A stretch of DNA of 64,000 nucleotides from Termitidicoccus mucosus (GTDB taxonomy: Bacteria > Verrucomicrobiota > Verrucomicrobiia > Opitutales > Opitutaceae): the NCBI RefSeq assembly GCF_038725785.1, contig NZ_CP109796.1, forward strand, positions 1,364,001 through 1,428,000, in the 5' to 3' direction. Under the pieces are notes generated by a model. It was given only the letters and a program-made list of their open reading frames with translations. It had not been told where the DNA came from and ran no database searches. Position 1 is the stretch's first letter. Each line of letters begins with the position of its first letter. Both the position numbers and the translations under genes were made by a program. Positions 1-64,000 of this stretch are shown here, piece after piece.

Positions 1-1
1 T

Positions 2-64
2 TTCAATGATTTCAGCCGGGCCTACCGCCGGCACTTCGGCAGCGCCCCGTCCCGGAAGCAATAA
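2..64 (+). CDS. AraC-family regulator, C-terminal tail (partial)
   Basis: Only the last 20 codons are inside the window. The frame reads FNDFSRAYRRHFGSAPSRKQ and stops at 62-64. The pattern F-x-x-F-S-R-x-(F/Y)-R-R-x-F-G-x-x-P-S is the signature of the second helix-turn-helix of AraC/XylS regulators, which places it at the extreme C-terminus of such a protein. The gene body lies left of the window, so its effector domain and target are unknown. It converges tail to tail with the next AraC gene, with only 19 bp between the stops. Confidence 0.75.
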   Translation, partial: FNDFSRAYRRHFGSAPSRKQ

Positions 65-83
65 CCGGGACGTCAGGCGCCTG

Positions 84-914
84 CTAATCCATCCTCCACA
101 TCTGACGCCTGAACTCGCGCGGTGTCATCCCGACCATTCGCTTGAAACAACGGCTGAAATAATACTCGTCACAAAAACCCAGCGTCTCCGCCACCATGCG
201 GTTTGAAGCCGAGGGATGGGCCAGCATGTCGCAACAGCGGTTGATGCGTAGCCGTGTCAGATGCTTGACGGGAGGCACGCCGAAGACGCGGGAAAAGCGT
301 TTGCGGAACGCCTCGTAGCCCATGCCCAGCCGGGCGGCCAGCGCGTCCCAGTCGGGCGGCTGCCGCAGTTGTTTCTCCAACAGGCGGTCCACCTCCCCGG
401 CCCATCGGCGGTCGCCCTCCTGCCGTGGCTGGCTCGACTCCCGAAAGGCGAGCACTTCGGACAACAGTTGCTGCAAGCGGCAGATTTCCTCGCAGCAGGA
501 TTTGGCGTCCCACGGCATGCGTTTGCCGGGCACGGCTTCGATTTTTCGTGCCCAGGCGGCGGCATCGTCAAGCGACAGCAAAGGCGGACGCTCGGGCAGC
601 CAGCCCGCCCTTTGCCAGGCACGGGGAATCTCCCCGGAAAACACCAGGAAAATCTCGTCCCAGCAACCGCCCGCGTCGGGACCATAGCTGTGCCAGACGC
701 CCGGATATAAAAAGAACAAGTCGCCCGCCGAAACCGGCTCGCGCGGCGTGCGGGCATCCTCGAACCATCCCCGGCCCGAGGTGACAAACACCATGCCAAA
801 ATAATCAAGTTCGCGGCGGCTTTGGGTTTCAGTTTTATGCAATGCCCCGGAAATAACCACATGCCCCGGTTGCGACCAAGGGGAAGAAAGAGGGAAAGAG
901 TGACGGGCTTTCAT
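84..914 (-). CDS. AraC-family transcriptional regulator
   Basis: A protein of 276 residues with the usual AraC layout. The N-terminal half looks like a cupin-type sensor (GMVFVTSGRGWFEDA, then SAGDLFFLYPGVWHSYGP, the typical beta-barrel with a late His/Pro turn). The C-terminal third carries two helix-turn-helix motifs, the second reading ETLGFCDEYYFSRCFKRMVG followed by MTPREFRR. The open frame extends upstream to a TTG at 941, but the ATG at 914 (MKARHSF) fits better. The gene is divergent from the Gfo/Idh-led cluster and separated from it by about 80 bp, so it is probably the local regulator, sensing a sugar or sugar acid (inference). Confidence 0.9.
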   Translation of the reverse strand: MKARHSFPLSSPWSQPGHVVISGALHKTETQSRRELDYFGMVFVTSGRGWFEDARTPREPVSAGDLFFLYPGVWHSYGPDAGGCWDEIFLVFSGEIPRAWQRAGWLPERPPLLSLDDAAAWARKIEAVPGKRMPWDAKSCCEEICRLQQLLSEVLAFRESSQPRQEGDRRWAGEVDRLLEKQLRQPPDWDALAARLGMGYEAFRKRFSRVFGVPPVKHLTRLRINRCCDMLAHPSASNRMVAETLGFCDEYYFSRCFKRMVGMTPREFRRQMWRMD

Positions 915-945
915 AAACGGATGCCATGCCAAAAAACACAAATTT

Positions 946-966
946 TGCCAATCACTCTATTCAAAA
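946..966 (-). promoter_or_regulatory. candidate AraC operator in the divergent promoter region
   Basis: Read on the minus strand this stretch contains TTGAATAGAGTGATTGGCA. The core TGAATAGAG recurs exactly upstream of the 2-hydroxyacid dehydrogenase gene (5889-5897) and as TGAATACAC upstream of the transporter gene (7192-7200). It lies between the AraC gene and the first catabolic gene, where an operator would be expected. The assignment rests only on recurrence and position. Confidence 0.3.
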
Positions 967-996
967 AAGAAGGGATTGTTTGCTTTAATCACAACG

Positions 997-2049
997 ATGA
1001 ATCCAACCCTCCACTCCGATTCCTCCAAGGCATTGCGCATGGCGTTTTTTGCCGTCGGCGGCATGGCGCTTAATCACCTGAAAGCCATCGCGCAGCGCGG
1101 TGACGTGCGTGTTGTCGCGATGTGCGACCTGAGCGAGGATGCGTTGGCCGCCGCGCGCGCCGTTCTCGCCGAGCATTACGCCCCTTCCGAGATCGCTTCC
1201 ATCCGCACGACAACAAATGCGATGGCGATGGCCGGCGACGTTGACTGCGACTGCGCCTTTCTCTCCATCCCCAACCCGGCGCGCATTCCCGTCGCAAAGC
1301 GGCTGGTTGCCCGAAGCATTCCCTTGCTCATGGAAAAGCCCGCGGCGCATTCGCTCGAAGATTTTGAGGCGCTGCTGGCCGGACAACGCAAGACCGGCGC
1401 CGTCGTCATGGTGTCGCAGAATTATCGCTACACGCCGGGCGCATTGCTGGTTCGCCGCCTGCTGCGGCAGGGAGAGGTTGGGAAGGTCGAGACCGTTGCC
1501 GGCTTGTTTCTTCGGAATCATCTCAAGGCGAGCCGATTCTACTACGGGAAACTGCCGGGACCGGTGCCATTTCGCATCGAGATGGTCATCCATCACATGG
1601 ATATGGTGGCCGCATGGCTTGGCGCCTCTCCCGAGCGTGTTGCCGCCGACGGATTCCGCACGCCGATCTCTTGGGGCGTGGGGGATACCGGTTGCGATGT
1701 TCTGGCCCGCTTTAGCAACGGAGCGCGGCTGAATTATCATGGCGACTGGAGCGCCGCGTCCTCCGTGACGGGATGGAACGGCCAATGGACCGTCACCGGG
1801 TCGATGGGCGTTCTCACATGGCAGGGCGAAAACCGGGTTTGCCTGAGACGCAGGCACGCCGATCCCTTCTGTGACGATGGCGAATGGGTCGAATTCCAGG
1901 CCGCCCGAAGCGAGGATTCACTGACAGCGATTCACACGGAATTTTTCACCGCGTTGCACGAAGGCCGGATGCCCGAATCGAGTCTGGAGGAAAACGCCGC
2001 GTCCTTCCGCCTCTGTCTTCAGGCCGCCACACAAAACATCCTGCGTTAA
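997..2049 (+). CDS. Gfo/Idh/MocA-family oxidoreductase
   Basis: About 350 residues, normal length for the family. The N-terminus MAFFAVGGMALNHLKAIAQ is a Rossmann start with a variant glycine motif, followed by the strand VVAMCDLSE that ends the first beta-alpha-beta unit. The segment LLMEKPAAHSLEDFE contains the family EKP motif (the Lys is catalytic in relatives). The second half, with RIEMVIHHMDMVAAWLG, matches the alpha/beta substrate domain. It probably oxidises or reduces a sugar, sugar acid or inositol using NAD(P). The frame opens at a TTG at 976; the ATG at 997 (MNPTLHS) is chosen, and a later ATG at 1039 is possible. It heads the rightward cluster, 19 bp before the next gene. Confidence 0.88.
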   Translation: MNPTLHSDSSKALRMAFFAVGGMALNHLKAIAQRGDVRVVAMCDLSEDALAAARAVLAEHYAPSEIASIRTTTNAMAMAGDVDCDCAFLSIPNPARIPVAKRLVARSIPLLMEKPAAHSLEDFEALLAGQRKTGAVVMVSQNYRYTPGALLVRRLLRQGEVGKVETVAGLFLRNHLKASRFYYGKLPGPVPFRIEMVIHHMDMVAAWLGASPERVAADGFRTPISWGVGDTGCDVLARFSNGARLNYHGDWSAASSVTGWNGQWTVTGSMGVLTWQGENRVCLRRRHADPFCDDGEWVEFQAARSEDSLTAIHTEFFTALHEGRMPESSLEENAASFRLCLQAATQNILR

Positions 2050-2068
2050 CTTTCTACCGCCGCCATAC

Positions 2069-2938
2069 ATGAAAACCACCCGCTGGGAATATTCCACCGG
2101 ACGCATCGAAGGATTCTTTGAATCCGACGGTCTCCATTTGAAAAACGAATCGCGCGACACCAAAGACGGTGCGCTCATCGGCCAGCTGCTGCTGCCTTAC
2201 CGCCTGCTGTCCCGTGACGGCTGGCATGGGGAAGGACGTGAAACGCCTCATGCGATGGCCGTGCTCGACAACGGGATCGAATGCCGCTGGCCCGCCTCGC
2301 TCGCGCATCCTGCCGACCTGACAATCCGCACCACGCTGGGCGGCGAAGGCGTGTTCGATGTTTCGATACGGATCGAAGCCCGCCACGGGTTCCGGGATTA
2401 CGAGTTGTTTTATTCGAATTACTTTGACCGCATTTCCCGAAGTCTCCACGGCGGCGCCTATGTGGCCTCGTTGCCCGCCGAGAAGCCCGTTGTCCCCGGC
2501 TGGACCCAAGTGTTTCCCGGCGCCAATCCGATCTTTCGCGAAATGTATATCGCCTTCCCGCGCGACGAGCACGGCGCCGCCCTCATTTGCGATGGACGCT
2601 GGCAGCGCGGGCGGCATTTCACCCGTTTTGCGCCCTGCCGTTATTACGCTGAGCCCATTGGATTTTATCACAATCCCGGCACCGGGCTGGCTGTCTCCAT
2701 GATGGCCTCGCGCGAGGACTGTTACTCGGTCAGCATGGCCTACCGGGCCGATGATCCACATGACAAGGTGGGCCAGCACTGCTCGCTTTACCTGTCGCTT
2801 TTTGGCCGCGACATCCAGCCCGGCGAAACGGCGAACGCACGACTGCGCATGGTGGCCGATGACAGCGGCGCGGATGCCACCCGGCATTTTGCGCACTTCG
2901 AGGAGTTCTCGAACAGCATCGAGACAAACGCCTCCTGA
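2069..2938 (+). CDS. conserved-looking protein of unknown function in a sugar cluster
   Basis: 289 residues, no signal peptide, no membrane segment. I do not recognise the family. The sequence is rich in aromatic residues and alternating beta-strand patterns (LTIRTTLGGEGVFDVSIRIEA, GFRDYELFYSNYFDRI, HCSLYLSLFGRDI), which suggests a beta-sandwich like those of sugar mutarotases or carbohydrate-binding enzymes, but no catalytic signature is visible. It lies 19 bp after the oxidoreductase gene and 3 bp before the next epimerase gene, so it is almost certainly co-transcribed and acts in the same pathway. A role in sugar binding or isomerisation is only a guess. Confidence 0.7.
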   Translation: MKTTRWEYSTGRIEGFFESDGLHLKNESRDTKDGALIGQLLLPYRLLSRDGWHGEGRETPHAMAVLDNGIECRWPASLAHPADLTIRTTLGGEGVFDVSIRIEARHGFRDYELFYSNYFDRISRSLHGGAYVASLPAEKPVVPGWTQVFPGANPIFREMYIAFPRDEHGAALICDGRWQRGRHFTRFAPCRYYAEPIGFYHNPGTGLAVSMMASREDCYSVSMAYRADDPHDKVGQHCSLYLSLFGRDIQPGETANARLRMVADDSGADATRHFAHFEEFSNSIETNAS

Positions 2939-2941
2939 CCC

Positions 2942-3766
2942 ATGAAAATCGGCATCAACTTGATGCTCTTCGGAGCCACGCCGGAAGCGTGGCCTGATGA
3001 TCTTCCGCGCCTCCTCAGCGCCGCCGGAGCCGATTGGATCGAGGTGCCGACTTTCGATCCCAAGCCGTCCGCCTTTGCCGGGATCGCCAAGTGTCTTCGC
3101 GATTTGAACCTGGGAGTCTCGGTATCCAGCGCGTTGCCCGCGGGTGTTTCCGCAGTCGCGGATCGAAATGCCGCCGGCCGCTGGAGCGATTTCCTGAGCC
3201 GGCTGGCCGACACCGCGCACGCACTCGGAGCGGACCTGGCCATCGGTCCGCTTTATCACCCCGTAGGCGAGTTCGCATCCGGCGCGCAGGCCGATCTGCA
3301 CGCCCGGCTGGCCCAGCGCCTCGCGGGCTGGCGGTCTCCGGCTCCTGTTCGTTTCGCACTTGAACCGCTCAACCGTTTCGAGACCAACGTGCTCAACCTA
3401 TGCGCGGACGGCGCCCGCGTCATCGATGCAGCCGGCAATCAGGAGTTCGGCCTCATGGCCGACACATTTCACATGCATATTGAGGAACGCGACCCCATCG
3501 CGGCTTTCCGCGAACTGGGTTCCCGCTGCCTGCACTTTCATGCAAGCGAAAACGACCGGGGCGCGATCGGCTCAGGCCAGATCAACTGGTCCGCATGGTT
3601 TGCCGCCATCCGTGCGCGCGAACTCCCTGTTGTCGTCGCCGAATGTTTCTCGGCCGGGCTCGGCGAACTCGCAGCAGCCACGCGCATCTGGCGCGACGTC
3701 GCCGGCATCCCGGAAGACTGTGCATCCCGGTCACTCTCGTTTCTCCGCAATCACCTCACCGCATAA
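2942..3766 (+). CDS. TIM-barrel sugar epimerase/isomerase (D-tagatose/psicose 3-epimerase-like)
   Basis: 274 residues. Four spaced positions match the metal-binding and catalytic residues of the ketose 3-epimerase branch of the xylose-isomerase-like TIM barrels: Glu in ALEPLNRFETN, Asp in LMADTFHMHIEERD, His in CLHFHASENDRG and Glu in VVVAECFSAG. The LNRFETN and DTFHM-IEE motifs are typical of D-tagatose/D-psicose 3-epimerases, which use Mn or Co to invert C3 of ketoses. The start at 2942 follows the previous stop by 3 bp. Cytoplasmic. The substrate could also be a related keto-sugar or inosose. Confidence 0.85.
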   Translation: MKIGINLMLFGATPEAWPDDLPRLLSAAGADWIEVPTFDPKPSAFAGIAKCLRDLNLGVSVSSALPAGVSAVADRNAAGRWSDFLSRLADTAHALGADLAIGPLYHPVGEFASGAQADLHARLAQRLAGWRSPAPVRFALEPLNRFETNVLNLCADGARVIDAAGNQEFGLMADTFHMHIEERDPIAAFRELGSRCLHFHASENDRGAIGSGQINWSAWFAAIRARELPVVVAECFSAGLGELAAATRIWRDVAGIPEDCASRSLSFLRNHLTA

Positions 3767-3777
3767 TAATAAACACC

Positions 3778-4650
3778 ATGAAAATAGGATTCCATACCGA
3801 CGCCTTCAATACGGCTTTTGTCTCTTTCCGCCATGCAGTGGACTGGGCCTCCCGCAATAATGTTCATAATATTGAATGCGGGTTGCTCGGCGGCGTGAGC
3901 TGGATACACGGGCTCGGCTACCAGCCCCACGTCGGATTGCACGAAGATCCGAGGGAGTTGCTCGAATATATGGCGGAGCGCAGCGTTTCCTTTTCCCAGA
4001 TTGACGCCGCCTATCCCTTGTCCGGATTCGACGGTCTCACTCATGGCGTCGCCTATATTGAAAAAGCCATTCCCTGGACGTCGCATGCCGGCTGTCCCTT
4101 TATCGACACGACGGACGGCCTGCACAAACCCGCCGGGGTGGAAGAGGAAGACTCAATGCAATGGATGGCGCTTGCCTATCGGCGGATTGTGTCTGTCGCC
4201 GGCCGCTATGGTATTGGCATCAATATTGAGCCGCACGGCTATTTCACAACCAAACCTCATTTCGTGGAACGCATGCTTGACTTCGTGGACAGCCCGCTGC
4301 TCGGCCTGAACATGGATACGGGCAATACATTCATCGCCGGCGAGGACCCCGTGGCCTATTTGGGAAAATTCATCACGCGTGTTCGCCACGTGCATGTGAA
4401 AGACGTGTCCCCATCGCTTGCCGCCGCCGCGCGCGGAGAACAAACCGGCATCGCACTGAGCCATTGCGCATTGGGCGAAGGGGCCAATGCAAACAACATC
4501 CGCGAATGCCTCCGTTTACTCCATGCGCACGGCTATCAGGGGACGCTTAGCATTGAGTGTGAAGGGCAGTCCGGCCCGATGCTTGCCGCGTCGCTCGCAT
4601 GGCTGCGCAAGACACTCGCGGAACTCGGCATCCCTGACGAAACGGCCTGA
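3778..4650 (+). CDS. sugar phosphate isomerase/epimerase family protein (TIM barrel)
   Basis: 290 residues starting at the ATG at 3778 (MKIGFHTDAF), although the frame is open further upstream inside the previous gene. Metal-ligand positions of the xylose-isomerase-like superfamily are visible: Glu in GININIEPHGYF, Asp in GLNMDTGNTFIAGEDP, His in RHVHVKDV and Glu in TLSIECEG. Family members isomerise or epimerise sugars or dehydrate inosose. It is a separate branch from the neighbouring epimerase because it has the MDTGN and HVHVKDV motifs instead of DTFHM. The exact reaction cannot be read from sequence. Confidence 0.85.
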   Translation: MKIGFHTDAFNTAFVSFRHAVDWASRNNVHNIECGLLGGVSWIHGLGYQPHVGLHEDPRELLEYMAERSVSFSQIDAAYPLSGFDGLTHGVAYIEKAIPWTSHAGCPFIDTTDGLHKPAGVEEEDSMQWMALAYRRIVSVAGRYGIGINIEPHGYFTTKPHFVERMLDFVDSPLLGLNMDTGNTFIAGEDPVAYLGKFITRVRHVHVKDVSPSLAAAARGEQTGIALSHCALGEGANANNIRECLRLLHAHGYQGTLSIECEGQSGPMLAASLAWLRKTLAELGIPDETA

Positions 4651-4741
4651 CCCCAGACTCTCCCAATGCGCTTCTTGGCTGGCGCGCCCTCCTCGGACGA
4701 GGGGAACATGCCTCATCTGCAAATAAACAGGATAAAAACAC

Positions 4742-5839
4742 ATGAATTCACTGGAAAATTTCCGCGCGATGATGAACCCGGGCCGCGGTGAAACACTCCC
4801 GCAATGGCTCCCTTTCGACCTGCCCGTGACGCCACCCATCGCCGACCGCATCGAGGCCCGTTTCGGCACGCGCGACGCGGCGCAGGCGTTCGACCTGGAT
4901 TTCCGTTACTGCGGCCCGCAACTCGCCGATGACCCGGAGCGCTGGCGCGCCGCCTTCGCCGCCCAAGGCATATCCCTGCCGCCCGATGCCGAGCTTCGCC
5001 CGATCGGCGCCGTCCTCGTTCCCCCCGCCCAGGCCGCCCACGATGGCGCCTATCACCTGCGCGAGAAATTCTACCCGCTGGCCTCCGTCACCACGGTCGG
5101 GCAACTGCGCTCGCTGCCCTGGCCCGATTTGGACACGGCGCTGACTGCGGGCACGCTCGCCGAGGATGTCGCCGCCATTCACGCCGCCGGCAAGGTCGCC
5201 GTTTGCAACATGGAAGTCACCGTCTTCGAATCCGCCTGGTATCGGCGCGGCATGGATGTGCTGTTCGAGGACCTGATCGAAGGCAATGAAATCGGCGCAT
5301 GGCTGCTGGACTGGTTCACCGAGTTTTCCGTGCGGCGCGCGCGTCTGGTGGCGCGGGCCGGCGTGGATGTCGTGGGGCTGGGGGACGACGTGGGCACGCA
5401 GCGCGGCATGATGATGTCAGTCCCTTTCTGGCGGCAGCACCTCAAACCGCGACTCAAGCGCGTGATTGACGCCCTGCGCGAAAACCAGACGCGCCCGCTG
5501 TGGGTCCGTTATCATTCCGACGGCGACATCCGGTCGGTCATTGACGAACTGGTCGAGATCGGCGTGGACATTTTGAACCCCGTGCAACCCGAATGCCTCC
5601 CGCCCGCCGAGGTGATTGCGGCACACAAGCACCATCTCAAATTCTGGGGCATGGTGGGCACGCAGACGACGATGCCGTTTGGCACACCCGACGAGGTGCG
5701 CGCGGTGGTGGCGGAGTGCGCGCGGTTCGCACGCGAGGGCGCGGGAATTGTCGTCGCGCCGACGCACGTCCTCGAACCGGACGTGCCTTGGGAAAACATC
5801 GAGGCGCTGGCGGACGCCGTCCGCGCCGCGCGACTCTGA
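4742..5839 (+). CDS. uroporphyrinogen decarboxylase-family protein
   Basis: 365 residues with the URO-D / methyltransferase TIM-barrel pattern: RMMN-like N-terminus (ENFRAMMNPGRGETLPQWLPFD), VVGLGDDVGTQRGMMMSVPFWRQHLKPRLKRVID in the middle, RYHSDGDIRSVIDELVEIGVDILNPVQPE and a C-terminal KFWGMVGTQTTMPFGTPDEV. In true haem enzymes this fold decarboxylates uroporphyrinogen III. The family also contains corrinoid-dependent methyltransferases, and many paralogues sit in sugar gene clusters of Planctomycetota, Verrucomicrobiota and Lentisphaerota with no known reaction. The context here (oxidoreductase, epimerases, transporter, no haem genes) argues against haem synthesis. It begins 91 bp after the previous gene. 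Confidence 0.82.
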   Translation: MNSLENFRAMMNPGRGETLPQWLPFDLPVTPPIADRIEARFGTRDAAQAFDLDFRYCGPQLADDPERWRAAFAAQGISLPPDAELRPIGAVLVPPAQAAHDGAYHLREKFYPLASVTTVGQLRSLPWPDLDTALTAGTLAEDVAAIHAAGKVAVCNMEVTVFESAWYRRGMDVLFEDLIEGNEIGAWLLDWFTEFSVRRARLVARAGVDVVGLGDDVGTQRGMMMSVPFWRQHLKPRLKRVIDALRENQTRPLWVRYHSDGDIRSVIDELVEIGVDILNPVQPECLPPAEVIAAHKHHLKFWGMVGTQTTMPFGTPDEVRAVVAECARFAREGAGIVVAPTHVLEPDVPWENIEALADAVRAARL

Positions 5840-5878
5840 GTCGCCGCCGTATGCCGGGATGGTCCGCCTTCCCTCGTA

Positions 5879-5908
5879 TTCTCTTGAATGAATAGAGCAG
5901 GACTTGCC
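5879..5908 (+). repeat. intergenic repeat copy A, possible operator
   Basis: This stretch begins TTCTCTTGAATGAATAGAG and matches 7182-7211 at about 24 of 30 positions when aligned by eye. It lies in the gap between the UroD-like and dehydrogenase genes. The shared core TGAATAGAG is also present on the minus strand of the divergent promoter region near 957-965. The pattern suggests a regulator-binding site repeated in front of selected genes of the cluster, or a small dispersed repeat. Confidence 0.4.
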
Positions 5909-5974
5909 CCGCATCGCAGGCATGAACATGTCTCGTGCTCCCTGCACAGCCTGCCTGTTTCACAACGCCACATC

Positions 5975-7087
5975 ATGCAATCCGCCCGCGCGCCACTTGT
6001 CACGCCAGCCACCCGTTCCCTCCATCGCTTTAGCGCCGATGACCATCGCTGCCGCATCGTCGCCGTCCTTTCCCCATTCGAGCTTGCGCATTTTTTCCCG
6101 GATGGACTGGGCGAAGCCGCGTCCGCGCATGGATTGCCGGAAATCATCCTGCGCCCCGTGCCTGAAAAAAACACCGAGCCCTGGGCGTGGGGTGAATTTC
6201 TGGAACAAGAACGTCCCGATGTCCTCATCGGCGGCTGGGACATGCCCGGGCTGCCCGCTCCGGATGAGGAGGGGCGCGGAGGCTGCCAAGCCATCCCGAA
6301 ACAACTCTGGCCCGGCTATGTATGTTTCCTCACCGGCACCCTGCGCAAAAAAATCCCCCGCTGCTGGATCGAGCAGGGGCTGCTGGTCTCCAACTGGGGC
6401 GATTCCATCAGCCGCACCGTGGCCGAGTCCGCGCTCATGTTGATTCTCGGCGCGCTTCGCTGCGTGGCCGCCAACCAGCACAATCTTCACCAGGACGGCG
6501 GCTGGAAACTCCCGCACCGCCCCGAGCAGAGTCTCTTCGGGCGCCGGGTCGGATTTCACGGTTTCGGGCGGGTGGCGCAGGCGCTGACCCGCCTGCTGCA
6601 ACCCTTCGGGGTTTCGCTGCGCACCTTCGCCCCCGGCACGCCGGAATCGGCATTTTTTGAATACGACGTGCACACATGCGCCACGATCGAGGAATTGTTT
6701 TCGTCCTCCGACGTGCTCGTGGAACTTGCCCCGCTTAATGACCACACCCAGGGGATTGTGGGGCGCGAACTTCTGGAACTGCTTCCGGAGGGCGCGGTGT
6801 TCGTGAACACAGGGCGCGGGCAGGTGGTGCGCGAAGCCGAGCTGCTCGAAGTCGCGCTCGCCCGCCGCCTCCGCGTGGCGCTCGATGTATTCGAGACCGA
6901 GCCGTTGCCGGCGGACTCGCCCCTGCGCGCGCACCCGGAGATTCTCCTTATGCCGCATCAAGGCGGCCCCACGCTCGACCGTTGCCGTGATGCCGGCGAT
7001 TTTGCCCTCCGCCAAGTCGCCGCCTGGCTGCGCGGCGAGACTCCCTCCGCCATCATCACCCTGCCCGTGTGGGATATGTCGTCCTGA
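5975..7087 (+). CDS. D-isomer-specific 2-hydroxyacid dehydrogenase
   Basis: About 370 residues from the ATG at 5975 (MQSARAPL). The frame opens at 5888, but the extra residues are unlike the family. The NAD-binding Rossmann unit is GRRVGFHGFGRVAQALTRLL. The catalytic triad is visible: Arg in VFVNTGRGQVV, Glu in DVFETEPLP and His in LMPHQGGPT. These enzymes reduce 2-oxoacids to D-2-hydroxyacids or the reverse in the cytoplasm. The MPHQGG form differs from the commoner TPHIGG but keeps the His. It probably handles a sugar-acid intermediate of the cluster (inference). Confidence 0.88.
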   Translation: MQSARAPLVTPATRSLHRFSADDHRCRIVAVLSPFELAHFFPDGLGEAASAHGLPEIILRPVPEKNTEPWAWGEFLEQERPDVLIGGWDMPGLPAPDEEGRGGCQAIPKQLWPGYVCFLTGTLRKKIPRCWIEQGLLVSNWGDSISRTVAESALMLILGALRCVAANQHNLHQDGGWKLPHRPEQSLFGRRVGFHGFGRVAQALTRLLQPFGVSLRTFAPGTPESAFFEYDVHTCATIEELFSSSDVLVELAPLNDHTQGIVGRELLELLPEGAVFVNTGRGQVVREAELLEVALARRLRVALDVFETEPLPADSPLRAHPEILLMPHQGGPTLDRCRDAGDFALRQVAAWLRGETPSAIITLPVWDMSS

Positions 7088-7181
7088 CCGCCACCGCCGG
7101 CTCAATTCGAATTGCGGACTCCGGAGAAACATCAGGATCGGGAAGCGCGCGCGTCCTGCGGCGGGTTTCCAGAGAGGTCTG

Positions 7182-7211
7182 TTCTCTTGAGTGAATACAC
7201 CAGACTTTGCC
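7182..7211 (+). repeat. intergenic repeat copy B, possible operator
   Basis: Begins TTCTCTTGAGTGAATACACC and is the second copy of the element at 5879-5908, differing at about six positions. It lies about 60 bp before the GTG chosen as the transporter start, so the repeat is upstream of the coding region. Confidence 0.4.
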
Positions 7212-7272
7212 TCCCTCGCGACAAGGCATCAAGCATGGTTCCGCCATCCAGACAGCAGCCCCCTTCCCTTCC

Positions 7273-8679
7273 GTGAGCGACCAAACCGCCAACAAACCCC
7301 CAGCCGCCACGCCCGCCAGAATCTGGCGCACCGGCACCCTTGTCTATACTTCCGCCGGGCTGGCCGCGCTTTTCTTCTGGCTGCTGCTGGGAGACTTCGC
7401 GTGGTCCATGCGCGACCGCTCCGTGGCGCCGATGGCGCAGTGGTATCTGAACCACCTCGGCGTCTCCAGCCTGCTGTTCGGGCTGCTCATCAGCTCGCTG
7501 CCGGCGGCGCTCGGCCTCGTGCTCGGGCCGATCATCAGCGTGAAGTCCGACCGGCACCGCGGCCCCCGCGGGAGGCGCGTCCCGTTCCTGCTCGTCACCA
7601 CTCCCATTGCCGCGCTGGGCATGATCGGGCTGGGGCTCACGCCGCTCATCGCGCGCGGCGTGCATGCGCTGTTTCCAGGGGCGGGCGAGACAGCGTCAGC
7701 CATCGTGTGCTTCGCCGTGTTCTGGACCGCCTGGGAATTCGGCACTATCGCGAGCAAATCCGTTTTCGGAGGGCTGATCAACGACGTGGTGCCCAAGCCG
7801 CTGCTCGGACGCTTTTACGGCCTGTTCCGCGCCATCGGCCTGCTTGACGGAATGGTGTTCAACTTCTGGATCATGGGTTTGGTGCCGGCGCACTTCACCC
7901 TGATTTTGTGCGCCATCGGCGCCTTCTACGGCATCACTTTCATGTGGGTCTGCCTCAAGGTGCGCGAGGGCGGTTACCCGCCGTCCGAGGTGGGCGATGG
8001 CAACGGTGGCGGCGTCCCCGAAGGGCTCGCCGGCTGGGCGCGGCGCGGTGTCGCGGAGACGCGGCGGTATTGCCGCGAATGCTTCACCCAGTCGTATTAT
8101 CTGGCTGTGTTCGCGATGCTGATGCTCGCGGGCGTGACGCAGGCGCCGGTCAATGTGTTCACCATCCCGCAGGCGCGCAGCCTAGGCGTGGACATGGATC
8201 TTTACGGAAAACACGTGGCATTGTCGTTTCTCATCTCCCTGTGCCTGTCCTTTTTCCTTGGCTGGCTGGCGGACAAGTTTCATCCGCTGCGCGTGGTGAT
8301 GGCCACGCTGGCCGGCTATGCGGCGGTCGCGCTCTGGGGCGGCCTTTGCGCCACCACGCCGGGGACTTTCCTCGCCGCGTGGGTGATGCACAGCGTGCTG
8401 GGTGGCGCCTATATCACGAGTGCGGCGTCGCTGGGCCAGCGGTTATTCCCGCACTCGCGCTTCGCGCAATTCGCCTCGGCGGGCGAGGTGTTTGTCGCCG
8501 TTGCCAGCATGGTGGTCGCGCCGGCGGTCGGAACGCTGATCGACGCGTCGGGCCAAAACTACCGGCTGACTTTTTTCGCGGGCGGCCTTTTGGCCCTCGG
8601 CGCGCTTTCCTGCGCGTTTTATGTCCACGCCCGCTTCAAAAAACTCGGCGGCCCCGCAAACTATATCGCCCCGGAATAA
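7273..8679 (+). CDS. MFS sugar transporter (GPH/SLC45-like)
   Basis: About 468 residues from the GTG at 7273; a TTG at 7207 would add 22 poorly conserved-looking residues. Around twelve hydrophobic segments can be counted, the first near AGLAALFFWLLLGDFAW. After the second or third helix comes SDRHRGPRGRRVPFLL, the D-R-x-x-x-P-x-G-R-R-x-P-F-L loop of the glycoside-pentoside-hexuronide and SLC45 sugar carriers. A central loop of charged and glycine-rich residues (about 240-280) divides the two halves. It is an inner-membrane symporter, most likely for the sugar processed by the surrounding enzymes. Confidence 0.88.
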   Translation: MSDQTANKPPAATPARIWRTGTLVYTSAGLAALFFWLLLGDFAWSMRDRSVAPMAQWYLNHLGVSSLLFGLLISSLPAALGLVLGPIISVKSDRHRGPRGRRVPFLLVTTPIAALGMIGLGLTPLIARGVHALFPGAGETASAIVCFAVFWTAWEFGTIASKSVFGGLINDVVPKPLLGRFYGLFRAIGLLDGMVFNFWIMGLVPAHFTLILCAIGAFYGITFMWVCLKVREGGYPPSEVGDGNGGGVPEGLAGWARRGVAETRRYCRECFTQSYYLAVFAMLMLAGVTQAPVNVFTIPQARSLGVDMDLYGKHVALSFLISLCLSFFLGWLADKFHPLRVVMATLAGYAAVALWGGLCATTPGTFLAAWVMHSVLGGAYITSAASLGQRLFPHSRFAQFASAGEVFVAVASMVVAPAVGTLIDASGQNYRLTFFAGGLLALGALSCAFYVHARFKKLGGPANYIAPE

Positions 8680-8706
8680 CCGCCTCGCCGCCCATTGCGC
8701 CATGCC

Positions 8707-9492
8707 ATGATTACATATGGATTTTCAACGATAGGCTGCCCGGATCTCGACATGGATTCGGCATTGGAATTATGCATTCAATACGGACTCGATTTTCTGG
8801 AGCTGCGAGCGCTGGGAGGCAGCACCGATTTGCTTGAATATTTCAAGCAAAACAAAACGTCTGCCGGCATGCCGAAAGTGCTCGTCCTGGCATCATCCTT
8901 CGCCCTTCTCGGAGAAGATAAGGCAAGGAGGGAAAAACTGTATCGCGAAGCGGAACTTGCCGATAAAATCGGGGCGAAATATATCAGAGTTTTTGGGGCA
9001 GGCGGGAACAAGATGGAAAACAATTTAACCAGAATTCAGATCGAGGCGGCGGCCAGAACCATCGAAGCTCTGAGGAGAGAATTCGATAATAGAAACGTAT
9101 CATGCGAGTTGATTCTGGAGACGCACGATGTGCTTTCATTTTCCAAACCATGTTATGATTTGAATAACTGCCTGGACATCCCCGTCCCAATCCTGTGGGA
9201 CAGTTATCATACGTGGAGGCACGGGAAGGAATCGCCGGAGGACACATGGTCCCTGCTGGGACCCATGATCAAACACATACATTACAAAGACGGGCTTGCC
9301 TCGTCCGGATCATCAGCAGGGGCATATACGCTTCCAGGAGAGGGGCAGTATCCCTTGTCTGAATTGAAGCGTGTTTTGCAGTCTGGAAAATATGAGAATG
9401 GAATCTCTCTGGAGTGGGAAAAGTTGTGGCATCCGGCACTCCCTGCAATCCAAGAGGCGCTGAATGCCTTCATAAAAATTTTCTCATTATAA
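8707..9492 (+). CDS. sugar phosphate isomerase/epimerase (TIM barrel)
   Basis: 261 residues from the ATG at 8707 (MITYGFSTIG). Metal-ligand motifs of the xylose-isomerase-like fold are present: Glu in CELILETHD, Asp in PILWDSYHTWRHG, His in IKHIHYKDG and Glu in ISLEWEKLWHP. The WEKLWHP ending is typical of a branch of this family found in sugar clusters. The gene is visibly richer in A and T than its neighbours and uses codons such as AAA, ATA and AAT more often, which suggests separate acquisition. It is the third isomerase of this fold in the cluster and the last gene before a long gap. Confidence 0.85.
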   Translation: MITYGFSTIGCPDLDMDSALELCIQYGLDFLELRALGGSTDLLEYFKQNKTSAGMPKVLVLASSFALLGEDKARREKLYREAELADKIGAKYIRVFGAGGNKMENNLTRIQIEAAARTIEALRREFDNRNVSCELILETHDVLSFSKPCYDLNNCLDIPVPILWDSYHTWRHGKESPEDTWSLLGPMIKHIHYKDGLASSGSSAGAYTLPGEGQYPLSELKRVLQSGKYENGISLEWEKLWHPALPAIQEALNAFIKIFSL

Positions 9493-10098
9493 TACCGAGT
9501 CGCGTTCAGAGATATATTCCAAGATTCAGGCAACGACAGGCGTCTTTTGACGAGCGCAGTCTGGTCTGGAAGCAGAACATGAGAAAACAAAGGGGAATGT
9601 GGTGCTGTAGTCCCTGCCAAGGGTAGTCCTCGAAGTAAAATATAATGGGCGATCCAAAACCATTCCAGAGATCGTTTAACAAAAGATGAATTCATTAATC
9701 AATCCTTCGTAACCGGATGCAATTCCGATAAACAATCTGCCACCCAAGTTCTCCCCTGAATTGAAATGGTCGGGCGGTAAACGTAAAACAGGAAATCAAG
9801 GCCGCTTATTTTTTCAAAATCCCTACTTTCACAGGGAAAAACATATCGGTTGGCGTCTTATAGTGGATAAAACGGTTCGCTGCTAATCGTGAACGCAGGC
9901 TCCTGCACGCATCGAACGCCCTAAATCGACATCATTCGCATCATTTTCGGGCTGAAATGGGCACATTGGCGCCGAAATCAACCCAAGTTTTGCATCAAAT
10001 GGCGCACCGATGTCACTCTATTCCAAAGCCCGAACTAACTTGGTGTGAGTTGTCGCTACTCTCCTGATCAAGGCGCTGTAGCCTAGCATTTTAAAAGG
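9493..10098 (+). other. 606-bp gap without a recognised gene
   Basis: This stretch lies between the tail of the catabolic cluster and the 3' end of the leftward autotransporter gene. GC content is lower than in flanking genes, and no open frame here resembles a protein I know. No convincing hairpin with a T-tract was found, although two converging transcripts should end here. Confidence 0.5.
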
Positions 10099-13000
10099 TT
10101 ACCACAGGCGGCGGTAGCCGAGGTTGATGCCCCAGGGGCGCTCGTAGCGGGCGGCCCTGGCGTATTCGTAATCCAGATACATCTGGCTCAGGTCGTTGAT
10201 GCGATACATCGTCCCGAAGCCGAACTCCACGCGCTTGCCGTCGTAATCGGGGCGCATGCTCTTGCCGTGCGCGGTGACCTCGCCGCCGTCGGAATCGACC
10301 GCGACCGCGGCAAATTTGCCATACGGATACCAGCGGCTGTCCCGGAACTGCCGGCCAAAGCGCACCTGGGCGCGATACTGCGCGAGCATCGTGTTGCCCA
10401 CGCTCACATGAATCGGACGCAGGCGCGGCGTGCGGTCGGTGTCGTAATCGACGTCGTTGAGCCACATCACGCCGGCCTGCACCGCCGGCTCCACCCACCA
10501 GCCGTCCGCGCGTTGCAGGCGGCGGCCAAGCTCCAGCGAGACGCTTTGCGCGTTCGACGAGTAGTGGCCGGTGGTCACGTGGCCGTCCACGGCACGGGCC
10601 TCGAAGCTGTTCTTGTAACGGTCAACCCGCGCCACGAGGTCGGCAAACCAGCCGTCGGGCGTGAGGTGCGTGAAGTAGGCGCCGAGCGAGATGTTGCGCG
10701 TGTCTCCCTTGCCGTGGTTATGGAATTCGCGGCTCGTGTTGCCCATGTCAACAAAGCCGCCGAGGAGGTTCACGCCGTTTTCCAGGCTGAACGCCTTGTC
10801 GAGGCCGCCGGTCAGGCCGAAGCCGTATTGGCGGTAGCCCAAGCCGGTGATGGCGTTGGAGGCGTTCAGGCGGTAGCCGCGCGTCCTGACCCAGACGTTG
10901 CCGAAGCCGGTGTCGGAATCGCGGGCAGAAATGCCCGCGCTCCTTTGGGCGGCGGAGCCGTCCTGGAGGTTTTCCATGCGCACCTCGCCCATGCGCTGGT
11001 GCAGGCTGTCGTTCCAGTCGAGGCCCAGCGGGGAGGCGGTATTCAGGATGGCGTCGGCGGCGTGCGAGAGGCCGGCGTCGGTCAGATACCATTTGTTCAG
11101 GTCGGGGGTGTATGAGGTGCCGTCGCCGCGGAGCAGTTCGAGGACGGTCACGCCGTATTCGAGTTTGCCGCCGGGATTGCCGAGCGTGAAGACCGGCGCG
11201 CCGGTGCCGGTGGTGATCAGCTCGATCGCCAGATTCATCACCGCGGGCTCGCCGGACGGATTGACAAACACGGTGTGCGCGCCGGCGCCGGCGCTGGCGA
11301 TGGTGAGGTGGTTGGCCACGGTGCCGGCGGGGTTGATGCCGTCGTGGGCGGCGGCGAGGTCGGCGTTGAGGAGGAACGCGCCGGGCGTGTTGCCGAGGGT
11401 CTGGATGGTCGCGGTGCCGGTCGGGGTGCCGAAGGCGACGCTGCCCTGATTGTTCAGCGTGCCTAGGCGGATGCCGTTCACGTCGAGCCAGAGAGTCGAG
11501 GCGGCGTCGAGGTTGACGGTGCCGGCGTCGCCGGCCAGGCCGGTGGCGTGCGCGAGGTGGACGACGGCATTCTTCAGCGTGGCGTTCGCGATGGCGTTTC
11601 CGTGTGCGACGGTCAGGCCGGCGTTGCCGCTGTTGGTCACGGCGAAGCTGCCGGAGCCGGCGAGATAGTTTTGGAGCGTGCCCGAGACGCCAAGCAACTC
11701 ATAAGCCGCGCCGGTCGCCACGCCCACGGGCGCGTCGCCGAGGTTGTCGATGAGCGTGGCGGTCACGCGGCCCGAGGCGATGGTGGCGGTGCCGTGGAAG
11801 GCGGGGCTGGCGCCGGTGAGCGTGACCGTGCCGGTGTTGGTTTTTTGGAAGAGGCCGTCGCCTTCGAGCGTGTTGCGCATCGTGCCGCTGGCGGCATTGT
11901 CCACTTGCAGGGTGCCGCCGAGCACGATGTGCGCGGTGCCGAGGCCGGCGGTGTCGGCGAGGCGGGCGTGCGCGCCGGCCGCGAGGGTCGTGCTGGCGCT
12001 GAAGCCGGCGTTTGCGGAGAGGATGTCGAGCCGGCCGGAGGCGAGCGTGAGCGCGCCGGTGCCGGTGAGGGAGCCGGCGACGGTGCCGCTGGTCGCGCCG
12101 GTGTAGCGGTTGGAGCCGGTGATGGTCAGGTCGCCGCCGTGGAGGTCGAGGGTCGTGCCGACGGCGGTGTTGAGCAGGCCGACGGTTTGGGTCTTGCCCG
12201 CGATGTCAACGGTGGCGGAGCCGGTGAGGTCGAGCTGCGAGGTGAGGCCGAAGGCGTGGTCGGTGAGGAACTCGACGAGGCCGCGGCTGACGAGGGTCCG
12301 CCCGGTGTAGTTGCTGTTGGCGTTGCCGACGATGATGCGGGTGTCCGAGCCGGTGCCGGCGGCGCGGAACTCGAAGCCGGCGTCGTGCTCGGCGCCGGTG
12401 GAGGCGTCGGACGGGTTCGGGCCGGCCTTGCTGGTGAGCTGGACGGTGACGGCGTTGTCGTTCGCGCCGGTGTTGTCGAGGACGAAGAGCTTGCCGGCCT
12501 CGTCGGCGTTGATGCGGGTGAGGCCGTAGGTGACGTAGAGGCCGTTTTTGCTGTCCACGCCGGGGGCTGAACCGCTGACGACGGAGGCGCTGTAGTTGTA
12601 GTAGCCGGTCGCGGCGGAGCTGGCGGCGTCGGGCGCGGCGAAGGTGATGAGCGTGGGGTCGCCGACGGTGCTGCCGTCGAAGCGGGTGAGCGCGACGGTG
12701 ACGTTGTCAACCGTGCCCATGGCACGGACGACCTGGACGCTGTTGAGCGGGTTGAAATCGTCCTCGAACGGATTCGCGGCGGAGGCCGACGGCGGGACGG
12801 GGGCGATGCCCGTCGGGATGTCGAGCGCGAGCGTGCCGGAGCCGGAGAGGTCGGTGACGATGAGGAAGCCCGCGAGCACGGTCGAGGTGCTGCCGGTGGT
12901 GGCGACCTTGAGCGTGCCGCCGTCGAAGGCGAGGTTGCCCAGCGCGTAGGTGCCGCTGAGGAGCGTGGAGGCGCCGGGGCCGAGCTTGAGGGTGGCGTTG

Positions 13001-16000
13001 GCGAGCGTGCCCGCGCCTTTGCCGGTGGCGGCGTTGATGTTCGCGTCGGCGGCGTCGAGGAGGAAGCGGCCCTGGCGCAGGTTCAGGGTGCCGGTGAAGG
13101 CGGCGTTGCGCGACTTGGCGGGGGCGGTGTCGAAGCGGAAGGCGTCGGTCGCGTCGTCGAGGGTGGCGCGCAGTTCGCCGGCGCCGTTGAGGGCGTTGGC
13201 GAAGGTGTAGGTGCCGCTGGTGGCGGTGAGGGCGAGCGTGCCGGTGAGGTCAACGATCGCGCCGTCGCCGAGGCGGGCCTTGCTGTCGGTCGCGGCGGTG
13301 TCGGCGTAGGCGGCGGAGGTCATGACGGCCCACGTGCCGGTGAAGGCGCTGTTGTTCGCGCCGAGGGTGGCGGTCTGGCCGGTGACGCTCACGGTGGCGG
13401 CGCTGACGGTGCTGGTGATCTCGCGGAGGTAGGTGCCGGAGGCCGCGAGGTCGAGGTTGAGGACGGCGGTGCCGGAAACGTTGACGAGCTTGCCGGGGGC
13501 CTGCGTGCCGGTGGCGAGGACGTCGGTGAGGCGGAGCGCGCCGCGGTTGACCTCGACGTTGCCGGAGAAGGCGGTGTTCTGGCGCGCGAGGGTCACGGTG
13601 CCGGTGTTGGTTTTTTCGAGCGTGCCCGCGCCGGCCAGGATGCCGCGCGCGTCGGCGGGGATGGCCGCAAGCGTGCCGTCGCCGGAGCCGGTGCCGAGCG
13701 TCCAGCCGGACGCGCTGTCCACGATGAAGCGGCTGTTGGCCTCGATGAGGACGGCGCGGGCGTCACCGAAAGTCGTGGCGCTGGTGACGGCGAGCGTGCC
13801 GGAGGTCGCCGCGTCGCCGGCATGGTAGGAGCCGGCGAAGGCGGTGTTGCTTCCCGTGAGGGTGACGTTGCCGGCGTTGGCGACCTCGACGATGCCGCCG
13901 CCCGCGAGGTTTTTGCCAAAAACGCCCGTCGCGCCGTCGAAGCGGAGCAGGCCGTTGGCGGCGGCGGGCGCGGCGATGGAGCCGCTGCCTCGCACGGTGA
14001 CGAGGCCGGGCGTGGCCGCGCCGAGGCCGGAGGTCTGGTTGAGGATGGCGGTCGCGCCGGCGGCGATGTCCACGGCGGCGGCGAGCGCGGCGTTGGAGCC
14101 GGTGACGGCGAGCGTGCCGGCGTTGAGTAGGAGCGCGCCGGTGCCGGTGAGGGCGTTGTGGCCGCGCACGGCGCCGCCGGCGTCGGCGATGGTGAGCGTG
14201 CCGGAGGAGCCGAGGTGGAGGACGCCGGTGTGCGCGCCGCCGGTGTTGTCGATGTCAACCGAGCCGACGATTTGCGCGGTGGCGCCGAGGTCGGCACGGG
14301 CGTTGGAGGCGGTGACGACGAGGCGGCTGGTGTGCGTGCCGGTGGTGCCGAGGGCGTTGCTGACGCCGAGGTTGAGCGTGGTGTTGTTGCCGACGGTCGT
14401 CGTGCCGGTGTAGGTGTTCTGGCTGGTCAGCGTGATGCCGGGGGCCGAGCCCGTGCCGCTGGCGAAGAGGACGCTGCCGTTGGTCGTCTTGTCGGTGATG
14501 AGGGTGTCGAAGATGCCGGTGGCGTCGTCGTATTTGCGCACGACCTGAAGCTCGAGGCCGTTGTAAACATCGAGCTGGGTGAGGCGGTAGCCGATGCTCA
14601 GGTCGCTGCCGGAATTGGTGAGGGCCGCGACGTTGTAGTGGGCGTCGGCGACGGTGCCGGAATTCTGGACGACGGTTTGCGTGATGGTGGTGGCGAAGGT
14701 CTGCACGCCGCCGACGCTGAGCCGCACGTCGATGTCGCCGGTGGAAACGGCGCCCGCGATGTTGCTGGTGCTGGTGGCCAGCAGGATGGCGTTGGTGTTG
14801 CCCTGCATGGCAAAGAGCGAGGCGTCGTTGCCATAGAGCGGTTTCACGAAGACAGCGTCCACGTCGTTGCCAAGGTCAACCAGGAAGGTGGTCGTGCCGG
14901 TACCCGCCGTGGCGGAGTCGGAGCGGATGGAGCCGGCGGCGATGACGCCGGTGGCCTTGTTCGCGCCGTCAATCGTCCACGCGAGGGTGCCGCCGTTGAG
15001 GGCGAGGGCGGAGTGGCGCAGATCCCACGCGCGACCGGGGGCGGCGGTGTTGCTGGTGACCGTGCCGAAGCTGCCGGGCTTGGTGACGAGGTCCGCGCCG
15101 CCGTTGAAAAAGGCGGTCGTCACCGCGTCGATGGCGTAGCGGACGTTTTGCATCCGGGCCTCGCCGGTGAAGGCCGCGCCGTTGGCGAGCGCGGCGGCGG
15201 TGCCGCTGCCGAAGGCAAAGGTGGTGCCGCTGTCCGCGACCAGCACGCCGGCGGCGGCGGCGGCGGACTTGATGATGTTGCCCAGCGCGTAGGCGCCGGT
15301 GTGGGACGCGATGGTGAAGGTGCCGGTCCGCGCGATGGCGACCGTGGAGCTGACCGCGCCCGCAGTGGCGGCGCTGCCGGTGATGGCGAGCGCGCCGTCG
15401 TTGACCCACGTGCCGCCGGTGTAATCGCTGGAGCCGGTGAGCGTGATGGTGCCGCTCGCGCCCGCCACGGTGGAGTCCTTCACGACCTTGAGCGAGCCGC
15501 TGAGCAGGGTGCCGAAAAGGATGTCGTCGGTGTGGTCGAACTTGAAGGTCGCGTCGCCCGCGCCGCCGACGACCCTGCTCACGGCAAGCGTGCCGGAGCG
15601 GCTGCCGGTGCCGAAGTTGACGAGGCCGGTGGAGTATTGGTCGTCCGCGACCGTAAGCGTGCCGGTGGTCTGGACGAGCGCGCCGGCGGCGATGTTCAAC
15701 GTGCCGCGGCCCGCATATTGCCCGGATTGGGCCTGACCATACAGATTGCCCACCCCGACATAAATGCCGCCCGTGGTGACAAATTCGGAGCCGGAGCCGG
15801 TCACCGTGAGCGCGCCGGTGCCGCTGGTGGCACTGCCGCCGCTTATCCAGCCGATGTTGCCGATGTAAACATGCGCCGCATTGCCGTTGAACCTGCCGCC
15901 GTCGGCCACGGTCACCACGCCGTCCGCGCCGTCGCCGATGGTGAGCTGGTTGCTCAGGTTCCAGACGGAGCCGCTGCCGGTGACCAGCACCTCACCATGG

Positions 16001-19000
16001 CCGCGATTCACCCCGAGGAACGGCGCCTCGTTGTAGATAAACCCGCCGATGCTGGCGGCGTTCGACGCCAGTTCGCCGCCGTTTTCGACGACCAGCCGCC
16101 CGCTGCCGGAGAAGCCCACCGTGACGGCGGTCTTGGCCACGCCGCCCACCGACGCGCTGATTTTCGAGCCCGTGCCGGAAATGAGCACCGCGCCCTCGCT
16201 GTTGTCCGCCGAGGCGAGGACGAGGCGGTCGGTGGTCACGGTGGAGCCGTCGAGCACGTTGAGCGTGCCTTTGCCTCTGCTACCGACGGTGAGACGCGAA
16301 TCAATGCTGCCACTGGAGGCGGAGTTCACCCAGGTCGAGGAGCCGGTCAATGTCACCGTGCCCTCGGAGCCGGCCTCCTGGCCGATGTGGGTGCGGAATT
16401 TGTTCGTCGCGTCGCCCGGATAAACCGTGCCGGTGGTGACGAGCCGGCCCTGGTCGCCGAGGAGAAGGGTGCCGGTGCCGGTCTGGCCGACGGCGAAGGC
16501 CTTGCTGTTCCACACGGCGGTCGAGCCGGTGACGGTGGCGACCGCGCCGCCGTCGATGACGCCGGCGGAGGAATTGTTGATGCGGCCGGTGCCGGTGAGG
16601 GCGAGCGTGCCGCCGAGGACGGCGGTCGTGCCGGAATAATTGTTGATGGCGCTGAGGATGAGCGTGCCGACGCCGAACTTGGCGAGCGATTTGCCGTCCC
16701 AGACCGCGCCATTCTGGGGTTCGTCATTCAAGGCCACATCGACCTCGAAGGCGTTCGTGCCGGCGAGGGTGAAGGTGCCGTGGCTGTTGGTGGGCGTGGC
16801 ATACCAGGAAAGGCCGTAGCCGACGTAATAATCCGTCCCGCCCACGATGATGCCGCCGCCGTGCAGGTAGTCGAGCGTGTTGCCCATGCCGCCGACGTTC
16901 ACGGTGTCGAAGTCGCCCGTGATGGTGTTGGTCGTGTGGATGATGATTTCGCGCGTGTTGATGAGCTGGCTGGCCTTGGCGACGGTGGTGGAGGAGTCAA
17001 CGTAGCCGGTGACGTTAAGCGTGCCGGAGAGCGAGGCGCCGGCGGCAGTGAGGCGCGCGGGCTGGCCGGTGCCGGTAAGGGCGTAGTTGAGCGAGGAGGC
17101 GGCGTTTTGCGAATACGTGCCGCCCGCGGCGACGGTGCCGCCCGCAGCCACGGTGAGCACGCCGGTGCCGCTGGCGCCGACGAACAGGTCGCCCCCCGAC
17201 GTCAGCCAGCCACTGCTGGTGACGGTGACCGCACCCGCGCCGTCACGACCAATGTAAACCTCGGTTGTCGCATCCAGCCGCCCGCCGCTGACCGAGCCGC
17301 TGCCGGTCGCGCCGGAGAAGTAACCGAAATTGACTTCGTTTCCGCGCGCCGTGCCACCGCTGATGGCAAACACGCCGTTGCCCTCGCTGCCGACAATCAA
17401 ATCGCTGAACGTATCGAGCAGCCCGGCGGTGACCGTGCCGCTGCCGGTCGCGCCAGCGTTGTAGCCGAAGACAATGTTGCCGCCCGTCGCCGCCGCAGTG
17501 CCGCCGTTCAGCGTCAGCGCGCCCGCGCCGTCAATGCCGACATAAATATCGCTGGCGGCAAGGTGGCCGCCGTTCACGACAACCGTGCCCGAACCGCCGT
17601 AGGAGATGACGACGGTGTTGGCCGCCGTGACCGTGCCGGTGATGTTCAGCACGCCCGTGCCGTCGTCACCGACCACGATGCTGTTCGTCGCGGCGAGATA
17701 CCCGCTGACATTGATGGTGCCGCTGTCCGCCACCTCGTCGCCGATTAAAACATCGCTCGTGCCGCCCGTCCAGCCGGCGATGCTCAGCACGCCGCCGTTG
17801 ACGGCGGTCCTGCCGGTGTAGGTATTCGTGCCGCTGAGGGTGGCCTGGCCGGGGCCGACCTTGGCAAGGTGGCCCGCGTCGCTGATGGTGCCACTGAGCG
17901 TGAGGCTGGTCACGGCGGCGGGGGTGGAAATCGTGGCGGTCTTGTTGGTGGCGATGACAATGTTGTTGGTCGCGGTGGCGGTGGCGTCGGCGCGGAGGGT
18001 GGCGTCCTGTTCGAAGTGGATGCCGATGCCGCCGTCGCCGAGCTGGGCGCCGCTGTTGAAGGCGAGCGTGCCGGCGGAGCCCGCGCCACCCGCGGTGCCG
18101 AGCCAGATGCCGCCGGCGAAGGTGTTGCCGGCGTTGCGGAAGACGAGCGCGCCGGTGCCGGTCTTCACGAGGGTCTGCGGGGCGGTGGTGTTGGTGGCGT
18201 AGGAGGCGGGGGCGCCCAGCAGGAGCGCGCCGGTGAAGGTGGAGGTGGTGGCGATGGAGCCGCCGGTGAAGGTGTAGGCAAGGACGTTGTTGTCCACGCG
18301 CATGCCGGTGACGGTCACGCCGCTGCCGGTGACGGCCACGGTGTTGCTCGTGACGGCGGCGGCGGTGAAGGCGGCGGCGGCGTAGTCGTAAACACGGTCG
18401 CCGAAGTAAACGGCGTCGGCGTTGACGACGTGGCCCTCACGGGTGCCGCTAAGACCGAGGTTGTGGTTGACCCAGAGTTCGTTGGAGAGGGAGTTGGTGT
18501 CGTAGGGGTTCCACGTGGCGAGGCCGGAGCCGTTGCCGACCCAATACATGTAGAGGTTGTTTTCCTCGGCGAGGAGCCAGATGTCGCGGTTGGTGGTGGC
18601 GTTGGTGAGGCGGGCGTCGTCGCCGAGCACGAGTTCGAGGGTGTGGCGGTCGGTGAGGTCCTCGCCGTGGGCGGTGACGGTGAGGTTGTTGAGGATGCCG
18701 GAGCCGAGGGCGGCGCCGGTCTCGACGAGGAGGAACTGGCCGAAGGTGAAATCGAAGAGGTCGAAGTCGGCGGCGGCGCCGGCGGCGAGGACGCCGTTGG
18801 TGACGAGGCGGTCGGCGGTGCCGGTGCGGGTGATGTCGTAGGCGCCGGGGTTGCCCAGATCGACGCGGATGGCGGCGTTGTTGAGCGTGAGGGAGCCGGC
18901 GGCGCTGGTGTCAAACGTGAGCGCGCCGATGCTGCCGGGGGCGTGCGCCGTGGCGCTTTCGATGAAGAGGCCGGGGAGCGCGTCGGCGGAGACGAGGCCA

Positions 19001-22000
19001 GAGAGCGTGACAGCCCGCGCGGCGATGGTGCCGCCGCCGGTGAGCCAGGCGGTGGAGGAAAGCGTGAAGGCGGTGGCGGCGGCGTTGTCGCCGAAAGCGG
19101 TGTTTTGCGTGACGCGGAACGCGCCGTCGTTGACGTTGACGGCGCCGGTGAAGACGGAGCGGTTGGCCGTGCCGTCGGTGCCGCTGAACATGAGCGCGCC
19201 GGCGCCGTCCTTGACGAGGGTGTTGCCGGCGGCGGAGGTGTAAACGGTGTCGTCGAAGATGACGTGGCGCGAGCCGGTGACGGCGAAGAGCGAGTTGGCG
19301 GCGCTGAAATACGCGGCCTCGCCGAGCGAGGCGGTATTGCCGGAGAAGACGATGTCGCCGGCGGCGGCGTTGAGGGCGAGCGAGCCGCTGGTGTGGAGCG
19401 CGCCGCCGTAGCCGTTGGGGCCGCTGGCGGTGTTGCCGGTGATGAGCGCGGCGGCGGCGCCGGTGTTGGCGATGGAAATGCCCGTCCCGACAATGGCCCC
19501 GCCGTAGGTGGAGACCGCGCCCGAGGCGGTGTTGCCGGAAATCGTGATGCCCGCGCCGGCGAGCGTGACGCCGCCGTTCGCCATGATGGCCCCGCCAAAG
19601 GCGTTTGCGACGCCCGAGGCGGTGTTGCCGGTGAAGACAAGGCTGGAGCCGGTGAGCGTGACCGCGCCGCCGCTGTAAATGGCCCCGCCGTAGGAAATGC
19701 CAGCCGTGACACTGGCGACGTTGGAGGTGAAGCGGAGGTCGCGCCCGGTGAGCGCGAGGGTGCCGGCGCCGGCGTAAATCGCGCCGCCGTAGCCAAGGCC
19801 CGTGGTGTTGCTGGCGAAGGCGAGGCTGGCGAGCGGGGCGTTGAAGACGAGCTGGCCGCCGTCGGCGACATTGATGGCCGCGCCGGGGGCAAAGGTGCCG
19901 GTGTTGACGTTCTGGATGGTAAGGGTGGTGTTGCCGGCCGGCGCGAGGGTGAGGGTGCCGGTGGCGGCGGTGACGTCGATGTGGTTGCGGATGGCGCGGT
20001 TCGTGTCGGTGGAGAGGGTGGCGGCGCCGTTCACGGTGACGAGGCCGGCGGTGCCGCCCGGCGTCGCGTAGGCGGAGAGGGCGGTGTTGCTGGCGACGCG
20101 GAGGTTGCCGGCGGTGAGCGTCGCGCCGCCGAGGAAGGTGTTGTTGCCGGAAAGGGCGAGGATGCCGAAGTCGGTTTTCGCGATCGCGCCGGTGCCGGAG
20201 ATGACGCCCGAGGCGGTGAGGATGCCGGAGCCGGCGATGTCGAAGACGGCGGTCTTGCTCGCGCTGACGACGATGGGCGCGGCGAGGGTGGTGTTGACGG
20301 CGCTGAGGTAGTCGAGGGTGCCGGTGCCGAGGAAGGTGATGGCCCGGCCCGCGCCCGCGCCGACGCCGAGTTGGTTGCCGTTGGCGAAGCGGATGAGGCC
20401 GCCCGCGGAGCCGTCGGTGCCGCCGATGACGACGCCCTCGGCGAAGGTGTTGGCGCCGTTGGCGAAGTCGAGCATGCCGTCGCCGGTCTTGGTGAGTTTG
20501 CCGGTGTATTTGGCGATGCCGTAGTCGTTGGTGCCGGTGGTGTCGGTGGAGGGGAGGATGGTGGTCTTGTCGATGTCCGCGAGGGCGAGGGTGCTGATGT
20601 TGCCCGCGCCGGAGAGGCGGACGATGCCGGTGGCGGCGGTGTCCACGAAGAGGTCCACGGGACGGACGGTGCCGGTGACGGTGTAGTCGCGGGTGAAGCC
20701 GGCGGCGGCGGCGAAGGTGACCATGTCGCCGTTGATGAAGAGGTTGGTGGCGGGGCCGGCGTCGTGCTCCGCCCAGTCGTTGGTGAGGTTGCCGCCATCG
20801 GGGTTGAGGCCGTTGAAGACCCAGGTGTTGTCGTCCTGCCAAAGGCTGGCGGCGGCGGTGGCGATGACGTGGCGGTTGCGGGCTGCGACGTTGAGGTAGA
20901 GGTTGCCGGCCTCGGTGTAGGAGATGACGCGGGCGCGGCCGAGGCGGGGGTCGGAGGCGCCGGTGAGGCCGGTGGAGGCGATGTTGAGGCCGGGCGCGCC
21001 GGCCTCCCAGTAAACGGCGGCGCCGCTCTGGTTCTTCGCGGTGTTGAAGCCGGTGATGCCGCCAGTGGTGGTCATGAGGAGGTATTTGCCGTGCACCATG
21101 TCGTCGAGGTCGAGGCGCAGGGCGTCGTCCAGGGTCGCGCCGGCAAAGGAGGCCGCGCCGGTGACGGAGACGCGATCGGAGAGAAGATTGCCGGGGTGCG
21201 CGGTGTCGGCGGCGGTGCCGAGGTTGACCAGCCAGTTGGCGGTGGCGGCGAGGGTGACGTCGCCGTAGAGGTGGAGCGTGCCGAAGGAGCCGCTGGAGGC
21301 GCCGGTGTAGTGGGTGTCGCGCACGCCGTCGTTGTAGAGGTCGAGGACGCCGTCGAGGGCGATGCCGTTGCGCGCGCCGATGCGACCCTGCCCGGCGAGG
21401 GTGCCGCCGGCGGCGAGGGTGAAGGTGTCGGCGATGGCGGTGTAAACGTCGGGAACGCTCACGGTCGTGCCGGTGACGGCGGCGGCGGAGCCGGTGGCAT
21501 AGGTGATGGAGAGGCCGTGGCTGGCGTCGTCCACGATTTCCTGGCCGAGGTAGCGGGTGGCGCCGCCGGCGAGGATCAGGGTCGCGCCGGCGTTGACGGT
21601 GGTGCTGCCCTCGACGGCGTTGTTGCCGCCGTGGAAGATGGCGACGGGCGAGTCGGCGCCCGAGCCGATGGTGATGCGGGCGGTGTTGCCGGCGGAGTCG
21701 GAGCCGGAGGCGGTGAGGGGATCGCGGAAGGTGACGGTGTTTGTGCCCAGAATGTCGAGCGCGGCCGCGCCGGCGAGATGGATGGCGCTGGAGGAGCCCG
21801 CGTCCGGATTCCGGAGGGCGGTGCTGTAAACGTCGAGCGGGTAGGCGATGCCGGCGAGGTTGCCCTCGAAGAGGATGCCGCCCGCCGTGGTGTCGAGGAC
21901 GAGGTGGCCCACGCCCTTGGAGTTCGCGACGAGGCCGAGGAGCTGGGAGCCGTCCACGAAGATGCCGGCGCCCTGGCCGACGGAGGTGTTGGCGAGGATT

Positions 22001-25000
22001 TGGGTGTCGCCGTTGACGGTGAGGGTGCCGGAGACGCCGGGGGCTCCGTCGCGCCCGGCGACGAAGATGCCGCCGCCGTTGGACCAGGAGGCGTTGTTGC
22101 GGAGGGTGAGGTCGGGGGCGAGGACGGTGTTTTCGCCGGCGGAATAAACACCGCCGCCGCCCGTGTAACCGACGTCGCCGGTGTAGCCGGTGGGAACGTG
22201 GATGGTGGCGATGGCGAGGTTGTTGGCGATGGTGGCGTTCCGGATGCCGAAGTAGCCGTGGCCGTCGAGGTAAACGCCCGCGCCCTGCGTGCCGAGGTTG
22301 CCGACATAACCGTTGGCGAGCGTGCCGATGAGCAGGCCGTCGTCGCCGGTGAGCGTGCCGGAGATGAGGAACGCGCCGCCGCGCCCGGAATTATAGGCGG
22401 CGGCGGCGGACCAGTCGTCCGCCACGACCAGGCCGCCGTGGCTGAGGGTGAGGGTCGCGCCGGGGTCGATGACGAAGCGGTTGCGGATGGTGGCGCCGCC
22501 GATGGCCGTGGCGTCGATGGTGGAATCGACATGGGTGAACACCATGCCCTTGGTGGACGCGCGATTTTTGGCGAAGTCGTAGCGGCCGAAGCCGGCGGCG
22601 TTGTTCAGCATCACGAGGCCGCCGGTGACGCCGCCGTCGCCGAGGTGCGCGCCGCCGTAGAATTCGTTGGCGTTGTCAAGCACGAGGGTGCCGGCGCCGA
22701 CCTTGACGAGCCGGCCCGTGGGTTCGTCGCCGCCACTGTAATAGCCGGCGGTGGCGGAACTGTAGAGGGAGGAGTTGTAGGCGATGATGCTGCCGCCGTC
22801 GAACTCGTGCGTGCCGGCGCCGAGGACCTGCATCTCGGCGACGATGACGTTGTTCGCGCCGGAGAAGCCGGGGGCGTTGATGGTGACGCTGCCGCCGGCG
22901 GGGTCGTCGAAGATGGCGATGTCGCCGTCGAGGAACTGGCCGGTGCCGTCGGTGCTGGGCACGTCCCAGTTGGCGTCGAACATGTTCCAGATGTTGCCTG
23001 AGGCGCCGGTCCAGCGGGTGGCGACGTTGTTGCCGAGCGCGGCGTTGATGTTGAGCCTGAGTTCGTTAGTGCCCGAAAAATAGGTGCGAATCTCGCCGGT
23101 GATGCGGCGGTTGTGGACGCCCGCGCCGTCGGTGATGTATTTGCCGTTGAGGGTGAAAAAGCGGGAGTCGGTCGAGCTGGTGGTGAAGTTCCAAGTGTGC
23201 GCGGTGTAATCGCCCAGAATGCCGCCCTCGACGCCGGTGCTCACGAGGAGATAGTCGCCCTTGAGCAGGCGGAAGATGTCCACGGTGAGGTCGGCGCCGA
23301 TGACGATGTCGCCGTGCACGTCGAGGTAGCTGGAATTGTCGCCGCCGGTGCCGAGGTTGCCGGGCTGCCCGTTGTCCAGGAGCGCGGTCCTGAAGATGCT
23401 GTTGCCGGAAATGACGGAGGTGCCCGAGCCGGCGTAAAGGTGCAGCTTGCCCATGAGCGCGCCGGCGTCGCGGTCGTCATACATGAGGCGCGATCCGGGG
23501 GAGATGATGGCGTTGGAGAAAGTGATGTCGCGTCCGGCGATGATGTCGCCGATGCCGGAGGCGATGGCGCGGTTTTCAAAACGGATGTCGCCGACGCCGG
23601 ACACGCCGCGAGTGGCGTTGCTGTTGCGGAAGGCGCCATCGGCGATGCGCAACTCGGACTGCCCGCCGGTGAACAGGGCGACCCCGTGGCCATTGTCGTA
23701 ATCCTGCGAGCCCATCGAGAAGGCGCCGCCGTCCCTGATCAGGATGAGGCCGGCGTTGACGGTGAGCGAGGAGTTGCCGAGCGAGGGCGCGAAGGCGCCG
23801 AGGTCGTTGTTGCCCGAGCCGGAGCCGTGCACCATCCACGCGGCATGCTTGGGGGAGAAGAAACTCTGGAGGTCGTCGGTCTCGAAGGGGTCGTTGATGA
23901 CGACGGCCGCCTCGGAGCCCGCCTCCTGCGCAAGCACGGTCGAGCGGGCGTGGACCTCGCCGCCCGTGCCGATTTCGACCGCGGCCGAGCCGCGCCGGCC
24001 GACGACGACGCCTGCATTGTAATCGCCGGTGTGCGTGCCCGAGTTGAGCACCACGCCGGCCTCCAGCCTGGAACGGAAGATTGCGTCGAGCCCGCCCACC
24101 CCGCTGATGTTCAGGGTGCTGCTCACGCCGGCCTGCGCCCCGAGGACGACATCCGCGCCGTCCGCCGTGGAAACGGAGGCGCCGTCGAGGATGTTGAGCG
24201 TGCCGTCCGCGCCGTCGCCGATGACGAGCGTGCCGGTTTCCAGCATGGTGCGGATGTTGCCGACGAAGCCGGCCACGTCGAGCCGGCCCGCCGAGGTGCC
24301 GCCGATGACCGCCGCCTCGGTGCCGGTGAGCCGCCAGCCGTTCGTGATGGTGCTCGCGGCGTAACTGCCGGAGGCCGCGACGCTGTCAATCGTGAGCGGG
24401 CCGCTGGTTTCGAGCACGGATTGGATGTATTGGCCGTTGTCGGGGTTGATGCCCAGCTCGCCGGACAATTCAAACGCGCCGCCGTCGCGCACGCGGATGC
24501 CGCGCACGCCCTCGATCTTGGCCGCATCCTGGATGAGCACGCGCCCGGCGGTGTCGATGTCGCCGCCGAGGGTGAGCGTGGAGCGCTTGTAATCGACTTT
24601 CAGCGTGGCGGGATCGGTCATCACCGACGCGCCGCCGATGGAGAAAGTCTGCCCGGAGGAAAGCACGAGCGAGCCGGCCGGGCCGCCGTTGACCGAAAAT
24701 CCGCCCAAGTCCACACCCGCGCCGCCGTCCACCTCGAAGGTGCCCGAGGTCGACCACGCCAGCGAGCCGGAGCCGCCGAGGGCCGGCGTCGAACCCGGGT
24801 TCGTGCCGCTGATGCCGGAGACGAGGATGTCGCGCGCCGTGATCGCGGCGTCGCCGGCGGCGTCGATGGACGCGCCGTCGCGCAACTCCAGCCGTCCGCC
24901 GACCGCGAGCGAGGAGTCGTCGAGCGCGATGGTTTTTCTGCCGCCCGAAAGCGTGAGGTCGTCGTCAAACACCGCCTCGCTTTGCCCCTGCAAATCGAGC

Positions 25001-25755
25001 GCGATGACGTTGCCCGAACCGGAAAATGCCGTGCTGTTGGTCACATGGAGGGAGGCGCTGCCGGACAGGTTGACGGTCGCGGTGCCGCCGCCGAAAAGCA
25101 GGTTCTCGATGAGGGCGGCGGAACGGGCGAGGTTCAGCGTGCCGTTCGCGCCCGCGAGCGTGCCGCCGATCACGACGGACTCGGCGTTGAGTGCGGCCGA
25201 CGCCGGGCCGCCCGGGCCCCGCAGGGTGACCGCACCTTCAGCGCTTTCTCCAATTACGATTTTTTTACCAAAAAGATAAGCATCTTCAAAGACGACGGCA
25301 GCCCGTTTCCCCTCGACGCCAAAACCGAGGTCATGCGCGACTGAGCCGATGGTGCCGCCACTGAACAAGAATGCCCCCGACCCGGTGGCAAAGCCGAGAT
25401 GGGTGCCGGAAATCGTGTGGCCGTCCATCGCCACCGCCAGCGTGTCGCCAGCGGAGAGCGGATTGGTGGCGCTGGTCTGGATCAGCGCCCACGGACGTCC
25501 CGCCGGCACCCACGACGCCCAAGTGCCGGAGCCGGTCAGGTCGGCGTTGAGCCTGATGCCATTTGCCGCGACGCTGCCCGAATGCAATGCGCCCGAAAGC
25601 GTCGTGGTATCGGATACATCGAGCGACCAATGACCCAGCGCATCGACCTCATATTCCTGCGCCGGGGCATGCATCAAACTGCCGATGGAGATGATCGCAA
25701 GCGCCACGGCCCGGGTGGATACAAGCGGAATTGAGGATGAATGAGATGATTTCAT
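10099..25755 (-). CDS. giant autotransporter adhesin with beta-strand repeats
   Basis: A single frame of 5,218 residues. Residues 1 to about 32 form a Sec signal peptide (MKSSHSSS, then ALAIISIGSLMHAPAQ). The passenger is almost all Gly, Ala, Thr, Ser, Asn and Val, with dozens of autotransporter-associated beta-strand repeats such as KFGVGTLVLSAINNYSGTTA, expected to fold as a very long right-handed beta-helix. A block near residues 1985-2140 has GGAI and FxxN motifs like chlamydial Pmp repeats, and one near 2650-2880 has tandem VGxDGxGxLxIxGG units. The last 270 residues or so form the outer-membrane barrel and end in YRRLW, the usual terminal aromatic. It is probably a surface adhesin. The start at 25755 has no clear ribosome-binding site. 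I see no stop or frameshift. Confidence 0.95.
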   Translation of the reverse strand: MKSSHSSSIPLVSTRAVALAIISIGSLMHAPAQEYEVDALGHWSLDVSDTTTLSGALHSGSVAANGIRLNADLTGSGTWASWVPAGRPWALIQTSATNPLSAGDTLAVAMDGHTISGTHLGFATGSGAFLFSGGTIGSVAHDLGFGVEGKRAAVVFEDAYLFGKKIVIGESAEGAVTLRGPGGPASAALNAESVVIGGTLAGANGTLNLARSAALIENLLFGGGTATVNLSGSASLHVTNSTAFSGSGNVIALDLQGQSEAVFDDDLTLSGGRKTIALDDSSLAVGGRLELRDGASIDAAGDAAITARDILVSGISGTNPGSTPALGGSGSLAWSTSGTFEVDGGAGVDLGGFSVNGGPAGSLVLSSGQTFSIGGASVMTDPATLKVDYKRSTLTLGGDIDTAGRVLIQDAAKIEGVRGIRVRDGGAFELSGELGINPDNGQYIQSVLETSGPLTIDSVAASGSYAASTITNGWRLTGTEAAVIGGTSAGRLDVAGFVGNIRTMLETGTLVIGDGADGTLNILDGASVSTADGADVVLGAQAGVSSTLNISGVGGLDAIFRSRLEAGVVLNSGTHTGDYNAGVVVGRRGSAAVEIGTGGEVHARSTVLAQEAGSEAAVVINDPFETDDLQSFFSPKHAAWMVHGSGSGNNDLGAFAPSLGNSSLTVNAGLILIRDGGAFSMGSQDYDNGHGVALFTGGQSELRIADGAFRNSNATRGVSGVGDIRFENRAIASGIGDIIAGRDITFSNAIISPGSRLMYDDRDAGALMGKLHLYAGSGTSVISGNSIFRTALLDNGQPGNLGTGGDNSSYLDVHGDIVIGADLTVDIFRLLKGDYLLVSTGVEGGILGDYTAHTWNFTTSSTDSRFFTLNGKYITDGAGVHNRRITGEIRTYFSGTNELRLNINAALGNNVATRWTGASGNIWNMFDANWDVPSTDGTGQFLDGDIAIFDDPAGGSVTINAPGFSGANNVIVAEMQVLGAGTHEFDGGSIIAYNSSLYSSATAGYYSGGDEPTGRLVKVGAGTLVLDNANEFYGGAHLGDGGVTGGLVMLNNAAGFGRYDFAKNRASTKGMVFTHVDSTIDATAIGGATIRNRFVIDPGATLTLSHGGLVVADDWSAAAAYNSGRGGAFLISGTLTGDDGLLIGTLANGYVGNLGTQGAGVYLDGHGYFGIRNATIANNLAIATIHVPTGYTGDVGYTGGGGVYSAGENTVLAPDLTLRNNASWSNGGGIFVAGRDGAPGVSGTLTVNGDTQILANTSVGQGAGIFVDGSQLLGLVANSKGVGHLVLDTTAGGILFEGNLAGIAYPLDVYSTALRNPDAGSSSAIHLAGAAALDILGTNTVTFRDPLTASGSDSAGNTARITIGSGADSPVAIFHGGNNAVEGSTTVNAGATLILAGGATRYLGQEIVDDASHGLSITYATGSAAAVTGTTVSVPDVYTAIADTFTLAAGGTLAGQGRIGARNGIALDGVLDLYNDGVRDTHYTGASSGSFGTLHLYGDVTLAATANWLVNLGTAADTAHPGNLLSDRVSVTGAASFAGATLDDALRLDLDDMVHGKYLLMTTTGGITGFNTAKNQSGAAVYWEAGAPGLNIASTGLTGASDPRLGRARVISYTEAGNLYLNVAARNRHVIATAAASLWQDDNTWVFNGLNPDGGNLTNDWAEHDAGPATNLFINGDMVTFAAAAGFTRDYTVTGTVRPVDLFVDTAATGIVRLSGAGNISTLALADIDKTTILPSTDTTGTNDYGIAKYTGKLTKTGDGMLDFANGANTFAEGVVIGGTDGSAGGLIRFANGNQLGVGAGAGRAITFLGTGTLDYLSAVNTTLAAPIVVSASKTAVFDIAGSGILTASGVISGTGAIAKTDFGILALSGNNTFLGGATLTAGNLRVASNTALSAYATPGGTAGLVTVNGAATLSTDTNRAIRNHIDVTAATGTLTLAPAGNTTLTIQNVNTGTFAPGAAINVADGGQLVFNAPLASLAFASNTTGLGYGGAIYAGAGTLALTGRDLRFTSNVASVTAGISYGGAIYSGGAVTLTGSSLVFTGNTASGVANAFGGAIMANGGVTLAGAGITISGNTASGAVSTYGGAIVGTGISIANTGAAAALITGNTASGPNGYGGALHTSGSLALNAAAGDIVFSGNTASLGEAAYFSAANSLFAVTGSRHVIFDDTVYTSAAGNTLVKDGAGALMFSGTDGTANRSVFTGAVNVNDGAFRVTQNTAFGDNAAATAFTLSSTAWLTGGGTIAARAVTLSGLVSADALPGLFIESATAHAPGSIGALTFDTSAAGSLTLNNAAIRVDLGNPGAYDITRTGTADRLVTNGVLAAGAAADFDLFDFTFGQFLLVETGAALGSGILNNLTVTAHGEDLTDRHTLELVLGDDARLTNATTNRDIWLLAEENNLYMYWVGNGSGLATWNPYDTNSLSNELWVNHNLGLSGTREGHVVNADAVYFGDRVYDYAAAAFTAAAVTSNTVAVTGSGVTVTGMRVDNNVLAYTFTGGSIATTSTFTGALLLGAPASYATNTTAPQTLVKTGTGALVFRNAGNTFAGGIWLGTAGGAGSAGTLAFNSGAQLGDGGIGIHFEQDATLRADATATATNNIVIATNKTATISTPAAVTSLTLSGTISDAGHLAKVGPGQATLSGTNTYTGRTAVNGGVLSIAGWTGGTSDVLIGDEVADSGTINVSGYLAATNSIVVGDDGTGVLNITGTVTAANTVVISYGGSGTVVVNGGHLAASDIYVGIDGAGALTLNGGTAAATGGNIVFGYNAGATGSGTVTAGLLDTFSDLIVGSEGNGVFAISGGTARGNEVNFGYFSGATGSGSVSGGRLDATTEVYIGRDGAGAVTVTSSGWLTSGGDLFVGASGTGVLTVAAGGTVAAGGTYSQNAASSLNYALTGTGQPARLTAAGASLSGTLNVTGYVDSSTTVAKASQLINTREIIIHTTNTITGDFDTVNVGGMGNTLDYLHGGGIIVGGTDYYVGYGLSWYATPTNSHGTFTLAGTNAFEVDVALNDEPQNGAVWDGKSLAKFGVGTLILSAINNYSGTTAVLGGTLALTGTGRINNSSAGVIDGGAVATVTGSTAVWNSKAFAVGQTGTGTLLLGDQGRLVTTGTVYPGDATNKFRTHIGQEAGSEGTVTLTGSSTWVNSASSGSIDSRLTVGSRGKGTLNVLDGSTVTTDRLVLASADNSEGAVLISGTGSKISASVGGVAKTAVTVGFSGSGRLVVENGGELASNAASIGGFIYNEAPFLGVNRGHGEVLVTGSGSVWNLSNQLTIGDGADGVVTVADGGRFNGNAAHVYIGNIGWISGGSATSGTGALTVTGSGSEFVTTGGIYVGVGNLYGQAQSGQYAGRGTLNIAAGALVQTTGTLTVADDQYSTGLVNFGTGSRSGTLAVSRVVGGAGDATFKFDHTDDILFGTLLSGSLKVVKDSTVAGASGTITLTGSSDYTGGTWVNDGALAITGSAATAGAVSSTVAIARTGTFTIASHTGAYALGNIIKSAAAAAGVLVADSGTTFAFGSGTAAALANGAAFTGEARMQNVRYAIDAVTTAFFNGGADLVTKPGSFGTVTSNTAAPGRAWDLRHSALALNGGTLAWTIDGANKATGVIAAGSIRSDSATAGTGTTTFLVDLGNDVDAVFVKPLYGNDASLFAMQGNTNAILLATSTSNIAGAVSTGDIDVRLSVGGVQTFATTITQTVVQNSGTVADAHYNVAALTNSGSDLSIGYRLTQLDVYNGLELQVVRKYDDATGIFDTLITDKTTNGSVLFASGTGSAPGITLTSQNTYTGTTTVGNNTTLNLGVSNALGTTGTHTSRLVVTASNARADLGATAQIVGSVDIDNTGGAHTGVLHLGSSGTLTIADAGGAVRGHNALTGTGALLLNAGTLAVTGSNAALAAAVDIAAGATAILNQTSGLGAATPGLVTVRGSGSIAAPAAANGLLRFDGATGVFGKNLAGGGIVEVANAGNVTLTGSNTAFAGSYHAGDAATSGTLAVTSATTFGDARAVLIEANSRFIVDSASGWTLGTGSGDGTLAAIPADARGILAGAGTLEKTNTGTVTLARQNTAFSGNVEVNRGALRLTDVLATGTQAPGKLVNVSGTAVLNLDLAASGTYLREITSTVSAATVSVTGQTATLGANNSAFTGTWAVMTSAAYADTAATDSKARLGDGAIVDLTGTLALTATSGTYTFANALNGAGELRATLDDATDAFRFDTAPAKSRNAAFTGTLNLRQGRFLLDAADANINAATGKGAGTLANATLKLGPGASTLLSGTYALGNLAFDGGTLKVATTGSTSTVLAGFLIVTDLSGSGTLALDIPTGIAPVPPSASAANPFEDDFNPLNSVQVVRAMGTVDNVTVALTRFDGSTVGDPTLITFAAPDAASSAATGYYNYSASVVSGSAPGVDSKNGLYVTYGLTRINADEAGKLFVLDNTGANDNAVTVQLTSKAGPNPSDASTGAEHDAGFEFRAAGTGSDTRIIVGNANSNYTGRTLVSRGLVEFLTDHAFGLTSQLDLTGSATVDIAGKTQTVGLLNTAVGTTLDLHGGDLTITGSNRYTGATSGTVAGSLTGTGALTLASGRLDILSANAGFSASTTLAAGAHARLADTAGLGTAHIVLGGTLQVDNAASGTMRNTLEGDGLFQKTNTGTVTLTGASPAFHGTATIASGRVTATLIDNLGDAPVGVATGAAYELLGVSGTLQNYLAGSGSFAVTNSGNAGLTVAHGNAIANATLKNAVVHLAHATGLAGDAGTVNLDAASTLWLDVNGIRLGTLNNQGSVAFGTPTGTATIQTLGNTPGAFLLNADLAAAHDGINPAGTVANHLTIASAGAGAHTVFVNPSGEPAVMNLAIELITTGTGAPVFTLGNPGGKLEYGVTVLELLRGDGTSYTPDLNKWYLTDAGLSHAADAILNTASPLGLDWNDSLHQRMGEVRMENLQDGSAAQRSAGISARDSDTGFGNVWVRTRGYRLNASNAITGLGYRQYGFGLTGGLDKAFSLENGVNLLGGFVDMGNTSREFHNHGKGDTRNISLGAYFTHLTPDGWFADLVARVDRYKNSFEARAVDGHVTTGHYSSNAQSVSLELGRRLQRADGWWVEPAVQAGVMWLNDVDYDTDRTPRLRPIHVSVGNTMLAQYRAQVRFGRQFRDSRWYPYGKFAAVAVDSDGGEVTAHGKSMRPDYDGKRVEFGFGTMYRINDLSQMYLDYEYARAARYERPWGINLGYRRLW

Positions 25756-26142
25756 TGTGATAATTTGTATCCAAAAATTTGTAATTCAGATCAGATGAGA
25801 CTTATGACCAGCCCGCTTTCAAAATACTGCTATACAATGAGAAATGCCTTTTCATGAATCTTGAATTCCTGTATTTGACTAGATTTATAAATATATTTTT
25901 TACAAAAAATGCCTGAACGATTCGTTGCCATTTTTCAATTCATTTTCATCAGACTATTGCCGTCCTGCCTCATCTGCTTGATCAATTTTACAATTAATTT
26001 CAATTCAAATGGGTGAAAATGTGATACTTATTTTTTGATTAATTTGTAAAATGTTATATGATAATTAATTATAATAATTTAATCCGCGACTCCAATATAT
26101 ATAAAAATGGCAAAAAATTAAAAATATGGCAGCTTTTTTGCC
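25756..26142 (-). promoter_or_regulatory. very AT-rich leader and promoter region of the autotransporter gene
   Basis: About 390 bp of strikingly AT-rich sequence with runs such as ATATATAAAAA and TTAATTATAATAATTTAA, in sharp contrast to the GC-rich genes around it. It has no open frame. It must contain the promoter of the autotransporter gene. On the minus strand the sequence TTGGATACAAATTATCACA directly precedes the start codon. AT-rich DNA of this kind commonly binds nucleoid proteins that silence surface-structure genes (inference). Confidence 0.5.
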
Positions 26143-26451
26143 TTAGATGTATGGTCCCAGAGAGAGGTGGTGAGGATTGGAAGAGAAACGAAATGGTTCT
26201 TTATGGAAGGCGGAGCAAATGAATTGGAAAGGGGTAAGACCGGAGAGTGTTTTGAGGCGTTTGGCGAAGTTGTAGGCATTGAGGAATGCGTCGAGATGTT
26301 GTCGGAGCTGATCGTGATGGAGGTAGTGGTAGGCGCGGACGGTGGCTTCTTTGATGGTGCGGTTCATGCGTTCGACCTGGCCGTTGGTCCAAGGATGGTT
26401 GGGTTTGGTGAGGCGGTGGTCGATTGAATGGTCGGCACAGGCCAGTTCGAA
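26143..26451 (-). pseudogene. IS481-family transposase, C-terminal remnant
   Basis: About 100 codons match the end of the DDE integrase core of IS481-type transposases: FELACADHSIDHRLTKPNHP, then WTNGQVERMNRTIKEATV and RLKTLSGLTPFQFIC. The Glu of NGQVERMN is the third catalytic residue. The first two Asp and the N-terminal HTH are missing. Upstream of about 26451 the open frame runs into low-complexity Arg/Pro/Ala-rich sequence unlike the family, so the element is truncated there. It cannot be active. No terminal inverted repeat pair can be recognised because one end is lost. Confidence 0.85.
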
Positions 26452-26928
26452 GGCGTGGGCGGATCGGCAAATCAATCGACGGACACGAAATGGGCTACTG
26501 TCGGCTGGCAACGCCGGCAAAAGACGCCCGCGCGGCGAGCGGCCAGCGTCGGAAGCCGACGCGAAGCAAGGCCGCGAGTCCGCCCCCGGCTTTTCGCCCC
26601 CGCCGGACACCCCTCTTTCCCCAGCAATCCTAGGACGCACGAACGAGGACGGGCGGTAGATGCGTGCTTATGCGCCGATGGGGCTTGCGAGTAGGGGCGT
26701 GTTGAAATTCCGGTTTGGAGCGCCAGCGCTCCACCTGCCCAAGAGCCGCGGAATTTCCCGGCAGTCAAGATGGAGGCGACGAAGGAGCACGACCGTGACG
26801 CCCGGAGGCATTTGTCTTGGATATTTGGACCTTTTCCGGGGACGATTGGTTCTTTCGTGCGAAATCCGGCGGCGAGCTGCTACGCAGTTGCCAAACGCTG
26901 GACAATCGGCACTGTCGGAGGCATGCCA
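26452..26928 (+). other. 477-bp GC-rich gap with a perfect hairpin
   Basis: No gene is recognised between the transposase remnant and the antitoxin gene. At 26716-26733 the sequence TGGAGCGCCAGCGCTCCA is an inverted repeat of 8 bp arms with a two-base centre. The start of the antitoxin gene is preceded by GGAGG at 26918-26922. Confidence 0.5.
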
Positions 26929-27156
26929 ATGACAGTTGAACAAATCGTTGAGGAAACCGCGCAATGGCCGGTTGACGCCGTCGCCGAACTTCTCGACCGC
27001 ATCGCGCTCGCCAAACACGGTGACATGAGCGCCGCTCGCATGGACGCGTGGACCGGGACTGCCTTGCGGCGTTGTGCCGAGCTCGACAGCGGGCAGGCCG
27101 AGTTGATCCCCGGCGCGGTCGCCAGCGCCCGCATCCGCAAAATCGTCGGGCGATGA
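26929..27156 (+). CDS. addiction-module antitoxin
   Basis: 75 residues beginning MTVEQIVEETAQWPVDAVAELLDRI, the pattern of the short 'addiction module component' proteins that pair with RelE/ParE toxins. The ATG at 26929 is chosen because GGAGG lies about seven bases upstream; an ATG two codons earlier is possible. The stop overlaps the toxin start as ATGA, so the pair is translationally coupled. The protein should neutralise the toxin and repress the operon (family knowledge). Confidence 0.82.
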   Translation: MTVEQIVEETAQWPVDAVAELLDRIALAKHGDMSAARMDAWTGTALRRCAELDSGQAELIPGAVASARIRKIVGR

Positions 27157-27449
27157 AGCCGCACGGGTTTCATCGCGAGGCGCTTGAGGAATATGCCCGG
27201 GCGGCGGAGGACTACGCGAAGATCAGCCCCGAACTCGGCGGACGGTTTTATGACGAGATCGAACGATTGATCGGTGATGTCTGTCGCGCACCGGTGCTTT
27301 ACCGGCGTATCTGCGGCCCTGTCCGCCGGCACTTTTCGACGGTGTTCCCCTTCGCCATCCTTTACGAGGACCGGCCTGATCACGTCCGCATCGTCGCCGT
27401 CATGCCGATGCACCGTGACCCGGATTATTGGAGTCGCCGCACAGCCTGA
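27153..27449 (+). CDS. RelE/ParE-family toxin
   Basis: 98 residues. The N-terminus EALEEYARAAEDYAKISPELGGRFYDEIERLI and the C-terminal strands RRHFSTVFPFAILYEDRPDHVRIVAVMPMHRDPDYWSRR follow the RelE/ParE fold closely, with the conserved Arg on the strand and the late H-R-D-P-x-Y-W element found in ParE-like members. It overlaps the antitoxin gene by four bases. RelE-like toxins cut mRNA and ParE-like ones poison gyrase; sequence alone favours the ParE side. Both genes appear intact. Confidence 0.85.
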   Translation: MKPHGFHREALEEYARAAEDYAKISPELGGRFYDEIERLIGDVCRAPVLYRRICGPVRRHFSTVFPFAILYEDRPDHVRIVAVMPMHRDPDYWSRRTA

Positions 27450-27502
27450 TAGCCTCGATCGCCGCTGCGCAATGGGAGCACCAGGCGTAAGAAACACTAT
27501 GC

Positions 27503-27597
27503 GCGAACTTCGTCGCCTTTGTGAGCAGCCCCTGGCCTCCGGCATCAACGGCGCTGCCCTGCGCGTGGACGGCGGACTGGTGCGCAGTGTCTTCTGA
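27503..27597 (+). pseudogene. short-chain dehydrogenase C-terminus, frameshifted remnant
   Basis: In one frame 27503-27532 reads ANFVAFVSSP. A one-base shift at the C-run near 27530 then gives LASGINGAALRVDGGLVRSVF and a stop at 27597. Joined, this is the classical SDR C-terminus (F-V-A-F-L-x-S-P-x-A-S-x-I-N-G-x-x-x-x-V-D-G-G). The rest of the gene is absent. The fragment lies directly after the toxin gene and marks an old deletion or insertion junction. Confidence 0.75.
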
Positions 27598-27609
27598 CCG
27601 GCCGGAGCA

Positions 27610-30600
27610 TTACTCCGGATACCTCAGAGGAGGCACTCTGTCCCGGTTCACGTATGGAGGGAGCCAGTATGCGGTATGCCGTTTGAACATACGAGGCTGG
27701 CCGGCCGGCCACCAGTTTTTCCAGTCCGCGGGATCGGTGTTGACTGTCGCACTTTTCGCGCCTTCGCCGTTGCCGTTTGCGCAGGCCACGGCGTATTCGG
27801 TGAAGCTGGCTGTCGCGGGTGCGGGTGTGTCGCGGGGCAGCGCATCGGAGGCGCGGAGGGTGGCGTCACGCACAGTGTAACTTCGCTCCAGACTAACATG
27901 GATGCGTTCCCACGCGCCACCGGCCCGGCGGCGGTAAAGACGGTATTCGCCGACGCCCAACACCTCGCCCCAACGGATTTCGGCGGCGCCGTCCGAGAGA
28001 ATCACCGAAACGCCATCGGGCGGCGAGGGCGGCACGTTGTCTACATAGACGGGGTAATCCGCACCGGGTTCGCTCCGACGGTCGCGATTCAGCGCGAGGA
28101 GGCGCACGTGGAGCTTGCCCGGAGCGAGGCCGTCGAGTTCCAGCGGTGATGCTGGCGTGACGCCGGCATTCTGCCAGGTGGCGCCGCCGTCACGACTGGT
28201 CTCGGCCCGGTAGGATTCCGCACCGGCGACGGACGTAAAGTGGACTGACGCGCCGCCCGTGCGGTTCACGGTGCGAAGCACCTCGGGCGCGTCAGGCTGA
28301 GGGAAGCGGGCGGTGATTTCCCAGCGGTGGCGGCCCGGTGGGATGACGGCCTCCATCGCGCTGGCCTTTTTCTGAAACGCGATTTCGACGCCGTCGAGCC
28401 ACCAGCGCAATGTCCCCGCGCCCGCGCCGGCGGGGAGGCTCACGCACAGGCACGTCTCGGCGGCGGTCTGCACCATGCCGGCGATTTCGCGCGGATTGGA
28501 AAATGTCGCGCTCACGGCGACGTCGGCGGCAGACCCGACGTCGAGGCGCACGCCTTTCGCGCCGATGGAGGTTCCCTTGAACAACGCCAGCTCGGTGACG
28601 CCGTCGTTGCGGTGGCGGATGACGCCGGCGGCACCGGCGAACGTGTCGCCTTTCTCGTCGTATTCGAGCGGGAGCCGCCGGCGAAAAACGCAGTCGCGAC
28701 TGTCCGGTGTTTTGACGAAATACACACCCTGTCCGGCGCGGGCGCGATTGCGCCACGTGTATTGTTTCAGGGCGGCGGAGCGCACGGCGCTCACATCGCG
28801 CGTGTTCATTTCCTCCATTTCAACCGCATCGGTTTTGTGCGTGACGATGACGAGGCTGGAGCCACGCGCGTCGCGCAGGATGCCCTTGGAAATGTTGGTT
28901 TGCACCTCCGTCCAGTGGTCGGGGCGGGCGGCGAGCGGGTCCAGGAACATCAGCTTGGGAAAGGGCAGGTCGCGGGCGGTGAACCATGAAAAACGTCCGA
29001 AACCGTCGGTGGGGCTTTGGTCGAAGATGACGAGGTAGTCGTCGCCGACGAGCATGACGCTGCGGCTTTCGTATTGCGGCCACGAGTAGGCGGCGGGGCC
29101 GCGCCGCGCGGCCAACTCGGCGAATTGCGCGCAGCCGAAATCGTAGAGCGGGCGGTCGAGCACGTTGGCGCCGATGCCGTGGTATTTGCCGTGTTTCATG
29201 AAGCCGAAGGTGGTCGAGCTGATGGTTTCCTCGCTGAAATGGTCGCCGGTGTTTTCGCGCTCGTGGCCCGACCAGACGAGGCCTTGCGCGAAATAATACA
29301 GCGTGCCGTTCGCGCCCTCGCCGTTGTCGCCCCAGCGGTAGTTTGGACCGGCGTCCACCTGATCGAGGTGGACGGACATCTCGCCGGGCGTGCCGACACC
29401 AGCGCGCAAAATCACGCCGTGGCCGGTGTGCTTCGAGCTATGCAGGCGCGGACGCGTGCCGGGGTTTTTCGCCAGCGACACCGGACGGTACGCGGTCCAC
29501 TCGGCACCGGTGTCCTTGGAGCGGACTTGCGCGTCCACCCAAAACAAATGCTCGGCGGTGAGCGGATCGAAATGGGCGAGACATTCCGCGAGGCCGGCGA
29601 CTTGCCAAGGGGGGACGACGCCAGTGCCGGTGCCGTGCGCGCCGTGCGACGCATACTGCCGCTCGAAGCCGAGGGCCGGGTCGAGTTTGTCGCCGGGTTT
29701 CCATGCTGGCGGCGCTGCTGGCGGGACCGGTTTCGCGGACTGCCGCCAGTAGGGATCGGGGTTGTAAACCGGCGCGGTGAGCTGGTCCACCATCCAACGT
29801 CCGCGCAAGGCGAGCCACGGGTCGGCCATGCGGTTGACGCCGTCGGTCGCAGCGGCGTGACGCTGTCCGGTAAGCGCAGGCAGGAGGTAACCCCAGTTGT
29901 AGGTGCCGAGACTTTCCGTCCAGCGCCCGCCCAGCGCGCCCCACGACGGCACCGCCGGGCGCGTGTGAAAACAGTGCAGCAGTTCGAGGATTTTTCCAAA
30001 CTGGTCGCGCCACACCGATGCCATCGGATGGTCCGGGAAAAGCGAGGCCACGATCGGCGGCACGGAAAAGCTGTCCATCGCCATGTTCGGCGTGCCCGCC
30101 AGTGCCACCCGCGCGGGCGAGATGTCCTCGCCGGCGTTGATGTAGGCGGAGAGCAGGAACAGGGCGTCCACCTGTTTTTTTTGCTCTGGCGGCAGCAGCC
30201 GGCCTGCGTCCCGATAGGCGTCAGCCAGCGGGCGCAGCACGCGATGGCGGATGTCCATGACGACCGGGTTTATGCCCGCGCCGTAGGTCATGAACACAGA
30301 GGAGCGCGCCTGTTTCACCAGTTCCTCCGGCGAAAGTGCACCGGTGCCACCGGCTGCCTCCAGCGGCACCGGCGGTGCGGCGTTTTCAGGATAGGCGAGC
30401 ACCCAGTCCTTCACGCGATCAAGGTTGAGCGCGCCGCGCCACGCGCGCTGTGCCTGCGTGTAGCGGTAGGGGAAGTGCGCGTCGCCGCCGATGGTCAGCG
30501 CCATGCCGCCGCCACGAAACACGCCGTCGCCTTTCGCGGAGGCTTTTTCGTAGAGGCGCAAAATTCCGTCCGCCGTCCGCTGGTTCGCGACGGCGTCGCC

Positions 30601-31845
30601 CAGCGCGATGCCGGTGTTGCGGCTGCCCTCACGCAACGGCCATGTCCAGCACAGCACGCCAGTCTCCCGGTCCGCGCGGAAGCGCACTTGCAGGGCGGTG
30701 GAGGGCTGCCAGATCATATACTGGCCGTCCTGCCAGCGCAGCGCGTCGAGCACGAACAGCCCCAGTTCCTCGCCGTCCTTCGCGTCGTTCCAGAACGAGA
30801 CGGCGGGCGACGCCTCGCGCACTCCGTTGCCCGAGTAGGGGCTGAGCCGGAAAAGCATTTCCTCAAAAACATTTTCCTCCAGGTTTGGTGCGATCCACTT
30901 CGGATCCTCCTCCCAGTCCGTCGTGACCATCGGCTCCGTGAAACCGAGCCAGCGTCCGGCGCGCTGGTGAAACAGCGCCAGCGTCCCCTCCGGCACGCCG
31001 TGCGCCGCGTAACGGTGCGTCGGCGCGAAATTAGTCCAGCGCATCTCCACGCGGGCGTTGTCCGCCTCCGAGAGGCCTCTGATTTCCTCGTCGCACTCGA
31101 TGAAATCGTAGCCGGCCACGACGCGCAGCGTCGTCGTGTAACGCGCGCCGCCGGAAAAGTGGTAGGTGAGCTTGTAAGCATGAAACAATTCGCCCTCCGC
31201 TAGCGGCACCGTCTCCAGCCGCGAAATCGTCCGTGTGCCGGCGACTAGGCGGTTGTCGCCGAGCCAGCCGGCGCCGCGCTTGAGCGCCATGATTGGCGCG
31301 GGCACCGGTTCGCCCGGCGCGAAGACGCGGCTGCCCGGAATTTTAACGGACAACCGCCCCGTGCCCGCCTCGATTACGCCGCCGCCTGCGCCACTGGAGG
31401 ACGCACGCGCGTCCGCCGGCAACGCCGCCGCCGGTGCCTCCCCCGCCGTGCGCCGACGCAGCTCGAACACGCGTTTCGCGCCGGGCGGCAAGTCGCAAAA
31501 AAAATTCACCCGCGCGTGGCGCAACGTCCCGTCGGGGCTCATCGCGACCTCGGAAAACTGCATGGGCTCGGCGACGCCGGACGGCTGCCTCACCAGCGCC
31601 AGCTCCTCCATGCGGGGCGCCGCGCCGCCGAATTCAACCTCGTAGGAAACCAGCGTGCGCGGCCAGTGGTAAACGGGGCTGTCAATGTGGTCCTCAATGA
31701 CGAATTGCAGCGCGCCCGTGTCCGGGAAATGCCGCGGCTGGCCGGAAGCGAACGCGACGGCAGCGGCGAAAGCAGCCAGCGCCACCGCCGCGCACAGGCG
31801 GGCGGCGGATTTGATGGGGACGTTTGTGCGCATATTGTTTTTCAT
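27610..31845 (-). CDS. large secreted multidomain protein, putative polysaccharide lyase or glycan-binding enzyme
   Basis: About 1,411 residues from the ATG at 31845 (MKNNMRTN); a GTG at 31854 would overlap the upstream stop. A signal peptide ends near VAFASG. The N-terminal 500 residues are beta-rich (LVSYEVEFGG, then ARVNFFCDLPPGAKRVFELR). A helical middle around 560-740 follows, then a beta-rich part with SKHTGHGVILRAG, YRWGDNGEGANGTLYYFAQG and LVGDDYLVIFDQSP. Two fibronectin-III-like segments lie near the C-terminus (from about 1195). The toroid-plus-sandwich order recalls heparinase II/III-like or exo-rhamnogalacturonan lyases, but I cannot assign a family. Its start is one base after the GH35 stop, so it belongs to the same operon. 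Confidence 0.72.
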   Translation of the reverse strand: MKNNMRTNVPIKSAARLCAAVALAAFAAAVAFASGQPRHFPDTGALQFVIEDHIDSPVYHWPRTLVSYEVEFGGAAPRMEELALVRQPSGVAEPMQFSEVAMSPDGTLRHARVNFFCDLPPGAKRVFELRRRTAGEAPAAALPADARASSSGAGGGVIEAGTGRLSVKIPGSRVFAPGEPVPAPIMALKRGAGWLGDNRLVAGTRTISRLETVPLAEGELFHAYKLTYHFSGGARYTTTLRVVAGYDFIECDEEIRGLSEADNARVEMRWTNFAPTHRYAAHGVPEGTLALFHQRAGRWLGFTEPMVTTDWEEDPKWIAPNLEENVFEEMLFRLSPYSGNGVREASPAVSFWNDAKDGEELGLFVLDALRWQDGQYMIWQPSTALQVRFRADRETGVLCWTWPLREGSRNTGIALGDAVANQRTADGILRLYEKASAKGDGVFRGGGMALTIGGDAHFPYRYTQAQRAWRGALNLDRVKDWVLAYPENAAPPVPLEAAGGTGALSPEELVKQARSSVFMTYGAGINPVVMDIRHRVLRPLADAYRDAGRLLPPEQKKQVDALFLLSAYINAGEDISPARVALAGTPNMAMDSFSVPPIVASLFPDHPMASVWRDQFGKILELLHCFHTRPAVPSWGALGGRWTESLGTYNWGYLLPALTGQRHAAATDGVNRMADPWLALRGRWMVDQLTAPVYNPDPYWRQSAKPVPPAAPPAWKPGDKLDPALGFERQYASHGAHGTGTGVVPPWQVAGLAECLAHFDPLTAEHLFWVDAQVRSKDTGAEWTAYRPVSLAKNPGTRPRLHSSKHTGHGVILRAGVGTPGEMSVHLDQVDAGPNYRWGDNGEGANGTLYYFAQGLVWSGHERENTGDHFSEETISSTTFGFMKHGKYHGIGANVLDRPLYDFGCAQFAELAARRGPAAYSWPQYESRSVMLVGDDYLVIFDQSPTDGFGRFSWFTARDLPFPKLMFLDPLAARPDHWTEVQTNISKGILRDARGSSLVIVTHKTDAVEMEEMNTRDVSAVRSAALKQYTWRNRARAGQGVYFVKTPDSRDCVFRRRLPLEYDEKGDTFAGAAGVIRHRNDGVTELALFKGTSIGAKGVRLDVGSAADVAVSATFSNPREIAGMVQTAAETCLCVSLPAGAGAGTLRWWLDGVEIAFQKKASAMEAVIPPGRHRWEITARFPQPDAPEVLRTVNRTGGASVHFTSVAGAESYRAETSRDGGATWQNAGVTPASPLELDGLAPGKLHVRLLALNRDRRSEPGADYPVYVDNVPPSPPDGVSVILSDGAAEIRWGEVLGVGEYRLYRRRAGGAWERIHVSLERSYTVRDATLRASDALPRDTPAPATASFTEYAVACANGNGEGAKSATVNTDPADWKNWWPAGQPRMFKRHTAYWLPPYVNRDRVPPLRYPE

Positions 31846-31846
31846 A

Positions 31847-34015
31847 TTATCCACCCGTTTTTTTCCGCCAGCACGCGAGTTTTACTCCGGAGGGATTTCC
31901 ACCGGTTTCCTCGAAAAGGAGCAGCGTGTTTTTCCCGGCGCGCAGCCAATCGCGCGGCACGTGGTAATAACGCTGGCAGGGTCCGCCCGGCGGCTCGAAA
32001 ACCATGACCTGGTTGTGCTCCGTGTGGATATCACCCGGTGCGACAGAGCGAATCAGCCAGTAGCGGCCGACGCACTCGCCGTTCACCCAGGCCAGCCCCT
32101 TGCCGAGCCCGTCGAGGTCGAGCGCCACCGGTGCGTCGCCGTCCGGTGCCTGAAACTCCACGCGAAACCAGCGCAGCGGACGGCCCGCGTCGTCCGACGA
32201 CAGCGGGCGCCAGCACACGAGGCGGCCCGGCGGCTCCTCCCCCGCCGCGCGCTCGCCGGCGAGACCGGCGTGGATGGACCACTCGCCGAAGCGGACGACG
32301 GCGCCGCTGGAGGCGGTCGCGACGGGCAGCCACACGACGCGGCCCCAAAAACCCTTGCGCTCTTCCGCCATATTGCTCCGGCCCGCCTGCCAGTCGCCCT
32401 TGATCAGGCCCAGCGAGCAGACGAGCAGCGTCAGTTCGTGGTGCCCGGGCGCGAGTTCCATTTCAAATGACTGCCGGTAATCCGCGCTGTCCCACGCGCC
32501 GCGATCCTCCGGCAGGTGCGTCCGGGAAACCGCCGCTCGCGCGCCATCCACGAATACTTGGAAAAAATCGTTGATGCCCTCGAAAACGAGCGTCCCTTTT
32601 TGCGTGGCGACGCTGTTGACGGACAGTTCGCACTTATACCACGCGTAGTCGCTTTTGTTTTTGGTGAAGGCGAGTTGCTCGCTCGGCTGCCCGATGGCGA
32701 GCCAGTCGCCCGTGACATCCGGTGGTGGCTCGTCCGCGACCAGCCAGTCGGACTTGCCGAAAGACGACGCGGGAACGAACACGCGCGCCACCGGGTCCGG
32801 CGCGTCCGAGTCTGCCCCCCGCCAGATTTCCCGCCCGTCCGCAAGCATGAGCACGCTCTGCGCAGGCAGCGAATAATTCCGCCCGCCCCACTCCATGGCG
32901 CGAGCGCCGTCGGGCGGCGGATTGTCGTTGCACAGGAACACCACCGATTTTCCGCCGTGGGAAAACACCCGTGCCTCCAGCCCGTCGCCGGCGCGGCGCG
33001 CCTCCGGCAGGTCGCACTCGACAAGCGTGTCCTCGTGCGCGCGCAGTGCGTGGTTGAGCGAGCTTAACAATTCGAATTTGCGCGTCCGGCAGCCGAACTC
33101 GTCCAGTGCCGCGTCGAAATCGTAGTTTGCCGCCTGCAAATACATGCCGGTGCGCCCGAAATTAGTGCCGCCGTGCCAAGGGAAATAATTGATGCCCTTG
33201 CCGCCCTCGGCGAAGAAGCGCGCGGCGCACCACGCCATGTTGGCCGCCGGGCGGAACGGGCGCGGCAGGCCCCAGACCTGATACCACGCCATCCACGCCT
33301 CCGTCCACAAACAGGGATGCCCGGACGCCCAGCGCTTGAAGGTGCGGACAAACGGGTGCGCGAAACCGGCGTTGAGCGTCGGCACGGCGCGCTCCAGTTT
33401 CGGCGCGGCCAGCATCATTTCGGCGCTGCCCACCGGGTTGCACGCCGTCAGCGGCGCCCCGGTTTCGTAGCCGGCGATCAAGTCGCGCAGCCACGTCATA
33501 TAGGCGCCGCCCTCGCCGCCGTAGGCCGGGCCGATGTTGGCGTATTCGTTTTCCACCTGCACGGCGATGATCGGCCCTCCCGCTCTGTCGAAAAGCGGCA
33601 AAAGATAGGCGAACAATATATCGAACCATTTGCGCACCTCGTCATAATACGCCTCGTTTTTCGTCCGTAGCCGGACGCCGGGGGCATCGCGCAGCCACGC
33701 GGGAAACCCGCCGTAATCCTGTTCGGCGCAAATATAGGGGCCGGGGCGGAGAAACACCTTCAGCCCCTCGGACGCCGCGCATTCGCAAAAATGGCGGAGG
33801 TCGAGCCGACCGGAAAAATCATATTTTCCCCTTTCGCGCTCGTGCTGGTTCCAGAAAACATAAGTTTCCACGCAATTCAACCCGCCCGCGCGCGCCTCTT
33901 GCATAAGACCCGGCCACATGGCGGGCGTGCTCCGCGGATAATGAATGGCCCCGCTCAGCAGCAGGCTCCGGCGCCCGTCGATGATGCATGACTTTGCGTC
34001 GATGGAGATGCTCAT
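31847..34015 (-). CDS. GH35 beta-galactosidase
   Basis: 722 residues starting MSISIDAKSCIIDGRRSLLLSGAIHYPR, the family opening. The TIM barrel shows CVETYVFWNQHER, GLKVFLRPGPYICAEQDYGG, the acid/base Glu157 in QVENEYAN and the nucleophile Glu239 in CLWTEAWMAWY, followed by YFPWHGGTNFGRTG. The C-terminal half has jelly-roll domains ending with WVNGECVGRYW. No signal peptide is visible, so it is probably cytoplasmic or exported otherwise. It removes terminal beta-galactose residues, for example from galactan side chains of pectin. It lies between the symporter gene (33 bp upstream) and the large secreted protein. Confidence 0.93.
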   Translation of the reverse strand: MSISIDAKSCIIDGRRSLLLSGAIHYPRSTPAMWPGLMQEARAGGLNCVETYVFWNQHERERGKYDFSGRLDLRHFCECAASEGLKVFLRPGPYICAEQDYGGFPAWLRDAPGVRLRTKNEAYYDEVRKWFDILFAYLLPLFDRAGGPIIAVQVENEYANIGPAYGGEGGAYMTWLRDLIAGYETGAPLTACNPVGSAEMMLAAPKLERAVPTLNAGFAHPFVRTFKRWASGHPCLWTEAWMAWYQVWGLPRPFRPAANMAWCAARFFAEGGKGINYFPWHGGTNFGRTGMYLQAANYDFDAALDEFGCRTRKFELLSSLNHALRAHEDTLVECDLPEARRAGDGLEARVFSHGGKSVVFLCNDNPPPDGARAMEWGGRNYSLPAQSVLMLADGREIWRGADSDAPDPVARVFVPASSFGKSDWLVADEPPPDVTGDWLAIGQPSEQLAFTKNKSDYAWYKCELSVNSVATQKGTLVFEGINDFFQVFVDGARAAVSRTHLPEDRGAWDSADYRQSFEMELAPGHHELTLLVCSLGLIKGDWQAGRSNMAEERKGFWGRVVWLPVATASSGAVVRFGEWSIHAGLAGERAAGEEPPGRLVCWRPLSSDDAGRPLRWFRVEFQAPDGDAPVALDLDGLGKGLAWVNGECVGRYWLIRSVAPGDIHTEHNQVMVFEPPGGPCQRYYHVPRDWLRAGKNTLLLFEETGGNPSGVKLACWRKKTGG

Positions 34016-34048
34016 ACGGTAATTTTGGTATAAACAAACATGCGCCCC

Positions 34049-35563
34049 TCACAGGTCCCACACGGTCAGCCCGCGCAGGCTCTTTTTGCCGGCATCCCTT
34101 GCCGGGAGGAGCAGGCTGGCGGCATATCCGATGGCCATGCAGGAGAACACCGCGACGAAGCCGTGCAAAAATACACTCGTGTGCGTGTAAGTCTGCACCC
34201 ACCACGTCACCACGATGCTGCCCACCGCACCGATGACCACGCCGATGGCGCTCGCCTTGCGTGTGAGCAAACCCAAGGCGAACACACCGGGGAAGCCGCC
34301 GCCGATCAGCGCGGCCAGTTTTATATACTGCTCCCACAACGACGGCACGCCCATCCTCGCGATATAGGCGGCCATGCCTGTCGCGATGATGCCCGCGACC
34401 AGCGTGGTCCGCCGCGCGAGTTTCACCCGCCGGGCCTCCGTGGCGTTTGGGCGAAACACGCCTTGCACATCGGTGACGATGATGGCCGCCGTCGCGTTCA
34501 ACGCGCTGCTGAGCGCCCCCATCGCCGCCGCGAACAGCGCGGCGACAATGAGCCCCACCACGCCCACGGGAAGCTCGTTCGCCACGAAATACGGGAAGAT
34601 TGCGTCGTTCGGCAGGCCGGCGGCGAGGCGCTCGGGATGGATTTTATAAAATACATAGAGCGCCGAGCCGATGAAAAAGAAAACCACCGAGGCCGGAAAC
34701 GCGATCGCCGTGCTGGTGAGCAGCGTTTTTTTCGCGGCGACGGCGTCCTTGGCCGCGAACACGCGCTGCATCACCGGCTGGTCGGAAATATTCGTGATGG
34801 CCGACGCCAGCATCATGCCTCCAAACACCCAGACCGTCGGATCGGTGGCGTTAAAACTCCATGAGATCATCCTGAATTTGTCGTCCGCGGCCCCGGCACG
34901 AAGAATGCCCGAAAGCCCGTCCGGCACCCCGTGGAATATATACCATAGGGCCACGGCGATGCCGCCGAAGGTCACCACGACCTGCATGACATCCGTCCAA
35001 ACCACCGCCTCGAATCCGCCCTCCATCGCGTAGAGGGTCGTCACGACACCCATGAGGCAGATGCTCAAATATACATTCAACCCGGTGACGGTGGACAGGG
35101 CCAGCGACGGCAGCAGCATCACCACGCTCATGCGCCCGCCGATTTTCAACAGCACGGCCAAGCCGGCGCCCAGCAGGCGCACGCCGGGCGAGAAGCGGTT
35201 TTCCAAATAGGTGAACACCGTGGTGATGTTCAGGCGGCGCAAAATCCCCACAAAGACAATTGCGGTCAAAATCATGCCCAGCGCCTGCGACGGGGACGAT
35301 CCAAAAGAGAGCCAGTCGTTCATATACGTCATCGCGGGCAGCGCCATGATGCTGATGCTGCTTGTCGTGGTGGCGAACACGCTGATGGCGCCCGCCCACC
35401 ATGCCACCCTCCCTCCGCCCAAAAAATAATCACCCGCCGATCCTTGTTTTCTTTTGGCGCACAGCCAGCCGATGAAAAGATTCAGCGAGAAATAAACGGC
35501 GAGAAGCACATAATCCAGCCACGCGAGGGTGCGCGGTGTGAAGGCGGCCAGGAGGGGAGTCAT
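34049..35563 (-). CDS. sodium:solute symporter (SSS family)
   Basis: 504 residues from the ATG at 35563 (MTPLLAAF); the frame continues to 35602. Thirteen or so hydrophobic helices. N-terminal YVLLAVYFSLNLFIGWLCAKRK and GDYFLGGGRVAWWAGAISVFATTTS match the SSS signature, including the G-D-Y-F-L-(G/A)-G-R-x-x-x-W turn and the Ser/Thr-rich sodium site that follows. The family imports sugars, amino acids or sialic acid with Na+. Given neighbours encoding TonB receptor and glycosidases, the cargo is probably a mono- or oligosaccharide. Confidence 0.92.
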   Translation of the reverse strand: MTPLLAAFTPRTLAWLDYVLLAVYFSLNLFIGWLCAKRKQGSAGDYFLGGGRVAWWAGAISVFATTTSSISIMALPAMTYMNDWLSFGSSPSQALGMILTAIVFVGILRRLNITTVFTYLENRFSPGVRLLGAGLAVLLKIGGRMSVVMLLPSLALSTVTGLNVYLSICLMGVVTTLYAMEGGFEAVVWTDVMQVVVTFGGIAVALWYIFHGVPDGLSGILRAGAADDKFRMISWSFNATDPTVWVFGGMMLASAITNISDQPVMQRVFAAKDAVAAKKTLLTSTAIAFPASVVFFFIGSALYVFYKIHPERLAAGLPNDAIFPYFVANELPVGVVGLIVAALFAAAMGALSSALNATAAIIVTDVQGVFRPNATEARRVKLARRTTLVAGIIATGMAAYIARMGVPSLWEQYIKLAALIGGGFPGVFALGLLTRKASAIGVVIGAVGSIVVTWWVQTYTHTSVFLHGFVAVFSCMAIGYAASLLLPARDAGKKSLRGLTVWDL

Positions 35564-35634
35564 CGAGTTGATGCCAATGGAAACAACCAAGGAAGCCCGC
35601 AAGGAGATTCATTCGGTTGCGGGCTTGTTTAATG

Positions 35635-38133
35635 TTAATGTTTAAGACGGTAGCTGAGTGTGAGCTGGACCGGGTCGCCCACACGGGCGCCGCGCAGGTA
35701 AACCTCATTGAGAAGATTCTGCACGTCGAGGCTGACCTTGTGGCTGAACCGCGTCTTGCCGCGCCCCGTGTCCCAGCTGTAGCCGGCGCCGAGCTGGACG
35801 AGGAAATAGGCGTCGTTCTTGAAGAAATAGGTGTCGGCGTATTCGATGCGCTGGCCGCTTTCCGTGCGGGTGAGCGGCACGCCTTTCACATCGCTGTTGC
35901 CGAGCACGCTGGAGGTGCTGTTGTTGACCAGCGACTCGCCTTGGTAGCGCACGCCGGCGCGGAAGTCGAAACCCTTGAGCGAGCCCTCGAAGAAGCGGTA
36001 GCTGAAGGTGACCGCGCCGGTCCACTCGGGACCGTTGTCCGGGCGGACGTGCAGCAAATACTGCTCGGTGGGGTTGGAAATTTCTATATACCGGATGTCG
36101 TTCCAACTCAGGGAAAAGGTGGAGGAAATCTCGCGGGTGGGGCGCCAGCTGCCGTCCACCTCGAATCCTTGGGAGCGCACGTCGGTGAGAATGCTGTAGG
36201 CGTGGTTGATGTGGGGGCTGAGGATGTTATTGTTGTTTTCATCCCTGGCCACGCGCGGGATGTTCTTGCGCACGATGCTGTAGCCGCCGAGGGTGAAGGT
36301 CAGTTTCTGGTCGAGCAGGTCGAATTTGACGCCGGCCTCGGAGCCATAGCCCGTTTGCGGGTCAAAGACATTGCCGTATTCGTCCACATTGTTTGCATTG
36401 ACGGACTGCGGAAGGAAGGCCGAGCTGAAATTGGCAAACAGCGAGACGCCCGGCGTCGCGCGATACAGGACGCCCGTCTGGTAGGTCAGGGCGTCCGAGG
36501 TCGGGCGCTTCACCTTGTTTCCGGCAGGGACGTTTATGACGATAGGGGGGCCGCTTGGATTCTGCGGATTCGGGCCGTAACCTGCATAGAGGGTATTGAG
36601 CCAGTCGGTTTGCTCCACGCCAATCCGGTCGTAACGCCCGCCCACAATGACAAACAGCTTTTTGTCCAGCAGGCCCAGCCGGTCGCTGAAGTTGATACCT
36701 TTGGTGGTGGTCACGGTCTTGCTGTGGGCGAGTTCGGTGGTCCAGTCGTAAAAATCTGCGTCGTAATCAAAGCCCGGAATCTCCAGTTGGGCGCCGGTGA
36801 AAATATCATTAAACGCGATGCTGCCCCCGCCCGCCCCCATCCAGCGCTGCTGGGCGTCGGCGGGCTGCCGTTTCCAGTCGAGGGTAACCAGCGCCTTGTG
36901 CTCCACCGGCCCGGTTTTGAACTGGGCCAGCCAGTCGGACTGGAGTGTGAGCGCGTGCTCGCGGTTCCGGTTAACCTGCGGAGACCAGAGTCCCTCGACG
37001 GTGCCGGTGGTCAGATTGTAGGTGTTGTGGTTGCTGCCGCCGTTGTTCCGCGTCTGCCCGACGTTCTGGGGCCGGTTCATCCACGCACCTTTTATTTGCA
37101 TGGACAGCCAGTCCGCCCACTGGTGCGTGAAGTTGACGTCGAGCTGAAGGGGCTCTACCTCGCCGAACACCCAAGGACCGTTGGTGTTGATGTGGCGGTA
37201 TTTTTCCCACTGGCCGCTTCCGAAAATGCCCACAGCCTGGCGGGATTTGCGTATGACGGGCGAGGCGCCCGTTTTGTCCACCACTTCCACGTTGGTGAAC
37301 ACAAAGGGCATCAGGCTGGCATTCTGGCCGTGGGTTTTCATGTAGATGTAGTCCAAATTGGCGGTCAGGGAGGTGCGGTCGGTGATTTTCCACGTGATCG
37401 AGCCATAGATGTTGTTGCGCTCGAACTCGGCGAAATTCTGCATGCCATACTCGGAATACTCCCGCGAGGCGGCGAACCGGCTGAAAACCTTGCCCTTCAC
37501 GATGGGCTGGTTCAGGTCAATCTGTGCGCGATATGTGCTGTGCCCAGCGAAGCTCACCCGCAACTCCTGGAACGGCTTTGGCTGGCCTTTTTTGGTGATG
37601 CGGTTGATCAAGCCCGAGGGTTCGGACTGGCCGTAAACGCCCGCGTTGGCACCGCGCACGATTTCCGTGCGCTCCAGCGACGCGGGCCCGAAGACACCGG
37701 CCTCGCGGATGCCGTTTTTATAAACGGCGAAGCCCCTTATGCCGCGCATGTTGATGGCGCCCGTGCCCTCGGCGAACGTGAAGCTGCTGTTGTAGCTCAG
37801 GAGATCCTGACCAGACAGGTCGAAGAGGAGAAAATCCTCCAGAAAATCCTTGGTGACCACATTGACCGCTATCGGCGTTTCCATGATGAGCGACGCGTAA
37901 CGCGTGCCGGAGGTGGTCTCGGAGGGCAGGTAACTGTTATCCTCGGCGGCGCTCACCGTGAACGGGGACAATCTTATGATTTCCTCGTCGTCATTTGCCT
38001 GGGCCGGTTTGGTCGTTTGGGCCACCGACCAAGCGGAGCCCATGGATATCGAAAACAATATATAAATCACGCCCTTGCAGAAAAAACGCTTCCGCGAGAG
38101 GACGCATGCTTCAGGTGTAACTATCGGATTCAT
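35635..38133 (-). CDS. TonB-dependent outer-membrane receptor
   Basis: 832 residues with a signal peptide (FFCKGVIYILFSISMGSAWSVAQ), an N-terminal segment EEIIRLSPFTVSAAEDNSY characteristic of Verrucomicrobiota receptors, a plug domain (VVTKDFLEDFLL, GINMRGIRGFAVYKNGIREAG-like motif, RTEIVRGANAGVYGQSEPSG) and a 22-strand-type barrel ending LSYRLKH. It should import an oligosaccharide or chelate across the outer membrane using TonB energy. It is the first gene of the leftward operon and divergent from the AraC gene, which fits a substrate-induced glycan uptake system. Confidence 0.93.
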   Translation of the reverse strand: MNPIVTPEACVLSRKRFFCKGVIYILFSISMGSAWSVAQTTKPAQANDDEEIIRLSPFTVSAAEDNSYLPSETTSGTRYASLIMETPIAVNVVTKDFLEDFLLFDLSGQDLLSYNSSFTFAEGTGAINMRGIRGFAVYKNGIREAGVFGPASLERTEIVRGANAGVYGQSEPSGLINRITKKGQPKPFQELRVSFAGHSTYRAQIDLNQPIVKGKVFSRFAASREYSEYGMQNFAEFERNNIYGSITWKITDRTSLTANLDYIYMKTHGQNASLMPFVFTNVEVVDKTGASPVIRKSRQAVGIFGSGQWEKYRHINTNGPWVFGEVEPLQLDVNFTHQWADWLSMQIKGAWMNRPQNVGQTRNNGGSNHNTYNLTTGTVEGLWSPQVNRNREHALTLQSDWLAQFKTGPVEHKALVTLDWKRQPADAQQRWMGAGGGSIAFNDIFTGAQLEIPGFDYDADFYDWTTELAHSKTVTTTKGINFSDRLGLLDKKLFVIVGGRYDRIGVEQTDWLNTLYAGYGPNPQNPSGPPIVINVPAGNKVKRPTSDALTYQTGVLYRATPGVSLFANFSSAFLPQSVNANNVDEYGNVFDPQTGYGSEAGVKFDLLDQKLTFTLGGYSIVRKNIPRVARDENNNNILSPHINHAYSILTDVRSQGFEVDGSWRPTREISSTFSLSWNDIRYIEISNPTEQYLLHVRPDNGPEWTGAVTFSYRFFEGSLKGFDFRAGVRYQGESLVNNSTSSVLGNSDVKGVPLTRTESGQRIEYADTYFFKNDAYFLVQLGAGYSWDTGRGKTRFSHKVSLDVQNLLNEVYLRGARVGDPVQLTLSYRLKH

Positions 38134-38444
38134 GGTGGTATGGAGTCTGGAGTTTTTTTGGGACTAACGATTGGGTAACGCCAACCAGCTTGCAGGCAGC
38201 CCGGAATTTGCGCACGGACGGATTTCTGAACGAAACGCGCCGCGAAGTGTCTGAATCGCTCATGCCGGCCCGCGAGGTTAAATAGAAGGCGATCGGAAAC
38301 AGGCCTGTTCCATGGTTGCCGTCACTTATGTGGCATTAAGCCAAGGCAATGGTTTGCATGGCAAAAACAGATTGCAGGCAGTGTCTCCATCGGCTTTTGA
38401 TACATAAGAAGTAATCTTTGGATCCTTCCCTCCCCCGCCCTATT
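38134..38444. promoter_or_regulatory. divergent promoter region between receptor operon and AraC gene
   Basis: A 311-bp non-coding stretch that must hold both promoters. It contains an exact 10-bp direct repeat TTGCAGGCAG at 38190-38199 and 38372-38381, and a short inverted repeat TTTGCATGGCAAA at 38353-38365. These are possible regulator sites. No T-tract hairpin or riboswitch-like structure was recognised. Confidence 0.4.
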
Positions 38445-39290
38445 ATGCTTCGTTATTTATCAAAAGGACAACGCCTCTACGACAACGAACACGATTACCA
38501 TCCGCCCGGACGCCTCCGTGGCAACTGGGAATTTGCCTCCATTGTGCACGGCCGCGCGCGACCCGTTCTGCCCGGCGGGCCGCTGGGTGCTTTCGACACA
38601 GATGTCCTGTGGCTTTTCCCCCCGGACTCCCCGCATGGCTGGCGCACCCCGGTCGGGGAATCATGCTCGGTCTATATGTTCCATTTTGCCTCGCTGCATC
38701 CGGTTCTCGAAAATGCCCTGCCTCCTTCGAAATATATCCGCATCCCGCTCGGCAAGGCCGAGAAACGCGCCATCGTCGGCATCTACGACATCCTGCTCCC
38801 TCACTACCGGCAACCGCGGCGTATCAGCCTGTTGCGATTCGAAGCGGCCATGCTGGAATTATGTTATCTCATCCTTGAACGCGACCAGGTGCTTGCCAAC
38901 GCCATCGTCTTCAACGCGGACGACGAAAAGGTGTTGCAAGCCCAGCAATGGTATCGCGAGCATCTTGCCGAGGGCGCTGGGGTCGAGGATGTCGCCCGAG
39001 CCGTTCATATTTCCAACAGCCACCTCCGCCGCCTTTTTAAGAAAGTCCACCATGAATCGCCAAGACAGATGCTAAACCGCATCAGTGCCGAGGAGGCCTG
39101 CCGGCTCATGTCCACCACGACATTGAGCTTCAAGGAGATTGCCGTGCGCTGCGGATTCAACGGCTTCAATGAATTCCACCGTTTTTTCAAGCGCATCAAC
39201 GGCCACGCCCCCTCCGACTGGCGCACCAATCATATCTACGCAGGCGAGGGGATTTCCACGAGCAAGCAGGGCGGCAACGCCTGGGTCTGA
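38445..39290 (+). CDS. AraC-family transcriptional regulator
   Basis: 281 residues from the ATG at 38445 (MLRYLSKGQR); a TTG at 38418 is an alternative. The N-terminal part has the AraC sensor pattern (ASIVHGRARPVLPGG, then DTDVLWLFPPDSPHGWRTP). The C-terminus holds two helix-turn-helix units, VEDVARAVHISNSHLRRLFK and SFKEIAVRCGFNGFNEFHRF followed by FKRINGHAPSDWR. Its place between the receptor/GH35 operon and the GH105/GH78 pair makes it the likely regulator of both arms of the locus. Confidence 0.92.
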   Translation: MLRYLSKGQRLYDNEHDYHPPGRLRGNWEFASIVHGRARPVLPGGPLGAFDTDVLWLFPPDSPHGWRTPVGESCSVYMFHFASLHPVLENALPPSKYIRIPLGKAEKRAIVGIYDILLPHYRQPRRISLLRFEAAMLELCYLILERDQVLANAIVFNADDEKVLQAQQWYREHLAEGAGVEDVARAVHISNSHLRRLFKKVHHESPRQMLNRISAEEACRLMSTTTLSFKEIAVRCGFNGFNEFHRFFKRINGHAPSDWRTNHIYAGEGISTSKQGGNAWV

Positions 39291-39302
39291 TGCCGCGGCG
39301 CT

Positions 39303-39349
39303 CTGCCTGTGTCCGAGCGGGGGCTGATGAGCGATTCAGACACAAGCAG
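39303..39349 (+). terminator. imperfect hairpin after the AraC gene
   Basis: CTGCCTGTGTC at 39303-39313 pairs with GACACAAGCAG at 39339-39349 with one mismatch and a 25-base loop. It begins 13 bases after the AraC stop, but no T-run follows, so termination is only a possibility. Confidence 0.3.
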
Positions 39350-39559
39350 GCGCGATTCTTCTGCCATTGCATCATGGCATTCTTCCCGCGTGTCCGCAAT
39401 CTCCGGCAATATCAGGTTTTCAGCATTGTTGTCTCGAATAGTTTATTCGCATGAAATCGTCCCCGCCCTGGACAGTGGCGCCGGATGCGCATCGATCTGA
39501 AGGCCGTGACCGCACGTCCATGATCCCGCCAATCCTCCCTAATGATAGAAGCTTTGTTT

Positions 39560-39573
39560 AATAATTCATTATT
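39560..39573 (+). promoter_or_regulatory. AT palindrome just before the GH105 start
   Basis: AATAATTCATTATT is an inverted repeat with 6-bp arms and a 2-bp centre ending three bases before the start codon of the GH105 gene. It could affect translation initiation or bind a regulator. The rest of the 285-bp gap before it contains no gene. Confidence 0.3.
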
Positions 39574-39575
39574 CC

Positions 39576-40640
39576 ATGCCAAATCATATTTTATGCTCAG
39601 GGGCCTCGCGTCCCGTCAAAAACCTGCCTCCCGTTGAAAGCATCGCCCGGCGCATCATGAGGGGCGCCTCCGCGGACAATCACATGGACATCGACAACTG
39701 GAACTGGGGCGCGGGAGTCGGGATGTATGGGCTGGCGCGCCTTTGGCTGCGCACGGGCGACACGGCCTACCTTTCCTTTCTCAATTCGTGGATAAGACGC
39801 CACTGGAAAGATGCCGCGAACATGCTCACGGTCAATCATACCGCGCCGCTCCTCACCTTTTTCGAACTGCACGGACTGCCCGGAAACGAGGACTACCTCG
39901 AAGCCTGCCGCCAGACCGCGGACTGGCTGATATCAGGCGCGACGCGCACGGGGAGCGGCGGATATGAGCACACGGTCAACGCCGACGGCAGTCATTTATT
40001 TCCCGAGCAGATATGGGCGGACACCCTGTTCATGGCGTGCATTTTCCTGGCCAAAATGGGCCGCCTGCTGGATGAGGTCAGTTATACAAACGAGGCGACC
40101 AGGCAGTTGCTCATCCATCATCAAATCCTCAAGGACAAAAACACCGGTTTGTTTTATCATGGCTGGGACTGCCTTGCCCGAAGCTGGATGTCGGGGGCGT
40201 TGTGGGGGCGCGCCAACGCGTGGATCACGGCGAGCACCGTGGAGATACTGGAAGCACTCCCTCCCTCCTTCGAAGGACGCGATGCTATTGTCGGGTCGCT
40301 TCGTGAGCAAGTCGCCGCGCTTTCCACCTATCAGCGCGCCAACGGCCTTTTTGGCACGCTTCTGAATGATCCCTCCGCCTATGACGAAACCTCATGCGCC
40401 GCCGGCATAGCCTATGGAGTCAGGCGCGGCATAAAAGCCGGCTTGCTCGATGAGAGCCATATGCCAATGGCCGAAAAAGCCGGCCGGGCCGTCTTGGCCA
40501 AAGTCAATTCCGCAGGCGAAGTCGAAGGTGTGTCAGGAGGCACCCCGATCATGCCGACGCTGGCGGATTATAAAACAATCGAAATCCGGCCCGCCCTCTA
40601 CGGACAAGCATTGGCGTTGTTGATGCTTTGCGAAGAATGA
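39576..40640 (+). CDS. GH105/GH88-type unsaturated glycuronyl hydrolase
   Basis: 354 residues with an (alpha/alpha)6 barrel pattern: NWNWGAGVGMYGLARLWLRT, AANMLTVNHTAPLLTFFELHG, EQIWADTLFMACIFLAKMGR, YHGWDCLARSWMSGALWGRANAW. Asp149 in WADTLFM aligns with the catalytic Asp of the YteR-type WVDGLYM motif. Members remove the unsaturated uronic acid left by pectate or rhamnogalacturonan lyases. No signal peptide, so cytoplasmic. Its stop overlaps the start of the next gene (ATGA), so both are translationally coupled. Confidence 0.87.
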   Translation: MPNHILCSGASRPVKNLPPVESIARRIMRGASADNHMDIDNWNWGAGVGMYGLARLWLRTGDTAYLSFLNSWIRRHWKDAANMLTVNHTAPLLTFFELHGLPGNEDYLEACRQTADWLISGATRTGSGGYEHTVNADGSHLFPEQIWADTLFMACIFLAKMGRLLDEVSYTNEATRQLLIHHQILKDKNTGLFYHGWDCLARSWMSGALWGRANAWITASTVEILEALPPSFEGRDAIVGSLREQVAALSTYQRANGLFGTLLNDPSAYDETSCAAGIAYGVRRGIKAGLLDESHMPMAEKAGRAVLAKVNSAGEVEGVSGGTPIMPTLADYKTIEIRPALYGQALALLMLCEE

Positions 40641-43111
40641 ACCGAGCGCCCAACAGCCTGGCCGGAGGGTTTTCCGCAGAACGGGTGATCCTCCGCTCGC
40701 CACCTTTTGGCGGCTGGCGCCCGGCGGAAAAGATTCCACCCTATCGCGCAGCCCCGGCATGGCCATGCTCTTGGGTCCGCGCCGATTCGCTTCCGCCCGC
40801 TCCGGCAGTGATTGCCTACCGCTGCACGTTCAACTGGAGCGGCGGCAGACTGCGGCTGCATGTCTCCGCCGACGAACGATACGAACTCTGGCTTGACGGA
40901 ACCCGCATTTCCCGCGGCCCCGAACGGGGGGACAAGTGGCGCTGGTATTTTGACACGGTCGACATCACGCTGCCCGCCGGACCGCATATCCTCGTGGCCC
41001 GCACCTGGCACTTGGGAAAATCCCTCGCGCCGTGGGCGCAAGTCAGCGTGCAGCCCGGGTGGCTGTGCGCGCCGGACGACCCGGCGCTTGCGCCGCTCTT
41101 GGGCACCGGCGCCGCCGCGTGGACATGGAAGCAACTGGACGGTTACACATTTATAAATCCCAAGGAGCAACCCGGCGCCACGCTCGGGGCGGGCGCGCTT
41201 GAGCGCGTGGACGGCGCGGCATTCCCCTGGGGATGGGAATTGGGAAAAGGTGAAGGCTGGAAACCCGTTGTGGCAAGCGCGCCCGTCGCCAGTGGATTTT
41301 ACCTGTATGTTTATAATAATGTGCCGTGGATGCAGCCCGCGATGCTCGGCAGCCACTCCGCAGCCAGATGGGAACGGGCGCATCTGGCGTGCCTAGACGA
41401 CAATCCAGCCGACGACAAATACGTAAAGGACAGACAATGCGGCGCGGAGATGGAATCATGGCGCGCATGGATCGAAGGGCGCGGGACACTCAGTGTTCCA
41501 CCACACGTCACACGGCGCGCCTTGCTGTATCTCGGTGATTATATTTGCGTCTATCCTTCAATCGTGGTCAGCGGCGGGTGCGGTTCTTGCATCAAATGGA
41601 GATGGGCCGAGGCGCTTTGCCAAACCCCCGGAAACCCCGGGGACAAGGCCCCGCGCAATGAATACACTGGTTATCATATGCGCGGCATGGGGGATGAACA
41701 CCATCCGGATGGAGGCGCCCGCAGGGAATTCGCGCCCCTGTGGTGGCGGTGCGGATTGTGGCTTGAAATCAATATAACAACCGGCGGCGAACCGCTGCTG
41801 CTGGAATCGCTGTCATTCGAGTCCACCTGCCACCCGCTGCCTCGCGACGGTGTTTGTGAAACCAGCGACCATCAACTGAACTCCGTGCTTTCCATTTGCG
41901 AGCGGACGCAGCAAATGTGCGCGCACGAGACCTATCTCGACTGCCCCTATTATGAGCAGCTTATGTATGCCGGCGACACGCGCATCCAGGCCCTGCTTGG
42001 TTACGTGACGACGCGCGACGATGCCTTGCAACGCAAGGCGCTCCTTTCATTCGCCCACTCCCGCCACAACGGCGCCAATCTCCCGACATCGAACAACCCG
42101 GCGGCCAGCGGCCAGATCATCCCAACGTTCAGTCTGCTGTGGATAAGCATGCTTCGCGACTACGCGCGATGGCGGGACAACCCTGAATTTGTCACCTCCC
42201 TGCTGCCTGCGATACGCGGCGTGCTCGAACAATGGTTTACCTTTCTGGATGAACGCGGACTGGCCGTGAGTCCGCCGGGATGGAACTTCATCGAGGCCGT
42301 ATATAATGACGGCGTGTTTCCCGGATGCGAGACCGGCTCCGTGAACGCATCGCTGAACTGGCTGCTGGCCCATGCCCTTTCCGATAGCGCCGAACTGGAA
42401 TATCAGTTCGGGGATGCCGATGTGGCCGCCCGTCACGCCCGGATTGGGCGGCGCCTGCTCGGCGCAATCGACCCGGTTTTTTGGGATGAAACCCGGCAGG
42501 CATATGCGGACGATGCCGCGCATACTTTCTTTTCGGAACACGCGCAATCACTTGCATTGCTCCATCCCCTGCTTTCCGTCCGGCGCCGTGAACAGCTTGC
42601 CGCGACGCTGTTTGATGGGGGAAATGATTTTATACGCACATCCGCTTATTTTTCCCATTATCTGTTCCTTGCGGCCTTAAACGCCGGGCGGAGCGATATT
42701 ATGTTTCAACGACTGGCAGCGTGGAGGGCGCTGATTGACCAAGGATTTCGCACCACTCCGGAATATCTCGGGCGTACGCGCTCGGACTGTCATGCCTGGA
42801 GCGCGCATCCCCGATACCATCTTGCCTCCGGGCTGCTCGGGCCGGAGCCCGGCGACTGGGGTTTCGCGTCATACCGGCTGCGGCCGAGCATAATGCCCTT
42901 TGCGAACCTGCGTGTCCGCATGCCGCATCCCAAGGGCATCATCGAGGTGAACGCCGATTGCGACAGCAGGCAGCTTCACTTGCGCGGAAAAGCGCCGGCC
43001 GGAGTGCCGGGGAAACTCATATTGCGCTCAAGGATTTTGGAAATCCAAGCCGGCGGGGAGCCTTTTATATTCAAACTGGAGCAATCGGAGCTGAATCATG
43101 TTTATGAATAA
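40637..43111 (+). CDS. GH78-type alpha-L-rhamnosidase
   Basis: About 824 residues from the ATG at 40637, which overlaps the previous stop by four bases. The N-terminal half is beta-rich with a sugar-binding type module (YRCTFNWSGGRLRLHVSADE, YELWLDGTRISRGPERG). The catalytic (alpha/alpha)6 barrel contains TYLDCPYYEQLMYAGDTRIQ. Asp435, Glu440 and Asp447 there keep the D-x4-E-x6-D spacing of GH78 enzymes (D-C-P-x-R-x-E-R-x-x-W-x-G-D). The usual Arg of that motif is replaced by Tyr. The C-terminal RVRMPHPKGIIEVNA is the family's final beta-sandwich. It should release L-rhamnose, for example from rhamnogalacturonan fragments. Confidence 0.88.
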   Translation: MNRAPNSLAGGFSAERVILRSPPFGGWRPAEKIPPYRAAPAWPCSWVRADSLPPAPAVIAYRCTFNWSGGRLRLHVSADERYELWLDGTRISRGPERGDKWRWYFDTVDITLPAGPHILVARTWHLGKSLAPWAQVSVQPGWLCAPDDPALAPLLGTGAAAWTWKQLDGYTFINPKEQPGATLGAGALERVDGAAFPWGWELGKGEGWKPVVASAPVASGFYLYVYNNVPWMQPAMLGSHSAARWERAHLACLDDNPADDKYVKDRQCGAEMESWRAWIEGRGTLSVPPHVTRRALLYLGDYICVYPSIVVSGGCGSCIKWRWAEALCQTPGNPGDKAPRNEYTGYHMRGMGDEHHPDGGARREFAPLWWRCGLWLEINITTGGEPLLLESLSFESTCHPLPRDGVCETSDHQLNSVLSICERTQQMCAHETYLDCPYYEQLMYAGDTRIQALLGYVTTRDDALQRKALLSFAHSRHNGANLPTSNNPAASGQIIPTFSLLWISMLRDYARWRDNPEFVTSLLPAIRGVLEQWFTFLDERGLAVSPPGWNFIEAVYNDGVFPGCETGSVNASLNWLLAHALSDSAELEYQFGDADVAARHARIGRRLLGAIDPVFWDETRQAYADDAAHTFFSEHAQSLALLHPLLSVRRREQLAATLFDGGNDFIRTSAYFSHYLFLAALNAGRSDIMFQRLAAWRALIDQGFRTTPEYLGRTRSDCHAWSAHPRYHLASGLLGPEPGDWGFASYRLRPSIMPFANLRVRMPHPKGIIEVNADCDSRQLHLRGKAPAGVPGKLILRSRILEIQAGGEPFIFKLEQSELNHVYE

Positions 43112-43157
43112 GTTCCCGGCGTTGTCCCTTTCCCCTCGCACCACGAAATTCCACCCC

Positions 43158-44030
43158 ATGACTCCCATGAGAAAAACCACCACCACCCGCCCGCTCCGGG
43201 CGCTCCTTTGTGGCATGGCATCGCCCTCGTCGCGGCGTCGGCACTGCCCGCCGCCGTCAAGGTTCCCGCCGCCTTCGGCAACCACATGGTCCTCCAGCGC
43301 GGCCTCCCCGCGCCCAACCTCCGCAACGAAGCCGGCCTGCAAGCCACCGCCTTCACCTTCGACGAACCGCCCCCGCCCTCCGAACTCGCCGGCATCGGCG
43401 CCGCCGGCGCCGGCTTCCAACTCGTTTACGCCCTCGATCCCCTCGCCACCCAGAGCCATGAAGTCACCTACCAAATCGACAACTCCAAAAACTTCGTCGG
43501 CAAAAAAATCAAGCGCATCGCCTGCCTCCTGCGCACCACCGCCGCCGGCGGCGGCGCCGCTCACGCCTTTGTCGCCATGGATGCCTTCACCGGCGACATC
43601 AAAAAAATCGGCGTTCCCACCAAAAACTCCGGCGCCCGCTTCTGGCAGGACGTCGCCAGCCTCCTCGTCCAGTCCAACGTTCCCGGCGTGAAAAACGGTG
43701 CCTTCAAGCAAGGCTAACATCGAATTTTGGGACTGCAACTACAACCAGCAAAACGTCGCCAAGGTTCCCGGCGCCAGCGATACCGCCTACGGCTTCGGCG
43801 ACAGCCAAAGCGCCAGCGTCTCCCCCGGCTACGGCTGTATGCAGATCCACAACACCGCCGAAAAACAAACCGTCATCGCTTACAACCACTGGAGCGCCGG
43901 CAAAGCCTGCGACCTCGGCATCGGCAACCAGCCCGAGGGCAGGAAAAACAGCCTCGACTGGACCTTCTCCCGGTCTGGCGCGAAACTCCAGTCCGCCCGC
44001 CTCCTCGTCTTCGTGCAAGTCGAGGAATGA
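43158..44030 (+). pseudogene. sialate O-acetylesterase-like gene, internally deleted and frameshifted
   Basis: A start ATG at 43158 begins a signal-like MTPMRKTTTTRPLRALL, but the frame then shifts near 43200. From there the second frame reads LVAASALPAAVKVPAAFGNHMVLQRGLPAP, the N-terminus of sialate O-acetylesterases. It jumps directly to NLRNEAGLQATAFTFDE, a piece of the family's C-terminus, so about 400 residues including the SGNH catalytic core are missing. A beta-sandwich-like domain follows (LVYALDPLATQSHEVTYQID). A second shift near 43700-43717 breaks it, and it continues in the third frame as ANIEFWDCNYNQQ to the stop at 44030. It is a decayed gene and cannot make an active esterase. 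Confidence 0.75.
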
Positions 44031-44045
44031 GAGCATTTCCGAACC

Positions 44046-44099
44046 AGAATCACACGACAGCTGGCCTGCAGTGGCGCAGGCCCAATAAAGTGTGATTCT
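44046..44099 (+). repeat. two-tier hairpin after the esterase remnant
   Basis: The outer arms AGAATCACAC (44046-44055) and GTGTGATTCT (44090-44099) are perfectly complementary over 10 bp. Inside them GGCCTGC (44063-44069) pairs with GCAGGCC (44076-44082) around a six-base loop. No T-tract follows, so it is not a standard terminator. It may be a REP-like element or a structured RNA. Confidence 0.55.
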
Positions 44100-44168
44100 C
44101 ATTGGCAAATGGTATTATGCGTTTTGAATGCAAAATGGGCTGGTTCCGCCCGTTAATTTTCGCCGCCG

Positions 44169-44489
44169 ATGACAATCAAGGAATTTTTCAAGAACGACCG
44201 CTGCGCGGCCCTCGCCGGGGTCGAGCTGCTGGAGGCCGCACCCGGCGCGGCGAAGGCCCGGATGGAAATCAAGGACATGCACCTCAACGCCGGCAATGTG
44301 GCGCAGGGCGGCGCGATCTTCACCCTGGCCGACCTGGCCTTCGCCGCGGCGGTCAATGCCTGCGGTAACTGGGCCGTGTCCGTCGAGACGGGCATCCGGT
44401 ATTTCAAAGCCGCCGCCGCCGGAGCGCTCCTTGCGGAGGCGAGGGCCGTGCATGTCCACCGGAAGCTGGCCACCTTAACCGAGCAGTAG
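44169..44489 (+). CDS. PaaI-type hotdog thioesterase, C-terminally truncated
   Basis: 106 residues beginning MTIKEFFKNDRCAALAGVEL. The hotdog motif HLNAGNVAQGGAIFTLADLAFAAAV (the NxxGxxHGGxxFxLxD pattern with His replaced by Gln) and the strand GIRYFKAAAAGALLAEARAVHVHRKLAT are clear. Family proteins normally run 25-35 residues beyond HRKLAT; here TLTEQ and a stop follow, so the last beta-strands are missing. The truncation is close to the left limit of the mobile-element region. Family members hydrolyse acyl-CoA thioesters; whether this shortened form works is doubtful. Confidence 0.75.
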   Translation: MTIKEFFKNDRCAALAGVELLEAAPGAAKARMEIKDMHLNAGNVAQGGAIFTLADLAFAAAVNACGNWAVSVETGIRYFKAAAAGALLAEARAVHVHRKLATLTEQ

Positions 44490-45283
44490 GCTTCCTTCCC
44501 GCTGAATGTGAAGAAACCAAGCGTCTAGTCAAACGCTGTTGCGATGTGACAGACGCCCACAATGCCTCCAAGGAAAGCAAGCAACTATACCCGATCTGGC
44601 CGCTCTGAAGACGGATATAGATGCCGCAAAAGCGCTTCTCGCAAATATCCGTGCGCGGCAGGAAGCAGCAAAAACCGCCGCTAAAATTACAGCTAAATCA
44701 ATCGGGGCAGGAACTCCGTAGAGTGGCACGCAAATGACTCAGTCACGCTGTTCTTCGGTCACGGCACAAATTATCGAAAACCTATCGACACACTACACGA
44801 GTCTATCGACCGCCGCGCGGTCACGCGCAGTAGTCTTTCCAGCCGTTTTCGCACATTCCTCCGCCTCAAGAAAGAGCGAGTGGTGGTGGAGTGGTGACAA
44901 AGTAGTGGTGAAGTGGTGGCGGAGTCGCCCGAGGCCTAACCGCGTTAGGGGTAGAGTGTCCTGTCTGCCATGAATTCTGCGGCTTACGCTTTTTACAAAG
45001 GCGGATGCCTTTCACTGATTGGTTTCCTGTTGGTGCGGGGTCTTGGACGGATGTGTTTGGGCCGTTCTTTTCTGGTGGGTTTTGGCGTTCGTTATATCGG
45101 AATTGAAGGCCCGGTTGATGGGTCCGTTTGGCCTGAGTTGCCGGAGTGATAAGGTGTTCCTATGGGACGACCGAATGATCGTCGGTTGGGACGGGAACGG
45201 ACGTTGACGACCGAATAAATCTGGCTAAGATTTTAGCCTGTAAGTTTGCGCCATTTTTGTTTGATGGCGTCGGATTCTAACTC
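44490..45283 (+). other. 794-bp gap with repeats and no clear gene
   Basis: Only weak coding signals. A 60-codon frame at 44539-44721 contains a helical stretch (IPDLAALKTDIDAAKALLAN) that may be a gene remnant. At 44879-44923 there is a simple-sequence block built on GTGGTG and AGTGGTG units. At 44958-44972 lies one copy of a 15-bp direct repeat also present at 46605-46619. Composition differs from the flanks, in keeping with an element boundary. Confidence 0.5.
44958..44972 (+). repeat. 15-bp direct repeat, left copy
   Basis: GTCCTGTCTGCCATG occurs here and again at 46605-46619. The two copies bracket the coupled two-gene module at 45284-46467. It may be a duplication produced by an insertion, or a repeated regulatory site in front of both the module and the relaxase gene. 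Confidence 0.45.
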
Positions 45284-45862
45284 ATGTCCAAAGCGACCGC
45301 CACACTGGTTTCACCTGCGAAACAAAGCACCCTTGCCAAGGGGCGCGGGGGGAATCCTTTTTCGGCGATCCCTCCTCCGCGTGAGCTGGTGGATGCTTGC
45401 AATGAGGTGGAAACCTGGACCCGGCCCGAATTGCTTGCGCTGGCGGTGGCGCGAGGATGCGGGCACTACGCCCCGCAATGGCGGGAACTCCCGCCCGTCA
45501 AAGGCAGTTTGCCCAACGAGGTGCTGGGCTGCTGCTTGCTGCGTGGCCCGGCTGACGTTGAAACCTTCCGGGCCATCCGTTGCGCGGCTATGGTATTGAG
45601 CGATCTGCGCAATCGAGCGGACGGAATCGGCTGGACCGCCCGCCGTTTTCGGGTCGCAGGGCGGGCGATGCACATCGCGCGCCTTGGACTCACGGCGGAC
45701 ACTCACCCGGCGTATTGGCGGCGCGTGATCGATGCGCTCTCCCCTTTTGAGCCCGGCGAGCCTGAGTTTCTGCCCGGTGTGTCGCGCCTTGTTTCCGAAA
45801 CGCGCTGGACCGGGCCGGGATTGGGCGCCTCCCGGCAATGGCTGCGGCTGGGTGACGAATGA
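45284..45862 (+). CDS. unknown protein, first gene of a coupled pair
   Basis: 192 residues, no signal peptide or membrane segment. I do not recognise the family. It is rich in Arg, Trp and Pro, with a helical centre (DLRNRADGIGWTARRFRVAGRAMHIARLG). The stop overlaps the start of the nucleotidyltransferase-like gene as ATGA, so the two are translationally coupled, as in toxin-antitoxin or abortive-infection pairs where a short first gene precedes a nucleotidyltransferase. It sits just left of the relaxase gene in the mobile element. Confidence 0.65.
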   Translation: MSKATATLVSPAKQSTLAKGRGGNPFSAIPPPRELVDACNEVETWTRPELLALAVARGCGHYAPQWRELPPVKGSLPNEVLGCCLLRGPADVETFRAIRCAAMVLSDLRNRADGIGWTARRFRVAGRAMHIARLGLTADTHPAYWRRVIDALSPFEPGEPEFLPGVSRLVSETRWTGPGLGASRQWLRLGDE

Positions 45863-46467
45863 ACCCGGCCCAAGTTATAGCAGATACGCTGCACCGGCAT
45901 CTACAAGAGAGGACGGAACTTGTGGTTTTCGGGGCTGCGGCCCTCTTGCTCGACCATCGTTTCGCCGAGCGGATGGTGGGACGCCTGACTCACGACATCG
46001 ACATCATCGTTCCTGAGACCCGCGAACTACAGGTGAATACCGACCGCCAATTCTGGCACGCCTTGGAAGTTACGAATCGCGAATTGGAGCGCAAGAAGCT
46101 CTACATCACCCACATCTTCCCTGAAAACGAAGTCACGCTTACACCGGAATGGAAGCAGCATACCGTCGCATTGCTGAATCCGCAATGGCCCAAGCTTAAC
46201 CTTATCAGGCCGCATGTGCTCGATCTGATCGTTTCGAAAATGGGACGGGGCGATGTGGAGGATCAAGCCGACGTGCGTTCGATGCTGCGTCTGCACCGCG
46301 ATGTGGAAGGTCAGACGATCACGGCGGCGGAGGTTGCCGCAGCGGCCCAGCGGGCGCGAGTGCCGGAGGTCTATCGCGAGTTATTCCCTCGCGCCTCCGC
46401 TCAAATCATCGCGGCGGTAAGGGAAGCCGAAATCACGATTAGAAGCGGCCCGCGCATGGGCTTGTGA
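45859..46467 (+). CDS. nucleotidyltransferase-like protein (DUF6036-type)
   Basis: 202 residues. The N-terminus VVFGAAALLLDHRF followed by RLTHDIDIIVPE resembles the G-(G/S)-x-A-L ... R-x-T-x-D-I-D signature of minimal nucleotidyltransferases, with the two Asp of the metal site in DID. The remainder is helical, with LNLIRPHVLDLIVSKMGRGDVEDQADVRSML, a pattern frequent in the DUF6036 group. Such proteins modify RNA or proteins with nucleotides and often act as toxins in defence modules. Here it is coupled to the upstream unknown gene by an ATGA overlap. Activity and target are inferred only from the fold signature. Confidence 0.72.
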   Translation: MNPAQVIADTLHRHLQERTELVVFGAAALLLDHRFAERMVGRLTHDIDIIVPETRELQVNTDRQFWHALEVTNRELERKKLYITHIFPENEVTLTPEWKQHTVALLNPQWPKLNLIRPHVLDLIVSKMGRGDVEDQADVRSMLRLHRDVEGQTITAAEVAAAAQRARVPEVYRELFPRASAQIIAAVREAEITIRSGPRMGL

Positions 46468-46604
46468 TAGCAATGGAGGGCCGACAGGATCGTGATCAAG
46501 CCCGTCAGTGGATCGCATGCGGCCAGATGGTCAGCGAGTGCCCGGGCGCTCCTTGCTGAAATCGTTTCATTGGTCGTGTAGCCGGACGCGCTCTTCCAAC
46601 CCGG

Positions 46605-46619
46605 GTCCTGTCTGCCATG
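46605..46619 (+). repeat. 15-bp direct repeat, right copy
   Basis: Second exact copy of GTCCTGTCTGCCATG. It lies just before the open frame of the relaxase and after the nucleotidyltransferase gene. Confidence 0.45.
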
Positions 46620-46753
46620 GATAATTGAGGCATTTTTTGCCTGCGATTGCGGCTTTCGTGTTTGCCTGCTTTGCCAGGCTGAAAAAGTTCAAGGCGGAGG
46701 CTGATCCTGTGCTTCGTTTGTTTTGTTCAGGAAATGTTTCGGCTGGACACAGT

Positions 46754-49483
46754 ATGCAAGTATGTCATTATATAAGCCAACTGGTTCGCTTCGACAAGCC
46801 CTGCCGTCAGTTGCATGGAGCCGTGGAATACTTCCGCGAGCACCTCCGTGTGGGTGACTATTTGACCGAGGAAGGTCGTGCGGCAATGACCTGGGCGGGG
46901 CTGGGCGCGGAACGGCTGGGTTTGTCGGGCGGATGCGATCTCGTTGCCTTCCGGCGGCTGTGCCAGGGGCATCATCCGGCCACGGACGAAAAGCTCGGCG
47001 TCCGGGAAAAGGCCGACCGCCGGCTGTGCTACTTTGGGCAGATTTCGGCACCGAAAGACGTTTCGATCGCCTGCCTGGTGGGTGGCGACCAGCGCATCCT
47101 TGGATGGTGGAATGAAGCGGTCACGGAAACGTTGCAGGAGATTGAGGCAACCGTCGCCACGCGCGTCCGGAGCAAGGGAGTGAATCAGGACCGGATCACC
47201 GGCAACATGATCACCGCCGTCGTGACCCACGATGCGAGCCGCGCACTCGATCCCCAGCTTCACACGCATCTCTGTCTGCTGAATCTCACCTACGACGAGA
47301 CGGAGAAGCGGTGGAAGAGCGTCCAACCCTCCGGTTTCTACCACCACCCCGGCTATTTCCGCGAAGTCTGTTACAACAAGCTCGCCGAGCGGATGCTCGC
47401 CGCCGGCTACAATCTCGAACCTGCCCGCCGGATCGGTTTCAACATCGCGGGATTCTCGCCGGAGCTGCGCGAGACGTTCAGCAAGCGCCGCGAGGAAATC
47501 CTGCGCCGCGCCCGCGCGGCGGGCGTTTCCTCCCAAGCCGAATTGCAGGCGATTACGGCGGAGAGCCGGGCGAAGAAAACCAAGGCGACCGCCGCCGATC
47601 TCCGCGCCGGCTGGCTCAAGGAGGCGGGCGCGCACTTGGACTCGGTGCACCGGGTAATCGCGGCGGCGGGAGGACCGATCCCGCCGGTCCTGCGCGCCAA
47701 CCCCGCCGAAGTCATTGCTTCCGCCGAGGCGCACGTCTTCGAGCGCCGGTCGGTCGTGGATGAAAAGGTGCTCTTGCGGGAAGCGCTCGCCACCGGGCGG
47801 GGGCGCGTTTCCTTGTCGGACTTGAAGGCCGGGCTGGAAGCACGGGTTTCCGCTGGCGCACTCCTCCAGCATGGCAATCTGGTCGGATCTCCCGAGGCGC
47901 TTGCCTGCGAGCAGGAGTTCATCGCGTGGGTGAAATCCCAAACCCAGGGCTGCGGACCTTTGGGCCGGGTATCGGAAGACTCGAAGATTGCGCCTAATCA
48001 AGCCCGCGTGGTCGCGGGGATGATGGAATCCGAGTCCCGCGTGGTGATCCTCCAAGGTGATGCCGGCACCGGCAAAACCACCTGCCTGCGCCCCGTGGTT
48101 GCCGGTATCCGGGCGGCGGGTGGGCAGGTCTTCGGTTGCGCTCCGTCGGCCAGCGCCACGGATGTCTTACGCCGGGAGCTGACGCCCGAGGCGGACACGC
48201 TCCAGCAACTGCTCGTGAACGAATCGCTCCAGCAAAAGCTGCGAGGCAGCGTCATCGTGGTGGACGAGGCGGGGCTCATCTCCGCGCGCCAGATGCGCGA
48301 CCTCTGCCGGCTCGCGGCGGCGAATCAGAACCGGCTGATCCTGGTCGGCGACACCAAGCAGCACAGTTCTGTCGAAGCGGGCGACGCCCTGCGGTGTCTT
48401 CAGCAATACGGCAACGCGCCGGTTTTTCGGCTAACAGAGATTCACCGGCAGAAAGATCCCGCCTACCGGAACGCGGTGGCGCTCCTCGCCTGCGGGAAGG
48501 CTCAGGAAGCCTTCGATACGTTCGACCGGCTGGGCGCGGTGAAGGAAATCAAGCACACGCGCGCCCTCCTGCGGATCGCAGCGGACGATTATGTCCGCAC
48601 GTTCGTGGCCGGGAAAAGCTGCCTGGCGATTTCGCCGGTGTGGTCGGAAATCCATGCCTTCGCGGACGAGGTCCGCACCCGCCTCAAGGCACGCGGCGTC
48701 ATCACCGGGCTGGAGCGAAACGTGTCCACGGTGTTCTCCCTCCAGTGGACCCGCGAACAACTCCGCCGCGTCGAGCTTTATCAGCCGGGCGACGCGCTCA
48801 CGTTCCACCGCGCGGAAGGCGGATTTGCGAAGGGCGAGACCGTCTCCGTGGTGCGGCGTGATGTTTTCTCCCTGATCGTCCGCCGGGATGATGGTTCGCT
48901 GGTCCAACTCGATCCCCAGACCAATCGCGGTTTCGATGTCGGCATCGTCCGGCAGATCCCGGTGGCGGTCGGCGACCGGCTCTTGATTCGCGCCAACCGC
49001 AGAGAATCCCGGCTCAAGAACGGCGACTTGGTGGAAGTACAGGCGTTTACCCCGGAAGGCGGCATTGTCCTGCGGGATGGCCGGAATCTGCCGCCGGACT
49101 TCCGGCAGTTCAGCCACGGCTACGCCACGACCTCGCACGCCTCCCAAGGGAAAACGGTGGCCCGCGGACTTCTGCTCATGGCCGAGTCGGGGCTCGCCGC
49201 CGCCAACTTGAAGCAGGCTTACGTGAGCAATTCCCGGTTCGAGGAAAGCCAGATGATCTACACGACCGACCGCGCCGAGGCACGCGAGGCGATGGCGCGC
49301 GACGCCGACCGCAGACTCGTGACGGAACTGGTCTCGGAAGCGGCGGTGCCCTCGGCCCGAAAGGCTTTCCTCGCTCAACTCTATTCCTTCGGCGAGCTAT
49401 CCGGTGACGTGATGCTGCGCGGATGGAAGGAAGGTCCATCGGTCGCCCCCGAAACGCTGGCCACCGGGACGTTCGGACGATGA
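46754..49483 (+). CDS. MobF-type conjugative relaxase with helicase domain
   Basis: 909 residues from the ATG at 46754 (MQVCHYISQL); the frame is open from a TTG at 46625. The relaxase part shows AVEYFREHLRVGDYLTEEGR (region of the catalytic Tyr), the metal-binding His triad context THDASRALDPQLHTHLCLLN, and CYFGQISAPKDVSIACLVGG. A RecD/TraI-like helicase follows with Walker A GDAGTGKTTCLRP, Walker B VIVVDEAGLIS, and the C-terminal YATTSHASQGKTVARGLL. Such proteins nick oriT and unwind the strand for transfer. No secretion or coupling genes are seen nearby. The next gene overlaps it by four bases. Confidence 0.92.
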   Translation: MQVCHYISQLVRFDKPCRQLHGAVEYFREHLRVGDYLTEEGRAAMTWAGLGAERLGLSGGCDLVAFRRLCQGHHPATDEKLGVREKADRRLCYFGQISAPKDVSIACLVGGDQRILGWWNEAVTETLQEIEATVATRVRSKGVNQDRITGNMITAVVTHDASRALDPQLHTHLCLLNLTYDETEKRWKSVQPSGFYHHPGYFREVCYNKLAERMLAAGYNLEPARRIGFNIAGFSPELRETFSKRREEILRRARAAGVSSQAELQAITAESRAKKTKATAADLRAGWLKEAGAHLDSVHRVIAAAGGPIPPVLRANPAEVIASAEAHVFERRSVVDEKVLLREALATGRGRVSLSDLKAGLEARVSAGALLQHGNLVGSPEALACEQEFIAWVKSQTQGCGPLGRVSEDSKIAPNQARVVAGMMESESRVVILQGDAGTGKTTCLRPVVAGIRAAGGQVFGCAPSASATDVLRRELTPEADTLQQLLVNESLQQKLRGSVIVVDEAGLISARQMRDLCRLAAANQNRLILVGDTKQHSSVEAGDALRCLQQYGNAPVFRLTEIHRQKDPAYRNAVALLACGKAQEAFDTFDRLGAVKEIKHTRALLRIAADDYVRTFVAGKSCLAISPVWSEIHAFADEVRTRLKARGVITGLERNVSTVFSLQWTREQLRRVELYQPGDALTFHRAEGGFAKGETVSVVRRDVFSLIVRRDDGSLVQLDPQTNRGFDVGIVRQIPVAVGDRLLIRANRRESRLKNGDLVEVQAFTPEGGIVLRDGRNLPPDFRQFSHGYATTSHASQGKTVARGLLLMAESGLAAANLKQAYVSNSRFEESQMIYTTDRAEAREAMARDADRRLVTELVSEAAVPSARKAFLAQLYSFGELSGDVMLRGWKEGPSVAPETLATGTFGR

Positions 49484-49812
49484 CGGAGAAAACGCAGAAC
49501 ATGCCCGTCTGGGGACGGTTGGCGGACGAGAACCGCACGGCCATCGTGGTGCGTTTCGTGCTGCCGGATCGCACCGTCTCGCTCCCGTATCACACGCTGG
49601 TCCGGTGGGAGTTGTCCATCGGCGAAAGTGAAACGCTCGCGATTCAGGCGGCGGGTGTGCTCGTGACCGTGCGCGGCCGGCTGCTCGCCGTCCTGCGGGA
49701 CGGCCTGGATCAAGCCCGGCTGGAGCAGGTGCGCGCCCAAGGCGAACGGGCCGCGCTTCGTGCGGCACCGGGCGAACCGTGGATTCAGGGCATCGCCGTG
49801 GAGATAAAATGA
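49480..49812 (+). CDS. small protein of unknown function in the mobile element
   Basis: 110 residues beginning MTEKTQNMPVWGRLADENRT at the ATG at 49480, which overlaps the relaxase stop as ATGA. The frame is open further upstream, but the overlap favours this start. The middle alternates strand-like segments (TAIVVRFVLPDRTVSLPYHTL, LAIQAAGVLVTVRG). The coupling suggests a function related to the relaxase, possibly an accessory protein. No family is recognised. Confidence 0.72.
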   Translation: MTEKTQNMPVWGRLADENRTAIVVRFVLPDRTVSLPYHTLVRWELSIGESETLAIQAAGVLVTVRGRLLAVLRDGLDQARLEQVRAQGERAALRAAPGEPWIQGIAVEIK

Positions 49813-49901
49813 AGAGCACGCGCCGCCAGCACCTCACAAATGAACCTCTTTTGATATGCGCCACTTCCCATCCCCGAAACACGATTGAACCGCGATGAAC
49901 A

Positions 49902-52900
49902 ATGGCCAAAAGGTCAGAACAACCTATACAGCTCGACCTCTTCGAGCACCTCACCCATGAGCGAACTTCTGAATTACGGACTGATGGCGGAGCGCCACTG
50001 GCGGGAGCATTGTCCGCGCCGGGTGCGGGAATTGGAGCGGAAGGGTCTGTTGCGAACAGCGCTCCTGGAAGCACAGGAACGGACGCTGGACGAAATGGAA
50101 ACGCTGGTGCGCGACCTGCGGAAGCAGGGGCTGACGCCGCAGCAGGCGCACGATCAGGCATGGGAAATGGTGCGCGAGAAATACCTCCTCCTCCCGACGG
50201 AGTCGCCGGAGTAACGCCGCGCAACCAGAACAACTACCGCATCACCACCGCCGACCGGCTCGGCGAGGGCGGGCTGAAGACCAAGTTCGAGCAGAACGTC
50301 GCGGCCATCGAATTGCTCCGCGCCATCGAGGCGAACGGCCGCGTCGCCACGCCGGAGCAAAAGGCCGCGCTGGTCAAATACACCGGCTGGGGCGGACTGC
50401 CTCAGGTATTCGCCGGGGAGGACGAGGCCCCGAAATGGAAAACGGAGCAGGCCCGCCTGAAGGAATTGCTGCTGCCGGATGAATACAAACAGGCGCGCGC
50501 CACGGTGCTCAACGCCCACTATACAGCAGGCACGGTCATTGAAGCCATGTATGCGGCGGTCACGCGGCTGGGTTTCAACGGTGGCCGTGTCCTCGAGCCC
50601 GCCTGCGGCCTGGGGCATTTTTTCGGACTCATGCCGGACGAAATGCGCGGGCGCTCGACCCTCACTGGCATCGAAATCGACCCGATCACCGCGCGGCTGG
50701 CGCGGATGCTCTACCCCGGTGCCGAAATCCATAATCAGCCGTTCGAGGAGGCCACGCTCGCGACCAACAGCTTCGACCTCGCCATCTCCAATGTGCCCTT
50801 CGGCGACTACGCGCCCTTCGACATGAAGCTCAACGCGCGGAAGTTTCATATCCACGACTACTTTTTTCTGGCGGCGGCGGAGCGGGTGCGGCCCGGCGGC
50901 TTGATCGCGTTCATCACCTCGCGCTTCACGCTCGACAAACAGTATCCGCATTTCCGGGAGACGCTGGCGAAGACTTGCGATCTGGTCGGCGCAATCCGGC
51001 TGCCGCACACGGCTTTTAAGAAGAACGCCAACACCGAAGTCACGACGGACATCTTCTTTCTGCGCAAGCGGGCACCGGGCGAAAAGCCTGGTGGGCCCGC
51101 GTGGCTCGAAAGCCGGCCGCTGGGTCAGGCGACAGAGGGAAACGCCATTTTCCTCAATGAGTATTACCACGTGAACCCCGCCATGTTGCTCGGGAAAATA
51201 GAGCAGGTGAAACACGGCATGTACGGACGAGAAGAGTCAAGGTTGGCCGACGATGGGCGCGATCTGGCCGAGGCGTTGGCGGGCGCGGTGGCGAAGCTGC
51301 CGGCCGGTATCTACCAACCGTTGACCGAAGCCCAGCTTGCGGCGGTGCGGCAGGTGATTCCGGCCCCGCCGGGTGTAAAACCCAACGCCTACACGCTCAC
51401 CGAGCACGGCGGCGGCGGCATCGCGGTCCGCGAGGGTGACGAGCTGCGTTTGCTCACCGATCTGTCACCACAGACCGCGCGTCGCATCCGCCGGCTCATC
51501 TACGTCCGCGACGCCGTGCGCGAGTGCCTGCAGACGCAGGTCGAAAACCATCCCGAAGAAGCGGTGTTGGCCGCCCGGTTTCGGCTCAACCAGGACTACG
51601 ATTATTTCGTAAACCAGTTCGGACCGATCTCCGCATCGGTCAATGTACGGGCCTTCGCGGGTGACCCGGATTTGCCACTCCTGCTCTCGTTGGAAAACTA
51701 CAACGAGAATACTAACACGGCCACGAAGACGGCGATCTTCCACGAGCGCACGATTCAAGCGCGCCAGCCGGTCATAAGCGTGAACGCCGCCAACGAGGCG
51801 TTGGTTGTCACACTCAATGAGAAGGGCCGGGTGGATTTGGAGCACATCGGAAAACTGCTCGGAAAATCTGAGAAGGAGTTTTTGCCGGAGCTTCAGGGCG
51901 CCATCTATTTCAATCCCGTCAGCAAACGTTGGGAGACCGACGACGAATACCTCTCGGGCAACGTCCGGGAAAAGCTCGCGGTCGCTGAACGACTGGCGAA
52001 GGAAGACGTCAGCTATCGTTTGCACGTCGAGGCGTTGCAGGCCGTCCAGCCGGCAGACCTGAAGGCCACGGAAATTGACGCGCGGCTGGGCGCGGCGTGG
52101 ATTCCCGCGGTGGATGTCGAGGCGTTCACGAAGGAACTGCTGCGCGTCCCAGACCATGGCAAACACGACGTCACGATCCGCCACGTGCCGCACCTCGCTT
52201 TGTGGACGGTCGAGGTCAGCCACTACGCCAAGACCGGCGTGGCCAACCGGAGCGAATGGGGCACGAACCGCGTTTCCGCCCATGAACTGCTCGAAGCGGC
52301 GCTCAATCTTCGCACGCCGACCGTCTATGATTACGACGAGAACAAGAACGCCATCGTCAATCCGACGGCGACCGAAGCCGCACGGGAGAAACAGCAGAAA
52401 ATCAAAGATCAGTTTGCCGAGTGGATCTGGCGGGACGACAGCCGGCGGGAACGCCTGCTCGCCTTCTACAACAAGGAATTCAACAACCTTCGGCTCCGCA
52501 CCTTCAGCGGCGACCACCTGACGCTGCCGGGCGCGAGCCCGACCATCACCCTGCGAACACACCAGAAGGCCGGCGTGTGGCGGATCATCCAATCGCCGAA
52601 TACGCTGCTCGCGCATGTCGTCGGCGCCGGCAAGACCTACACGATGGCGGCGGCGGGCATGGAATTGAAGCGCCTCGGGCTCGCCCGCAAACCGCTCTAC
52701 GCCGTGCCCAATCACATGCTCGGTCAGTTCTCGTCGGAACTGCTCACGCTCTATCCAGAAGCCAACATCCTCGCGGCGGGCAAGGACGATTTCGCCAGCG
52801 CGCGGCGTCGGGAACTCATGTCCCGGATTGCGACGAACAATTGGGATGCAGTCATTGTCACACACTCCGGTTTCGAGCGCTTACCGATGTCCGTAAAGGC

Positions 52901-55055
52901 ACAACGGGACTTTCTCGACGAACAGCTCGTGGAACTGGAGACCTCCATCCGCGAGCAGAAATCCGAGAAGTCGGACACCCGGATCGTCAAGGAACTGGAG
53001 CGGGCCAAAAAACGCCTCGAATTCAAAATCAAGAATCTCGCGGCCGAGCACCGGAAGGATGACACGCTCACCTTTGAGGAATTGGGCGTGGATCGGCTGT
53101 TCGTGGACGAGGCTCAGGCGTTCAAGAATCTTTTCTACACCACAAAAATGACCCGCGTGGCCGGGCTGCCGCAAACGGCGAGCGAACGCGCCTTCGACAT
53201 GTTCCTCAAAGTGCTGCATGTGCAGCGGTTGAACGACGGCGGCGGCGTGGTCTTCGCTACCGGCACGCCGATCTCGAATTCGATGGCGGAGATGTTTACG
53301 ATGCAGCGCTACCTCCAGATGCATACGTTGCGCGAGCGGCGGCTGGAGCATTTCGATTCGTGGAGCGGCACGCACGGCGAGACCGTCACTGCGATGGAGC
53401 TGGCCCCGGATGGGGCGGGGTATCGCCTCAACACGAGATTCGCGCGTTTCGTAAATGTCCCGGAGCTCATGCAGGTCTTCCGGCAGGTGGCTGATGTCCA
53501 GACGGCGGACATGCTCCAGTTGCCGACGCCGTCCCTCGAAGGAGGCAAGCCGCGCATCGTGAATGCGCCGTGCTCGCCGGAGTTGAAGGCATTCGTGACG
53601 ACGCTCGCCAAGCGGGCCGAGAAGTTGAAAGGCGGGGCAGTCGATCCACGGGATGACAACATGCTCAAAATTACCGGCGAAGGTCGGAAGGCGGCGCTCG
53701 ATCTGCGGCTGGTGCGGTCGCGTGCGCCAGACCATGCGGACAGCAAGGTCAACCAGGCTGTCCGGAAAATATTCGCCATTTGGAAGGAGACCCGTGAGCA
53801 ACGACTGACCCAGATGATATTCTGCGACCTTTCGACGCCGAAGGTGGATGGTCGTGGCTTCTCGGTTTACAATGACGTGAAGATAAAGCTAGTCGCGCTC
53901 GGCGTCCCGGCGGCGGAAATCCAGTTCATTCAGGATCACGACTCCGATGCGGCCAAGGTGTCGCTTTTCAAGGACGTGCGGGCGGGCAAGGTCCGCGTCC
54001 TCATGGGTTCCACGACCAAGATGGGGGCGGGCACGAACGTGCAGGCGAAGCTCGTGGCGCTCCATCATTTGGATGCGCCGTGGCGGCCGGCCGACATCGA
54101 GCAACGCGAGGGCCGGATCAAACGGCAGGGCAACGAAAACAAGACGGTGCGGATTTTTCGTTATGTCACCGAAGGCAGCTTCGACGCCTACATGTGGCAG
54201 GTGCTGGAAACCAAGGCCAAGTTCATCGCCCAGGTGATGACCGGCCAGTCCACGGCCCGGCGCATCGAGGACCTGGACTCGCCCGCGCTCACGTATGCCG
54301 AGGTCAAGGCCATCGCCAGCGGCAACCCGATGGTGATCGAGAAAGCGAAGGTGGATGCCGAGGTGATGAAGCTCGCGCGGTTGCGGGCGGAACACAGCGA
54401 GTCGCAATTCGGCAATCGGCGGCGCGTCCTGATGATGCAGGAGGACACCGCGCGAATCGAGCGGCGCATTGCCGCAATGGAGCACGACCTGAAGGTCAGG
54501 AAGGACACCCAGGGCGACAAGTTCGTCATGGTCTTGGATGGCAAAAAATACACCGACCGAACCAAGGCTGGCACCGCGCTGGTGTATCTCGTCGAAGACC
54601 ATAAGACCGACCACCTGCTCGGTCGCACTGCGCCGGCGGTGTTGGGCGAATTGGCGGGATTCAAAGTCGAATTCCGCTCAACCCTGGCGGATAAACTCAC
54701 GTTGCGAGGACAAACCGAATACTCGGCAAACGTCTCCGCCTCGCCCGTCGGCATCATCACGTCGCTGGAGCACGCCATCCGCTCCATCGAGGAAAGCTTG
54801 GCCCGCTCCCGCGCGGATTTGGAGCGCACGCGGCAGGATATGGCCAGCCTGTCGTCGCTCTCCGGTGGGGTGTGGGAACATGAGGAGCACTACCGAGAAC
54901 TGCTCAAACGGCAGGCCGAACTCGTGGAGGCTCTGGACATCACCAAGAACCAAGCTTCGGCCCAACTGGACACCACCGAGAACGAGACGGAAATGCCGGT
55001 GGAAAAAATCGAAATGGAAGAGACAATTACGGCCGCGGTTCCGGTCGCCGTATAA
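49902..55055 (+). CDS. large DNA methylase/SNF2-type helicase (DarB-like)
   Basis: 1,717 residues. The N-terminus MAKRSEQPIQLDLFEH carries QLDLF, a match to the beta-clamp-binding consensus, followed by a Gly/Ala-rich linker to about residue 105. A conserved region (KTKFEQNVAAIELLRAIEAN, YTGWGGLPQVF) precedes an adenine-methylase domain with motif I RVLEPACGLGHFF and SNVPFGDY in place of NPPF. A superfamily-2 helicase follows: GAGKT near 910, DEAQ near 1068, GTPISNSMAEMFTMQRYL and TTKMGAGTNVQ ... QREGRIKRQGN near 1400. Such fused proteins occur on phages and mobile elements and protect DNA from restriction. It overlaps a second reading frame at its 5' end. Confidence 0.9.
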   Translation: MAKRSEQPIQLDLFEHLTHERTSELRTDGGAPLAGALSAPGAGIGAEGSVANSAPGSTGTDAGRNGNAGARPAEAGADAAAGARSGMGNGAREIPPPPDGVAGVTPRNQNNYRITTADRLGEGGLKTKFEQNVAAIELLRAIEANGRVATPEQKAALVKYTGWGGLPQVFAGEDEAPKWKTEQARLKELLLPDEYKQARATVLNAHYTAGTVIEAMYAAVTRLGFNGGRVLEPACGLGHFFGLMPDEMRGRSTLTGIEIDPITARLARMLYPGAEIHNQPFEEATLATNSFDLAISNVPFGDYAPFDMKLNARKFHIHDYFFLAAAERVRPGGLIAFITSRFTLDKQYPHFRETLAKTCDLVGAIRLPHTAFKKNANTEVTTDIFFLRKRAPGEKPGGPAWLESRPLGQATEGNAIFLNEYYHVNPAMLLGKIEQVKHGMYGREESRLADDGRDLAEALAGAVAKLPAGIYQPLTEAQLAAVRQVIPAPPGVKPNAYTLTEHGGGGIAVREGDELRLLTDLSPQTARRIRRLIYVRDAVRECLQTQVENHPEEAVLAARFRLNQDYDYFVNQFGPISASVNVRAFAGDPDLPLLLSLENYNENTNTATKTAIFHERTIQARQPVISVNAANEALVVTLNEKGRVDLEHIGKLLGKSEKEFLPELQGAIYFNPVSKRWETDDEYLSGNVREKLAVAERLAKEDVSYRLHVEALQAVQPADLKATEIDARLGAAWIPAVDVEAFTKELLRVPDHGKHDVTIRHVPHLALWTVEVSHYAKTGVANRSEWGTNRVSAHELLEAALNLRTPTVYDYDENKNAIVNPTATEAAREKQQKIKDQFAEWIWRDDSRRERLLAFYNKEFNNLRLRTFSGDHLTLPGASPTITLRTHQKAGVWRIIQSPNTLLAHVVGAGKTYTMAAAGMELKRLGLARKPLYAVPNHMLGQFSSELLTLYPEANILAAGKDDFASARRRELMSRIATNNWDAVIVTHSGFERLPMSVKAQRDFLDEQLVELETSIREQKSEKSDTRIVKELERAKKRLEFKIKNLAAEHRKDDTLTFEELGVDRLFVDEAQAFKNLFYTTKMTRVAGLPQTASERAFDMFLKVLHVQRLNDGGGVVFATGTPISNSMAEMFTMQRYLQMHTLRERRLEHFDSWSGTHGETVTAMELAPDGAGYRLNTRFARFVNVPELMQVFRQVADVQTADMLQLPTPSLEGGKPRIVNAPCSPELKAFVTTLAKRAEKLKGGAVDPRDDNMLKITGEGRKAALDLRLVRSRAPDHADSKVNQAVRKIFAIWKETREQRLTQMIFCDLSTPKVDGRGFSVYNDVKIKLVALGVPAAEIQFIQDHDSDAAKVSLFKDVRAGKVRVLMGSTTKMGAGTNVQAKLVALHHLDAPWRPADIEQREGRIKRQGNENKTVRIFRYVTEGSFDAYMWQVLETKAKFIAQVMTGQSTARRIEDLDSPALTYAEVKAIASGNPMVIEKAKVDAEVMKLARLRAEHSESQFGNRRRVLMMQEDTARIERRIAAMEHDLKVRKDTQGDKFVMVLDGKKYTDRTKAGTALVYLVEDHKTDHLLGRTAPAVLGELAGFKVEFRSTLADKLTLRGQTEYSANVSASPVGIITSLEHAIRSIEESLARSRADLERTRQDMASLSSLSGGVWEHEEHYRELLKRQAELVEALDITKNQASAQLDTTENETEMPVEKIEMEETITAAVPVAV
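49957..50214 (+). CDS. small helical protein overlapping the methylase/helicase gene in another frame
   Basis: 85 residues from the ATG at 49957 (MSELLNYGLMAERHW), stop at 50214. The sequence is Leu-, Glu- and Arg-rich and looks helical (RELERKGLLRTALLEAQERT, LDEMETLVRDLRKQGLTPQQ). It lies wholly inside the 5' part of the methylase/helicase gene, in a different frame. Codons in this frame end mostly in G or C as elsewhere in the window, whereas the larger frame in the same stretch gives a repetitive Gly/Ala/Pro linker. I infer that the small gene is real and the linker of the big protein is encoded over it. Confidence 0.65.
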   Translation: MSELLNYGLMAERHWREHCPRRVRELERKGLLRTALLEAQERTLDEMETLVRDLRKQGLTPQQAHDQAWEMVREKYLLLPTESPE

Positions 55056-55074
55056 CGCTCAAAACGGAAAATCC

Positions 55075-55257
55075 ATGCCACCGTTGACCCTGCACGATTA
55101 CAGAACGATGCCGTATCCAGAACGCTGCCAGCGCATCGGCGAATTGCTCGGGTTGGCGGTGGTAAGATATTTTCGCCAGCAGCGGATCGCCGTTCCAGCT
55201 CGCCCAGCGGAGCCAGCAAAAATACTGCAGCCAGAGTTTTGGAAATCAGTGAGCTAA
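55075..55257 (+). CDS. small protein of unknown function
   Basis: 60 residues from the ATG at 55075: MPPLTLHDYRTMPYPERCQR, then IGELLGLAVVRYFRQQRI. It starts 19 bases after the methylase/helicase stop and precedes the excisionase-like gene. The pattern (a short basic helix with Tyr and Gln) is compatible with a small DNA-binding or accessory protein, but no family is recognised. Confidence 0.5.
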   Translation: MPPLTLHDYRTMPYPERCQRIGELLGLAVVRYFRQQRIAVPARPAEPAKILQPEFWKSVS

Positions 55258-55272
55258 TTGCCTTCGTACCCA

Positions 55273-55647
55273 ATGAACGCCGTGCGGCCAAACTTCACTT
55301 TGGAGGCATCCAACTCCTTCCGGCCATCGACTGAAAACGCTTCCGTCATGCCGCTCCGAAAGGACGTGGGAAACAACTGCACGGCCGCCAAGACCAAGGC
55401 GACTGCCGAGTGGCAGAATGAGCTCTGGAAGCGCTGGCCTCGTGAGGAATGCTGGCCGGCGAAAATGGACGTTTACGAAGCAGCGGCCTACCTGCGTGTC
55501 AGCCCTTACACCATCCGGCGCGCCGTGACCGTGGCGCGAGATGGGAAAGCACGCCTCGCACACCAACGACTCGGGGCACTCTATCGCATCCGCAAAATCG
55601 ATCTCGATGCGTATGGCGCGGTGCCCGGCCGGGAATTCCACGCCTGA
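55273..55647 (+). CDS. excisionase-like helix-turn-helix protein
   Basis: 124 residues from the ATG at 55273 (MNAVRPNF); a shorter start at 55348 (MPLRKD) is possible. The C-terminal 55 residues MDVYEAAAYLRVSPYTIRRA ... LYRIRKIDLDAYGAV form the winged-helix 'DNA-binding, excisionase family' pattern, in which the EAAxYLxVS helix is followed by a basic wing and YRIRKIDLDAY. It should bend DNA near the att site and direct excision by the adjacent integrase. Its last 67 bases overlap the end of that integrase gene on the other strand. Confidence 0.78.
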   Translation: MNAVRPNFTLEASNSFRPSTENASVMPLRKDVGNNCTAAKTKATAEWQNELWKRWPREECWPAKMDVYEAAAYLRVSPYTIRRAVTVARDGKARLAHQRLGALYRIRKIDLDAYGAVPGREFHA

Positions 55648-56996
55648 CTCGCTTTCTTTTGAGTCGCCGCCTGGATGCGAATAATGCCTTTGAGCACCTT
55701 GGTCGGTCGGATTGGGGCTGCCACCGGGGCAGGCATGATTCTGAAATACTCCTGCCCCTGCTCCGGCGTCACGCCGAGACCCCGATAAGAATTGTGCAGC
55801 GTGTAAGCCGATCCTCGATGACGCATGATGAGAGCCGTCTTGGCCGCGCTCTGATGCTTGGCGACGTGATAGGTGCAGAACGTGCGGCGACGGGCATTCC
55901 AAGGCCATTTTTTCAACGCCGCTCTCGATTCGGGAAGTCGTAGCAGATATTTGATGGGAAGCAGTGCGAGTTCGTCGGCATTACTCCGGTCCTCGATGGA
56001 TGCGAGCACACGAAGACGGTCCCAACGCCGGTCATAATTCTTCGGACGCAAACGACCTTCCGAGGGAGCATAGGCGGCCCACCACGCCCAAAAGTTCTCT
56101 TCAAGACCGTCGATCACTTCGCGCTTCTCGGTCTTTGCCACGTTGGCGGGAATAACGACCTCCTTGGTCTGCGGATAGACAAAGCCTGCCTCGAAATCCG
56201 CCATCTCGTCATCCGCACGAACGCCGGCAACGAGCTGCACGACTTCATGGGCGACCAGGTCCGGATCGTAGCGTTCGGCAGCGCGAATGTAGCGGACGAC
56301 ATAATCAAGCCGCAGGAACTCGATCTCCTTTTTCGTCTCCTTCGGCAGCATCCGCTTTTTGATGCCGGCCGCGGGATTGACGGGGATTTCGTGCTCTTCC
56401 TGCACGAGCCAATTGAAGAACTCGCAGATGGCGGTCTTGTGGTTGCGCTTGGTGCGGGACTCGACGTCCGGCATTTCCTTCACGTAGGTGAGGATTTCCT
56501 GGCGGGTAACGGTGTCCGCGTAGCGTTCGCCAAACCCGGCCTTGATGAAGGCTCCGCCGCGCGATTTGAGGTCGCTGTAATGCCGGCCTTCGCCGTGGCG
56601 GAGTTTTACGTCGGCCAGGAACGACAGGAAGAGTTCCGCCAACTTGCGTTTGGGCTTGTCCGGATGATGGAGGCGCCAGAACTTGGCGACCTCGATCAGC
56701 GGGACGCCACCGACGAGTTTCAGCGCGCCCTCGTAGTCCTCGGCCGCCTTGCGGTCGAAAAGGAACTGACCGGAGCCGGTCTTCTCATGCTGCTCGCGGA
56801 TGCTCGGTTTGTCCGCTTCCGCCTTGGCTTTCGATTCGTAGTAGGGTCGGTGCCGTTGCAGCCTGACCTTGCCGGCAGCGTCGAGAACAGAAGTGCCGTC
56901 CGGCTTCAGCTTAGGGGTGGAATAGCGGAGATACCAGCAAGCCGGTTGCCCGTTCGCTCTCTTCGCGCGATCAAGGAAGGGACCGGTGATTTCCAT
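55581..56996 (-). CDS. tyrosine recombinase / integrase
   Basis: 471 residues. An N-terminal SAM-like region with GERYADTVTRQEILTYVKEMPD and TKRNHKTAICEFFNWL precedes the catalytic core: the first Arg in LVAGVRADDEMADF, the H/R region RRRTFCTYHVAKHQSAAKTA followed by LIMRHRGSAYTLHNSYRGL, in which the Tyr is the likely nucleophile. The HxxR box is degenerate, as in a branch of long integrases of genomic islands. It is transcribed away from the tRNA-Asp gene, 186 bp from it, and together with the excisionase-like gene marks the recombination end of the element. Confidence 0.87.
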   Translation of the reverse strand: MEITGPFLDRAKRANGQPACWYLRYSTPKLKPDGTSVLDAAGKVRLQRHRPYYESKAKAEADKPSIREQHEKTGSGQFLFDRKAAEDYEGALKLVGGVPLIEVAKFWRLHHPDKPKRKLAELFLSFLADVKLRHGEGRHYSDLKSRGGAFIKAGFGERYADTVTRQEILTYVKEMPDVESRTKRNHKTAICEFFNWLVQEEHEIPVNPAAGIKKRMLPKETKKEIEFLRLDYVVRYIRAAERYDPDLVAHEVVQLVAGVRADDEMADFEAGFVYPQTKEVVIPANVAKTEKREVIDGLEENFWAWWAAYAPSEGRLRPKNYDRRWDRLRVLASIEDRSNADELALLPIKYLLRLPESRAALKKWPWNARRRTFCTYHVAKHQSAAKTALIMRHRGSAYTLHNSYRGLGVTPEQGQEYFRIMPAPVAAPIRPTKVLKGIIRIQAATQKKASQAWNSRPGTAPYASRSILRMR

Positions 56997-57144
56997 GCCT
57001 CGTTAGACCCGTTTCAGAGGGAAAAGTTGGAGAATTTTAGTGGCTCTTTGGTGGCTCCAAAATTCGCAAATCGCGCAAAACCGGGCCAAGTCCTGCCTAA
57101 TTCCGCTGAAGTCGGAAATTCTATAACTTGCTATCCACCAAAGC

Positions 57145-57176
57145 AAAACGCCGAACTTCTGAGAGTTCGGCGTTTT
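57145..57176 (-). terminator. bidirectional intrinsic terminator beside tRNA-Asp
   Basis: A 13-bp perfect stem, AAAACGCCGAACT (57145-57157) with AGTTCGGCGTTTT (57164-57176), closes a six-base loop. A-runs and T-runs on either side allow termination in both directions. It lies five bases downstream of the 3' end of tRNA-Asp, which is transcribed leftwards, so it most likely ends the tRNA transcript. Confidence 0.85.
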
Positions 57177-57181
57177 TAAAC

Positions 57182-57258
57182 TGGCGGGATGGACGGGACT
57201 CGAACCCGCGACCTTCTGCGTGACAGGCAGACGCTCTAACCAGCTGAGCTACCACCCC
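57182..57258 (-). tRNA. tRNA-Asp (anticodon GTC)
   Basis: On the minus strand a full cloverleaf is readable in 77 nt: acceptor arm GGGGTGG with CCATCCC and an encoded G-CCA end, D-arm beginning GCTCAGCTGGTTAGAGC, anticodon loop CTGTCAC giving GTC, T-loop TTCGAGT. All stems pair apart from wobbles. The integrase gene next to it suggests that the 3' end served as attachment site for the mobile element. Confidence 0.97.
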
Positions 57259-57420
57259 GGAAATCGGGAAAGGACGCGGAACCTAGAATCCGCATCACTC
57301 ATGTCAAGCGTGGTTTTCCAATTTTCCATCATGGTTGGACAAATTCCCCATTTCGCGGCCTCCCTCCTGTTCAAATGCATCGAAGTGCCTTCATGTTCCC
57401 TAAAGGTGCGCATCGCTACA

Positions 57421-58902
57421 ATGCACGCATTCCTCGCCATGCCAGCATCGTCATCGTCCCATTTCCTTCCGGTCAAAATCCTCGCCGCCATCCTTCCTGC
57501 TGTCATTCTCTGCGCCTGCACCAGCAGCCCCACCGCCAAAGAGCAAATCGCCGCCCGGGTCATCGTCCCCCGTCACTGGCTGCAAACAGAGGCCGGCAAC
57601 GACACCCCGGCTGCCTCCTCTCTCGATGTCACCGCTCTCGCTTCATGGTGGATGCGTTTTAACGATCCCGTCCTCGACCGGCTCATCATCGACGCCCTCG
57701 CCAACAGCCCCGACATCCGCACCGCCCTTTCCAAGATCGCCGAGTCACGCGCCCGCCGCGCCGTCGAGAAATCATCGCTCCTCCCCACCCTCTCCGCCGG
57801 CGTGACCGGCCGCGAATCCTACAGCCGCGACCACCTCGCCCATACCAGCACCTCCGGCGATTCCTACTCCGCCTCGCTCGACGCCGGCTGGGAAATCGAC
57901 CTGTTCGGCAGGCAGCGCCTCGCCCTCGACGCCGCCACCGCCGACCTTGCGCAAACCCGGGAGAACTTCCACGCCGCACAAGTCTCCCTCGCCGCCGAGG
58001 TCGCCGACGCCTACGTCACGCTCCGTTCCGGCGAAAACCAGCTCGCCGTCCTCGAACGCAACATCGCTTCCCGCACCGAAACCACCCAGCTCACCCTTTG
58101 GCGCGAGCAAGCCGGACTCGCCAGTGCCCTCGACACCCAGCAATCCCTCAGCACCCTCGAACAAGCCCGCGCCTCCCTCCCTTCCCTTCGCCAGACCATC
58201 GCCGAATCGCGCAACCGCCTCGCCCTCCTCTGCGGCCGCGCACCCGGCGCACTGGACTCTCTCCTCGCCGAAACCCGCCCCGTCCCCGCGCCGCCGACCG
58301 CGCTCGCCACCGGCATCCCCGCCGAGACGCTCCGCCAGCGCCCCGACATCCGCGCCGCCGAGCACGCCCTCGAAGCCGCCACCTCGCGCACCGATGCCGC
58401 CCGCCGCGAACGCCTGCCCTCCCTCAACCTTGCCGGCTCCATCGGCGTCGAAACCCTCAACGCCGGCGACCTCCTCTCTCCCGACAACACCGTCGCCAGC
58501 CTCCTCGGCTCCCTCACCGCTCCCATTTTCCAAGGCGGCCGCATCCGCCAAAACATACTCATCCAGACCGAACTCCAGAAACAGGCGCTCATCGCCTACG
58601 AATCGTCCGTCCTCACCGCGCTCAACGAAGTGGAAAACGCCCTCGTCGCCGTGCGCCGCCTGGCCGAGCGCACCGCCATCCTTGACGCCGCCGCGAACGC
58701 CGCCACCACCGCCGCCGACCTTGCCGCCCGGCAATACGAGGCCGGCCAGGTCGATCTCCTCACCGTCCTCGACGCCCAGCGCACCCGGCTCGGCATCGAG
58801 GAACAGCAAGTCTCCGCCACCGCCAGCCTCACCGCCGCCCACATTCAACTCTATAAAGCCCTCGGCGGCGGCTGGGGCGGCCAGCCGGCGGCCACTCCGT
58901 AA
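57421..58902 (+). CDS. efflux outer-membrane lipoprotein (NodT/OprM type)
   Basis: 493 residues from the ATG at 57421 (MHAFLAMPASS); the frame is open further back into the tRNA gene. The lipobox is in VILCACTSSP, with Cys after Leu-Cys-Ala. The body shows the outer-membrane efflux pattern: SWWMRFNDPVLDRLIIDALANSPDI, GWEIDLFGRQRLALDAA, AEVADAYVTLRSGENQ, LRQRPDIRAAEHALEAATSR and YEAGQVDLLTVLDAQRTRL. It forms a trimeric channel-tunnel at the outer membrane for tripartite pumps. It is followed by adaptor and ABC genes, so the pump is of the MacAB-TolC type. Confidence 0.92.
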   Translation: MHAFLAMPASSSSHFLPVKILAAILPAVILCACTSSPTAKEQIAARVIVPRHWLQTEAGNDTPAASSLDVTALASWWMRFNDPVLDRLIIDALANSPDIRTALSKIAESRARRAVEKSSLLPTLSAGVTGRESYSRDHLAHTSTSGDSYSASLDAGWEIDLFGRQRLALDAATADLAQTRENFHAAQVSLAAEVADAYVTLRSGENQLAVLERNIASRTETTQLTLWREQAGLASALDTQQSLSTLEQARASLPSLRQTIAESRNRLALLCGRAPGALDSLLAETRPVPAPPTALATGIPAETLRQRPDIRAAEHALEAATSRTDAARRERLPSLNLAGSIGVETLNAGDLLSPDNTVASLLGSLTAPIFQGGRIRQNILIQTELQKQALIAYESSVLTALNEVENALVAVRRLAERTAILDAAANAATTAADLAARQYEAGQVDLLTVLDAQRTRLGIEEQQVSATASLTAAHIQLYKALGGGWGGQPAATP

Positions 58903-59004
58903 CCAAGCTTCGAATACAAAAACTCCGTCGCTGTCCTCCCGGCGAACGCCGCGGGGCTGCGCCTCGAAATACCAGAATCTTCCCACGCATCCCTCCTCCT
59001 CGCC

Positions 59005-60309
59005 ATGCCCGACCTAGCCACCCTCATCGGCCACACCGACGCCCATGCCAAACGCCGCCGCCTGCCGCGCCTCGCCATCGCCGCCGCGCTCATCCTCGCC
59101 GCTATCGCCGCCGCGTTAATCTGGCGCCAGCGCGCCGCCGCCGCGCATGCCGGTCCCGCTTACGTCACCGAACCGCTCCGCCGGGGCGACATCCACTTGG
59201 ACATCACCGCCACCGGCAACCTCGAACCCACCAACGAGGTCACCGTCGGCAGCGAACTCTCCGGCATCATCCTCGAGGTTTACGTGGACACCAACGATCA
59301 CGTCACCAAAGGCCAGCCCCTCGCCAAACTCGACACCAGCAAACTCGCCCAGCAAACCGAGGCCGCGCGCGCCACCTTGGCCGCCAACCAGGCCAGAGTC
59401 GCCCAGGCCGAGGCCACCCTCCGCGAGGCCCGCGCCACCCTCGCCCGCCAGCAGGAACTCCAGCGCCTCTCCTCCGGCAAACTCCCCTCCCGCGCCGATC
59501 TCGACGCCGCCGTCGCCGCCGCCGACCGCGCTGCCGCCGATCTCCTCTCCGCCCAGGCCGCCGTCCTCGAAACCCAGGCCCAGCTCTCCATCAACGAAAC
59601 CGATCTCGCCAAGGCCGTCATCAAGTCGCCCATCGACGGCATCATCCTCACCCGGGCCATCGAACCCGGCCAGACCGTCGCCGCCTCCTTCACCGCGCCG
59701 GAACTCTTCGTCATCGCCGAAAAACTCGAGCACATGAAACTCAACGTCGCCATCGCCGAAGCCGACATCGGCCGGGTCGCCGCCGGCCAGCGCGCCACCT
59801 TCGCCGTCGATGCCTGGCCCGGACGCGCCTACACCGCCGCCGTCCTCAAAGTCTCCTACGGCTCCTCCATCACCGACAACGTCGTCACCTACGAGACCGA
59901 GCTCGAAGTCGCCAACGACGACCTCACCCTCCGCCCCGGCATGACCGCCACCGCCGACATCCGCGTGGCGGAGTCAAAAAACACCTTCCTTGTCCCCGCC
60001 GCCGCCCTCCGTTTCACCCCGCCCTCCGCAAACGCCGCCCCCGTCGCCGTCAGCGCGGATGGAAACAACCAGAAAAAGTCCATCGTGGACAGCCTCATGC
60101 CCCGCCCGCCGCGATCCGTCCGACGACCCTCCGCTGATGAGCCCGAGGCCAAGCCCGCCGACACCCACGGCACCGCCACCATCTGGATTCTCCGCGACGC
60201 CCGGCCCGAGCCCCTTGCCGTCAGCACCGGACTCAGCGATGGCCGCCGCACCGAAATCCGCTCCGACGCCCTCGCCGAAGGTCTCCCGGTCATCATCAGA
60301 ACCATGTAG
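59005..60309 (+). CDS. periplasmic adaptor of an ABC efflux pump (MacA-like)
   Basis: 434 residues, with one N-terminal membrane anchor (LAIAAALILAAIAAALIW). Then lipoyl halves TGNLEPTNEVTVGSELSG and KSPIDGIILTRAIEPGQTV flanking a long coiled hairpin (EAARATLAANQARVAQAEAT and on to about residue 200), and a beta-barrel domain with VAVDAWPG-like RATFAVDAWPGRAY. The C-terminal region carries a Pro/Arg-rich insertion before TIWILRDARPEPLAV. It bridges the inner-membrane transporter with the outer-membrane channel. It follows the NodT-type gene by about 100 bp. Confidence 0.92.
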   Translation: MPDLATLIGHTDAHAKRRRLPRLAIAAALILAAIAAALIWRQRAAAAHAGPAYVTEPLRRGDIHLDITATGNLEPTNEVTVGSELSGIILEVYVDTNDHVTKGQPLAKLDTSKLAQQTEAARATLAANQARVAQAEATLREARATLARQQELQRLSSGKLPSRADLDAAVAAADRAAADLLSAQAAVLETQAQLSINETDLAKAVIKSPIDGIILTRAIEPGQTVAASFTAPELFVIAEKLEHMKLNVAIAEADIGRVAAGQRATFAVDAWPGRAYTAAVLKVSYGSSITDNVVTYETELEVANDDLTLRPGMTATADIRVAESKNTFLVPAAALRFTPPSANAAPVAVSADGNNQKKSIVDSLMPRPPRSVRRPSADEPEAKPADTHGTATIWILRDARPEPLAVSTGLSDGRRTEIRSDALAEGLPVIIRTM

Positions 60310-60400
60310 GGGCTTTGTTTGCGAAGCCCGCCGACGCAAGCCGTATCCGACATATAACTACACCGCGCTCCCGCTGCCCGCCGTCCCGGTCCGTTCACCC

Positions 60401-61096
60401 ATGCCTCCTCTCATCGAACTCCGTGCCCTCACCAAAACCTACGGCCAGGGCGACGCCGCCTTCCAGGCCCTGCGCGGCATCGACCTCACCATCCACCGCG
60501 GCGAATTCGTCGCCATCATGGGGCACAGCGGCTCCGGGAAATCCACCCTCATGAACACCCTCGGCTGCCTCGACACCCCCACCACCGGCACCTACCGCTA
60601 CGAAGGCATCCCCGTCGAAACCCTCGACGCCGACCAGCGTTCCCTCCTCCGCCGTCACGCCCTCGGCTTCATCTTCCAAGGCTTCAACCTCCTCGCCCGC
60701 ACCAGCGCCCTGGAAAACGTCGAACTCCCCCTCCTCTACCGCGGCCTCTCCAAACGCTGTCGCCATGAAAAGGCCCTCGACGCCCTCGCGGCGGTCGGCC
60801 TCTCCGCCAAGCTCAAAAACACGCCCGCCGAGCTCTCCGGCGGCCAGCAGCAACGCGTCGCCATCGCCCGCGCCATCGTCACCGAGCCCGGTACCCTCTT
60901 TGCCGACGAACCCACCGGCAACCTCGACACCGCCACTACCATCGAGATCATGCAACTCCTTACCCGCCTCAACACCGAGCGCGGCATCACCGTCATCATG
61001 GTCACGCACGAGGACGACGTCGCCGCCTGCGCCCGCCGCACCGTCCGCATCACCGACGGCCTCATCGAGTCCGACCTGGTCCGTCCCGCCGCGTAA
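60401..61096 (+). CDS. ABC transporter ATPase (MacB/LolD type)
   Basis: 231 residues from the ATG at 60401 (MPPLIELRAL). All ABC motifs are present: Walker A GHSGSGKST, Q-loop FIFQGFNLL, signature ELSGGQQQRVAIARAI, Walker B TLFADEPTGNLD, and the switch His in MVTHEDDV. It powers the neighbouring permease. In E. coli MacB the ATPase and permease are fused; here they are separate genes as in many other bacteria. Confidence 0.95.
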   Translation: MPPLIELRALTKTYGQGDAAFQALRGIDLTIHRGEFVAIMGHSGSGKSTLMNTLGCLDTPTTGTYRYEGIPVETLDADQRSLLRRHALGFIFQGFNLLARTSALENVELPLLYRGLSKRCRHEKALDALAAVGLSAKLKNTPAELSGGQQQRVAIARAIVTEPGTLFADEPTGNLDTATTIEIMQLLTRLNTERGITVIMVTHEDDVAACARRTVRITDGLIESDLVRPAA

Positions 61097-61131
61097 CCAA
61101 TCATTGGATACAAATCCGCCCCACGCCCGCC

Positions 61132-62370
<1,239 letters not shown>

Positions 62371-62376
62371 ATCATC

Positions 62377-62464
62377 CACCACAAAGACACAACGGGCGCA
62401 AAGAAAAAGCGACCACGAAAGAAGTCGGGACAGTTTTCTTTGAGTCCTTTGTGTCTTTGTGGTG
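62377..62464. repeat. intergenic inverted repeat, CACCACAAAGACACAA type
   Basis: CACCACAAAGACACAA at 62377-62392 is perfectly complementary to TTGTGTCTTTGTGGTG at 62449-62464, with 56 bases between. It fills the gap between the permease and the response regulator genes. Read on the minus strand it gives the peptide FTTKTQRTQRK that appears in many spurious annotations, consistent with a widely dispersed intergenic repeat. Confidence 0.75.
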
Positions 62465-62486
62465 AATCTTCTCATCCATTCAAAAA

Positions 62487-63179
62487 ATGCGCCTCCTCGT
62501 CATCGAAGACGATCCCGCCCTCCTCCGCAGCCTCGCGGCCACGCTGCGCGAGGAAAACTATGCTGTTGACACCGCCTCCGACGGCGAGGAGGGCCTGCGC
62601 AAGGCCCGCGAGACCCCTTACGACGCCATCCTCCTCGACGTCATGCTGCCCAAACTCGACGGCTGGCAAATCCTCGCCGCTCTCCGCGCCCCCGAAAAAA
62701 GCCCCGCCTCCGGCTCACGCGTTTCCCCGGCTTTTCCCGCCGCCCCCATCCTCATGCTCACCGCCCGCGACACCGTTCCCGACCGCGTGCGCGGCCTCGA
62801 CCACGGCGCCGACGACTACCTCACCAAACCCTTCGACACCGACGAACTGCTCGCCCGCCTCCGCGCCCTCATCCGCCGCTCCGCCGGACGCACCAGTCCG
62901 CTCATCCACCTGAGCGCCGTCACCCTCGACACCGCCGCCCGCCGCGTCACCCTTGGCGGCGCCGGCATTTCCCTGACCGCCCGCGAGTATTCGCTTTTCG
63001 AATACCTCGCGCTCCATCGCGGCAAGGTCGTCACCCGCGCCGCGCTCTACGACCACCTCTTCGACGAGGACGACGACACCCTGTCCAATCTCCTCGATGT
63101 TCACGTCTCCAACCTGCGCAAGAAACTCGGCCCCGCCCTCATCCAGACCCGCCGCGGCCACGGCTACCTCATCGAATGA
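62487..63179 (+). CDS. OmpR-family response regulator
   Basis: 230 residues. The receiver domain has the acidic pocket IEDDPALLR, phosphoacceptor Asp51 in AILLDVMLPKLDG, and Lys in DDYLTKPFDTDEL. A Ser/Pro-rich insertion (EKSPASGSRVSPAFPAAP) precedes the fourth strand and is unusual for the family. The C-terminal winged helix shows ISLTAREYSLFEYLALHRGK and DVHVSNLRKKLG. The gene is followed by a histidine kinase 66 bp downstream, so the pair forms a two-component system, probably sensing envelope or metal stress because of the adjacent efflux genes (inference). Confidence 0.95.
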   Translation: MRLLVIEDDPALLRSLAATLREENYAVDTASDGEEGLRKARETPYDAILLDVMLPKLDGWQILAALRAPEKSPASGSRVSPAFPAAPILMLTARDTVPDRVRGLDHGADDYLTKPFDTDELLARLRALIRRSAGRTSPLIHLSAVTLDTAARRVTLGGAGISLTAREYSLFEYLALHRGKVVTRAALYDHLFDEDDDTLSNLLDVHVSNLRKKLGPALIQTRRGHGYLIE

Positions 63180-63209
63180 CACCCGCCGCTTCCTCCCGGC
63201 GCGCCACGC

Positions 63210-63237
63210 AAATCGTAATTCGTAAATCGTAAATCGC
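63210..63237 (+). repeat. 7-bp tandem repeat AAATCGT, four copies
   Basis: The stretch reads as AAATCGT, AATTCGT, AAATCGT, AAATCGC. It sits between the response regulator and kinase genes. The translated peptide on the minus strand (DLRFTNYDLR) is another pattern that recurs in spurious annotations, suggesting a dispersed repeat. Confidence 0.65.
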
Positions 63238-63245
63238 CCATCCCC

Positions 63246-64000
63246 ATGCCCCGCCTCACCCACTCCATCCGCTGGCGCGTCCAGGTCTGGCACGGCCTCA
63301 TCCTCCTCGTGGCGCTCGCCGCGCTCAGTATCGTCGTCAACCGCCTGGCCTGGCAGTCCCAGCTCACTCGCATCGACGCCACCCTCGAACAAGCCGAAAA
63401 ACACCTCGTCCGCGCCCTATTCTCCTCCATCCCTCGGGAAGACCTCGACCGGCAGACACCGCCCGACATCCTCCTCCGCAAATTCGTCCGCGAAAAACGT
63501 TTCGTCATCCCCCCCGAACTCGCCCCCACCTACACCGACACCGCCCCCGGCCATCACTGGTTTGTCTGTACCGACGCCGACGGCTCCATCCTCATAAAAA
63601 CTCCAAATGCCCCGCCCGGCTACATCCCTCCCCCCGCCGCCGCGTCCGACACTGGCGCCTTCCTCACCCGCGGTCGCCACCGCGAAAGCGCGCACACCCT
63701 TCCCGGCGGTATCACCTTCGCCTACGGCCGCGACATCACGCCCGATCTCGACGCCCGCCGCCGTTTTGCCGGGTCGCTCGCCCTCCTCGCCCTCGCCCTA
63801 TGGGCCACGGGCCTTATCGGTGGCTGGTGGCTCGCCGGCCGCGCCCTCCGTCCCATCCGCGCCATCAGCCGCACCGCCACCCGCATAGCCGCCGGCGACC
63901 TCGCCGAGCGTATCGATACATCGGATACAGACAACGAACTCGACCAGCTCGGGCGCGTCCTCAACGAAACCTTCGACCGCCTCGCCGCCGCCCTCGAACG
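63246..64000 (+). CDS. sensor histidine kinase, N-terminal part (runs off the window)
   Basis: Starts at the ATG at 63246 (MPRLTHSIRWRVQVWHGLIL) and continues past the window end without a stop. The first helix is LILLVALAALSIVV, then a periplasmic part of about 130 residues (LTRIDATLEQAEKHLVRALF, GHHWFVCTDADGSILIK), a second helix LALLALALWATGLIGGWWLA, and a HAMP-like region (RALRPIRAISRTATRIAAGDLAERID). The kinase core lies beyond the window. It is the partner of the response regulator. Confidence 0.92.
   Translation, partial: MPRLTHSIRWRVQVWHGLILLVALAALSIVVNRLAWQSQLTRIDATLEQAEKHLVRALFSSIPREDLDRQTPPDILLRKFVREKRFVIPPELAPTYTDTAPGHHWFVCTDADGSILIKTPNAPPGYIPPPAAASDTGAFLTRGRHRESAHTLPGGITFAYGRDITPDLDARRRFAGSLALLALALWATGLIGGWWLAGRALRPIRAISRTATRIAAGDLAERIDTSDTDNELDQLGRVLNETFDRLAAALE

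Follow-up and report, generated by a model that had tools for sequence, protein, structure and literature searches.

Organization of the locus

The stretch of DNA analysed here (the window) comprises 64,000 nucleotides of Termitidicoccus mucosus (NZ_CP109796.1, positions 1,364,001 to 1,428,000). It contains a large ORF for a DarB-like methyltransferase/SNF2-type helicase, and a small ORF lies inside its 5′ part in the +1 frame (Table 1). The small ORF starts with ATG and ends with TAA at 50212-50214. An ORF listing places its start at an upstream TTG (49885, 109 aa), but 71 of 88 element-type homologues have an ATG exactly at the position of 49957. In the window family the T of the large-frame CAT codon is the middle base of the small ATG. 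Across the overlap the large frame encodes only a Gly/Ala/Pro-rich segment. The small protein matches no Pfam family above its cut-off and gave no match in NCBIfam. The preliminary description had reported an 85-aa helical protein nested within a linker of the methylase/helicase, and this observation is confirmed.

Table 1. Features of the locus in window coordinates.
Feature	Position	Strand	Description and evidence
DUF6036 nucleotidyltransferase-like gene	45859-46467		Upstream of the relaxase; preceded by a 192-aa ORF
TrwC-type relaxase/helicase	46625-49483	+	PF08751, E 8.8e-70; a homologue in 30 of 85 element-type loci, some of which are too short to show it
129-aa protein	49423-49812	+	Upstream of the large ORF; a homologue in 29 of 85 element-type loci
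Large ORF, DarB-like methyltransferase/SNF2-type helicase	49902-55055	+	ATG, 1,717 aa; phrog_10089 'DarB-like antirestriction', E=0 over residues 57-1700
QLDLF motif, sliding-clamp-binding type	49929-49943	+	Residues 10-14 of the large protein
Small nested gene	49957-50214	+	85 aa, four predicted helices; distant relative of TnpV
Overlap, large frame	49957-50214	+	Gly/Ala/Pro-rich linker, residues about 19-104
Methyltransferase core of the large protein	50589-50801	+	Residues 230-300; PF13649, 22.4 bits, below its cut-off of 27
Helicase C-terminal region of the large protein	53946-54131	+	Residues 1349-1410; PF00271, 21.9 bits, below its cut-off of 23.5
Putative integrase next to a tRNA-Asp	55581-56996 and 57182-57258		Integrase by eye, no Pfam match

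The nested arrangement recurs in the same frame in other elements

Whether the small protein has homologues in other mobile elements had been named in advance as a condition for both frames being coding, and such homologues were found. Among 95 related genomes, the small protein occurs at 14 places in 8 genomes. This count includes the window itself and two more copies in its genome (near positions 317,858 and 7,544,496 of contig C1), which are 67-69% identical in the small protein. At all 14 places the large protein aligns through the same region. A scan of genome contigs gave 100 relatives, of which 80 were kept; 65 of these are Verrucomicrobiota, mostly Opitutaceae/Opitutae. In an even draw of 387 genomes of the phylum, 9 had the small gene. 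A scan of viral contigs with the single protein found nothing, whereas the same scan with the alignment gave 69 matches. A tblastn search of plasmids with the 85-aa protein found nothing at 1e-3.

Named phages carrying the small gene are PBC5, POI1126, PEp14, Atu_ph08, Itty13, Pavtok and Stean (13 records). In the six that were read (not Stean), it lies in an open DarB-like frame and is not annotated as a gene of its own. In five of the six the large frame is open for 4,112-5,010 codons as far as the fetched stretch goes; in PBC5 it is split into two CDSs and the small frame is read as the end of the first.

For frame analysis, 18 of 174 loci were removed as duplicates by identical small-gene DNA, leaving 156. 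The large frame is open across the small gene in 155 of these, the exception being one locus (L051) with a stop, while the third frame is open in only 1. A methylase is detectable in 153 loci, and the frame offset is identical in all 153. Two loci in which no methylase is detected downstream by tblastn (L088, 6001-6252; L123, 6001-6336) retain an intact small gene and are probably remnants. The loci are divided below into element-type and phage-type; the element-type group is defined only by an open large frame of under 400 nt upstream of the small gene and holds at least three strays (L088, L123 and PBC5). At a locus of Geminisphaera colitermitum TAV2 (L008/L084), the small gene carries an internal stop while the large frame stays open.

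A survey seeded on the methylase alone (182 relatives, best 80 kept) showed that 67 of 80 viral loci have the small gene, all 67 nested in the same frame. The threshold was loose (E up to 0.05), but 63 of the 67 matches have E of 1e-3 or less and 56 of 1e-5 or less. This survey overlaps with the viral scan above, 30 of the 80 contig names being shared. Of the 13 HMM-negative loci, 11 were read by eye (L187 and L259 were not): seven have a divergent nested protein in the same frame, one has another ORF there, and three have no ORF of 60 codons. Of 13 chosen plasmid and phage loci, ten have a nested ORF in that frame, five by HMM (two of them weak, E 0.03 and 0.06) and five by eye or annotation. 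In one, from Acaryochloris, a TnpV gene sits beside the large gene, not inside it; two, a Roseomonas plasmid and a Streptococcus element, show none. P1 DarB also lacks a nested homologue (best E 0.15) and has only about 44 residues before the methylase region. A giant DarB-like ORF of a Bacteroides phage (L285) has an unrelated-looking nested ORF at 5662-5992, in the same frame just before the methylase; it is a single case and was not counted.

The small frame is under purifying selection and the large frame is kept open

The frame with mainly synonymous substitutions had been proposed beforehand as the criterion for the selected one. Codons were aligned after exclusion of L008, L084, L086 and of sequences with N or a stop, which removed 2 of 156 loci. 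Over 50 independent pairs (nucleotide divergence 2-25%), differences fall mostly on the third position of the small frame (308/228/724 by codon position). Changes silent in the small frame but not the large one occur at 0.226 per site, changes altering both at 0.070, and changes altering only the small protein at 0.050. With a fixed transition weight of 2.5 assumed, omega is 0.31 [0.26-0.36] for the small frame and 1.40 [1.18-1.64] for the large frame. The small frame is therefore under purifying selection as protein, whereas the large-frame residues in the overlap are not themselves selected. Such selection is not needed for a linker, but its absence weakens the case for the large frame, whose translation through the overlap rests on the open frame and the selected flanks.

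The large frame nevertheless appears to be used. Synonymous reshuffling of the small gene with pooled codon usage predicts an open large frame in 27.9 of 86 element-type and 30.0 of 68 phage-type loci, against 85 and 68 observed; openness exceeds reshuffling by either codon usage tried. Before the small gene, the pN/pS of the large frame is 0.47 [0.39-0.56] in element-type loci (33 pairs, third position most variable) and 0.54 over the last 17 codons; in phages it is 0.40 over 100 codons and 0.56 over 400. The methylase has 0.23 and 0.21. In codon usage, the small frame fits the methylase region better than the large frame in the overlap does in 73 of 74 and 66 of 67 loci.

N-terminal motif, initiation site and predicted structures

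Of 87 element-type segments just before the small ATG, 74 match a Q-x-[DSN]-[LFMI]-[FLIM] pattern (QLDLF in 53), for which the shuffled rate is 0.005. Eight more hold QLELF, which was added after the misses were seen, giving 82 of 87; the remaining five are cut, masked or strays. QLDLF is called 'a canonical CBM sequence' in PMC11381352. Binding to the clamp was not assayed, and the motif occurs within 60 residues upstream of the small gene in 0 of 68 phage-type loci, so that clamp docking, if real, is not general.

A Shine-Dalgarno match of 4 nt or more precedes the small start in 65 of 68 phage-type loci, against 447 of 2,782 background ATGs in the same frame. The enrichment is modest in element-type loci (28 of 88 against 282 of 1,771). 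In phage-type loci an ATG lies within one residue of the profile start in 54 of 68.

AlphaFold gives an ordered small protein with four helices (pLDDT 88.5). In the large protein, residues 1-103 fall below 50 and most of the following 197 are confident. The expected contrast between an ordered product in one frame and a disordered one in the other is thus what the predictions give. No solved structure matches the small protein well: the best E in the PDB was 0.13 by sequence and 1.2 by fold. Structural alignment (VIA-align) gave a best Z of 6.4 to 2apl (66 residues, rmsd 2.7) and about 4 to IcmS/IcmW/DotL chains, values within what is common for helical models, so no function is read from them. 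As 2apl might belong to DUF1896, PF08989 was searched in the window's own genome; nothing was found there or in the control genomes, which makes the search uninformative. A viral structure library gave one match below 1e-3, Q8W6J4_2, 43% identical.

Relation to TnpV and a second nested family in plasmids

The small protein is similar in length and helical core to TnpV (PF14198), the small protein of Tn4451-type transposons. It scores 18.3 bits against a cut-off of 27 and is called a distant relative rather than a member. Seventeen of 19 members of the small-protein family give PF14198 matches at E up to 1 (best 1.5e-5), and hhalign to a six-member profile of TnpV-type proteins gave prob 86 and E 4.6e-6 for this one comparison over 55 columns. 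The Acaryochloris protein passes the Pfam cut-off (29.5 of 27 bits). Annotated TnpV genes in Cohnella and Monoglobus plasmids are nested in the same frame, and the large-type frame has 0 stops across them. TnpV also occurs without a methylase around it, for example after a recombinase gene: three TnpV genes on other plasmids have no convincing methylase nearby (best E 0.14), and the corresponding frame has 3, 4 and 4 stops.

A second nested family in Pseudomonadota plasmids repeats the pattern. In 7 of 7 plasmids the small gene lies in an open large frame, and the upstream large-frame segment shares Q-x-x-F-D-F in all seven. Two close pairs differ by 10/3/19 and 5/4/17 over the small codon positions, the small protein being 92% identical against 74% and 81% for the large frame. 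In six plasmids the frame is that of the annotated methylase or helicase; in the seventh (L286) it is interrupted 161 nt after the small gene, and the shorter annotated methylase is in another frame. Annotators disagree, some listing the small gene and starting the methylase after it, others running the helicase CDS through it. The methylase/helicase CDSs of three Pseudomonas plasmids (L267, L287, L288) appear to be annotated without their true N-terminus, which would lie before the nested gene. The plasmid family of Pseudomonas and the phage 8P-type family match each other (prob 91, E 1.1e-6) but the window family only marginally or not (prob 15 and 4), and the nested genes are not assigned here to a single family.

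A probable dual-coding locus

The preliminary description had interpreted the overlap as overprinting, with an ordered gene in one frame and a disordered linker in the other, and this interpretation is supported. It had also been specified that large-protein homologues starting after the linker would count against two coding frames; in the window's own family the large protein most likely starts before the linker, although some relatives start after it or lack it (P1 DarB, Acaryochloris). With high confidence, the locus is read as dual-coding. The sequence evidence supports a small, folded, strongly conserved four-helix protein in one frame and, in the other, a disordered tether between an N-terminal clamp-binding-type motif and the methyltransferase/helicase of a DarB-like anti-restriction protein. 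That the linker tethers a clamp-binding tail to the enzyme is inference, as is the remainder of the model. Both proteins would be made from one mRNA, the large one from the upstream start and the small one by internal initiation at its own conserved ATG, usually with a Shine-Dalgarno site in phages and in the plasmids read and mostly without one in the Verrucomicrobiota elements; expression of either protein was not examined. The large protein would protect incoming element DNA by methylation, with the QLDLF tail docking it on the recipient's sliding clamp. Its role in protecting transferred DNA follows from the DarB family (PMC5512222), anti-restriction activity not having been measured. The small protein would be a co-produced partner or regulator whose gene cannot be separated from that of the enzyme, a function on which no test was made. 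Because the tether needs only length and flexibility, it can be overprinted on the small gene. Codon usage and the TnpV genes that stand alone favour the small gene as the older layer, over which the large ORF was probably extended.

Other explanations were considered. The large protein could start after the small gene, its open upstream frame being an accident of GC-rich codons. The annotation of P. putida p12969-2 and of three further Pseudomonas plasmids, the Acaryochloris gene, which does start there, and the unconstrained large-frame residues in the overlap are consistent with this view. It is nonetheless very unlikely given the excess of open large frames over reshuffling, the stops in that frame of stand-alone TnpV genes, the selected 5′ segment with its conserved motif, and the annotations that run through the small gene; in most phage-type loci the large frame is also open for more than a thousand bases upstream. 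Ribosomal frameshifting from the large start into the small frame, which would fuse the QLDLF tail to the small protein as well, is suggested by the adjacency of tail and small gene and by the small frame often being open for some codons upstream. This is even less likely, as a stop lies within three codons before the chosen small start in 17 of 156 loci and the ATG is conserved and, in phages, has a Shine-Dalgarno site.

A further alternative accepts dual coding but takes the small protein for an excisionase-like DNA-binding protein serving excision of the element, as postulated for TnpV of Tn4451. The distant relation to TnpV speaks for it, but it is considered unlikely: the linkage seen is to the methylase/helicase, also in phages, and the window has a separate HTH_17 protein beside its putative integrase. 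No DNA-binding fold was recognised, which does not exclude one.

DarB-like methylase-helicase 'polyvalent' proteins (Iyer et al. 2017, PMC5512222) are found in phages and conjugative elements, and the large protein resembles them over nearly its whole length, methyltransferase then helicase. The terms overlap, TnpV, frameshift and small protein do not occur in the text of PMC5512222 examined, and no description of the overlap was seen in literature searches or in passages, rather than whole papers, of PMC9144972, PMC3158075, PMC5009743, PMC11381352 and PMC13299392. Complete small genes inside another gene in another frame are known from the embedded Rz/Rz1 spanins of phages, Rz1 being described for phage JC1 (PMC9144972), where a DarB-like protein is listed among the structural proteins found. 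The proteins are unrelated; here one partner is a disordered linker of a giant enzyme, and the pair occurs in phages, plasmids and chromosomes.

Long overlapping genes in bacteria are usually doubted because their conservation is shallow. Here the same overlap, in the same frame, is kept between Verrucomicrobiota genomes and proteobacterial phages and plasmids, with a clear selection signal. If the reading is true, a number of annotated methylases of this class are cut short at their N-terminus or hide an unannotated gene, and an unstudied small protein is tied to anti-restriction. A more tentative possibility, judged somewhat less likely than not, is that a single ancient overprinting event put a TnpV-like gene inside the leader of DarB-like methylase/helicases before these spread among phages, plasmids and integrative elements; no methylase tree with the nested gene mapped on it was built. 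In this view the nested gene, in divergent forms, would be a general, mostly unannotated partner of this whole class of anti-restriction enzymes across several phyla, and one of the most widely conserved nested gene pairs in bacteria.

Putative integrase and tRNA gene downstream of the nested pair

No exact repeat of the tRNA-Asp end of 14 nt or more was found elsewhere in the window. The position of the putative integrase next to the tRNA-Asp is as in elements that insert at tRNA genes.
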